Assembly: GCA_905478035.1 (NCBI GenBank)
Contig: CAJQGX010000035.1
Span: 1 to 39,141, forward strand
DNA: 39,141 nt
From: an uncultured SAR86 cluster bacterium
GTDB lineage: Bacteria; Pseudomonadota; Gammaproteobacteria; Magnimaribacterales; D2472
Reading direction: 5' to 3'
Position numbers and translations under genes: made by a program. Under the pieces are notes generated by a model. The model was not told the DNA's origin. It saw only the letters and a program-made list of their open reading frames with translations, and ran no database searches. Every line of letters begins with the position of its first letter. The first letter of the stretch is position 1. Positions 1-39,141 of the stretch are shown piece by piece.

Positions 1-808
1 AGTCAATTGAGGATGTGTGATGCGCCTTGTGATATATCTTCCAATCATCTGTTTTAGTTTCAAACCCTTCACTTGAGTAAACTTCATGGACAAGAATATC
101 AACATCCTTTGCATATTTCTTCAAAGAGGTGCTTACAGCTGTATCGCCTGAAAATATTATTTTTTTATCATTTGTAATAAATAAGTAGCCAAATGACTCA
201 AAGAGATCGCCATGACTATTTCTAAAGGCAATTACCTCAACATTAGAGTCTTTATAAATAGTACCTTCATTTATTTCACTAACGATTGATATAAAACCTT
301 TATCATTGGCAGGCTGTGTGCCATTGAGCCGATAATCTATATCAAGTTTATAAGCATCAGTAATATTTTGGGCCATATCTTTTAAACCTTTTGGACCAAA
401 TAAATTCAATTCTGAATCTCTGCCCATCACCCATGGAGTTAGAATCAAATCAGCTAGGCCACCAGAATGATCTGAATGTATATGAGTAAGAAAGGCATGA
501 TTAATATTTTGAAGTTCTAATTGAGGAAATTGCCCGCCCCATGTTGGGGACATTGCTGATATCCTTCTAATAACCCCAGGACCAAAATCAACAATATATG
601 CCTGATCATCAACCACTACTGCATAAGCAGAACCATACCTATCTGGATCAGGGTTTGGGGTTCCTGAACCTAGAACAATTACACTTGTATTAGCACTAAG
701 AAATACATTGAAAAATAATACGAATAGAATGTGTTTAGATTTAAACAGAATGTAGTTTTTGTTCAGGAATAGAGTTTTTGATATCTGTAATGTTATTGTT
801 AATATCAA
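1..808 (-). CDS. Exported metallo-beta-lactamase-fold hydrolase (3' end outside the window)
   Basis: The reading frame is open to the window edge, so the C-terminus is missing. It starts its catalytic domain with VIVLGSGTPNPDPDRYGSA, the usual opening of RNase Z/arylsulfatase-type metallo-beta-lactamase proteins. It carries the metal-binding motif THIHSDHSGG and later SGDTA and KAHHTSS, which fit the remaining metal ligands of the fold. A hydrophobic stretch (ILFVLFFNVFLSA) before the domain looks like a signal peptide, suggesting an envelope or periplasmic hydrolase; the substrate is unknown. There is no in-frame ATG. The only standard start is TTG at 808, which overlaps panD by 68 bp. ATT at 751 or CTG at 748 would give a more typical signal peptide. 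It is last in the coaBC-panBCD run and probably co-transcribed. Confidence 0.72.
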   Translation of the reverse strand, partial: MILTITLQISKTLFLNKNYILFKSKHILFVLFFNVFLSANTSVIVLGSGTPNPDPDRYGSAYAVVVDDQAYIVDFGPGVIRRISAMSPTWGGQFPQLELQNINHAFLTHIHSDHSGGLADLILTPWVMGRDSELNLFGPKGLKDMAQNITDAYKLDIDYRLNGTQPANDKGFISIVSEINEGTIYKDSNVEVIAFRNSHGDLFESFGYLFITNDKKIIFSGDTAVSTSLKKYAKDVDILVHEVYSSEGFETKTDDWKIYHKAHHTSSID

Positions 809-1130
809 AATAAACTAAAGTTGGCTTATGTTCTAAACTTTCGGCTTCATTAAATTCGCCATAGGTACATATGATAACGATATCGTTTAAAGACACTTTA
901 TGAGCAGCAGCCCCATTAACTGAGAGAGTTTTAGAGCCAGATTCGGCTAAGATTAAATAAGTTGAAAACCTCTCACCATTAGTAACATTATAAACATCGA
1001 CTTTTTCATATTCTTGCATACCAGCTGAATCTAAAAAATCCTGATCAACTGCGCAAGAGCCCTCATAATCTAACTCAACCTGAGTTACATTGATTCTGTG
1101 AAGCTTCGATTTAAGTAATGTTTTTAGCAT
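741..1130 (-). CDS. panD: Aspartate 1-decarboxylase (pantothenate synthesis)
   Basis: PanD decarboxylates L-aspartate to beta-alanine, the substrate that PanC joins to pantoate. It is a cytoplasmic pyruvoyl enzyme that cleaves itself. The 129-aa length fits the family (E. coli 126 aa). The Gly24-Ser25 self-cleavage site is visible in EGSC, and Lys9, Arg54 and Tyr58 fall at the same positions as in the E. coli enzyme. The NGAAAH and DIVIICTYG segments are also typical. The ATG is clear at 1130. The gene follows panC by about 43 bp on the same strand, and its end overlaps the beginning of the metallo-hydrolase frame. Confidence 0.96.
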   Translation of the reverse strand: MLKTLLKSKLHRINVTQVELDYEGSCAVDQDFLDSAGMQEYEKVDVYNVTNGERFSTYLILAESGSKTLSVNGAAAHKVSLNDIVIICTYGEFNEAESLEHKPTLVYFDINNNITDIKNSIPEQKLHSV

Positions 1131-1173
1131 AACGGTGCGAAGTATAAGTAATTAAGTGATTTTTTTAAAGTTT

Positions 1174-1989
1174 TTAGTTCTTTACCAATAGATTGTCTAT
1201 AAGCCTAATTCCATTTAAAGACGCCGCTATGGCTAACAAAAGAGGTCTTTTTTTAAAATTACTTACTGGGTTTAATAAATTTGGATCACATATTGTTAAA
1301 TAATCTACTTCAAAACCTAAATTTGTTAAGTTTTGCATTTTGAGTTTTATAAAATCATTCGAAACTTCATCCAAATTGTTAGCCAAATCATTTAGAGTTA
1401 CATGCAAGTTCATTGCAATCTTTTTTTCATTAGTATTAAGATGATTATTTCTTGAAGATAGTGCTAGCCCATTTGCATCACGAACAGTTTCAACTCCTAT
1501 AATTTCTATTGGAAGTTTATTTTCATTAATAAAATTTGATACAAGAATAAATTGTTGGTAATCCTTCTTTCCAAAAAAAACTTTTGTAGGCCTAACAATA
1601 TCAAAGAGTCTATTAACTATTGTTAAAACTCCATCAAAATGCCCAGGTCTATTTTTACCACATAAAAAATTTGATATTTCTGGAGCTTTTATTTCTGTAA
1701 TGTTATCTAAAATAGATTCATCAGGCATAAACAACAAATCACAACCATTTGTTTCAAGCATATGAATATCATCATCAAAGGTCTTAGGATAGTTTTTAAA
1801 ATCCCTCTTATCATTAAATTGAAGTGGATTTATGAAAATAGAAGCTACAACATAGTTTTTTTGAGATTTGGCTTCTTGAACTAATGCTATATGTCCTGCA
1901 TGAAGGTTACCCATAGTTGGAACAAATGATATATCACTTAAATTTTTTCTATAATCTTTAAACTCTTGATATGAGGTTATTATTTCCAA
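1174..1989 (-). CDS. panC: Pantothenate synthetase (pantoate--beta-alanine ligase)
   Basis: PanC condenses pantoate and beta-alanine using ATP to make pantothenate. The sequence has the nucleotide-binding PTMGNLHAGH motif (HIGH-like), INPLQFN, GKKDYQQ and the KMSKS-region VRDANGLALSSRN, all diagnostic. I place the start at TTG 1989 (MEIITSYQEF), 4 bp after the panB stop; this gives 271 aa and an N-terminus like other PanC proteins. An upstream in-frame ATG at 2049 would add 20 unconserved residues and overlap panB by 56 bp. No clear Shine-Dalgarno supports either start. Function is near certain; only the start is open. Confidence 0.94.
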   Translation of the reverse strand: MEIITSYQEFKDYRKNLSDISFVPTMGNLHAGHIALVQEAKSQKNYVVASIFINPLQFNDKRDFKNYPKTFDDDIHMLETNGCDLLFMPDESILDNITEIKAPEISNFLCGKNRPGHFDGVLTIVNRLFDIVRPTKVFFGKKDYQQFILVSNFINENKLPIEIIGVETVRDANGLALSSRNNHLNTNEKKIAMNLHVTLNDLANNLDEVSNDFIKLKMQNLTNLGFEVDYLTICDPNLLNPVSNFKKRPLLLAIAASLNGIRLIDNLLVKN

Positions 1990-1993
1990 TTTT

Positions 1994-2809
1994 TTAAAAG
2001 AATGTATGTTCTTCTGCAGGATAAATTCCAGCCTTAACCTCGCTAACATAACTGTTTAGCGCCTCTTGAATTGAGTTAGAGTCATTCATAAAGTTCTTCA
2101 CAAATTTTGGAGGTTTTTCTAAGCAGGATATACCCAATAAATCATGAATCACCATTACCTGTCCATCAGTTGAAGACCCAGCTCCTATTCCAATGATAGG
2201 AATACTTAATTCATTCATGATTTGTTTCGTGAGTGAATCAGGCACACATTCAAGTAAAAGCATTGCTGCACCTGCTTTTTCTAAAGACATTGCCTCTTCT
2301 ATTATTAAATCTTGTTTATTTGGATCTCTACCTTGAACAAAGTTACCGCCAATTCTATTAATAGCCTGAGGTGTTAAACCCATATGGGCACAAATTGGGA
2401 TACCTCTATCTGCTAACATTGAAGCCATTTTTGATATCCATTCCCCTCCTTCTATTTTTACAGAGTTAGCCCCTGCTTGCATTAATCTTGTTGCATTTTC
2501 AAATCCCATATCATCGGTTGCGTAACTCATGAAGGGCATGTCTGCCATTATGTGTGAACCCTGATTGCCATTAACAACACATTCAAGATGATAAACAAGT
2601 TGATCCATCGTTACTGGTAGAGTGCTGTCATGACCCTGAATTACCATTCCCAGACTATCTCCAACCAAAACTACATCTACACCGGCTTCACAAATTTTTG
2701 ATGTCATGGTTGACTCATAAGAGGTCAAGCAAGTAAATTTCTCTCCACGCTCTTTCATCTTTTTAAGTGTAGATAGTGTTACCTGTTTTTTATCTGAATG
2801 GGATGACAT
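1994..2809 (-). CDS. panB: 3-methyl-2-oxobutanoate hydroxymethyltransferase
   Basis: PanB transfers a one-carbon unit from methylene-tetrahydrofolate to ketoisovalerate, giving ketopantoate, the first committed step to pantothenate. The 271-aa protein shows the TIM-barrel family motifs in order: VGDSLGMVIQGH with the metal-binding Asp, VTMDQLVYH, ADMPFMSY, VKIEGG, AHMGLTPQ, LECVP, IGIGAG and DGQVMVIHDLLG. The ATG at 2809 lies one base after the coaBC stop codon, so translation is likely coupled. The next enzyme of the pathway, ketopantoate reductase (panE), is not in the window; it may lie elsewhere or be replaced by IlvC. Confidence 0.97.
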   Translation of the reverse strand: MSSHSDKKQVTLSTLKKMKERGEKFTCLTSYESTMTSKICEAGVDVVLVGDSLGMVIQGHDSTLPVTMDQLVYHLECVVNGNQGSHIMADMPFMSYATDDMGFENATRLMQAGANSVKIEGGEWISKMASMLADRGIPICAHMGLTPQAINRIGGNFVQGRDPNKQDLIIEEAMSLEKAGAAMLLLECVPDSLTKQIMNELSIPIIGIGAGSSTDGQVMVIHDLLGISCLEKPPKFVKNFMNDSNSIQEALNSYVSEVKAGIYPAEEHTFF

Positions 2810-2810
2810 A

Positions 2811-4007
2811 TTAATTGATATTTGAATGTATTATTTTAAGTATCTGACGAGCTATTCTAATCTTTTTATCTCTTTTTAAGAAAATAGTTTCATTTTTTGT
2901 AATAACATTTACTTCATTTTCATCTACGTCAAAGCCAATAGATTGATCAGATACATCATTAGAGATAATCATATTTAAATTTTTTGAGTTCAATTTATTT
3001 TTAGCATTTTCTTCAACGTTTGATGTCTCAGCTGCAAAACCAACTACATAGGAGTTTTTAAAATGCTCAGCGACCAAACTTAATATATCCTTATTCTTTT
3101 TTAGTTGAATGTCTAACTGTTCAGAGTCTTCTTTTTTAATTTTAGTATCAATGTAATCAACTGGACTAAAATCAGACACTGCCGCACATCCAATAAATAT
3201 ATTAGATTCATCCATAAAGCTCATAACACTTTCCAGCATCTCATCAGCAGAATTGATATTGGATATGTTGATTGCCTTATCTGCATGAAGAGATACTGGA
3301 CCACTAACAAGATTAACATTTGCTCCAAGTTCAATAGCAGCTTCAGCAATTGCATAGCCCATTTTCCCTGAACTATTATTTGATATAAATCTAACTGGAT
3401 CTATCTGCTCCCTAGTTGGTCCAGCTGTAATTGTTATGGTTAATCCAGATAAAATACCTCTATTAGTAGAAGAGGATATTAAAGAAACTATTTCATTAGG
3501 CTCAACCATTCGTCCTGGCCCTATATCCCCGCATGCCTGCTCCCCTTCTGCTGGACCAATGAATGATAATCCTCTTTCACTTAAAATTTTATAATTATCT
3601 TGTGTGGTTTTATCAAGCCACATATTCATATTCATTGCGGGCGCGATATATACATCTGCATTAGTGGCTAGGATTAGTGCGCCCATTAAATCATCAGCAC
3701 GACCATGTGTTATTTTGGAAAGACTTTCTGCTGTACATGGAGCGATTAAAATAATATCAGCCCACTTAGCAAGCTCAATGTGACCCATTGCAGATTCAGC
3801 GTCAGCATCAAGCAAAGAATCATGAATTTGATTTCCTGATACTGCCTGCAAAGTTAATGGTGTTATAAACTCCTTTGCTGACTCTGTCATAACAACTCTG
3901 ACATCCGCACCATCTTTTTTAAAAAGACGAATTATTTCAGCTGACTTGTATGCAGCTATGCCACCCGTAACGCAAAGGATAATATTTTTTTTAGAAAAAC
4001 TTAACAT
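2811..4007 (-). CDS. coaBC: Bifunctional phosphopantothenoylcysteine decarboxylase / phosphopantothenate--cysteine ligase
   Basis: This fused enzyme ligates cysteine to phosphopantothenate (C-terminal CoaB) and decarboxylates the product to phosphopantetheine (N-terminal flavoprotein CoaC). The N-terminal half has the FMN-binding VTGGIAAYKSAEI, MGHIEL with the catalytic His, the PAMNMNMW substrate loop, and ACGDIGPGRM with the redox Cys. The C-terminal half has ITAGPTREQIDPVRFISN and NSSGKMGYAIA. The 398-aa length matches other CoaBC proteins (E. coli 406). The gene is 21 bp after the HupE-like gene, so a transcript from the DUF3604 region could run through. Finding coaBC directly upstream of panBCD puts four enzymes of coenzyme A synthesis together. 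Confidence 0.96.
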   Translation of the reverse strand: MLSFSKKNIILCVTGGIAAYKSAEIIRLFKKDGADVRVVMTESAKEFITPLTLQAVSGNQIHDSLLDADAESAMGHIELAKWADIILIAPCTAESLSKITHGRADDLMGALILATNADVYIAPAMNMNMWLDKTTQDNYKILSERGLSFIGPAEGEQACGDIGPGRMVEPNEIVSLISSSTNRGILSGLTITITAGPTREQIDPVRFISNNSSGKMGYAIAEAAIELGANVNLVSGPVSLHADKAINISNINSADEMLESVMSFMDESNIFIGCAAVSDFSPVDYIDTKIKKEDSEQLDIQLKKNKDILSLVAEHFKNSYVVGFAAETSNVEENAKNKLNSKNLNMIISNDVSDQSIGFDVDENEVNVITKNETIFLKRDKKIRIARQILKIIHSNIN

Positions 4008-4028
4008 TGCTTGTTTGTATATAAGATT

Positions 4029-4979
4029 TTAGAGAATCATACCAATTACACGGTCTATAAACCAATAAAAGCCCATGCCACCAATACTATAGCTAGCTAC
4101 TACTTGAACAAATTTATAATGATTTATCTTTCTTGATAAATAGATAATTATTAATGGTATAGGTATTAGCGCTATTTGGGCTAATTCAATGCCAATATTA
4201 AAAAATAATAGTGATAAGAATATATTATTATTTGCAATACCAATGTCCATTAAAGCACTAGCGAATCCTAGACCATGCAAAAGACCAAAACTAAAAGCCA
4301 TTAACCAAGGTGTTTTTATTTTTAAATCAGACTTACCTATTTCTAATGCTAAATAAACAATTGTCAGGGCAATTAATGCTTCTACAGTGCCTTGAGGTAA
4401 TGCAATAATATTAAATACTGACAAGCCAAGTGTAATGCTATGCGCAATAGTAAAGGCTGTAATAGTTTTAATAATATTAACAAAGCCTGAAATACAAAAA
4501 AGTAGTCCAAAGATAAATAAAATATGATCCAGTCCATCAAATAAATGACTAACTCCTAGATTTAAATAAGATGTTGGGTAGTATTGCTGTTCAATAGGTA
4601 CCTTAATAGAAGATTTTTGCAGATTAACTAAACCTTCAAATGTATCATTGGTAAAATTTATCGTTACCAAGGCATCAGTTAGAACACTTAGATTTATTAT
4701 TGACAAAGTATTACCTTTCAAGGACTCATTGCAATTTAAAGTTACTTTTTCAATGAGATATTTACCCTGAATATATGGTATTTCTGAATTAGATAAACAA
4801 TTATCAGGAAATATAACTTCTGCTCTTTTTCCTATATTCTTAAATGGATACATCCAGGTAGCTTCATAAGTGAATACTTCGCTGTTAGTTTCAGTTATTA
4901 CAAGATGTGCCGGATTAAATTCATGAGACTGAATTTCAAATACAAAGAAGAGAATAAATAAATTTATAATTCTCTTCAT
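4029..4979 (-). CDS. HupE/UreJ-like membrane protein with exported N-terminal domain
   Basis: The 316-aa protein begins with a signal peptide (FILFFVFEIQSHE), followed by about 120 residues of beta-rich extracytoplasmic sequence. It ends in a membrane domain of roughly six segments from residue 140. The membrane part carries HLFDGLDHILF (His145, Asp148, Asp151, His152), FTIAHSITL and FGLLHGLGFASAL, the conserved His/Asp motifs of the HupE/UreJ family. Characterised members of that family are implicated in nickel or cobalt uptake. A metal-transport role here is inference. Its start overlaps the stop of the isomerase gene (ATGA, 4976-4979), so the two are translationally coupled. No hydrogenase or urease genes are nearby. 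Confidence 0.82.
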   Translation of the reverse strand: MKRIINLFILFFVFEIQSHEFNPAHLVITETNSEVFTYEATWMYPFKNIGKRAEVIFPDNCLSNSEIPYIQGKYLIEKVTLNCNESLKGNTLSIINLSVLTDALVTINFTNDTFEGLVNLQKSSIKVPIEQQYYPTSYLNLGVSHLFDGLDHILFIFGLLFCISGFVNIIKTITAFTIAHSITLGLSVFNIIALPQGTVEALIALTIVYLALEIGKSDLKIKTPWLMAFSFGLLHGLGFASALMDIGIANNNIFLSLLFFNIGIELAQIALIPIPLIIIYLSRKINHYKFVQVVASYSIGGMGFYWFIDRVIGMIL

Positions 4980-5776
4980 TCAATTCTAAGATTGGGATTA
5001 ATAATAACTGTATATTCTGATCTAACATCATTTATAAAATTATTAATTGCTCCTTCTTTTTTTTCAGCTAATAGATCAAGCTCAACCTTGTCTATAACTA
5101 CATCAAGGTGCGGATAAAACCCTGATCTAAAATCATTTATAAAAATAATGTGATAACCAAATGATGATGGATATGGACCACTCCATTTATTTAAATTAGA
5201 TTCATTAAAATGAGTATTAAAGTTATTTCCAAATTCATTTTCGATCTCTTTAAGATTAATATCAGCAAAATTCTTACCAAGAAAGAATGGATCAGATTTT
5301 ATATCTAAAACATCATTTGATATTTGATCAAAAGCAATTTGCGATCTCGATTTAGAGTTATTATCTGAAGAAAAAAATAGATGAGTAAAACTATAGACTG
5401 GCTCTACATAATACTTATCTTTATTTTTTTTAAAAAAGGCATTAAGTTCTTTTCTTTTAGGTTTATTAGGTAATGATTCTTGTTTTAAGAAAGAAATTTT
5501 TTGTGCAAGTCTTCTTTTTATTATTCTGTCGTCTTCATTTAGACCCAATAAAAGTGCCTCTCTGTATAAAATCTCTTCCTCAACAAGGTTATTGATAATT
5601 CTTGATACTTCATCTTCAGTTGGAATCCTCCCAACTTGAGATTTCCATGCAGATATTAAGCTCTTTATTTCTTGATCTGATATGTAGATGCTTTTGTTAT
5701 CTTCATTATTAAAGCCTATATCAATAAGATATAAGATAAACCCTATCAAGAAAAATATTACTATCTTTGATTTCAA
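4976..5776 (-). CDS. Parvulin-like peptidylprolyl isomerase, membrane-anchored
   Basis: This 266-aa protein has one N-terminal hydrophobic segment (IVIFFLIGFILYLIDIGF), so it is probably anchored in the inner membrane facing the periplasm. A SurA/PpiC-type chaperone region follows (EEEILYREALLLGL). A C-terminal parvulin-like domain contains VYSFTHLFF and WSGPYPSSFGYHIIFI, matching the end of the rotamase fold. It probably assists folding of exported partners. The start codon is TTG at 5776; no in-frame ATG is available. It lies 30 bp after the DUF3604 gene and overlaps the HupE-like gene by 4 bp, which suggests it serves one of those two products. Confidence 0.84.
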   Translation of the reverse strand: MKSKIVIFFLIGFILYLIDIGFNNEDNKSIYISDQEIKSLISAWKSQVGRIPTEDEVSRIINNLVEEEILYREALLLGLNEDDRIIKRRLAQKISFLKQESLPNKPKRKELNAFFKKNKDKYYVEPVYSFTHLFFSSDNNSKSRSQIAFDQISNDVLDIKSDPFFLGKNFADINLKEIENEFGNNFNTHFNESNLNKWSGPYPSSFGYHIIFINDFRSGFYPHLDVVIDKVELDLLAEKKEGAINNFINDVRSEYTVIINPNLRIE

Positions 5777-5806
5777 TGTTTATATTTAAATGGTTATTTT
5801 TAACTT

Positions 5807-7963
5807 TTACTCATCACCAAAGACGCTAACACTGCCACCAAGAGGTATCACATCTACTTCAGATTTGGCTGGTATATACCAAATAGGTGATGTCCATGCT
5901 CTTTCCTGAATTGTCTCATGCTGGTCTTCTCTAGGCTTATGCCCTGCTTTGATTGCATCCCATGTTGTCCATCTGCAAGATGGATTTTCAAGTACTCTTA
6001 CATAATAAAATGATTTATTAATTAAGCTAAAGTCTGGATCTTTCCAAATAGTTTTGAGTTCTGCAGAGCCTCTGTCTTGTGAAATTGAACAATCAGCAAT
6101 ATTTACCATAGCCCCATTATCGGGACATCTATTTGTAATCGGATCAACATCCATTCCATCTGAACAGGCAACATCGTAAACCTTCTCATGAGGCATACCG
6201 CTATTAGAATCAACCCAGCCTTTTATGATTTGTACTCTTTGAAGTGGGGCACCATTTTTATCTTTTTGAGCCCATACCAAGAAATCTGGAGAACGATTTC
6301 CATCATGCATGAGATCAGCACCCATCGTAACCCCCTTATCATAAGCCTGGCTTACCAATGTATCTGAGCTTAAATCAATTGACGATAAATCATATCCAGC
6401 AAAAAATCTTACTGCCATTCTTGTGCCTGATGTAGCAAAAGTTTCTTTTCTTTTAAATGCTTTGAATATAGAGTCTCTTGTGTTTTCTTCAGCCCATGCA
6501 ACAGCCAAACCAGATGCACCCCATTGTGTGAATCCAGTGTTAGCAAAAGTTCTTCCATCAATATTAACAGTACTTATTGGTTGATTGAATGCCTCCATAT
6601 ATTGGGTGAGTCTTTCAATATTTTCATCTTTTAAAGGAATGCTTCCTCTATTTTCTCCATCACCATCTAGAAGGCCAATTTTTGACCAGTAGTTACTTTC
6701 ATCATAAGCACCAGCACCTGTATGAGTATCACTAGAGCCAATTAATCCAAACTTATATGGATTACCTTGATGGGTAAAGTCTAAGGTTAGTCCATTTAAG
6801 TAAGCTTCCCTTACATAGCTTCCTGATGGCTTGCTATATGTAGGTGGTCTGCTGCCAACTCTATAATCAACAATTTCAAAATCAGCCCATTCGTCATCAG
6901 GTGATAATAATGGATGTGTTTCAGAGGTTCCTTTAACCTGAGTGATCTCAACTATAGGTTCATTCCTCATTCTTTTTTCTGCATATGCTTTGTTTATTGC
7001 ATTTGCTTTAAAAGTTTCAGATTCAAACATTTGGCCATTTGAACCATTGGGATTATGGGGCATTGATACTGAGTCAATACCTTTATCTCTTAATGCATCT
7101 TGCCATGTCCAAAGATCTTCTGGGTTTAAAGAATCAATCCTTGTCCAAGGCCTTATTGGTGCTTGAGAAGAATTAAATATTACATTTCTATGAAGATTGC
7201 CACCTTCTGTATCTGTTGATGATGTAAATTCATATCCTATAAAAGTAGTAAAGTTACCAGGATCATTATGTTCATTAGCAGATCTTGCTATATCAGCCCA
7301 TGCTGATTTGTGCGTCTTGTAATCAAAGGTCTTAAGTGCCAACTGTGTATTGTGAGTTAGCCATGCTTTTAAAATTTTTGGATGCCAGTTTGGGTACGGC
7401 TGAAGAATGGCTTGACCTAAAACACTACTAAAAATGTCTGATCTTTGACCAGCTGAATCTACTGTAAGGTTTTCTGGTCTATTAAGATTGTGAAATGGTT
7501 TAATAACATCCAATTTTGATATTTCAGTCGATGTGTCAGCATAAGCCTCAATCATACCCATAAAGAAACCATGATCAGTTACTGAGTAAAAATCTAAAGG
7601 TTCTCTTAGCTTCATTTCATAGCCAAGTGGATGTTCAATCCCCTCACCTTTTGCATATCTGTAGGCATCATCAGGTGTTGCAGTTACTCCAAAAACATAA
7701 GCATCGAAAGAATATTTAGTATGAACGTGAAGATCTCCATAATATGGATTTCTATCTTCATTTGGATTTGAGGTGAAGTTATCTTCTTTGCCTTTAATTG
7801 AGAAATCAACAATTTCTTGAGAACCTTCTTTCTGTAGCATCTTAAATACATTTAGGATGGGTCGTTTATTGTTTACATCGAAATCTATTACTAGCAGTAA
7901 TGATATATATGCAATAGGTACAACCAATAATGCATACATAAGGCGCTTTGTATTTTTGTTCAT
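5807..7963 (-). CDS. DUF3604 family PHP-like metal-dependent phosphoesterase, membrane-anchored
   Basis: The 718-aa protein has an N-terminal transmembrane anchor (about residues 8-28) and a large extracytoplasmic domain. It starts with GDLHVHTKYSFDA (His79, His81), then SVTDHGFF (Asp130, His131), GYEFTSS, MPHNPNGSNG and SSDTHTGAG. These are the ordered metal-binding motifs of PHP-type phosphoesterases and match the DUF3604 family, whose substrate I cannot name. The ATG at 7963 has a good GGGAG site just upstream; an in-frame TTG at 7975 adds only four residues and is unlikely. It is first in a run with the isomerase and HupE-like genes, and metal supply by HupE is an attractive but unproven link. 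Extra cysteines near residues 595-650 could form disulfides. Confidence 0.88.
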   Translation of the reverse strand: MNKNTKRLMYALLVVPIAYISLLLVIDFDVNNKRPILNVFKMLQKEGSQEIVDFSIKGKEDNFTSNPNEDRNPYYGDLHVHTKYSFDAYVFGVTATPDDAYRYAKGEGIEHPLGYEMKLREPLDFYSVTDHGFFMGMIEAYADTSTEISKLDVIKPFHNLNRPENLTVDSAGQRSDIFSSVLGQAILQPYPNWHPKILKAWLTHNTQLALKTFDYKTHKSAWADIARSANEHNDPGNFTTFIGYEFTSSTDTEGGNLHRNVIFNSSQAPIRPWTRIDSLNPEDLWTWQDALRDKGIDSVSMPHNPNGSNGQMFESETFKANAINKAYAEKRMRNEPIVEITQVKGTSETHPLLSPDDEWADFEIVDYRVGSRPPTYSKPSGSYVREAYLNGLTLDFTHQGNPYKFGLIGSSDTHTGAGAYDESNYWSKIGLLDGDGENRGSIPLKDENIERLTQYMEAFNQPISTVNIDGRTFANTGFTQWGASGLAVAWAEENTRDSIFKAFKRKETFATSGTRMAVRFFAGYDLSSIDLSSDTLVSQAYDKGVTMGADLMHDGNRSPDFLVWAQKDKNGAPLQRVQIIKGWVDSNSGMPHEKVYDVACSDGMDVDPITNRCPDNGAMVNIADCSISQDRGSAELKTIWKDPDFSLINKSFYYVRVLENPSCRWTTWDAIKAGHKPREDQHETIQERAWTSPIWYIPAKSEVDVIPLGGSVSVFGDE

Positions 7964-8020
7964 TTTTACTCCCAAAATTAGTAAATAAATATTATCACAT
8001 GGAGAAACATATTGATTGGT

Positions 8021-8049
8021 TTATTAAATATAACTAATAAGACTATAAT
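8021..8049 (+). promoter_or_regulatory. Probable promoter of tRNA-Arg
   Basis: A perfect TATAAT -10 box lies at 8044-8049, 13 bp before the tRNA. A weak -35 (TTATTA, 8021-8026) sits 17 bp upstream. Expected transcription start is near 8056. This is assigned by position and motif only. Confidence 0.5.
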
Positions 8050-8062
8050 TGCACAACAAATT

Positions 8063-8139
8063 GCGCCTGTAGCTCAGTTGGATAGAGTACTTGGCTTCGA
8101 ACCAAGGGGTCGGGAGTTCGAATCTTCCCGGGCGCGCCA
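8063..8139 (+). tRNA. tRNA-Arg (anticodon TCG)
   Basis: The 77-nt sequence folds as a standard cloverleaf. The acceptor arm pairs GCGCCTG with CGGGCGC (one G-T pair), the D arm has AGCTCAGTTGGATAGAGT, and the seven-base anticodon loop CTTCGAA gives anticodon TCG (arginine, CGA codons). The T arm contains GTTCGAAT. The discriminator is G and the CCA end is encoded. It is the only RNA gene on the plus strand here and is flanked by minus-strand genes. Confidence 0.96.
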
Positions 8140-8161
8140 ATTTAAATATAAGCTTTAGAAA

Positions 8162-8542
8162 TTAGGTTCTTTCTATTTCGCCGCCATTAGAGAGCCATTC
8201 CCCAAAGCCACCAATATTAAAAACATTTTTAAAACCAATGTCCTCTAGCACTTTAGCAGCGAGAGCAGAACGATAACCACCAGCGCAATAAACAAGAATA
8301 AATGTATCATCATTGATATTGATTGGGTTATGTAAAGAATTAGGAGCTAGTTTAAATTCGATCACACCTCTTGGAATATTTACTGCATTTTTTATCAATC
8401 CAAGACTCTGAACTTCTGACTCTTCCCTTACATCAATAATTACATGTGGTTTATTATCTATAATTTCAATAGTCTCTTCATAAGCAAGTCTTTTAATCTG
8501 GTTGTTGGCTTCTTCTAGAAGAGTGTTTAATGAAATATGCAT
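8162..8542 (-). CDS. Rhodanese-domain protein
   Basis: A single-domain rhodanese of 126 aa. It shows the CH2A motif VIIDVREESE (Asp37, Arg39), the active-site loop VYCAGGYRSA with the persulfide-forming Cys86, and the closing NIGGFGEWLSNGG. Such proteins carry sulfane sulfur between cytoplasmic partners; the donor and acceptor cannot be read from the sequence. There is no signal peptide. Its ATG overlaps the stop codon of the EamA transporter gene (TAATG at 8540-8544), indicating coupled translation. Confidence 0.9.
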   Translation of the reverse strand: MHISLNTLLEEANNQIKRLAYEETIEIIDNKPHVIIDVREESEVQSLGLIKNAVNIPRGVIEFKLAPNSLHNPININDDTFILVYCAGGYRSALAAKVLEDIGFKNVFNIGGFGEWLSNGGEIERT

Positions 8543-9417
8543 TATCTTAAAATCCTTTTAGGTAATTTATTATTGTTAGATGTTGCTAAGAATATACCCA
8601 TCAGGACAACAATACATCCAAATACAACGCTGGTTGATATTTTTTCATCAAGAAAGATGTATCCCCACAATATTCCAAAAACAGGAAGAAAGTAGGCAAC
8701 AATCGAAGTCTTAACAGCTCCTATCTTATCAATTAGCCTTACATATCCCAAGAAACCTAATCCGGTTGATACAGCACCCAACCATACAGCAGAGATGTTT
8801 GCCTCAAATGAAGGAATGGTATCTGGTAAATATAGATATGAAAAAGGCATCATTAATACAGCACTAAATACTATTGACCACCCTATTAAAACGAGTTTAT
8901 TTGTTTTAGCAGAGTTCTTTTGAATAAATACGGTAGAGAGTGAATAAAAAGCAGCTGCGAGTAAACATGAAATACTTGAAATTAATGTTGCCTCAGAATT
9001 TTGTGGATTCACAAGAATAATAACTCCAATGAAACCAAGAATTAAGCCAATAATTTGTTTAAAGGTTACGCTTTCATTAATCCAAAAATAGGCAATGACC
9101 ATTGTATTAAAAGCAGTTGTTGCATTTAATATTGCTAGAATATTTGAGCTTGATCCAAGACTTGCAAATGAGAATAAGGTAAAAGGAATCATGTTATTAA
9201 TAACACTAAGGATAAGAACATGTCTCCAAATAGGAGTAAGAAGTGGCAGATATTTTTTCCTAAGCAATATAGGTAAAAAAATTAAAGAGGCTATGATTAA
9301 TCTTGCATTAACTAGAGCAACCGGACCATATTCTGGTGTAGCTACCTTTATGAACATAAATGCACTGCCCCATAGAGCACCTAAGAAAATAAGTAAAATC
9401 CAGTATTTAAATTCCAT
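8542..9417 (-). CDS. EamA (DMT) family transporter
   Basis: The 291-aa protein is almost entirely hydrophobic, with about ten membrane segments in two repeats, as expected for the EamA/RhaT drug-metabolite transporter family. Diagnostic stretches are ALWGSAFMFIKVATPEYGP at the N-terminus, LNATTAFNTMVIAYFWINE, GLILGFIGVIILVNP, and FLPVFGILWGYIFLDEK in the second repeat. The substrate cannot be predicted; family members export amino acids, metabolites or drugs. The start codon lies 10 bp after a strong terminator and a structured RNA, so its expression may depend on read-through or attenuation. It overlaps the rhodanese gene by one base. Confidence 0.88.
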   Translation of the reverse strand: MEFKYWILLIFLGALWGSAFMFIKVATPEYGPVALVNARLIIASLIFLPILLRKKYLPLLTPIWRHVLILSVINNMIPFTLFSFASLGSSSNILAILNATTAFNTMVIAYFWINESVTFKQIIGLILGFIGVIILVNPQNSEATLISSISCLLAAAFYSLSTVFIQKNSAKTNKLVLIGWSIVFSAVLMMPFSYLYLPDTIPSFEANISAVWLGAVSTGLGFLGYVRLIDKIGAVKTSIVAYFLPVFGILWGYIFLDEKISTSVVFGCIVVLMGIFLATSNNNKLPKRILR

Positions 9418-9427
9418 GTTCGTAAAT

Positions 9428-9455
9428 AAAAAACCCCCAAATAAATTTGGGGGTT
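9428..9455 (-). terminator. Rho-independent terminator, ends the structured RNA just before the EamA gene
   Basis: Reading the minus strand, a 10-bp perfect stem (AACCCCCAAA / TTTGGGGGTT) with loop TTTA is followed immediately by a run of T to 9428. The T run exists only in the minus direction. It is 10 bp upstream of the EamA start codon and so can only stop transcripts that begin upstream of that gene. Confidence 0.9.
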
Positions 9456-9640
9456 AGTAAAAAAATCTAGTCTTTTGAATTACATCAATTAACTAGCCAG
9501 AAACCTAAGATTTGCCCTGTGTCAAAAGGCAGATCCTCCGTTTCCTATTGTTTTATAAATACTAATAAGATCACCTCCTTTGTCAGGGTAATAATATGAT
9601 ATTTGAAAATCCCCTTAAAAAATTCTCAAATAAGACACCC
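9428..9640 (-). ncRNA. Candidate structured small RNA or attenuator leader (family not identified)
   Basis: The interval has a promoter-like TATAAT upstream, no convincing open frame, extensive base pairing and a strong terminator. On the minus strand, a closing helix pairs GTCTT (9636-9632) plus TTGA (9629-9626) with TCAA (9478-9475) plus AAGAC (9474-9470). Inside, an irregular rod pairs CCCTG (9588-9584) with CAGGG (9519-9515), AAAGG (9581-9577) with CCTTT (9529-9525), and GATC (9572-9569) with GATC (9535-9532). Between them is a large open bubble. The overall shape and length (about 170 nt before the terminator) resemble 6S RNA, but I see no conserved 6S sequence. An attenuator leader for EamA is the main alternative. 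Several unpaired GGA triplets also permit a CsrA-binding role. Confidence 0.5.
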
Positions 9641-9646
9641 ATATAA

Positions 9647-9652
9647 ATTATA
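9647..9652 (-). promoter_or_regulatory. -10 element of the structured RNA
   Basis: A perfect TATAAT on the minus strand is followed seven bases later by GGG at 9640-9638, a plausible transcription start. No good -35 hexamer is visible at 16-18 bp; the upstream DNA is A/T-rich, which may act as an UP-like element. Confidence 0.45.
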
Positions 9653-9695
9653 TACAGAACAACAAGTATTAAAAGCTTTTTTTGTTAATTTAGAA

Positions 9696-9884
9696 TTAAG
9701 AAAATAATTCGAGCTGCCTTGATGGAATAAGTAATGAAATATTGGGATTTGAATTTAAATTCTGATCCAGATACTTTTCAAGATCAACGAGATTACCTTT
9801 AAAATATTTATACGCGATAGTTTTTTTTGAAGAACTTATATCCACAGCTTCATTAAGTTCATTTATGATTAAATCTGTATGCAT
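9696..9884 (-). CDS. Small LexA-controlled protein with C-terminal clamp-binding-like motif
   Basis: I do not recognise a family for this 62-aa protein. It is soluble and charged, with no signal peptide or membrane segment, and probably forms short helices (LIINELNEAVD, NLVDLEKYLDQNL). Its last residues are SRQLELFS; QLELF (57-61) matches the QLxLF beta-sliding-clamp-binding consensus, and a flexible C-terminal tail is the usual place for that motif. A promoter with a LexA operator in the spacer ends 28 bp upstream of the ATG, and no other gene lies in front of it in that direction. The combination supports a real, DNA-damage-induced gene. Possible roles are modulating polymerase access to the clamp or a checkpoint; both are inference. 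There is no obvious Shine-Dalgarno. Confidence 0.68.
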   Translation of the reverse strand: MHTDLIINELNEAVDISSSKKTIAYKYFKGNLVDLEKYLDQNLNSNPNISLLIPSRQLELFS

Positions 9885-9911
9885 TGTTTTATTAAAGTTA
9901 TTAAAAACTAT

Positions 9912-9940
9912 AATATACTGTATATTTATACAGTATGCAA
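9912..9940 (-). promoter_or_regulatory. SOS promoter with LexA operator
   Basis: The 20-bp element TACTGTATATTTATACAGTA (9916-9935) contains CTGT-N8-ACAG, a full match to the gammaproteobacterial LexA consensus. On the minus strand it fills the spacer between a -35 TTGCAT (9940-9935) and a -10 TATATT (9917-9912) set 17 bp apart. Bound LexA would therefore block polymerase. The only gene it can serve on this strand begins at 9884. Confidence 0.85.
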
Positions 9941-9950
9941 TAATAAAAAA

Positions 9951-10532
9951 CTATTCTTTATTACTTACTAGAAGCCTATTGTTTCGTAATGCTGTAAATA
10001 AAGCAGATAGAAATAGAACAAGAACAATTGATCCAAGTACATCGCCAACAAAAAATCTTAGAATAACTACACCATCTATTAATACTCCAGCAAGCAAAGA
10101 GGTTATTACATTGGCTCCAATAGAATTAAATGCTGCTGATAAAACAATAATGAGTGCCAATGTTCTATAGTTGGTATAGTTAATCGGAGAAAAAATAGTT
10201 CCTTTGGTGTTTCTTCCAGACCATTGGACTAATTCACAAGCTGCAACAACTGCTAAAATTGATGCAATGCTTGCTACAGGCCAGACTTCAAAATAATACT
10301 GAGGATAAACTAAGACTGGTCCAGTAATTTCAGCAGCATAGAGAGCTGGAATAGATTTATAGCCAAAATAACAAATACCTAAAACTCTGGCACCATGTGG
10401 CAAATAAATAAGACTGCCAGACCATTCTATTTTATCAAGATTAACAAATGCTAGATAAGACCATATTGCATAAACCATCATAGTAAAACCATATATAGAA
10501 ATAGACATTAAGATCCAATTTTTCATATACAT
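9951..10532 (-). CDS. MASE1-like integral membrane protein without output domain
   Basis: The 193-aa protein has about five or six membrane segments. Two stretches, LPHGARVLGICYFGYKSIPA and FFVGDVLGSIVLVLFLSAL, resemble the conserved parts of MASE1 sensor domains, which normally precede GGDEF, EAL or histidine-kinase modules. Here the frame stops after the membrane part, so it may be a free-standing sensor or transporter. The start is ATG 10532, with a second ATG at 10526. It lies 33 bp after the winged-helix gene and is probably co-transcribed with it, which suggests that the regulator controls or reads this protein. Family assignment is from pattern only. Confidence 0.6.
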   Translation of the reverse strand: MYMKNWILMSISIYGFTMMVYAIWSYLAFVNLDKIEWSGSLIYLPHGARVLGICYFGYKSIPALYAAEITGPVLVYPQYYFEVWPVASIASILAVVAACELVQWSGRNTKGTIFSPINYTNYRTLALIIVLSAAFNSIGANVITSLLAGVLIDGVVILRFFVGDVLGSIVLVLFLSALFTALRNNRLLVSNKE

Positions 10533-10565
10533 GTTTTTGTATTTATTTGGTTAAATAAAGATTTA

Positions 10566-10853
10566 CTATAAAGAAAGGTCTAAGAAAAATTCTCTTTTAT
10601 CAAAACTTGATTGGCTAAGTTGCAACATATCATTTCTTTCAAGCTTTTTGATAGCTTTATAGACTGTTGATCTTGATAGACCAGAAGATTCAATAACATC
10701 AGAAATATTACAAACAGTATTTTGCATGTTAAGGTCATTGATTGTGAAGAAAACTTTTTTCTCAGTTAATGAGTAACCAGCAAGATTAATTTCATCTTCA
10801 ATACTTCTCAACATTTCTAATACGCTATACAACTCTTTTTTAAAATTTTTCAT
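10566..10853 (-). CDS. Winged-helix (MarR/TrmB-like) transcriptional regulator
   Basis: A 95-aa protein that is mostly one DNA-binding domain. A helix-turn-helix is readable in CNISDVIESSGLSRSTVYK, followed by AIKKLERNDMLQLSQSS and a wing DKREFFLDL, the pattern of MarR- or TrmB-like regulators. An N-terminal helix (ELYSVLEMLRSIEDEI) could mediate dimerisation. No ligand-binding domain is present. It precedes the MASE1-like gene on the same strand and may regulate that pair. The AT-rich 84 bp between it and tRNA-Ser shows no clear operator. Confidence 0.72.
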   Translation of the reverse strand: MKNFKKELYSVLEMLRSIEDEINLAGYSLTEKKVFFTINDLNMQNTVCNISDVIESSGLSRSTVYKAIKKLERNDMLQLSQSSFDKREFFLDLSL

Positions 10854-10937
10854 AATTTCAGTCTAATGCAATGATAATAATATTGATACCCGTATATGTA
10901 TTTATTTAAATATAATTTTATTTAATAGATTTATTTA

Positions 10938-11027
10938 TGGCGGAGAGACGGGGATTCGAACCCCGGAACCAGTTACCCAGTTACTACCTTTCCAAGGTAG
11001 CGCAATCGACCACTCTGCCATCTCTCC
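10938..11027 (-). tRNA. tRNA-Ser (anticodon GGA)
   Basis: The 90-nt minus-strand sequence has acceptor arms GGAGAGA/TCTCTCC, the long class II variable arm (about TAACTGGGTAACTGG), and the T arm GGTTCGAATCC. The anticodon stem CTACC/GGTAG carries loop TTGGAAA, giving anticodon GGA for serine UCC/UCU. CCA is encoded. A -10-like TACAAT (11042-11037) lies just upstream on the same strand. Confidence 0.95.
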
Positions 11028-11065
11028 GGATTGAGCATTGTAGATTATTTATAGATTAAATAAAT

Positions 11066-11093
11066 ATAAACCCTCCATATAAGAAGGGTTTAT
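11066..11093 (-). terminator. Probable terminator of the exported-protein gene
   Basis: On the minus strand a 9-bp perfect stem (ATAAACCCT / AGGGTTTAT) with a 10-base loop starts 13 bp after the stop codon at 11106. It is followed by an AT-rich tract with short T runs. The modest T tract makes it weaker than the one at 9428. Confidence 0.6.
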
Positions 11094-11105
11094 AAAATTT
11101 GATAT

Positions 11106-11543
11106 TTACTTAAAGATAACTTGATTTATTCTTTGGTTATCAACCATTGTTCTAATTTCTTCATACCCTTTAGAAATTTTATCGAACTCTTCTTCGTTAT
11201 CACCATATCTTTTATTTAACTCTGCTGTGACAGCATCCTGTTTAGCTTTAGATGGCGCCATTGATGCCATATCTGCATAGGTTATTGTCAACCACACATT
11301 AGGGCTACTAGCTCCATCTGAAGTATAGACACCGTAATCAACTATTTGTCCTAAGTCTTTTTGAACTTCCATCGCTCTCACCCATGTTTTATTTAAGTTG
11401 ACTAAATAATAATCAAGATAATTAGACTGAACATCAACAACTGTTAATTGAATCTGTTGTTCTGATGGCTCATAGTCCTTCCATAATTCTGCACTTAAGA
11501 ATATTGATGATGACATCAGTGTTAGTAAAAATAATTTTTTCAT
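11106..11543 (-). CDS. Exported protein of unknown function
   Basis: The 145-aa product begins with a clear Sec signal peptide (MKKLFLLTLMSSSIFLSAE) and is predicted periplasmic after cleavage. The mature part has no motif I recognise. It is rich in aromatic and acidic residues, with QLTVVDVQSNYLDYYLVNL and a helical C-terminus (DKISKGYEEIRTMVDN). The start is supported by AGGAG (11557-11553) nine bases before the ATG. It has its own downstream hairpin and is 74 bp from queF, so it is likely expressed separately. No cysteines are present in the mature region. Confidence 0.7.
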   Translation of the reverse strand: MKKLFLLTLMSSSIFLSAELWKDYEPSEQQIQLTVVDVQSNYLDYYLVNLNKTWVRAMEVQKDLGQIVDYGVYTSDGASSPNVWLTITYADMASMAPSKAKQDAVTAELNKRYGDNEEEFDKISKGYEEIRTMVDNQRINQVIFK

Positions 11544-11617
11544 AAAGTTTAACTCCTAATAATATGAGTTATTAATTTACCTTATTTTGAAACAGATACG
11601 AAGTATAAATGAGTAAA

Positions 11618-12340
11618 TTACTGATTAAAAAACCTAAAGTTCTTAAAGAACAATCTTTTTGAAGAAGATCTTGTTGGATTTATATCAATACCACCTCTCC
11701 TCATAAAACGACCTGATATCTCAATAGATGAGCAATTAGATTCTTTTTGGATGTCTTGAAGCATACTTTCTACACAATGCTCATGAAAGTCTCCTCTTTC
11801 TCTGTATGACTTAAAGTATTTAAGAAGCCAAGATGTATTTAATGCTTCGTTAGCAATAAAGTATATATTTGCAAAATCAGGCTGTGATGTAACTGGACAA
11901 ATAGAACGGAAGCCAACAAAACAGTACACCTGATTAGGTTTTGTTTTAGTCGCCCTAAAAGAATTCAGTAAGACAGTATCAGGAACATCACTGAATTTAG
12001 AAATAAACTTCGCCTTAACATCAGATTTTGTAAGTCTAGATAAGTCTTTCTTTATTTTAACTAAAGCATCAGTATTTTTAATAAATTTTTTATTATAAAA
12101 AGAGTTGAGGTAAATTTTTAAAGATTTGGATTCAACAGTAAACTCAGAATTTGCTGAAATTTGAATCTCTAAAACTTTAAGTACTGGGTTTTTATTCTTA
12201 TCTAAGAAAGTAAACTCATATGCATTCCAATAATCTACACCATACTGTAATGGTCTTACTCCTCTATCAATAGGATCAAGAGATTTAGATGATGCTTTTG
12301 TATAACTGTTTACCCTTTTACCAAGAACTTTAGTTGTCAT
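11618..12340 (-). CDS. queF: NADPH-dependent 7-cyano-7-deazaguanine reductase, long form
   Basis: QueF reduces preQ0 to preQ1 with NADPH in queuosine tRNA modification, in the cytoplasm. The signature ESKSLKIYLNSFYN is present, followed by the catalytic region FRSICPVTSQPDFANIYF with Cys148 (thioimide-forming) and Asp155 spaced as in E. coli YqcD. HEHCVE and GRFMRRGGIDINPTRS complete the second half. At 240 aa it is shorter than E. coli QueF (282) but clearly two-domain. Its ATG overlaps the YadH-like gene stop (ATGA, 12337-12340). The co-operonic exporter has no known link to queuosine. Confidence 0.95.
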   Translation of the reverse strand: MTTKVLGKRVNSYTKASSKSLDPIDRGVRPLQYGVDYWNAYEFTFLDKNKNPVLKVLEIQISANSEFTVESKSLKIYLNSFYNKKFIKNTDALVKIKKDLSRLTKSDVKAKFISKFSDVPDTVLLNSFRATKTKPNQVYCFVGFRSICPVTSQPDFANIYFIANEALNTSWLLKYFKSYRERGDFHEHCVESMLQDIQKESNCSSIEISGRFMRRGGIDINPTRSSSKRLFFKNFRFFNQ

Positions 12341-13116
12341 TGTCTAATACCGGTTCCTTTATTTAGTAAATAAAGGCAAGAACCAGTAAGTATGCCAATA
12401 AATGCAAATATCATTCCTAGTGCAAATGGGATAGATACATCGCTTACACCTAACATCCCCTCTCTAAAAGTATTTACAACATATAGCATTGGATTTGCCA
12501 TTGAAATTGTACGCCACATGTCAGGCAGAATATTAATAGAATAAAAGACCCCTCCAAGATAGATTAATGGAGTAAGGATGAATGTTGGAATAATTGAAAT
12601 ATCATCAAAACTATCTGCAAATACAGCGTTAATAAAACCCATTAATGAAAAGAGGATTGATGTAAGAAGAAGAACTAAAATTGTTAATGCAGGATTAACC
12701 ACTGTAAATTCTGGGTAAAAGATTAAGCTTACACAGAAAACAATGAATCCTATCAAAACACCTCTAGACACACCGCCTAAGACAAAACCTAATAATATTA
12801 CCCAATTTGGCATAGGTGAAATCAAAAGTTCTTCGATTGATTTTTGAAATTTTACAGAATAAAAGGATGAGACTACATTGTTATAAGAGTTAGTTATAAC
12901 AGAGAGCATAATAAGCCCAGGAATCATAAATTGAATGTAATCAAATCCATCCATAGATCCAATTCTGGGTCCAATTAATGAACCAAAAATAACAAAATAT
13001 AAAGACATTGTCACAGCCGGAGGAACTAAGGTTTGAATCCATATCCTTAAGAATCTTCTGATCTCTTTTACAGTTAGTGTCCATAGAGCTATTGATACGC
13101 TAAAATTTTTATTCAT
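12337..13116 (-). CDS. yadH: ABC-2 type exporter permease, YadH-like
   Basis: The 259-aa membrane protein has six predicted segments. Features of the ABC-2 permease family include the amphipathic start TLTVKEIRRFLRIWIQTLVP, SFYSVKFQKSIEELLISPMP and the late YLGGVFYSINILPDMWRTIS...NPMLYVVNTFREGMLG signature. It pairs with the ATPase gene directly upstream, the two sharing a TAATG junction at 13114-13118. Size and organisation match E. coli YadGH, whose substrate is not established. Homologous exporters move drugs or glycolipids. Confidence 0.88.
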   Translation of the reverse strand: MNKNFSVSIALWTLTVKEIRRFLRIWIQTLVPPAVTMSLYFVIFGSLIGPRIGSMDGFDYIQFMIPGLIMLSVITNSYNNVVSSFYSVKFQKSIEELLISPMPNWVILLGFVLGGVSRGVLIGFIVFCVSLIFYPEFTVVNPALTILVLLLTSILFSLMGFINAVFADSFDDISIIPTFILTPLIYLGGVFYSINILPDMWRTISMANPMLYVVNTFREGMLGVSDVSIPFALGMIFAFIGILTGSCLYLLNKGTGIRQ

Positions 13117-14027
13117 TATTTTTTTACCATTTCAATAAAGAGTTCCTCTAGCCTATTGGCTTCGTTCCTCATGGATTTAACTTTAATTCCACGATCTGAC
13201 AAAAGCTCAAACAAAGAATTAATTGATCTATCTTTATTTACCGCAGCTATTAAAGTAAGTGGATCTTCTAGCTTAAGAGGGAAGCCCTCTATACTCGGTG
13301 CTTCACTGAGTGGGGACTCCAAATCGAAAACAAAACCTTGAACATTTAATGAGCCCAATAAATCTTTCATTCCAGTATTAGTCACAATTTTACCATCATC
13401 TATAATTCCAATATTTCTACAAAGCTGTTCTGCCTCTTCAAGATAATGTGTAGTAAGTATTATGGTTGTTCCATTCTCATTGATTTCTTTTAGAAAAGAC
13501 CACATCTCTCTTCTCAATTCAATATCAACACCAGCGGTTGGCTCATCTAAAATAAGCAATTTAGGTTCATGAACAAGAGCTTTAGCAATCATTAGACGTC
13601 TTTTGTAGCCTCCAGAAAGTGTTCTGGCCTGAACATCTTTTTTATCCCATAAACCTAGTCTTTTTAGAATCGATTCAACTTTAGGCAAAGCTTCTGATTT
13701 TGGAATTCCATAAAAACCTGCTTGGGTAACTACAATATCCATAACTTTTTCGAACTGTGAGAAGTTTATTTCTTGTGAAACAACTCCGAGCATCATTTTT
13801 GCTTGCTCAACGTTGCCATCAATATCTGTATCAAATATTTTAACTTTTCCAGAAGATTTTGTTACAAGCGAGCCAATAATACCTATGGTTGAAGATTTTC
13901 CAGCACCATTTGGACCAAGCAAAGCATAAAAATCTCCTTCATTAACTGAAAATGAGATTCCTTTTAAAGCCTCTACTCCCCCTGGATATGTTTTCTTAAG
14001 ATCAGTTATCTCTAATGCAAATGCCAT
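13116..14027 (-). CDS. yadG: ABC transporter ATPase, YadG-like
   Basis: A 303-aa ABC ATPase with Walker A GPNGAGKSST, Q-loop VSQEINF, signature LSGGYKRRLMIAKAL, Walker B LLILDEPTAGVD and the H-loop LTTHYLEEAEQL. The roughly 75-residue C-terminal extension after the nucleotide-binding domain is typical of the YadG/CcmA-type exporters. It energises the YadH-like permease encoded next. It begins 7 bp after the upstream permease gene, so the whole run from the MoxR gene to queF is probably one transcript. Confidence 0.92.
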   Translation of the reverse strand: MAFALEITDLKKTYPGGVEALKGISFSVNEGDFYALLGPNGAGKSSTIGIIGSLVTKSSGKVKIFDTDIDGNVEQAKMMLGVVSQEINFSQFEKVMDIVVTQAGFYGIPKSEALPKVESILKRLGLWDKKDVQARTLSGGYKRRLMIAKALVHEPKLLILDEPTAGVDIELRREMWSFLKEINENGTTIILTTHYLEEAEQLCRNIGIIDDGKIVTNTGMKDLLGSLNVQGFVFDLESPLSEAPSIEGFPLKLEDPLTLIAAVNKDRSINSLFELLSDRGIKVKSMRNEANRLEELFIEMVKK

Positions 14028-14034
14028 ATATTAT

Positions 14035-15381
14035 TTATCTCTTAGTTTTGTCTAATCCAATCACAAATACGCTCAAGATTATACCAACTAATAAACCCAC
14101 CCAAGCACTAAAGAAAGTTATAAATACCGCTATAAGAAGAGCTGAAGCCATCTCAGAATTTTTCTTTGGGATAGCCATAGCAACATAAGCGCAAGCAAAG
14201 CCAGTTAATATTAATGTTAATGTTAAGGCCATTTGCATTAGCGGCTTCATTAAAGTTATAAATGGCAATGTGAAATAAAGAATAGGTAGTGCCATTAAGT
14301 AATAAGACCCAAGTCCATCATAAATAGATGGCATTTCTTTAAAGCCTTTTTTCCATCTTTCAACAACTACAACATGAACCCCTGTCCACAATGCGCCCTG
14401 AGTCGGAAAGAAAGGATTAATCATTAAACCTATAAGATTTCTTGCAGCAATAGAAAGATGCGATCTATCAAGATTTATATCTAACGGCTCATCTGGTCTT
14501 GATTTCTGAGCATCATTTAAAACCTCATTAGCAGTAATTAAATCGCCAAAAAGCAATGTATATCCAATAATAACAAGAGGTAACGCTTCTAAATACATTT
14601 CTAATGGCGGAAAGCCTATGGCAAGTGGTGATGTTTTATTAAATAGAGTTACTACGTCCGGTACTTTAAAGCCCCATTCAATATTGAATGTAACTTCATT
14701 GCATAAAAACGCAACAAAAGCAGCAAGAATAAATCCTGGCAGTAGACCTAATGAGCCAATTTTATTAAAAAAACTATTACTTGATGCAAGTCTTTTAAAA
14801 GGATCTGAAAATGTTGTAATAATACATACAGTTATAGCAATGAACATTGAAATAGGTTGAACAAGAAGCTTATCTATATCAGTTACAAAAACTTGATAAA
14901 AAGCAGCTAAAGCTGCGCCCAAAATAATACCTGCTTTTAAACCATTCGGTATTATTTGTATTAATTTTTTACCCCAACCAGTAATACCTAGAATAAAAAT
15001 AAGTAAAGTAAACTCAATACATATTGCTGCCATATATTGAAAAGTAGCAACATCATAAACACCTGTGAACTGACCTTTTGCTGCAAATGCTGCAATAACT
15101 ATAGGTAATGCAGGTGTTATCCAACCTGGAGCCATAGGCTCACCAAAAAGAATAGGACCTGATGCTATAAGAGTTCCTGAGATAAAACTCAGAGCGATAC
15201 CATCCTCAAAACTTAAGCCAAGACCCATAGCTACAGGAACTGCTGCAAAAGCAGTAGCCCCAGAAATAACCATTCCTTGAAAAAATTCTCCTGCTCTAAA
15301 CTTTATATGTACAAAAGGTATTCTTAATGTAAATGGTCCCCATCTAAGACCTTTGCTTGTTGTTGTATTATTAGTATTCAT
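14035..15381 (-). CDS. Multi-pass permease, NCS2/SulP-like fold (substrate unknown)
   Basis: The 448-aa protein has about twelve to fourteen hydrophobic segments and no signal peptide. Segments such as GMVISGATAFAAVPVAMGLG, PMAPGWITPALPIVIAAFA and NPFFPTQGALWTGVHVVVV recall the nucleobase/ascorbate (NCS2) and sulfate (SulP) permease superfamily, where two short half-helices meet at the substrate site. I cannot name the substrate; purine, benzoate-like or another organic anion are all possible. Its start overlaps the stop of the VWA gene (ATGA at 15378-15381). Confidence 0.65.
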   Translation of the reverse strand: MNTNNTTTSKGLRWGPFTLRIPFVHIKFRAGEFFQGMVISGATAFAAVPVAMGLGLSFEDGIALSFISGTLIASGPILFGEPMAPGWITPALPIVIAAFAAKGQFTGVYDVATFQYMAAICIEFTLLIFILGITGWGKKLIQIIPNGLKAGIILGAALAAFYQVFVTDIDKLLVQPISMFIAITVCIITTFSDPFKRLASSNSFFNKIGSLGLLPGFILAAFVAFLCNEVTFNIEWGFKVPDVVTLFNKTSPLAIGFPPLEMYLEALPLVIIGYTLLFGDLITANEVLNDAQKSRPDEPLDINLDRSHLSIAARNLIGLMINPFFPTQGALWTGVHVVVVERWKKGFKEMPSIYDGLGSYYLMALPILYFTLPFITLMKPLMQMALTLTLILTGFACAYVAMAIPKKNSEMASALLIAVFITFFSAWVGLLVGIILSVFVIGLDKTKR

Positions 15382-16553
15382 TTTGATAGATTAGACATCC
15401 CCTCCTCTAAACCTTTTAATGTTAAAGGATACATCCTATCCTCAAATAAGTCTTTCATAATACAAATTGATGATGTGTAATCCCAATGATCATCTGGAAC
15501 TGGGTTGAGCCATGCAAGATTAACAAAATGATCGGCAAGTCTTTTAATCCAAACGTGGCCAGCTTCATCATTCCAATGTTCAATGCTGCCGCCTGCATTT
15601 GTAATTTCATATGGAGCCATAGTGGCATCACCAACAACAATAATTTTGTAATCAGATGAAAATTTATTAATTAAATCCTGAACAAGAAATCTCTCTTGCG
15701 ATCTTCTATTATTATCTTTCCATATTGATTCATATATACAATTATGGAAATAATAATATTCTAGATGTTTGAACTCTGTCTTGATTGCAGAAAATAGTTC
15801 TTCGCATAGCTTTATATAAGGATCCATAGACCCACCGACATCAAATAAGACAATAACTTTTACAGTATTTGATCTTTCAGGGACCATATGAATATCAAGA
15901 AATCCAGCGTTTTTTGCAGTTGATTTAATGGTATTGTCCATGTCAAGCTCAAGATCATTACCTTGCCTTGCAAACTTTCTAAGTCTTCTTAAGGCCATTT
16001 TAATATCTCGTGTACCAATAATTACTGAGTCATCTAAGTTACTAAATTGTCTTTGCTCCCAAACTTTAACTGCAGTTTTTTGACCGCCTTCTCCACCAAC
16101 TCTTATGCCCTCTGGATTTTGTCCTCCATGCCCAAAAGGAGATGTGCCATTGGTTCCAACCCATTTATTGCCACCCTCATGTCTTTCCTTTTGTTCTTCA
16201 AGTCTTTTTTTAAATTCTTCAAGTAATTTATCAAGACCACCCAGAGATTTAATTTTTTTGAGCTCTTCTGGATCTAATTCTTTCTCAAAAGCCTTTCTTA
16301 ACCAATCCTCTGGTATTAATGCTTGAAACACATCCTCTAATTTTTCCATACCTCTAAAATATATTTCAAAAGCCTTATCGAATTTATCATAGTGCTTTTC
16401 ATCTTTAACCAAAATAGCTCGGGATAAATAATAGAAATCATCAATATTTGCAAAGACCATTTGTTTCTCCAGCGCTCCTAATAAATCTAGAAGTTCTCTA
16501 AGGGTGCATGGAACACCTGAAGATCTAACGGTTTGGAAAAGATTGATTAACAT
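15378..16553 (-). CDS. VWA-domain protein, CoxE/COG3825-like
   Basis: The 391-aa protein has a helical, charged N-terminal half with a linker rich in Gly (about residues 128-160) and a C-terminal von Willebrand A domain. The metal-ion site reads LFDVGGSMDPYIKL (Asp238): DxGGS instead of the usual DxSGS. From memory the Gly form is common in this family, so it is probably not decay. The following KTEFKHLEYYYFHNC also fits. VWA proteins of this type work with MoxR ATPases as assembly or maturation factors. The partner ATPase gene is immediately upstream with no gap (stop codon abutting the ATG at 16553). Confidence 0.87.
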   Translation of the reverse strand: MLINLFQTVRSSGVPCTLRELLDLLGALEKQMVFANIDDFYYLSRAILVKDEKHYDKFDKAFEIYFRGMEKLEDVFQALIPEDWLRKAFEKELDPEELKKIKSLGGLDKLLEEFKKRLEEQKERHEGGNKWVGTNGTSPFGHGGQNPEGIRVGGEGGQKTAVKVWEQRQFSNLDDSVIIGTRDIKMALRRLRKFARQGNDLELDMDNTIKSTAKNAGFLDIHMVPERSNTVKVIVLFDVGGSMDPYIKLCEELFSAIKTEFKHLEYYYFHNCIYESIWKDNNRRSQERFLVQDLINKFSSDYKIIVVGDATMAPYEITNAGGSIEHWNDEAGHVWIKRLADHFVNLAWLNPVPDDHWDYTSSICIMKDLFEDRMYPLTLKGLEEGMSNLSK

Positions 16554-17405
16554 TTACTTGCTATTGGCTTCTCTTCTAGACATAAATGCCAGTCTTTCAA
16601 GTAACTGCACATCCTGCTCATTTTTAAGGAGAGCTCCATAGAGTGGAGGAATAGCTTTTGAAGAATCAGCATTTTTTAAAATCTCATCTGGCATATCATC
16701 TGAAAGTAAAAGCTTTAACCAATCAATGAGCTCAGAAGTAGATGGTTTCTTTTTAAGGCCAGGTATTTTTCTAAGATCAAAGAAAATTTCTAAAGCCTCA
16801 TTTACAAGTTTCTTTTTAATTTTTGGATAATGTACATCCACAATTTTATTCATTGTCACCCTATCTGGAAATTGAATATAGTGGAAAAAACATCTTCTTA
16901 AAAATGCATCTGGAAGTTCTTTTTCATTGTTTGAAGTTAATATTATTAACGGTCTGTGTTTTGCTTTGATTGTTTCTCCTGTTTCGTAACAAAAGAATTC
17001 CATACGATCTATTTCTTGTAGTAAATCATTTGGGAACTCAATATCAGCTTTATCAATTTCATCAATCAATAACACGACTTGCTTATCAGCAGTGAAAGCT
17101 TCCCAAAGCTTACCTTTTTTAATGTAGTTGGCTATATCTTTTACTCTCTCGTCACCTAATTGAGAATCCCTTAACCTTGTAACAGCATCATATTCGTATA
17201 AGCCTTGTGAGGCTTTCGTTGTTGATTTGATATGCCATTCAATTAAGTCCATTTTTAAAGCTTTAGCAACTTCCTCAGCAAGCAAGGTCTTACCTGTTCC
17301 AGGCTCACCTTTAATTAACAATGGTCTTTCTAATGCCATAGACGCATTAACAGCCATACTTAAATCATCTGTAGAAATATAATTTTTAGTTCCTTTGAAT
17401 TGCAT
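16554..17405 (-). CDS. MoxR-family AAA+ ATPase
   Basis: The 283-aa AAA+ ATPase has Walker A IKGEPGTGKTLLAEEVA, Walker B VVLLIDEIDKAD, sensor-1 LIILTSNNEKELPDAFLRRC with the arginine finger region, and the MoxR-type C-terminal lid. Such ATPases remodel or insert metal cofactors into target proteins together with a VWA partner, encoded next. A good ribosome-binding site (AAGGA) precedes the ATG. The gene begins 23 bp after the thioesterase gene. What complex it matures is not visible here. Confidence 0.92.
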   Translation of the reverse strand: MQFKGTKNYISTDDLSMAVNASMALERPLLIKGEPGTGKTLLAEEVAKALKMDLIEWHIKSTTKASQGLYEYDAVTRLRDSQLGDERVKDIANYIKKGKLWEAFTADKQVVLLIDEIDKADIEFPNDLLQEIDRMEFFCYETGETIKAKHRPLIILTSNNEKELPDAFLRRCFFHYIQFPDRVTMNKIVDVHYPKIKKKLVNEALEIFFDLRKIPGLKKKPSTSELIDWLKLLLSDDMPDEILKNADSSKAIPPLYGALLKNEQDVQLLERLAFMSRREANSK

Positions 17406-17428
17406 ACGGATTCCTTTTTTTTAAATTT

Positions 17429-18268
17429 TTATGAAATTTTATCTTCTGACTTTAGTATTCTAGTTAGTTGTCGCCCTGAAGCAACCAAATTATTGTTTAA
17501 ATCCCAAATATTACAATCTTGTTCGAAATAACCTTTATTAATATTGCTAGCCTTAAAGTCTGCAAATAAAGTGCTAGTTGTTGGCAGCTGCCTAATATGA
17601 GTTGTAAGAGTAATTGTTGGTATCCACCCTAAAGGGCCATATTTATTGGAAACAACTGGAGGTAAGATATCTGTATAGAAAGACAGACAAAACTGATCAG
17701 GCACTCCTCCCTCTAATTCTAAAAATGCAGAGCATCTTGCCTCTGAATTACTTCCTAATTTTTCTTTGTTCCACCATGCATGTTCAGGGTGAACTAAGCA
17801 TTTGAGTTGTTTAATGAAATTGGGTGTAAATCCTTTTGAAATTTTGTCATAGTTCATTTCAACATAATCCTTCATTTCATACTGTTCATATATTTTTGGC
17901 AACCCAGTTTGTAAACCGGAATAACCTCTCATATGTTCAAAATCAGAGCATGTACCAGTAAATACAGCGCAAACTTTATTATTCTGGATTGCCTTAACAA
18001 TGCCACAAGAACTGCCTCTGCTCACCTTAAATACATCTACTTTTAAAGTCAGCTCATCTGCTTCAATTCTATCTAAATATTGAACAGAAGAGCTTATTGC
18101 AGTTGAGTGAGGAAGAATAGAAATAAGAGCTTTATGCATTAAGGCTTGAAGATAGCCTCCATGAGGTGTATTTCCAACAAAATAATTACTGTTAGGATTT
18201 ACTTTGAAGGTATTTTCATCTACTTCATTTAATTTTAATGCTTCTTGAAACTGATTGAATTGATTCAT
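17429..18268 (-). CDS. TesB-like acyl-CoA thioesterase (double hotdog)
   Basis: A 279-aa protein of the thioesterase family with two hotdog repeats. NTPHGGYLQALMHKAL is the first hotdog helix, PLGWIPTITLTTHIRQLP starts the second repeat, and DCNIWDLNNNLVASGRQLTRI is the typical C-terminal strand pair with the conserved Asp/Gln region. It would hydrolyse acyl-CoA in the cytoplasm; chain length cannot be predicted. It is divergent from tatD, with a 53-bp AT-rich spacer that must hold both promoters. It could lead the minus-strand operon down to queF. Confidence 0.83.
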   Translation of the reverse strand: MNQFNQFQEALKLNEVDENTFKVNPNSNYFVGNTPHGGYLQALMHKALISILPHSTAISSSVQYLDRIEADELTLKVDVFKVSRGSSCGIVKAIQNNKVCAVFTGTCSDFEHMRGYSGLQTGLPKIYEQYEMKDYVEMNYDKISKGFTPNFIKQLKCLVHPEHAWWNKEKLGSNSEARCSAFLELEGGVPDQFCLSFYTDILPPVVSNKYGPLGWIPTITLTTHIRQLPTTSTLFADFKASNINKGYFEQDCNIWDLNNNLVASGRQLTRILKSEDKIS

Positions 18269-18321
18269 GATTCTGCAATTTTAGTTCATAATTCTTATTA
18301 ATTAAAATTAAAGAAATAGAA

Positions 18322-19107
18322 ATGAATAATTTATTTGATATTGCATGTAATTTTTCAAGTGACAGATTTGATAAAGACCTTGATTTAGTTATTGAAAGAG
18401 CACAAATCAGTGGTGTAAATAAGTTTTTATTAGTATCTGCATCTTTAACCGATTTTAATAAAATCTATAAAATCTATAATAATAATTCTGCAAATTCCTT
18501 TTATTCAATTGGTGTACATCCTCATCATGCAAATGAGATAAATATAAATGAAATCAAAAAAATGAAAGATATGATCAGCAAATACTCCCCTAGCTGTATA
18601 GGTGAAACTGGTTTAGATTTTTTTAGAAATCTTTCGACATATGAAGAACAAATCTATGCTTTTGAAGAACAAATAAAACTAGCAATAGAATTTAATAAAC
18701 CTTTATATTTACATCAAAGAGATTCACACGAAGATTTTATTAAAATAATAAATCAATACAAAAATTCATTACCCAAATGTGTTGTTCATTGTTTTACTGG
18801 AACTCAGTCTGAATTAGACGATTATCTTGATTTAGATTTTTACATTGGTCTTACAGGTTGGATTTGTGATGAAAGAAGGAATGTTGAGCTTCGACAATCT
18901 ATAAAAAACATACCTCTTAATAAACTTATGATCGAAACTGACTGCCCCTACTTAATACCCAGAAACTTAGAAAATAAACCAAAAAATAATAGAAATGAGC
19001 CTTCATTCCTTCCCCATATTGCTGAGGAAATTTCAAGTCTTATGGACATAGAGTTAAATAAGTTTACTGAGGCTACTTACTCAAATAGTATAGATTTTTT
19101 TAGTTAA
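18322..19107 (+). CDS. tatD: TatD-family metal-dependent deoxyribonuclease
   Basis: A 261-aa TIM-barrel nuclease very close to E. coli TatD (260 aa), a 3'-5' exonuclease linked to DNA repair. It begins LFDIACNFSS; the family HxH motif is replaced in the same way as in E. coli TatD (FDIGVN), which marks the TatD rather than YcfH/YjjV branch. Other motifs are GVHPHHA, CIGETGLDFFRN with the catalytic Glu, YLHQRDSHE, HCFTGTQ, GLTGWICDERR, ETDCPYLIPR and NEPSFLPHI. Its last 8 bp overlap the convergent CaiB gene. Confidence 0.95.
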   Translation: MNNLFDIACNFSSDRFDKDLDLVIERAQISGVNKFLLVSASLTDFNKIYKIYNNNSANSFYSIGVHPHHANEININEIKKMKDMISKYSPSCIGETGLDFFRNLSTYEEQIYAFEEQIKLAIEFNKPLYLHQRDSHEDFIKIINQYKNSLPKCVVHCFTGTQSELDDYLDLDFYIGLTGWICDERRNVELRQSIKNIPLNKLMIETDCPYLIPRNLENKPKNNRNEPSFLPHIAEEISSLMDIELNKFTEATYSNSIDFFS

Positions 19108-20203
19108 AGTGCTTTGGATCTAATCCAAACCTTGAGCATATATCATGATTATCTGATCCAATCTCTTTTGCATTATGCTTTACTAGATTTTGGTCATCAG
19201 AAAACCTTGGTGATGGAGCTGGTTGGACAAAACCATCTACATCAATGAATGCGTTTCTAGCAATATTATGTTCGTGCTCTTTTGCTTCAGACATATCTAA
19301 AACTGGAGTTACGCAGGCATCAGTACCTTTAAAAATATCAACCCATTCGTCTCTAGTTTTTAATTTAATTTTTTTACTTATAATATCTTTAAGTTCAGGC
19401 CATTTAGACTTGTCCATGTGATTATTAAAATTATCATCCTTGATCATAAGTTTCTCTAGAAGAATTGAATAAAATTGAGGCTCAATTGAGCCTACAGCTA
19501 TAAATTTATTGTCCGAGCATTTATAGGTATCATAAAAATGAGCAGCGCCATCTAAAAGGTTTGATTCCCTTTTATCTTCCCAATGACCCATCTCTTTCAA
19601 TGAATAAAAGAAACTCATTAGGGATAAGCTACCATCAACCATTGCAGCATCAACAACCTGACCTTTTCCTGTTTTCATAGAGCCAATAAGAGCTGACAAG
19701 ATTCCAATAGCTAATTGAGCACCACCGCCACCATAATCTCCAACTAGATTAAGAGGTGCTTGAGGATTATCAGAAGACCTTCCCATAGAATTAAGAGCGC
19801 CCGATAGGCTAATATAATTTATATCATGTCCTGCTAGCTTTGACATTGGTCCTTCTTGACCCCATCCAGTCATTCTTCCATAAATTAATGCTTTATTTAC
19901 TGCATGACATTCCTTGGGCCCAATTCCTAGTTTTTCCATGACACCAGGTCTAAAACCCTCAAATACAACATCTACATCTTTGATTAATTTTAGTATTTCT
20001 TGAATAGTATCTGGATCCTTAAGATCTGCTGTTATGGATAGCTTTGATCTATTGTGAATATCATATTTATTGGCGATACCTTTTTGGTTATTTCTACTTA
20101 ACCTAATTACTTCTGCACCAAGATCTGCCAAAATCATTCCACAGTATGGACCAGGACCAATTCCTGAAAACTCTAAAACTTTTATTCCTTTTAAGGGACC
20201 CAT
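19100..20203 (-). CDS. Alpha-methylacyl-CoA racemase / CaiB-BaiF family
   Basis: The 367-aa protein is a family III CoA-transferase-fold enzyme. It opens with LEFSGIGPGPYCGMILADLG and ADLKDP, and its GHDINY and GDYGGGG place His126 and Asp156 exactly where the catalytic pair lies in mycobacterial alpha-methylacyl-CoA racemase. This favours racemisation of 2-methyl-branched acyl-CoA over CoA transfer. Such enzymes let branched lipid, sterol-side-chain or phytol products enter beta-oxidation. It starts 9 bp after the RND exporter gene and is probably in the same transcript. Confidence 0.9.
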   Translation of the reverse strand: MGPLKGIKVLEFSGIGPGPYCGMILADLGAEVIRLSRNNQKGIANKYDIHNRSKLSITADLKDPDTIQEILKLIKDVDVVFEGFRPGVMEKLGIGPKECHAVNKALIYGRMTGWGQEGPMSKLAGHDINYISLSGALNSMGRSSDNPQAPLNLVGDYGGGGAQLAIGILSALIGSMKTGKGQVVDAAMVDGSLSLMSFFYSLKEMGHWEDKRESNLLDGAAHFYDTYKCSDNKFIAVGSIEPQFYSILLEKLMIKDDNFNNHMDKSKWPELKDIISKKIKLKTRDEWVDIFKGTDACVTPVLDMSEAKEHEHNIARNAFIDVDGFVQPAPSPRFSDDQNLVKHNAKEIGSDNHDICSRFGLDPKHFN

Positions 20204-20212
20204 ATTCTAATC

Positions 20213-22684
20213 TTATTGGAAAACTTTAAATTTAACCAATAAATTTGGAAGCAATGATAAAGATGAAATAAAAGCAATGAGCATTGCAAGAGCAGTAAAA
20301 ATTCCAAATAGTCTTGTTGGGAAAAAATTAGATAATGCTAATATTGAAAATCCTGCTGCGATTGTAGCTGCTGTATAAAATATTGCCCTTCCTGTAGTTG
20401 TATGTGCATTTATAAGTGCTCTATCTGGTGATCCAGTTATTTTAATTTCTTTCTTATATCTATAAATATAGTGAATAGTATTATCTACTGCCATTCCTAC
20501 ACTAATTGCAGCTACGGTTATAGTCATAATATCTAATGGGATACCAAGAATGCCTAATAAACCTATTACAGACAAGGCTACAAAAATATTTGGTATTAAG
20601 CCGATGACCATGATTTTGAATGATTTAAAAATTAATAACAGCATTAGTGCAATTACAATAAATACAAGAGATAGAGATCCAATTTGAGAAGAAAATAGTG
20701 ATTGCAACATATTATTATATAAAACAGCCAACCCGGTTAATTCAAATTGATCTTCAGAGAGGTTAAATTTATTTTGAAGATCATAGTTAATTTTCTCAAG
20801 TAACTCTTGTCTATTTAAATTAGAAGCGGACTCATTAACTCTTGTAGAAATTCTTACAATAGAATCATCTTTATTGATGTAAGAATATAATAATGTTTCT
20901 CGAATATCCTCCGGAAGAACTGACCTAAGTAGAGCTAGCTCAAGATCATTCAAATCATTCCCATCGTTTATCAATCTTGCTAATTTAATTCCACTTGAAA
21001 CACTAAGAACCTTACCTATTTCAGGCAATGAGTCTAAATAATCGTGAATCTCTTCTAGCTGAGCCAATGTGTATACATTCCACCAATAACCTGACGCATT
21101 ACTGTTATCATCATCGAATAAATCATCCTCAAATAAATCATCATTAAATTCTACATTCAACTCTTCAAGATCAGGCTGTTTGATAATAATATCTAGAGTC
21201 GAGGTGCCGCCTAAATACATATCAATTTCTAGCATACCCTGATGTATTTCAGTATTTTTATCAAAGTAATCAATAAATCTATTTTCAACCTCTAGTCTAG
21301 ATGCGCCGACAAGCAGAGCAATAAATGATATTGAAAATAGGATATAAATAATTGAGCTCTTTTGTTTTGAAATATTTAAAATACTATTTGTTATTTTATG
21401 AAGATTTAGTCTATCTTTTGTAGAGATATCTCCAATGATTGATAGCAAGCTTGGTAACAAAGTAAATGTGGAGATAAATGCAATGGTTATTCCAAAAGCC
21501 ATCATTTTTCCAAACTCAATAACAGGTTTTAAATCTCCTAGAAGAAGAGATAAAAAAGCAATTGCTGTTGTTAAAGCTGCGAAAAAACAAGGCAAGAACA
21601 TTTGATCAATGGACTCACTAAGTGCTTCTTTAAAATTATTATTTTCTTTTTTTAATTCATTAACTTTTACGAGAACATGAACTGTTAAAGAAATAGTCAG
21701 GATTAATAACAAAGCTATAAAATTTGAAGAAACAACACTAATTTTCCAATCCATAAAACCTAAAAAACCAGCTGTAATAAAAGTTGTGGCTAAAGCATTT
21801 ACTAATGGCAGGATGACAAGCCAGATATTTCCAAAAAACAAGTAAAGCATGATTGCAAAAATTAAGGCAACAGATGTACCAAAAAGAACAAGATCAGATC
21901 TTATATAATCCATCATGTCAGAAGTAATCATGGTTGGACCACCAAGATAAAGAGTCGCATCAGATCTATACTTATCAAGTATAGATCTAATATCTGCTAC
22001 TAAATTAGTATTAAAAGAAGACTCATTATCATTTAAATTACTAATTCTTTGATTAATGATTTTTAATTTATCATTTAATAATTGCTTGTTAGAAATAGTG
22101 TCAGGCTGATTGCTAGCTAATATATCTAAAATTTTATATCTTTGATTAATTAAATCATCGTATTCATCATTCCCTTTAAGGACTATCTGCATTGCAGTCA
22201 GTGCACCCTCTTTTCCAATAATAAGCTCTTTATAGATTGGATTATTGATTATTTCTTTTTTAGCCTCTAAAAAATCTATGCCTTCTGTTGTTAAGTCTTT
22301 TAAATTATCAGAGACTTCAGATAGGTTAACTTTTGGCTGGAAAAATATTGGTGCATCTAATAATGAGAGTATTGAATCGACACCATCCAGTTCTGATAGC
22401 TCATCCTCTAGGCTCTGTAACTTATTAAGAGATTCATTTGAGAATAATTCACCATTTGGTTCATATGTAACTATTAGAAAACTAGAATCACCGAATTCTT
22501 TTTCATTCTTTCTGTAAGTTTTAAATGCCTCATCTCCCTCAAGAACCAAAGCATCTGATGATGCGTCTAATTTAAAATTACCTATGCCAATTGAAGTAAA
22601 TATAATTACCGAGGCAACAAAAAGTAAAACTGAATAAGGTTTAAGTGTTGTAAAAAGAGCTAAATTCTTTATTAATTGCTTCAT
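20213..22684 (-). CDS. RND/MMPL-family exporter
   Basis: An 823-aa inner membrane protein with two copies of the RND (MMPL/sterol-sensing-like) module. Each copy has a large periplasmic loop flanked by one and five membrane segments. The first membrane block (about 255-420) has the ALATTFITAGFLGFMDWKIS region, and the second (about 660-820) contains GLLGILGIPLDIMTITVAAI, SVGMAVDNTIHYIYRY and GRAIFYTAATIAAGFSILAL. The AVDNTIHY aspartate is probably in the proton relay. Related proteins move lipids or hydrophobic molecules. A very acidic stretch in the second loop (DDLFEDDLFDDDNSN, near 520-535) is unusual. Its start overlaps the bolA stop (TAATG). Confidence 0.88.
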   Translation of the reverse strand: MKQLIKNLALFTTLKPYSVLLFVASVIIFTSIGIGNFKLDASSDALVLEGDEAFKTYRKNEKEFGDSSFLIVTYEPNGELFSNESLNKLQSLEDELSELDGVDSILSLLDAPIFFQPKVNLSEVSDNLKDLTTEGIDFLEAKKEIINNPIYKELIIGKEGALTAMQIVLKGNDEYDDLINQRYKILDILASNQPDTISNKQLLNDKLKIINQRISNLNDNESSFNTNLVADIRSILDKYRSDATLYLGGPTMITSDMMDYIRSDLVLFGTSVALIFAIMLYLFFGNIWLVILPLVNALATTFITAGFLGFMDWKISVVSSNFIALLLILTISLTVHVLVKVNELKKENNNFKEALSESIDQMFLPCFFAALTTAIAFLSLLLGDLKPVIEFGKMMAFGITIAFISTFTLLPSLLSIIGDISTKDRLNLHKITNSILNISKQKSSIIYILFSISFIALLVGASRLEVENRFIDYFDKNTEIHQGMLEIDMYLGGTSTLDIIIKQPDLEELNVEFNDDLFEDDLFDDDNSNASGYWWNVYTLAQLEEIHDYLDSLPEIGKVLSVSSGIKLARLINDGNDLNDLELALLRSVLPEDIRETLLYSYINKDDSIVRISTRVNESASNLNRQELLEKINYDLQNKFNLSEDQFELTGLAVLYNNMLQSLFSSQIGSLSLVFIVIALMLLLIFKSFKIMVIGLIPNIFVALSVIGLLGILGIPLDIMTITVAAISVGMAVDNTIHYIYRYKKEIKITGSPDRALINAHTTTGRAIFYTAATIAAGFSILALSNFFPTRLFGIFTALAMLIAFISSLSLLPNLLVKFKVFQ

Positions 22685-22992
22685 TATTTTTTATTTGCAC
22701 ACTGCGGTGATTCTAGCACCATAGGGTTTTTCTTAAACTCCTCTTCATTAAATGCATGAATAGATAAAGCATGAATATCATTCATTAATTTCCCTAAAGA
22801 TTTATAAATAGATTTGTGTCTATTAACCATTGATTCTTTTATAAAAGTATCACTAACGATTACTATTTTAAAATGCGACTCAGAATCTTCAGGTACGTTA
22901 TGCATATGACTTTCATTAATAATTTTTAATGAAAGTGGATTAAATGCATTATTAAGTTTTTCTATAATCTTTTTATAAATAATGTTTTTCAC
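22684..22992 (-). CDS. bolA: BolA-family protein
   Basis: The 102-aa protein has the BolA fold: an N-terminal helix (IIEKLNNAFNPLSLKIINES), SHFKIVIVSDTF, then the helix SMVNRHKSIYKSLG and the C-terminal signature IHALSIHAFNEEEF. BolA proteins bind monothiol glutaredoxins and iron-sulfur clusters and influence cell shape and stress responses. The start codon is GTG at 22992. Its stop overlaps the exporter start by one base, so bolA, exporter and racemase probably form one operon. Confidence 0.9.
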   Translation of the reverse strand: MKNIIYKKIIEKLNNAFNPLSLKIINESHMHNVPEDSESHFKIVIVSDTFIKESMVNRHKSIYKSLGKLMNDIHALSIHAFNEEEFKKNPMVLESPQCANKK

Positions 22993-23040
22993 AACAACAT
23001 TATAGTTAGAAGTTTTGGACTTAGAAGAAAATACTATAAT

Positions 23041-23511
23041 TTAAGGGTAATTTCTTCCTATTAGCCTGTTATAAACAATTGCAAAAAGAACAATAAAAAT
23101 TGCACCAATGGCAACTGGTATCAAAACAAAACCAATGCCCTTTCCTCCAAGAATAGCAATAATAGGATTAGCTCCCGCAGGAGGGTGAATAATATTAAAT
23201 GAAGCCATTACAAAAACAGATAAGGCTACTGCAATACCTAGTGACAATGGACTAGATCCAATTAAGGCAAATATTACTACCCCGCTAAGAGCAGACAAAA
23301 TATGACCTAAAATAATATTTTTTGGTTGAGCTAAGGGGCTTTCATGAACGCCCATAACTAAAACCATAGAGGCTCCAAATGGAGGTATCAATAGCATTAC
23401 TGAAGTATCTAAGGAGCTTAAATATGCAAGACAAAAAATACATAAGAATGCACCCAAAGAGGCCAAAATATCAGTTTTAAAACTGGTTGGAGATTTAAAT
23501 ATATTCTTCAT
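23041..23511 (-). CDS. HPP-family integral membrane protein
   Basis: The 156-aa protein has four hydrophobic segments and the HPP family pattern: PPFGASMVLVMGVHESPLAQP early, then the defining HPPAGANPIIAILGG near residue 108. Members include chloroplast and cyanobacterial nitrite transporters, but most bacterial ones are uncharacterised. It is 48 bp upstream of bolA, with an AT-rich gap that may contain a promoter. Transport of nitrite or a similar small anion is inference only. Confidence 0.85.
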   Translation of the reverse strand: MKNIFKSPTSFKTDILASLGAFLCIFCLAYLSSLDTSVMLLIPPFGASMVLVMGVHESPLAQPKNIILGHILSALSGVVIFALIGSSPLSLGIAVALSVFVMASFNIIHPPAGANPIIAILGGKGIGFVLIPVAIGAIFIVLFAIVYNRLIGRNYP

Positions 23512-23556
23512 TAAGAATACATTAAAGCATTTATAATAATAGTTATATATTAATTT

Positions 23557-23742
23557 TTAACTATCAAGTGGGCTTTTTTCATCAATGGTTTCAAGTATTT
23601 TTAAAATTTTTTCCCATTTAAGCCACTCTTCTTGATTTAATGAAGCAGCATGTTCGGCCGCACGGAGCATCGCTATGGTTTCAGCTTCATCACCATATTG
23701 TGAGATAAGTGTAATAGCAATTTGATGCAAGCTATCTTTCAT
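23557..23742 (-). CDS. Small conserved-type cytoplasmic protein
   Basis: A 61-aa, largely helical acidic protein. Its ISQYGDEAETIAMLRAAEHA and NQEEWLKWEKILKILETI resemble a small family common in proteobacteria in which a DEA..ADE-like helix is followed by a W..IL..I helix. I recall no function for that family. It sits 2 bp after the LpxH-like gene and 45 bp before the HPP gene on the same strand, in keeping with co-transcription. Reading-frame integrity and spacing support a real gene. Confidence 0.65.
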   Translation of the reverse strand: MKDSLHQIAITLISQYGDEAETIAMLRAAEHAASLNQEEWLKWEKILKILETIDEKSPLDS

Positions 23743-23744
23743 AG

Positions 23745-24518
23745 CTAAGAGTTACTTAGAAGACGAATATTCTCTCTAGCTTTTTCAATATCACCCCAGT
23801 TGATAATTTCAAAATCACCTTTCATTGTTTCTACAAGCGCAGTAGCAGACTCAACCCAATCTCCACAATTAAAATAATCAATACCATTAATTACAGACAT
23901 TTGAGCTTTATGTATATGTCCGCAGACAATACCGTCTAAATTTCTTTTTTTGCATTCTTTAGAAAGACTTTCTTCATAATCTGAAGCTCTATTAACAGTT
24001 CTCTTTGTTAGGTCTTTAAGATATTTTGCAAGTGACCAATAACCAAAACCCAACCTTGCTCTAAAAAAGTTAAGAACCTTATTAAAAGCTAAAAGAAACG
24101 TATAAACCTTGTCGCCAAATATTGAAAGTTTCTTTCCATATTTAGTAACAATATCAAATTGATCTCCGTGTATTACAAGTAATTTTTTACCAGACACACT
24201 TTCATATTCATGTTCCTCTTTTAGCTCTAGATTTCCTAATTGCAAAGGCTGATAGATTCGTAAAAAATCATCATGATTTCCAGTGATATAGGTTACTTTG
24301 GAACCATTTTTTGCCATAGATAAAATATTTCTAATAACATTGCTATGCTCTTGTGGCCAATAAATCTTTGACTTTAATCGCCAACAGTCAATAATATCAC
24401 CAACGAGAAATAAGTTTTCACATGAGTGAGTTTTTAAAAAATTGTATAAATATTTAGATTTACAACCTTTAGAACCTAAATGGACATCTGAAATAAATAT
24501 AGACTTGTATTTTTCCAT
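23745..24518 (-). CDS. LpxH-like metallophosphoesterase (UDP-diacylglucosamine diphosphatase type)
   Basis: A 257-aa calcineurin-like phosphoesterase. The five metal-binding motifs are all visible: SDVHLGS (Asp11, His13), VGDIIDCW, GNHDDF, IHGDQFD and CGHIHKA. The overall family is that of LpxH (COG2908), which releases UMP from UDP-2,3-diacylglucosamine in lipid A synthesis. The sequence is of the LpxH-related subgroup often found beside envelope glycosyltransferases, so the exact substrate is open. It is divergent from the ELM1/glycosyltransferase pair across a 54-bp spacer. Confidence 0.86.
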   Translation of the reverse strand: MEKYKSIFISDVHLGSKGCKSKYLYNFLKTHSCENLFLVGDIIDCWRLKSKIYWPQEHSNVIRNILSMAKNGSKVTYITGNHDDFLRIYQPLQLGNLELKEEHEYESVSGKKLLVIHGDQFDIVTKYGKKLSIFGDKVYTFLLAFNKVLNFFRARLGFGYWSLAKYLKDLTKRTVNRASDYEESLSKECKKRNLDGIVCGHIHKAQMSVINGIDYFNCGDWVESATALVETMKGDFEIINWGDIEKARENIRLLSNS

Positions 24519-24572
24519 GCCTCATTATGTTTATAAGATATTAAAAATCAACTATAAAATTGGAATCAATTC

Positions 24573-25592
24573 ATGAATGTCCTTTGGGTAAAAGATGGCA
24601 AGCTTGGTCATGAGAAGCAAGTAAAAGCACTCCTAGATGAGTTATCCAAAGAAATTAAGATACATGTTATAGAGTATCAGCCTCATGGAATATTAAATAA
24701 AAAATTTAAATACTTATTTAGTCCTCTGTCTCAATCAATAACAAATGAAGATATTCGTGATATCAATTCAGCTTGTTATGAAGACAATATTTCCCTAATT
24801 ATAGGTGCAGGAAGAAAGAGTCATTGGCACATCCTAAAGATATCCAATGTTATAACATCATCTAAGTATACTGAGGGAATTACAGAAAAAATTAATATTA
24901 CCTCTAATCCAAAAAAAATTGCAATTATGTTTCCTGCATTTCATAGAGATCAATTTAATCTGATCTGTGCTCCAAAGCATGACATGAATAAAGTAAGATC
25001 ACATCATAAACACCCTCCACAAAATATTCTCTTTTATGAAGGGTCTTTGGCTAAAGTTTCAATAGAAGAGGTTGATGATAATATTGGTTTGATTGCAGTT
25101 GGCGGAAAGAATAAGCACTATCTGTTTAATATAAAAAAACTTGTAGATCAAATTGAATTTATCATATCCATATATCCTAATAAAATTTGGTATATATTCC
25201 CCTCCAGAAGAACGCCTACTAAGATGAATGATTCTCTTCAAAATCTTGCAAAAATTAATAATAAGGTAGTTATCTCAGATAAAAATTTTGATGAAGTACT
25301 TAATAAAGCCTCTGTTAAGGTTATAACACAGGATAGTGTAAATATGGTCTATGAGAGCCTATCTACAAAAGGGAATACCTTTTTATTTAATATGAAATAC
25401 TTTAGAAAAAATAAAGTCATAAATCAGATGAATGAGCTGCTTCACAATAAAAATGTTGGCTATATTGAATATAATAAAATGGTAAAGGGTTTAAATAAAA
25501 TAAAAATTCACATGCAAAACCCTCATCATGAAGTTTTCGCTGAGGTTGAGAAGCTTGCCTATAAAATAAAGAGTAAATTAAACCTATCATGA
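24573..25592 (+). CDS. ELM1 (mitochondrial-fission-like, GT-B-related) family protein
   Basis: The 339-aa protein starts with LWVKDGKLGHEKQVKALLDEL, matching the DGKxGHExQ opening of the ELM1/COG3660 family. A later VITQDSVNMVYESLSTKG corresponds to the nucleotide-sugar-binding region of GT-B-like folds. Bacterial members are often next to lipid A or glycosyltransferase genes, and a sugar-transfer role is likely though unproven. Its stop overlaps the next glycosyltransferase start (ATGA, 25589-25592), so the pair are coupled. There is no signal peptide. Confidence 0.82.
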   Translation: MNVLWVKDGKLGHEKQVKALLDELSKEIKIHVIEYQPHGILNKKFKYLFSPLSQSITNEDIRDINSACYEDNISLIIGAGRKSHWHILKISNVITSSKYTEGITEKINITSNPKKIAIMFPAFHRDQFNLICAPKHDMNKVRSHHKHPPQNILFYEGSLAKVSIEEVDDNIGLIAVGGKNKHYLFNIKKLVDQIEFIISIYPNKIWYIFPSRRTPTKMNDSLQNLAKINNKVVISDKNFDEVLNKASVKVITQDSVNMVYESLSTKGNTFLFNMKYFRKNKVINQMNELLHNKNVGYIEYNKMVKGLNKIKIHMQNPHHEVFAEVEKLAYKIKSKLNLS

Positions 25593-26560
25593 AAATTATT
25601 CACTATGTTCTCAGTGAATCATTTGCTGGAATAGAGCAACACGTTCAAGAGTTATCGCAAATTCAATCTAAAGATAGTGAAGTTATTATTCTATGCAATC
25701 AATCTATATCTCAATATTATTCACATGCAAAAGTAATTACCGTTGATAATATATCAAGGCGTTCAATTGTTGGAATTATTAAGTTATTACTAATAATAAG
25801 TAAGTTAAAGCCTTCAATTATTCATACCCATGGATCAAAAACAACATCCATATTGAACTCTGTTAGAAAATTTATGCGACTTAATCATGTATGTTCAGTT
25901 CATGGCATTAAAAGTAATACAAAGGTTTACAACAAAGCTGATGTAGTAATTGCTGGTAGTTTAAAAATTCAAGATTCATTAACTAGATCAAGCACCCTTG
26001 TTGAGAACTGGTGGCACCCTGCATTGCCAAATAGTATTGAAAAAACTAATGAGACTATTCTTGCAATTGGAAGACTAGAACCGGTAAAAGGCTTTGATTT
26101 GCTAATTCAATCTTGGGTTGGGATGAATGAAAAGTTATTAATAATTGGTGATGGTCCAGAATTTAACAAACTTAATGAATTGATAGCTGATAATGACTTA
26201 TGTGACATGATTTCGATAGTAAGTTCTGTTTCAAAGGAAAGGCTCATTGATTATTATAAAAAAGCCTCTCTATTAATAATCTCATCAAGACGTGAAGGCG
26301 GCCCAAGGGTAGCATTAGAGGCTCTCTACTTAAAAATTCCAGTTTTATCCACAAACGTTGGTCATATGGAACAAATACTTCCAAATGAGCTCTTAGCTAC
26401 ACCAGACGATCTAAATTCATTAAAAAACTTAATACACAGATGGACGAACCAAAGCTTTAATCAAGATTCTATTTTTCAGTATGTTGCTGAAGAGTTTTCT
26501 CTAGAGAAGAAATCAATAAAAGTAATGGACGTCTACAAAGATCTATTAAGTAGATCGTAA
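25589..26560 (+). CDS. Glycosyltransferase family 4-type (GT-B)
   Basis: A 323-aa glycosyltransferase. The N-terminal domain starts with YVLSESFAGIEQHVQELSQ, the usual acceptor-side Rossmann motif, and the C-terminal donor-binding domain has AIGRLEPVKGFDLLIQSW, LLIIGDGPE and SRREGGPRVALEAL with the conserved E-x7-E pair. It most likely adds a sugar to an envelope glycolipid or polysaccharide on the cytoplasmic side. It is coupled to the ELM1 gene upstream and its last 28 bp overlap the convergent glycosyltransferase on the other strand. Confidence 0.88.
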   Translation: MKIIHYVLSESFAGIEQHVQELSQIQSKDSEVIILCNQSISQYYSHAKVITVDNISRRSIVGIIKLLLIISKLKPSIIHTHGSKTTSILNSVRKFMRLNHVCSVHGIKSNTKVYNKADVVIAGSLKIQDSLTRSSTLVENWWHPALPNSIEKTNETILAIGRLEPVKGFDLLIQSWVGMNEKLLIIGDGPEFNKLNELIADNDLCDMISIVSSVSKERLIDYYKKASLLIISSRREGGPRVALEALYLKIPVLSTNVGHMEQILPNELLATPDDLNSLKNLIHRWTNQSFNQDSIFQYVAEEFSLEKKSIKVMDVYKDLLSRS

Positions 26561-27630
26561 TAAAGATTAATAGTTGAATCTATCATTCTCTTAGAAGTAA
26601 AAATATTATCTAATGGCTTTTCATTATTATTAAGAATACTCAATGTTATAGATTTGAGTTCTTTAATGTCATTTAGGTTTGCAAGCCCTTTTGGAAAGAG
26701 TTCTTCTAAAATTTCTTCTGTTCCGCCATGTTTCCATCCTGCCACTGCAGATCCACAACTAATTGCTTCTATGGTAGTTCTACCAAATGGTTCCGGCTGA
26801 ATAGATAAGTTATAGACAATATCAGAAATTTTATAGACATTTGCAATATCGCTTCTTGAACCAGTAAAAGTAATTTTTGTACTAAGTAATTTGTTATTAA
26901 CCTTATTTATTAAAGATTGATAATACTTTTTCTTTGACGCTGAGACCGGCCCAACAACCAAAGCATGCAAATTATCATCATTGAGGGATTCAACTAAATC
27001 AATAAAGCTATCCACCCCTTTCCATTTTGTAATTCGGGTTGGCAACGTTAATATCTTTTTACCTTTGGTTTGAGGAAACTCTTCATACCAACTATTTAAC
27101 CAGGATTGTTCAAGAGGTTCTTTATTAAATTGGTCAGAGTCACAACCTCTGGGAATGATAGTAATTTGATCATCAGTCATCTTGTAAGTTGATTGAATAT
27201 AATCTTTTACAGTATTAGATATTGATATTGTGTGATCAACTTTTGACATTACTTGGCTATAAATAGGAGTGCTATATAAGCCATGAAAAGTTGAAATCAA
27301 TAATGGTCTTTTTTTAAGTTTTTTAAAAGCCAAGAAATTTATCCATGCCGGCATCCTTGAGCGAACATGAACGATATCTGGGTTTTCTTTTTCATAAATA
27401 TCTCTAAGCTTGAAAGCTAAAAGTAATGAAGAAATTCTTTTTTTATGTATTGCAAGATTAATGTGCTTAGCACCATTTTTTTCAATTTCTTCTTGAAGCA
27501 AACCGCCGTTTGAAATAACTATTGATTGATGCCCTCTTTCAACAAGAGCTTTCGAGAAATCTTTTACTCCTCTTTCGACACCACCAAAATTTAGTTCAGG
27601 TAATAATTGAATAACCTTTAAATTATTCAT
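26533..27630 (-). CDS. Glycosyltransferase family 4 protein
   Basis: A 365-aa GT-B enzyme starting LLPELNFGGVERGVKDFSKAL (GGVER acceptor-loop motif), with LPTRITKWKGVDSFIDL, VVGPVSASKKKY and the donor-site EPFGRTTIEAISCGSAV. It resembles lipopolysaccharide-core or capsule glycosyltransferases. The start overlaps the end of the MacB-like permease gene by 8 bp, so it is translated from the exporter operon, an unusual partner for a glycosyltransferase. Confidence 0.88.
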   Translation of the reverse strand: MNNLKVIQLLPELNFGGVERGVKDFSKALVERGHQSIVISNGGLLQEEIEKNGAKHINLAIHKKRISSLLLAFKLRDIYEKENPDIVHVRSRMPAWINFLAFKKLKKRPLLISTFHGLYSTPIYSQVMSKVDHTISISNTVKDYIQSTYKMTDDQITIIPRGCDSDQFNKEPLEQSWLNSWYEEFPQTKGKKILTLPTRITKWKGVDSFIDLVESLNDDNLHALVVGPVSASKKKYYQSLINKVNNKLLSTKITFTGSRSDIANVYKISDIVYNLSIQPEPFGRTTIEAISCGSAVAGWKHGGTEEILEELFPKGLANLNDIKELKSITLSILNNNEKPLDNIFTSKRMIDSTINLYYDLLNRSL

Positions 27631-28831
27631 ACCTTAGCGATGTAGCTGGATCAAGCTTTGCAGCCTTTCTTGCAGGCCAAATACCAAAAAATAATCCAAC
27701 TAATGCCGAGAAAGTTATGGAGCCTACCATTGCTCCAAAAGGAAGAGCAAATGGCCAATCAAATAATGATGAAGTTATCCATAGTATAGAAATACCAAAA
27801 CATAAACCAATTAGTCCACCAATAACACAAAGTAATACAGCCTCCACAATAAACTGAAGCATTATTGCCCTATGAGTTGCACCAAGTGCTTTCCTGAGGC
27901 CTATTTCTCTTGTTCGTTCAGTTACAGAAACAAGCATTATATTCATTACACCTATTCCTCCCACCACAAGACTAATGCCTGCTATTGCAGCTATTAATAA
28001 TGTAAATATGCCTGTTGCCTGTCTTCTTAGATCTGCAAATTGACTATAGTCACTAATTCTAAAGTCATTATCTTGGCCAGGACCAATGTCATGTTTGGCT
28101 CTAAGTATTTGCTCAATAGACATCATTACTTCATCAACATTAACATCATTAGAAATACCAACGTTTATTGAATCAACATTTGGTGTTCCAAAGACTCTTT
28201 GAGCACCTGTTAAAAGAGGAATATACAACTCTTCATCTGGATTCTGCCATCCAGTTGAGCCCTCTTCTTTTAAAATACCTATAACCTTATATGAGGTTCC
28301 TGCAATAAGTATTTCTTTGTTAAGTATATTTCTAGAGCTAGTTTTAAGCTCAGTTGGAATTTTTGCGCCTACTACAACAACTCTTTTTCTTCCTAAATTA
28401 TCATCCTCATCAAATAATCTTCCAGACTCAAGCTCGTAACCTCTTACACCAAAGTGAATTGGAAGATAGGCCCCAATTCTTTGATTAATATTAGCATTTC
28501 CATATTTCACCTGACGATTTCTTGTGATCGTGGGTGATATCTCCCACCCATGATCTGTATATCTAGCTAGAGCTTCTGCATCTTTTATATCCAGAGGTAT
28601 AATTCCTTTGGTAACAGCTCCTCTTCTATTCTGACCAGGTGCAACATATAGAGTTCTGCCACCTAAATCATCAATGCTTTCTTCAAGAGCCTTTTCAGCA
28701 CTTGAACCAATACCAATTACAGCTATGACTGCAGCGGTACCGATTATGATCGCTAAAGAAGTAAGAAAAGATCTAATTGAATTAGACCTAATAGAAGAAA
28801 TAGCAGATATTAAGGATTCTTTAAAAAGCAT
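27623..28831 (-). CDS. MacB-like ABC transporter permease (FtsX type)
   Basis: The 402-aa protein has one N-terminal membrane segment (FLTSLAIIIGTAAVIAVIGIG), a periplasmic MacB_PCD domain of about 200 residues, and three C-terminal segments with GGIGVMNIMLVSVTERTREI and GLRKALGATHRAI, the FtsX/MacB coupling signature. It would act as a mechanotransmission permease with the separate ATPase at 30045-30722 and the adaptor at 28831-30048. In E. coli MacB, ATPase and permease are fused; here they are split. No TolC-like outer membrane gene is nearby. Confidence 0.92.
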   Translation of the reverse strand: MLFKESLISAISSIRSNSIRSFLTSLAIIIGTAAVIAVIGIGSSAEKALEESIDDLGGRTLYVAPGQNRRGAVTKGIIPLDIKDAEALARYTDHGWEISPTITRNRQVKYGNANINQRIGAYLPIHFGVRGYELESGRLFDEDDNLGRKRVVVVGAKIPTELKTSSRNILNKEILIAGTSYKVIGILKEEGSTGWQNPDEELYIPLLTGAQRVFGTPNVDSINVGISNDVNVDEVMMSIEQILRAKHDIGPGQDNDFRISDYSQFADLRRQATGIFTLLIAAIAGISLVVGGIGVMNIMLVSVTERTREIGLRKALGATHRAIMLQFIVEAVLLCVIGGLIGLCFGISILWITSSLFDWPFALPFGAMVGSITFSALVGLFFGIWPARKAAKLDPATSLRYE

Positions 28832-30048
28832 TATCCGAAACTAAATGATGCGTTAACACGCTCTTTAAATCTTTGCTGATAGTCATACAGACTTTTACTA
28901 GGCAGAATAAAAACAGTATCACCTTCTGATAAACCACTCACTATTTCAACATTAGCTAAGTCAGAAACTCCAATCTCAACCCAGGCCAACTTAGGACCTT
29001 TTTTTGTTTCTTTTATAACAATAAATTTATTAAAGTTTTCACCTTTAACTCTTTCTACTAAAAAAGTGTCAACATCTTCGGAAGGTATATTAAGAATAGA
29101 TGCAGCTGAATAGATATCTTTTCTAGTTCTAAGTGACATAGATGGTGCTGTAACAGAAACATCTTTATTAAGAATTTCTATTACGACATCAGTATTCATA
29201 CCCAGCAGTAATAGATTTTCATCATTATCAATATCTATAAGAACAGGAAAGGTTGTAACATTTTGTTCAATTTTTGCTAAAGGCTCTACTTTTGAGACTG
29301 TGCCAAAAAATTCTTTATCTCTATATGCAGCAACTTTAATAGAAACAACTTGACCAATAGAAACTTTACCAACATCTATCTCATCAACTAGTGCCCTAAC
29401 CCTCACTTTTGAAAGATCTGCTAATGTCATTAATATTGTTCCGCCACCGACTGCCATAGTTGGCGAAGATATAACCTGACCAACTTCTACAGGCCTTGAA
29501 ATAATTGTTCCAGCTACAGGAGATCTGACTACAGTATCATCTAATGCAATTTTTGCATTTTCATAAGAAACTTCTGTTCTTACAACAGTTGATTTTGCTT
29601 GAGCATAGTTTTCCTGGATATCTTCATAGTCTTTATCAGAAATGCTTCCTTTTGAATGTAATTCCGCTCCTCGTTCAAATTGAGACTTAGCATTATCAAG
29701 TCTTACTTTTGAAGCCTCAAGATCAGATTTAGATTGATCAAGTATATTTTTTGGAGTTCTTTGATCTATTTGTCCAAGCATAGAACCTTTTTCAACAGTA
29801 TCTCCAACTTCTGCACCAAGATATAAAATCTCTCCCGAAGCTTTTGATTTAATCTCAACAGAGGCAATGGCTTCAATAATTCCAGATGCTTCAATACTGA
29901 CCTCTAATTTTTTTTCAGATACGCTATCTTTTTTATAAAAAGTTGTAGCTTCATTTGTTTGATCTGGTTTACCACAAGAAACAGCTATTAAAGAAATAGC
30001 CGAAATAATGACGAAGTTTTTGTATTTCATATTTGTTATTTTATTCAT
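28831..30048 (-). CDS. MacA-like periplasmic adaptor (membrane fusion protein)
   Basis: The 405-aa adaptor has an N-terminal export signal ending ISAISLIAVSCGK; the Cys could be lipidated, though the lipobox is imperfect. Next come a lipoyl half-motif (GIIEAIASVEIKSKASGEI), an alpha-helical hairpin (about residues 110-170), the second half-motif (DTVVRSPVAGTIISRPVEVG) and beta-barrel/membrane-proximal domains. It links the inner-membrane permease with an outer-membrane channel for efflux or lipoprotein export. The ATG at 30048 overlaps the ATPase stop (ATGA); a second ATG at 30030 is an alternative. Confidence 0.9.
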   Translation of the reverse strand: MNKITNMKYKNFVIISAISLIAVSCGKPDQTNEATTFYKKDSVSEKKLEVSIEASGIIEAIASVEIKSKASGEILYLGAEVGDTVEKGSMLGQIDQRTPKNILDQSKSDLEASKVRLDNAKSQFERGAELHSKGSISDKDYEDIQENYAQAKSTVVRTEVSYENAKIALDDTVVRSPVAGTIISRPVEVGQVISSPTMAVGGGTILMTLADLSKVRVRALVDEIDVGKVSIGQVVSIKVAAYRDKEFFGTVSKVEPLAKIEQNVTTFPVLIDIDNDENLLLLGMNTDVVIEILNKDVSVTAPSMSLRTRKDIYSAASILNIPSEDVDTFLVERVKGENFNKFIVIKETKKGPKLAWVEIGVSDLANVEIVSGLSEGDTVFILPSKSLYDYQQRFKERVNASFSFG

Positions 30049-30722
30049 ATTTTTGTATCAGATTCAATTAATCCGTCTTTAATGTTAATAATTCTTTTTG
30101 ACTGTTTTGCAATTTCTTCCTCATGGGTAATAACAATAATGGTTTGACCATCTTCATTAAGTTCTTTAAATAATCCCATGACTTCTCCTTCTGTTTTGGA
30201 GTCTAAGTTTCCAGTGGGCTCATCAGCAAATAAAATACTTGGTTTATTAACCATAGCTCTTGCTATAGCAACTCGCTGTTGCTGACCACCGGAGAGCTCA
30301 GTAGGGCCATGACTCATTCTATCTGTAAGACCGACTTGATCAAGAACATGTTTTGCTCTTATAGTGGCCTCTTCAATATTAGCTCCAGCATATTTCATCG
30401 GTAATAAAACATTATCAAGAGCTGAATTTTTAGCAAGCAAATGAAAAGACTGAAATACAAATCCAATCTCTTTATTTCTTATTCCTGCCAATTCATCTTC
30501 ATCAAGCTCATTAACTAATTTATTATTTAAATGATACTCACCACTGGTGGGTGTATCTAAACAGCCAATAATATTCATTAGGGTTGTCTTGCCAGATCCT
30601 GACGGCCCCATAATTGCAATAAACTCACCAGCATTTACTTCTAAATTAATGCCTTTAATTGCTTCAACAGTTTCAGAGCCAACTTCAAATGAGCGCTTTA
30701 ATTCTGTAGTTTTTATAATCAT
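30045..30722 (-). CDS. MacB/LolD-like ABC ATPase
   Basis: A 225-aa ATPase of the LolD/MacB/FtsE group: Walker A GPSGSGKTTLMNIIGCLD, Q-loop FVFQSFHLL, signature LSGGQQQRVAIARAM, Walker B ILFADEPTGNLD and H-loop VITHEEEIA. It is first in a four-gene operon with the adaptor, permease and a glycosyltransferase. Start ATG 30722 is 25 bp from the TPR gene of the TonB system, so transcription might also read in from there. Confidence 0.93.
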   Translation of the reverse strand: MIIKTTELKRSFEVGSETVEAIKGINLEVNAGEFIAIMGPSGSGKTTLMNIIGCLDTPTSGEYHLNNKLVNELDEDELAGIRNKEIGFVFQSFHLLAKNSALDNVLLPMKYAGANIEEATIRAKHVLDQVGLTDRMSHGPTELSGGQQQRVAIARAMVNKPSILFADEPTGNLDSKTEGEVMGLFKELNEDGQTIIVITHEEEIAKQSKRIINIKDGLIESDTKI

Positions 30723-30747
30723 ATTATTTAGACAGTAACCTTTTAAA

Positions 30748-31971
30748 TTAGTTCGCAGCTGCAGCTGCTCTAAGGCTATCAGTAGAATCCATATAACTAA
30801 TCCAGGATTCCGCCTCGTCTTCCTTGCCTAATGAAATTGCTTTAGCAAGCTCTAATCGAGCATTTGTAAAGTCATCAAGTTCTATATAACTTATACCTAT
30901 TAACATCTCTAGCGAGCCAGATGTGCCTTCCCAATTCTTTGAGCGTGCTATTTTTAAAAATTTAATTGCGTTTTTGTAATCAGAATTTTGAAGATATATT
31001 TGGCCAATTCTATAATCATACTTAGCATCATCAGATAGCTTTGTTACATTAATTAAAGATTTCACAGCATTATCAAAGTCTTTAGCAATAATATAAGCAT
31101 TACTTAAGAGCTCATTATTTTTAATATTATTATCTAATACTCCAAGTGCTAAGCCTTTTTTAATAACCTTAGATGAATCTATTGGAAGACCTTTAAATAA
31201 GTAAAAATTAGCTAGATTGACATATTCTGATGATTTTTTAAGGAGATCTTGTTGAAGTTTAAATTCAAGTGATGCTAATGACTCCTCTTCAAATTTAATA
31301 ATATTATAGACCCCGGCCATTTGTTCTATATAAGCCTTATTCTTTGGTTTTACTCTTACTAGATCTTGTGCTACCTCTAGTGCAATCATGTACTGTTTCT
31401 TTTGAATATGAATTGCAAATTTTAATTGCGCCCAGTTTTCAACAAATATTACAGTGTTATCAATTGCTAGTGTGATATATGTAAGGGCATTATCCCAATC
31501 AGCATCTTGAGCATAAATAGTAGCTAAAGTTGCATATCCTTCTGGACGTAAATCAAAATCATTGTCCACACCAATTTGAATCCATTCAAGAAAGGATTTT
31601 TTTGCCTCTTCTTTTTGCCCCTCAACATAATAAATCTGACCTAAAATAAATTTTAAGTTAAAAACATCCATAGGTGGCATTTTTCGCTTTTGATCAGCAA
31701 GCTTAAGGTATTTGAGAGCTTCTTCATTTCTATCTTGTTGAAGTAAAAAATAACCATAGGTTCTTAAAATAACGAAATGATCGTAAGATTTACTTGAATA
31801 AGTTGAAGTTGCATAGTCATAATAAATCTTTTCAGCTGCTTCAAGATTGCCTTTATCGACATTCAGCTGAGCTCGCTCAAGAGTGTTATAAACCCATTGC
31901 TGAATAGCTTCTTGCGACTGCACAGTCACAGATAGAATAAGAGTAAAAATAATTATTAGTCTTTTTATCAT
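30748..31971 (-). CDS. TPR-repeat protein of the TonB2 system
   Basis: The 407-aa protein has a signal peptide (LIIIFTLILSVTVQSQEA) and then tetratricopeptide repeats through most of its length, for example AAEKIYYDYATSTY, NEEALKYLKLADQK, YKNAIKFLKIARSKN and FTNARLELAKAISLG. It is probably periplasmic. In Vibrio TonB2 clusters a TPR gene follows tonB2 in the same way, and its product is thought to assist energy transfer. The gene overlaps tonB by 4 bp (ATGA at 31968-31971). The C-terminus ends in an Ala-rich tail. Confidence 0.87.
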   Translation of the reverse strand: MIKRLIIIFTLILSVTVQSQEAIQQWVYNTLERAQLNVDKGNLEAAEKIYYDYATSTYSSKSYDHFVILRTYGYFLLQQDRNEEALKYLKLADQKRKMPPMDVFNLKFILGQIYYVEGQKEEAKKSFLEWIQIGVDNDFDLRPEGYATLATIYAQDADWDNALTYITLAIDNTVIFVENWAQLKFAIHIQKKQYMIALEVAQDLVRVKPKNKAYIEQMAGVYNIIKFEEESLASLEFKLQQDLLKKSSEYVNLANFYLFKGLPIDSSKVIKKGLALGVLDNNIKNNELLSNAYIIAKDFDNAVKSLINVTKLSDDAKYDYRIGQIYLQNSDYKNAIKFLKIARSKNWEGTSGSLEMLIGISYIELDDFTNARLELAKAISLGKEDEAESWISYMDSTDSLRAAAAAN

Positions 31972-32609
31972 AAGTTAAAATCTATTGTTGTAGTTCCTAC
32001 CTGTTGAACCGGAACCCCATTTACAACACGTGGTTTAAATTTCCAGCGAAGAACAGCCTGCAATGCAGCCCTATCAAACACTCTTGGAGGCCTTGATTCG
32101 CTAATAACAGCATCTATTACTTTGCCATCCTCATCAACTGTAAGCTTTATTGTAACAAATCCTGTCTTTCCAGACACCAAAGCATCTCTTGGATACCGAG
32201 GTGCAATCCTAACAAGCGGTATTAATGCACTATTTGATGCTAGTGAATTTGATCCTTGAAGCATTGCCCCTTTTAAATCAACGGGTGTCTTAATGTCAGG
32301 AAATTTAATATCAAGATTTGGTGTTACTGGCTCAACAATATCAGGCATTTCTAATTTTGGTGGCGGTGGTTTTTTTGGAGGCGGTGGCTTATCAGGAAGT
32401 GCCCTTTGTCTTTCATTGAGGTAATCGTTCTTTCTTAATCTAACAAAGTCTACAACACTTGAATCTTTTATAGACTCAAATGCTTTTCCACCTGGAAGAA
32501 TAATAATATATATTAAAAGAAATATTAAAAATGATGACAAAAAACCGCCAAGAAGTGAGGCAGTCTTTTTATTTTTTAAATCAATCTTGCTCAGCAGCGA
32601 TTGATACAT
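31968..32609 (-). CDS. tonB: TonB-family energy transducer (TonB2 type)
   Basis: The 213-aa protein has one N-terminal membrane anchor (GGFLSSFLIFLLIYIIILPG), a short proline-lysine linker (DKPPPPKKPPPPKLEMPD), and a C-terminal TonB domain: RIAPRYPRDALVSGKTGFV and WKFKPRVVNGVP. It spans the periplasm to drive TonB-dependent receptors using the proton gradient harvested by ExbBD. I choose ATG 32609 because AGGAG lies six bases upstream; an in-frame TTG at 32624 is less likely. It overlaps exbD by 29 bp. Confidence 0.92.
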   Translation of the reverse strand: MYQSLLSKIDLKNKKTASLLGGFLSSFLIFLLIYIIILPGGKAFESIKDSSVVDFVRLRKNDYLNERQRALPDKPPPPKKPPPPKLEMPDIVEPVTPNLDIKFPDIKTPVDLKGAMLQGSNSLASNSALIPLVRIAPRYPRDALVSGKTGFVTIKLTVDEDGKVIDAVISESRPPRVFDRAALQAVLRWKFKPRVVNGVPVQQVGTTTIDFNL

Positions 32610-32982
32610 TTTGAACTCCTGCAAGTCTTACTTGATCCATTGTCTCAACAAGAAAACCAGTTTTAGATGACTTATCAGCTTGAATAATTACAGACCCTTC
32701 AGGATTTTCAGCTTTGAGTCTTTCTACATTAGCTCTAACTGATCTAAGATCTACTCTTCGTTTATCAATCCAAATTTCATCATTAGCAGTAATAGCTATT
32801 AATATGTTACCTCTTTCATCTCTAACAGCTGTAGAGGCATTTGGACGATTAACCTCGACTCCTGTTTCTTTAACAAATGAAGTTGTAACAATAAAAAATA
32901 TTAACATTATAAAAACAATGTCTAACATTGGCGTAATGTCTATAGTTGAGTCATCTCTTTCTTTATTTCTTCTTCTAATCAT
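32581..32982 (-). CDS. exbD: ExbD/TolR-family proton-channel subunit
   Basis: The 133-aa protein has a short cytoplasmic start (RRRNKERDDSTIDITPMLD), a single membrane helix with the essential aspartate (ITPMLDIVFIMLIFFIVTTSF), and a periplasmic domain (IWIDKRRVDLRS, VIIQADKSSKTGFLVETMD). It forms the stator-channel with ExbB and passes energy to TonB. The start codon directly abuts the exbB stop, and it overlaps tonB downstream. Confidence 0.95.
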   Translation of the reverse strand: MIRRRNKERDDSTIDITPMLDIVFIMLIFFIVTTSFVKETGVEVNRPNASTAVRDERGNILIAITANDEIWIDKRRVDLRSVRANVERLKAENPEGSVIIQADKSSKTGFLVETMDQVRLAGVQNVSIAAEQD

Positions 32983-33510
32983 TTATATTTGCTCAATTCC
33001 ATATTTAATATCAAGAGTAGCTTTATCAATTGTTGATTTGATAGCGGTTAATAAGAACAAACCTACAATTGAAATAAAAAGACCTGTCATTGTTGGCAAT
33101 GTTGCTTTAGCAATACCTGAAGCCATAGCCCTTGCATTTCCTGTACCTGTTATTGCCATAATATCAAAAACCTCAATCATCCCTGTAACGGTCCCTAGTA
33201 AACCAAGAAGAGGACATAAAGCTATTAACCCTTGAATCAATAAAAGGTTTCTATTAGCTGCAACATTAATAACAGAAATATTTTTTAATTTAATTTTATT
33301 TAATACCCATGTATTAACTTCTTTATAACTAGAAACTTCTTTGTATGAAATGTCTGACAAGTCTTTTAATTCTCCAATGAAGAAAAAAAGCCTTTCTATC
33401 AGCAGAGTAGTCATTACTATCGCTAATACAAACAATACAATTATAACTGGCCCGCCCCTATCAAAAAAATCTAATAGAGATGTGAAAGGGAGAGCAAGAT
33501 AATAAAGCAT
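32983..33510 (-). CDS. exbB: ExbB/TolQ/MotA proton-channel protein, short form
   Basis: The 175-aa protein has three membrane segments: FFDRGGPVIIVLFVLAIVM near the start, and the pair LLLIQGLIALCPLLGLLGTV and KATLPTMTGLFISIVGLFLL with the conserved LGLLGTVTGMI and TGTGNARAMASGI motifs. It is the short ExbB2 type seen in Vibrio TonB2 clusters and works with ExbD. Its ATG overlaps the TtpC-like gene stop (TAATG at 33508-33512). Confidence 0.94.
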   Translation of the reverse strand: MLYYLALPFTSLLDFFDRGGPVIIVLFVLAIVMTTLLIERLFFFIGELKDLSDISYKEVSSYKEVNTWVLNKIKLKNISVINVAANRNLLLIQGLIALCPLLGLLGTVTGMIEVFDIMAITGTGNARAMASGIAKATLPTMTGLFISIVGLFLLTAIKSTIDKATLDIKYGIEQI

Positions 33511-34871
33511 TACTTTTTAATAGAAACCAATGCCAAAAGACCAATTGCCTGTTCTTCATAAATTTGTGAAATAGCTCTACTTCTTGAATCAAGAATATTA
33601 TGAACAAAAAGTAAAGGAACAGCAGCAATCAAACCAAGCATAGTAGTTACCAATGCTTGAGAAATTCCACCTGCCATAAGCTTGGGATCACCAGTTCCAA
33701 AAAGCGTAATAGCTTGGAAGGTTTCAATCATTCCTATAACTGTACCCAGAAGACCCAATAAAGGAGCTACTGCTGCTAAGAGCTTGATAACACTTAAATT
33801 CTTTTCAAGCGGAGGAGTTGCTTTTGCGAGTATATCCTCAAGTTGAGATTCTAAATCTTCAGGATTATTTCCAGAATATTGAGAATAAATACTATTTAAT
33901 TTTCCTAGGATAGAATCGTCAGAGAAGTTATTAGTCTCAAGTTCTTTGTTTATTGATTTAGTTTCTTCATCTAAGAACTTAAATCTAAGGACACCCATAG
34001 TTAATCCTAAAATAAGAATTATAATAATGACATATCCAACAAATCCACCTGCATTAATCCTTTCAAGCCAGGTATCTCTGTCTATTAGTTTTGTTAATAA
34101 TGAACCTCTAGTTGGGTCTATAAAGACTTCCCTATAATCATCAGAATTTTGTAATTTCTTAACCGATCTTCTAATAGACCTTTCTGGTTGTTTTGCTAAG
34201 TATTCTAGAAGGTTTTGTTCGGTAACAAGGTTTAAGTAATCTCCATTGGATACAGAGTTAAAGACACCTATTCGCATTACATCCTGATTAACCAACTCAC
34301 CTGACTTGGTTAGAATATCAGTATTATAGGATTTAATTTTCCCACTTTGATTAAGTTCATTTAGAATCTCATACCACAGTCTTTCAAGTTCTTCAGTTGT
34401 AGGTAAATCTAAACTTTTTCTTTCTGCAAGATCTCCTAAAAACTCAATTCGATCAGGAAATTCAATATTTGTTAAAGAGAGCATAAACTGACCTTTTGAT
34501 TCTCCAGCTGTCTGTCTAACAATACCAAATAGCTCTCCAAATGAGCCAAGTTTTAATGTTAACTGTTCCTCTAAATCTGAAAGCTGAGCATCATTATCTT
34601 CATACTCTTTTGTTAATCTCTCGCTTCTTCTCTCTTCAAGAGTTAACCTATACTTCATATTATCTAAGAGAGCTTGTTGCTTATTCTTATCTGAAAGAAA
34701 TTTATTTAACCTAGCTCTATCTTCACTAGCTCTAATTGAGGCAGTTGTTTTAACTGATTCGACAAGAAGATCTAAGTCAGTTATTACTGGCTCAACAACA
34801 GGTATAGGAGTATTCTCCTGTGCATTAATTGCAAAAATAAGGAATGGTAATAAATATAATTTTTTATTCAT
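33510..34871 (-). CDS. TtpC-like MotA/TolQ/ExbB protein with long periplasmic N-terminus
   Basis: The 453-aa protein has a signal peptide (LYLLPFLIFAINAQE), a coiled-coil-rich periplasmic region (about residues 60-120, DKNKQQALLDNMKYRLTLEE onward), a first membrane segment (FVGYVIIIILILGLTMGVLR), and a C-terminal MotA/TolQ/ExbB domain with LLGLLGTVIGMIETFQA and FGTGDPKLMAGGI. This arrangement equals Vibrio TtpC, which is required with TonB2 for receptor activity. It overlaps the DUF3450 gene by 8 bp. Confidence 0.93.
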   Translation of the reverse strand: MNKKLYLLPFLIFAINAQENTPIPVVEPVITDLDLLVESVKTTASIRASEDRARLNKFLSDKNKQQALLDNMKYRLTLEERRSERLTKEYEDNDAQLSDLEEQLTLKLGSFGELFGIVRQTAGESKGQFMLSLTNIEFPDRIEFLGDLAERKSLDLPTTEELERLWYEILNELNQSGKIKSYNTDILTKSGELVNQDVMRIGVFNSVSNGDYLNLVTEQNLLEYLAKQPERSIRRSVKKLQNSDDYREVFIDPTRGSLLTKLIDRDTWLERINAGGFVGYVIIIILILGLTMGVLRFKFLDEETKSINKELETNNFSDDSILGKLNSIYSQYSGNNPEDLESQLEDILAKATPPLEKNLSVIKLLAAVAPLLGLLGTVIGMIETFQAITLFGTGDPKLMAGGISQALVTTMLGLIAAVPLLFVHNILDSRSRAISQIYEEQAIGLLALVSIKK

Positions 34872-35637
34872 TTGAGTCTCTGTATAAAGGAATCTTAATT
34901 AAAGCAGGCGGAGCCTGTTTTGATGCAATCTTAAGGGCATCTCCGGTAGCTCTTCTAATTGAAGAAGAGGCTTTCATGTATGAAGAGGATTGAGTATCCC
35001 AGTAGCCGCCCTTGTTACCATCAACTGTAAGGTAAGTTAAGGCAATTCTTCCTACTCTTAGGAAATCAGCACTAGTCTCAACACCATCAATATCTATATT
35101 ATCTCTATAAGTCTCAATGGTTCTTCCATACTCAAGCTCAGTTTTATAAGCTTCTGTAATTAGTCTAAATTTTTCAGAGGTAGATATATCTCCTCTATCC
35201 ATTGTTTCTTTTAGATTACGAACTCTTGACGATCTTTCTTCCATCAAAAATGGAATATCAAGTAAAATAAAATTCTCGAGCCCATCAATCATTTTGAGCA
35301 TCAGCGGAACTATCCTTTGATTGGTTTTATCTAACTCATCTATTTTTAAAAGTATGTTTTCAATTTCTTCAATCTGAGAATTAATTATTTTTTGTACCTG
35401 ATCATTATAAAGTTTCAAAGATTCAAATTCTTTAGTAGTAGATTGATAATCTGCTAATAGAATCCTAGTTGTTTCATCTAACTTTACGATTTGTTCTTGA
35501 GTTAATCCTGATTTTTCAATACTTTTAGTAGAAACTGCAACTGACTCAGTTACAGGATTGATTTCTTCTGTAACTTGATCTTGTGCAAATACAAGAAAAG
35601 TAAAAAACAGGGGTGTATATAAGATAATTTTATTCAT
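34864..35637 (-). CDS. DUF3450 periplasmic coiled-coil protein
   Basis: The 257-aa protein starts with a signal peptide (IILYTPLFFTFLVFAQD), continues with a long helical, coiled-coil stretch (about residues 55-115, DYQSTTKEFESLKLYNDQ onward), and ends with a compact part containing YLTVDGNKGGYW and MKASSSIRRATGDALKIA. DUF3450 proteins co-occur with TtpC/ExbB2 systems and are thought to link TtpC to the receptor, but their role is not settled. It is the first gene of the TonB operon after the receptor's terminator. Confidence 0.88.
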   Translation of the reverse strand: MNKIILYTPLFFTFLVFAQDQVTEEINPVTESVAVSTKSIEKSGLTQEQIVKLDETTRILLADYQSTTKEFESLKLYNDQVQKIINSQIEEIENILLKIDELDKTNQRIVPLMLKMIDGLENFILLDIPFLMEERSSRVRNLKETMDRGDISTSEKFRLITEAYKTELEYGRTIETYRDNIDIDGVETSADFLRVGRIALTYLTVDGNKGGYWDTQSSSYMKASSSIRRATGDALKIASKQAPPALIKIPLYRDSNE

Positions 35638-35657
35638 AATGTGTAAAGAATTTTAAT

Positions 35658-35687
35658 ATAAAAGGGAGACATATGCCTCCCTTTTAT
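35658..35687 (-). terminator. Hairpin between the receptor and the TonB operon
   Basis: On the minus strand an 11-bp perfect stem (ATAAAAGGGAG / CTCCCTTTTAT) with an 8-base loop lies 21 bp after the receptor stop codon and 20 bp before the DUF3450 start. The short T run is partly within the stem, so it is likely a partial terminator that lets some transcription through to the energy-coupling genes. Confidence 0.75.
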
Positions 35688-35708
35688 AAGTGTTATTTTA
35701 AACAGTTC

Positions 35709-38700
35709 TTAGAACTTCATTTGATATGCAATATATGCACTTGGTCCAAATCTTGGATATCTGAATGAGTTAAAACCATATGGATAGAATGAACTACCAG
35801 TATCATATGCTAAGTCACTGTCAGGTATAGCATCAAACAAGTTATTAATTGTAAATGATACAAATGAATCTTGAGTAATGTCATAACCTACTGCAACATT
35901 CGTGTCGAAGTAAGGGCTACCAACAGTTCCATCTAGGAAATTCATATGACCAATTCTTAGAACTGATGCACTAGCACTCCAATCACCTCTTGCCCAACCC
36001 ATTCTCATGGACTGTCTTGATCTTGGTGTATAAGAGCTATTCATGTAACTTACTAAAGGATCACCAACATCTTCAGCATATTTCATATCAATCTGGTTTG
36101 TATTATTAATACTAAATGAGAAATCACCAGCTGAGTCTGTAACCCATCTATAACTAATAGAAGTATCAACACCAATGAATTCTTGACCAGCAATATTAAC
36201 AGGTGTCTCATAAAGCGCTGAAATACTACCTTCAGCTAGTACATTTGGAGTACCCGATCCATTAGCATCAACAGGAGTAAAGTCTCTTCCTCCCCTAACA
36301 ATGCTGTCATAAACTTGTTGACAGTATGATGCAGGATAATTAGCAAATGCATTTAAAGTATCGCCATTCTCTCTCGCTCTACAGACAGCCTCATCTCTAA
36401 CAATAGTAGTAAGATCTTTAGTTGAAACAATATCATTTAACTGAATATGGAAAGCATCAAATGTTATAGCTAATCTATCTACTGGCTCCCAAACAAAACC
36501 TATAGAGTAGGAGTCGCCTTCTTCTTCTTTAAGATTTAAATTACCAGTTGTAACACCATCGATGTTGTTAATTGAATATCCAGCACCACAAGTAGCACCA
36601 GTTGCACCAAAGTCACCAGATGCATAGCACTGGTAGTAATCAACCTCTGAAGTGAAGAATCTTCTTTCACCAACAAATGAATATGGTAAGTCCGGAGCTT
36701 TGAATGACTCAGACCATGAACCCCTTAAAAGGAAGTTATCTCTTGGTCTCCACTCAAATGAAGCACCCATTGTTCTTCTGTCTACATTAACTTTCTTAGC
36801 ATCATACTCATCAACACGAGTTGAAAGGTTTACTAAGAAGGTTTCAGTTACTGGAATACTTAGCTCGACACCAAAAGCAGTTCTATCTCTTTCACCACCT
36901 CCGTCAACACCACCAATACCCCATAATAGGCCATCTTTGTTAGCTTGACTTAATTGAACGTCATAACCTTTTGTTTGATGTTCAACAACAGCAGCAAATT
37001 GTAAAGGACCATAAGGCAACTGCATTATTTCACCAGTAATACTTGCTTGTAATAATTCTGAGAATGCATTTGCAGGCTCAACATTATCAACTCTTAAAGC
37101 TTCTAAATCTGCAGAGCTTTGAGTATTTAGGTAAAAATCCCAGTTGTAACAGTTTGGTTGTGAATAATAAGCTGAATAACCGTAGAAGCCATAAGTATCT
37201 ACAACTTCACCATTTGAAGGATCTCCATCAACTAAATCATTCGTGTCAAGAACACAAGGATTACCCCAACCATCAACTCCACCAATATTATGAATTTTGT
37301 CATACATAGCTGAAGCTAAGAAGTTTCTACCAGTTGAAACTACGTCATACGTATTATCTGTATAAGAAATATCCCACTCATAACCATTAGAAAGAACTCC
37401 TCTAAAGCCGATATCCATAGTAGTGGTATCTTCTTCATAAGATGTTCCTCTTACAGCATTAGTAAAGATTTTTTGAATTCTAAAGTCCATCATTGAAGCA
37501 ACGCCACCAGCATTAGGCTGTCCAGCTGGAACTCCATAATTTTGTGTATATTGAGTACCATAAGGTTGAGGACCAGCAACCCATACAAATGGTGTAAATA
37601 GGTTATCTAAAACACCTTCAGTATTAGTCTCTAAGTGCACAATTTTTGCATACATTTCAACTTTATCGTTGATTTCATATGTACCAGATAGATAAACAGA
37701 AGCTCTATCTCTATAGTTTGTTAATGAACCATTAGAACTTGTATCTTGTCCACAATATGATCCAAAGAATGCAGTCGTATATGCTGCAGATTCAGCAGGA
37801 GTCGCTAATGTATATCCAGGATCTGCCTGTTCACAAGTTAAACCTAAATTTTCACCAGTAGCCATATTAATTAACTGCTCAGGATGAATATGTAAGTTAT
37901 AGTAATACTGATCTCTTATTAGAAGACCTCTTGAAGGAATCTGTCTTCCTGGTCTAGCATCTAAATAACTATCATGCTCACTTCTACTTGCAACAGGGAC
38001 TTCTTCATCTTGTCTGTATTCGAGTGCATATGTGTATGAGAATTTATCACCAAACCCACCACCAGCAAATTCTATATTTATAGATTCACCACCAGTACCA
38101 GCTCCAAGTCCACTACCAGCAACAACTCTTAATGTTTTGTCTTCTAGTCCATCTACTAATATGATGTTAACAACACCAGCTACAGCATCAGAACCATAGA
38201 TTGATGAAGCACCAGATGTTAAAACTTCAATTCTCTCAACAGCAGCTAAAGGTATAGATGCGTAGTTAAAAGATGCAGACTCTCCGTTATATGGGAATGG
38301 ATAGTCAGCTGTTCTTTTACCATTAACAAGAACAAGAGTCCTACCAGGACCAAAATCTCTTAAGTTAATTGGTTGAAGTGATCCGTTAAAACCAGCTTGG
38401 AAGTTTTCACCATTTACTGAACCAGTATTTTGAGTAAGGTTACTAACTGCATCAAACACAGTTTGAAAGCCTTGAGCTCTAATATCATCTTTAGTAATAG
38501 TAATTAAAGGAGTAGCTCCTTCAATATCAGTTCTTTTGATTCTTGAACCAGTAACACTCACTCGTCCAAGATCTTGTGAATCACCAGAAGCTTCTGTTGC
38601 TTCGCTGTCATCACTAGTATCAACAGTTGTTTCTGCTACAGTCGTTTCAACAGCAGTTTCTTGAACTGGTGCTTCAACAGGTGCAGAAGTCATCTCTTCC

Positions 38701-38771
38701 CCAGGATTGTCAGCAAAAACTAGGCCAACTGTAAGGAAAGAAAATATAGTTAAATATTTAAAATTATTCAT
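35709..38771 (-). CDS. TonB-dependent outer membrane receptor
   Basis: The 1020-aa receptor has a signal peptide (YLTIFSFLTVGLVFADNP), a low-complexity Glu/Thr/Val/Ser segment (about 25-70), the TonB-box-like RVSVTGSRIKR, a plug domain (about 75-210: PLITITKDDI, LRDFGPGRTLVLVNGKR, AVERIEVLTSGASSIYGSDA, VAGVVNIIL) and a 22-strand-type barrel ending YIAYQMKF with the terminal Phe needed for outer membrane assembly. The substrate is unknown; long receptors of this kind in marine bacteria take up oligosaccharides, lipids or siderophores. A GGGG-containing ribosome site precedes the ATG. It is transcribed divergently from the gene at 39005. Confidence 0.93.
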   Translation of the reverse strand: MNNFKYLTIFSFLTVGLVFADNPGEEMTSAPVEAPVQETAVETTVAETTVDTSDDSEATEASGDSQDLGRVSVTGSRIKRTDIEGATPLITITKDDIRAQGFQTVFDAVSNLTQNTGSVNGENFQAGFNGSLQPINLRDFGPGRTLVLVNGKRTADYPFPYNGESASFNYASIPLAAVERIEVLTSGASSIYGSDAVAGVVNIILVDGLEDKTLRVVAGSGLGAGTGGESINIEFAGGGFGDKFSYTYALEYRQDEEVPVASRSEHDSYLDARPGRQIPSRGLLIRDQYYYNLHIHPEQLINMATGENLGLTCEQADPGYTLATPAESAAYTTAFFGSYCGQDTSSNGSLTNYRDRASVYLSGTYEINDKVEMYAKIVHLETNTEGVLDNLFTPFVWVAGPQPYGTQYTQNYGVPAGQPNAGGVASMMDFRIQKIFTNAVRGTSYEEDTTTMDIGFRGVLSNGYEWDISYTDNTYDVVSTGRNFLASAMYDKIHNIGGVDGWGNPCVLDTNDLVDGDPSNGEVVDTYGFYGYSAYYSQPNCYNWDFYLNTQSSADLEALRVDNVEPANAFSELLQASITGEIMQLPYGPLQFAAVVEHQTKGYDVQLSQANKDGLLWGIGGVDGGGERDRTAFGVELSIPVTETFLVNLSTRVDEYDAKKVNVDRRTMGASFEWRPRDNFLLRGSWSESFKAPDLPYSFVGERRFFTSEVDYYQCYASGDFGATGATCGAGYSINNIDGVTTGNLNLKEEEGDSYSIGFVWEPVDRLAITFDAFHIQLNDIVSTKDLTTIVRDEAVCRARENGDTLNAFANYPASYCQQVYDSIVRGGRDFTPVDANGSGTPNVLAEGSISALYETPVNIAGQEFIGVDTSISYRWVTDSAGDFSFSINNTNQIDMKYAEDVGDPLVSYMNSSYTPRSRQSMRMGWARGDWSASASVLRIGHMNFLDGTVGSPYFDTNVAVGYDITQDSFVSFTINNLFDAIPDSDLAYDTGSSFYPYGFNSFRYPRFGPSAYIAYQMKF

Positions 38772-38799
38772 AGCATATCCCCATATGATTATGTTAAAC

Positions 38800-38818
38800 G
38801 CGCAGCATCATGCTGTGC
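38800..38818. repeat. 19-bp dyad in the leader of the receptor gene
   Basis: The sequence GCGCAGCATCATGCTGTGC is an odd-centred inverted repeat with nine pairs (one G-T), 28 bp upstream of the receptor ATG. It may be an operator or a leader hairpin. It is the only GC-rich patch in the control region. Confidence 0.55.
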
Positions 38819-38924
38819 AATACTTGAAATATACCTAAATAGTCTATATTTGTATACATTTTTGATGTATTTAATTTCTAATTAAAATACTTATTTTTAA
38901 TACAAATATAATTAATTTTTACAT

Positions 38925-38944
38925 ATGTAAAGTTAACTTTACAT
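38925..38944. promoter_or_regulatory. Perfect 20-bp palindrome matching the TyrR-box pattern
   Basis: ATGTAAAGTTAACTTTACAT is self-complementary over all 20 bases. Positions 38926-38943 fit TGTAAA-N6-TTTACA, the consensus described for TyrR/PhhR binding. It lies 60 bp upstream of the plus-strand start at 39005 and about 153 bp upstream of the receptor start, so either or both genes may be controlled. No such regulator is encoded in the window. Confidence 0.6.
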
Positions 38945-39004
38945 AAATTTAATGATATCATTTAATCAGTATTAATATTTATATTCAAACAAAGGTACTC
39001 AATT

Positions 39005-39141
39005 ATGTATAAATTAAACATAAACAATATGGTAAAAAGCTTTTCATTTTTTGTATTAGCATTTGCAATCTCATCATTTACAACAAACATATCAGCTAAA
39101 AATGAAATGATACCTATTGAAAAACTTGTCTGTTATGGGCA
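39005..39141 (+). CDS. Exported protein, N-terminal fragment (continues beyond the window)
   Basis: Only the first 45 codons are visible. They encode a Sec signal peptide (SFSFFVLAFAISSFTTNISA) followed by KNEMIPIEKLVCYG, too little to identify. AAAGG lies about nine bases before the ATG at 39005; an internal Met at codon 9 (MVKSFS) is an alternative start. The gene is divergent from the receptor and shares its control region with the perfect palindrome. Confidence 0.68.
   Translation, partial: MYKLNINNMVKSFSFFVLAFAISSFTTNISAKNEMIPIEKLVCYG

What the first reader, a model, noticed from the sequence alone, without database searches (positions are those of the whole stretch)
9696..9940. SOS-controlled 62-aa protein with a C-terminal sliding-clamp motif
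Seen: a promoter (-35 TTGCAT, -10 TATATT, 17-bp spacer) whose spacer is filled by a LexA operator with CTGT-N8-ACAG, followed by a single 62-codon frame ending SRQLELFS. Known: QLxLF at a flexible C-terminus is the beta-clamp-binding motif of polymerases, MutS and clamp regulators, and small LexA-regulated proteins such as SidA and DidA act as damage checkpoints. Inferred: a damage-induced peptide that occupies or recruits to the replication clamp. I recognise no family for it, so it may be undescribed.
Basis: partly seen in the sequence, partly recalled or inferred. Interest (0 to 1): 0.74.

Follow-up and report, generated by a model that had tools for sequence, protein, structure and literature searches.

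The report
SOS-controlled small sliding-clamp-tail protein family
A tiny gene in a SAR86 ocean bacterium sits under the DNA-damage (SOS) switch and makes a small protein whose tail looks built to grip the ring that holds the DNA-copying machinery, so it may pause or redirect DNA copying after damage; its function is untested.

Summary
Confirmed: window 9696-9884(-) encodes 62 aa under a perfect LexA-type operator in a SAR86-type genome. Relatives occur in 71 of 107 genomes of its family-level group f1, one broken. All 77 distinct relatives collected (69 f1, 8 f4) carry ACTGT-N8-ACAGT at the gene start. A clamp-motif tail (QLELFS, QLEFSF, QPELLH and kin) is in 67 of 69 f1 proteins, 0 of 8 f4 proteins and 0 of 391 background frames, and is the most constrained segment: pN/pS 0.01, helices 0.11, linker 0.27. 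In this genome the exact operator occurs three times: umuDC, recA, this gene. AlphaFold: three helices, loose linker, tail. No known family matched. Best reading: a LexA-controlled sliding-clamp ligand that changes polymerase access after damage. Conservation of operator and tail is shown; LexA binding, induction, clamp binding and effect are inferred. Against: f4 relatives lack the tail, some f1 genomes lack the gene, 25 of 67 tails are off-consensus. In passing: a candidate undescribed SAR86 structured RNA lies just downstream.

The parts
9696..9884 (-). 62-aa SOS-controlled protein, start ATG to stop
   Evidence: relatives in 71 of 107 f1 genomes, one of them broken
9699..9716 (-). C-terminal clamp-motif tail QLELFS (residues 57-62)
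   Evidence: Q57 in 64 of 64 and E59 in 61 of 64 aligned proteins; motif in 67 of 69 distinct f1 proteins
9750..9878 (-). predicted three-helix domain (residues 3-45) with conserved D15, A24, F28, Y38
   Evidence: AlphaFold models, column conservation
9917..9934 (.). LexA-type operator ACTGTATATTTATACAGT (palindrome)
   Evidence: the same exact 18-mer elsewhere in this genome only before umuDC and recA
9935..9940 (-). -35 hexamer TTGCAT
   Evidence: weak
9912..9917 (-). -10 hexamer TATATT
   Evidence: position conserved in 69 distinct relatives
9903..9905 (-). codon TTT in the place of the family's usual ATG start
   Evidence: alignment with L006

Best explanation
[quoted passage not shown] When RecA filaments trigger LexA cleavage, the protein accumulates from an mRNA with almost no leader, occupies clamp sites and so changes which polymerase or repair factor can use the clamp at damaged forks, most likely restraining the replicative polymerase while Pol V (umuDC, same operator) and repair act; the helical domain supplies a second contact. 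Shown: gene, operator, regulon context, conservation of operator and tail, selection on the tail, presence of DnaN. Inferred: LexA binding, induction, clamp binding. Least certain: direction of the effect and the partner of the helical domain. The confidence given is for 'SOS-controlled clamp ligand' in either direction; restraint alone I put at about 0.4, and the Pol V accessory rival lies inside the same reading.
For: Perfect operator at the gene start in all 77 distinct relatives, 98 loci. In G000 the exact 18-mer occurs three times: umuDC, recA, this gene; lexA has a site one mismatch away. In nine near-complete genomes of the order 29 strict sites exist, 3-4 per genome, and 27 of 29 lie before recA, umuD, lexA, this gene or another small gene. 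Eight f1 genomes without the gene have no such site in front of a copy of it; G028, G036 and G120 keep just the recA and umuD sites. Tail in 67 of 69 distinct f1 proteins, 0 of 391 background frames by the same pattern. pN/pS over 19 independent close pairs: tail 0.01 (1 nonsynonymous change), helices 0.11, linker 0.27. Published clamp motif QL[S/D]LF, typically at an extreme terminus, with conserved Gln and variable central residue (PMC3716654, PMC9690074, passages). DnaN of this genome aligns nearly end to end with solved bacterial clamps.
Against: No experiment. 0 of 8 f4 relatives pass the tail pattern although they keep core and operator. G065's copy ends before the tail and G007's is broken. 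25 of 67 tails are QPEL-type, off the QL consensus; a looser clamp pattern is met by 64 of 69 but also by 4 of 391 background frames. Gene presence does not track the Y-family polymerase: 64 of 92 f1 genomes with PF00817, 7 of 15 without (my count; many genomes incomplete). With up to 3 mismatches the operator search is not above its reversed control (20 and 24 against 32 and 34), so only exact or near-exact sites count. Models are modest (pLDDT 71.7 and 74.6) and no fold match is significant.
Confidence: 0.68

Rival explanations
1. Pol V accessory: the tail tethers to the clamp and the helical domain binds UmuD', UmuC or RecA, helping translesion synthesis rather than restraining replication.
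For: Shares its exact operator with umuDC; two conserved modules joined by a less constrained linker suit an adaptor.
Against: UmuC of this genome has its own clamp-like QYSLF (by eye); presence does not track PF00817.
Confidence: 0.3
2. SOS division inhibitor (SulA/SidA-like role): the helical domain, kept in f4 without the tail, is the active part and stops division; the clamp tail is an added localiser.
For: Small, LexA-type operator, f4 relatives lack the tail. Two f2 genomes have instead a small SOS-controlled one-helix membrane protein, the usual look of such inhibitors.
Against: No membrane helix (highest 19-residue hydropathy 0.17 in the window protein and 0.75 over all 77 distinct relatives, against 2.1-2.3 for the two f2 proteins); no SulA match; the tail is the most constrained segment in f1.
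Confidence: 0.15
3. The tail is a degradation signal for rapid removal after SOS, not a clamp ligand.
For: Hydrophobic or near-hydrophobic C-terminus in most members; SOS inhibitors are often short-lived (recalled, e.g. SulA and Lon).
Against: Gln and Glu are the conserved positions rather than the last residue; two members (L021, L026) run on after the motif.
Confidence: 0.08
4. Clamp-targeting toxin of a toxin-antitoxin pair, like SocB or RipA.
For: Clamp-cleft ligands are known as toxins (PMC9690074 and PMC12795458, passages).
Against: No conserved partner gene found beside it: the commonest neighbour is a downstream EamA-like transporter (60 of 67 loci; name by eye), with a terminator between them in the window; controlled by an SOS-type operator.
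Confidence: 0.07

Closest known systems
SocB of Caulobacter and RipA of pneumococcus (clamp-cleft toxins)
   Same: Act on the hydrophobic cleft of the sliding clamp (PMC9690074 and PMC12795458, passages)
   Different: Toxins of toxin-antitoxin pairs; the passages seen mention no LexA control of them. Here no conserved partner gene was found and there is an SOS-type operator. SocB and RipA sequences were not compared with this protein
SidA (SOS-induced) and DidA (SOS-independent) checkpoint proteins
   Same: Damage-induced regulators; DidA is described as small
   Different: They target FtsW/FtsN (PMC4211646, passages); this one is not a membrane protein by hydropathy and has a clamp-type tail
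UmuC and Pol II (clamp motif; SOS control recalled)
   Same: QLNLF / QLGLF clamp motifs (PMC3716654, passages)
   Different: They are polymerases; here the f1 proteins are mostly 62-84 aa with no recognised enzyme domain
Eukaryotic p21
   Same: Works-like comparison only: a protein that binds the clamp PCNA strongly through a motif and blocks other partners (PMC9690074, passages); its damage induction is recalled
   Different: No relation, different clamp and motif

Membership tests
LexA/SOS regulon | Consensus LexA-type operator at the promoter | tested here: met
   all 77 distinct relatives; promoter position
LexA/SOS regulon | LexA encoded in the genome, with the same type of operator at recA and umuDC | tested here: met
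LexA/SOS regulon | Induction by DNA damage, loss of control in lexA mutants | not testable with these tools
   needs transcript data or LexA binding assays
Beta-clamp-binding proteins (QL[S/D]LF type) | Motif with conserved Gln and hydrophobic residues, near a terminus | tested here: met
   67 of 69 distinct f1 proteins, 0 of 391 background frames; Gln in 64 of 64 aligned. 25 of the 67 are QPEL-type; 0 of 8 f4 proteins
Beta-clamp-binding proteins (QL[S/D]LF type) | Physical binding to DnaN | not testable with these tools
   no complex prediction offered; DnaN is encoded and aligns with solved clamps
Membrane-type SOS division inhibitors (SidA and the like) | Membrane-spanning helix | tested here: not met
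   highest 19-residue Kyte-Doolittle mean 0.17 (window) and 0.75 (all 77 distinct)
SulA | SulA Pfam domain | tested here: not met
   no SulA match among families shown for the window protein or 64 members (25 families shown)
SocB/RipA-type clamp toxins | Cognate antitoxin gene next door | tested here: inconclusive
   no conserved small partner evident among frames of 60 codons or more in 67 loci, best 14 clusters viewed; shorter partners not excluded
UBA / TS-N three-helix domains | Significant fold match | tested here: not met
   UBA chains only at E 3.3 and 7.1, none for the second model

The most novel reading that the evidence does not exclude
A bacterial works-like counterpart of p21: a LexA-controlled, clamp-occupying small protein that acts as a replication checkpoint, one of about four units (lexA, recA, umuDC, this gene) of a streamlined SOS regulon in one of the ocean's common bacterial groups.
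Probability: 0.35. Interest if true: 0.82.

Novelty: new variant of a known kind. Interest (0 to 1): 0.62.

Why it matters
If the tail binds DnaN, SAR86 controls replication after damage by loading the clamp with a small SOS-made ligand, a strategy known from eukaryotes and from clamp-targeting toxins but, in the paper searches made here, not seen described as a LexA-controlled step. The nine near-complete genomes examined hold only 3-4 strict SOS sites each; that f1 genomes spend one on this gene suggests it matters to bacteria of sunlit water (habitat recalled). Two purified proteins and one peptide are enough to test it.

Tried and rejected
Family libraries: nothing significant in Pfam, NCBIfam, PHROGs, PADLOC or PDB sequences; scattered hits of one to four members at E about 0.001-0.4 judged chance. 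Phage origin: none of 66 viral-contig candidates confirmed; no phage record matched a consensus-like query. Spread beyond SAR86: of 369 genomes of the class, five matched at E up to 0.02: the window's own, its f1 relative G021, and three weak ones; of these L258 was read and is chance (no operator), while L259 and L260 lie in frames of 560 and 513 codons and were not followed. One 'Flavobacteriales' locus (L234) looks like a misassigned SAR86 contig.

Rows dropped: of nine f4 genomes matched, G200 (inside a 588-codon frame), and three weak f2 matches (G164, G172, G177), not followed; weak hits in five f1 genomes (L095-L099) fetched and dropped, no operator; L031-L034, not matched by the profile; weak hits without a locus, not followed. 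UBA-like fold suspected by eye; fold searches did not support it. A dN/dS run with distant pairs (pN/pS 0.61 overall, tail 0.41, linker 0.90, helices 0.55) was set aside for synonymous saturation and replaced by pairs of at least 75% identity. L274 of G008 (operator without this gene) was read in six frames and holds no recognisable copy. For the downstream RNA, RNAalifold's own structure had no pair changed on both sides.

Full report
What is there. The window lies in a 1.26-Mb AT-rich genome, 88% complete (G000, contig C35). Of 46 loci of named genomes that carry the gene, 40 are labelled SAR86, 4 Gammaproteobacteria, 1 Proteobacteria and 1 Flavobacteriales. The 62-aa frame at 9696-9884(-) ends SRQLELFS. 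Its operator, 9917-9934, is the only ACTGT-N8-ACAGT in the window, with 0.01 expected. The exact 18-mer (either strand) occurs three times in the genome: before umuDC (C14:32221), recA (C39:47447) and this gene; lexA has a site one mismatch away. With up to 3 mismatches, matches (20 and 24) do not exceed the reversed control (32 and 34), so looser sites carry no weight.

Conservation of the gene. A protein search over 61 genomes found matches in 37 at E up to 1, many weak. A profile search found the gene in 71 of 107 genomes of the family-level group f1, and in 15 of 19 that are at least 90% complete and at most 5% contaminated; both counts include the broken G007 copy. An order-wide search of 203 genomes added short relatives in f4: nine genomes matched, eight kept. 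I collected 98 loci with 77 distinct proteins: 69 from f1, covering all 71 genomes (one broken, L100; one shortened, L101), and 8 from f4. All have a perfect ACTGT-N8-ACAGT at the head of the gene.

Promoter. In 69 distinct f1 sequences the -10 hexamer begins with the last base of the operator and averages 5.2 of 6 matches to TATAAT; the -35 is weaker (3 of 6 in 41 of 69, the window's included). In 60 of 69 the first ATG lies 10-15 nt after the operator, hence 5-10 nt after the -10; such mRNAs would have almost no leader (inference). The window copy is the outlier (32 nt), because its family start codon reads TTT.

Tail. Q57 is invariant in 64 aligned proteins and E59 present in 61, beside a variable linker. 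Q[LMP][EA][LFM] lies in the last 14 residues of 67 of 69 distinct f1 proteins; the exceptions are the broken L100 and the shortened L101. Tails: QPELLH 17, QLEFSF 15, QMEFSF 5, QLELL 5, QPELI 5, QLEFTF 4, QLAMF 3, QLELFS 3 and rarer ones. The same pattern occurs in 0 of 391 other frames of 150 codons or more and in 0 of 8 f4 proteins; a looser clamp pattern is met by 64 of 69, and by 4 of 391. In 19 independent close pairs pN/pS is 0.01 for the tail (one nonsynonymous change), 0.11 for the helices, 0.27 for the linker. The published motif is QL[S/D]LF with a conserved glutamine and a variable middle residue (PMC3716654, PMC9690074, passages). QPEL-type tails (25 of 67) depart from it and are the weaker part of the case.

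Structure. AlphaFold gives helices 3-12, 16-27 and 32-45 and a loose rest (pLDDT 71.7); a fuller relative gives the same layout (74.6). Fold searches found nothing significant. The core, about [ILV]AFxYFxxD, is shared with f4, whose 49-56-aa proteins have no passing tail; one ends QKDLF.

Regulon. In nine near-complete genomes of the order the strict WACTGT-N8-ACAGTW occurs 29 times, 3-4 each. 27 of 29 lie before recA, umuD, lexA, this gene or another small gene; G042:1031992 and G021:1169334 do not. Groups differ: the three f1 genomes and one of two f4 genomes have this gene; the two f2 genomes have an unrelated 61-62-aa one-helix membrane protein; the two f3 genomes and the other f4 genome have neither. 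Of eight f1 genomes without the gene, none has the operator in front of a copy: G028, G036, G120 and G019 keep recA and umuD sites, G002 these with two umuD, G020 and G005 only recA's; G008 has recA, umuD and two sites not assigned, one exact and without a copy of this gene beside it. Presence does not track PF00817: 64 of 92 with it, 7 of 15 without (my count).

Target. DnaN is encoded and aligns at residues 1-365 of 367 with solved clamps, among them the sequence of entries such as 2pol and 1ok7 (E. coli, recalled). UmuC carries its own clamp-like QYSLF (by eye).

Mechanism. Most likely LexA cleavage releases a burst of this protein, whose tail competes for clamp clefts and so restrains or redirects polymerase traffic. 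Shown: gene, operator, regulon, conservation, selection. Inferred: LexA binding, induction, clamp binding, outcome. I favour restraint over recruitment only slightly.

Known or new. Searches for SAR86 with LexA and SOS (0 papers), for clamp-binding motif with LexA, small protein and SOS (0) and wider ones showed no description; only open-licence papers were searched, and beyond passages of four papers I saw listings. Nearest by action are SocB and RipA; nearest by setting is SidA. It is filed as a new family, a new variant of the small damage-induced regulator kind.

RNA in passing. Just downstream, 63 of 69 f1 loci carry a conserved block. A model built from 34 of them hits 126 of 203 genomes of the order, one match each, in all four groups (f4 in one genome only, G193, where it also follows this gene). 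In G040, G037 (f2) and G041 (f3) it lies away from the strict SOS sites, and in f1 genomes G024 and G031 about 10 kb from this gene, so it is separate from it. A 5' hairpin drawn by me has 61 cells changed on both sides against 23 in shuffles, but the number of such pairs (8) is no more than in shuffles (7.4), and RNAalifold's own structure showed none; a possible GGGG/CCCU pseudoknot never varies and so says nothing. Rfam has no match at its cut-offs other than tRNAs.

Mended: the like-for-like background count (now), a hydropathy test added, dropped rows and results against the reading added.

Noticed in passing
window about 9427-9645 (-); model match 9483-9644: Candidate undescribed structured RNA with a -10-like box and an intrinsic terminator, one match per genome in 126 of 203 genomes of the order, GGA-rich, 5' hairpin with some covariation and a possible pseudoknot; no Rfam match at cut-off.
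   Followed up: partly
L190 site 2022 and L194 site 1995: Two f2 genomes (G040, G037) have a different small SOS-controlled gene, 61-62 aa with one hydrophobic helix, next to a DUF3604-like gene (name recalled); looks like a division inhibitor. No Pfam match over cut-off.
   Followed up: partly
L274 site 1501: In G008 an exact ACTGTATAAATATACAGT lies 37 nt before a 311-codon frame of unknown kind, a possible extra SOS gene.
   Followed up: partly
G002 and G100: Two Y-family polymerase (PF00817) matches each in two small genomes; in G002 both lie by a umuD with its own operator.
   Followed up: no
L234: Contig filed under Flavobacteriales carries this gene, its operator and SAR86-type neighbours: probably misassigned.
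   Followed up: partly
L100: G007 copy of the SOS gene is broken by stops and frame changes while operator and downstream RNA remain.
   Followed up: no
window 9951-10853 (-): Small HTH gene (TrmB/MarR-like) followed by a predicted membrane protein, upstream of the SOS gene on the same strand; a related membrane protein lies upstream in 41 of 67 loci.
   Followed up: no
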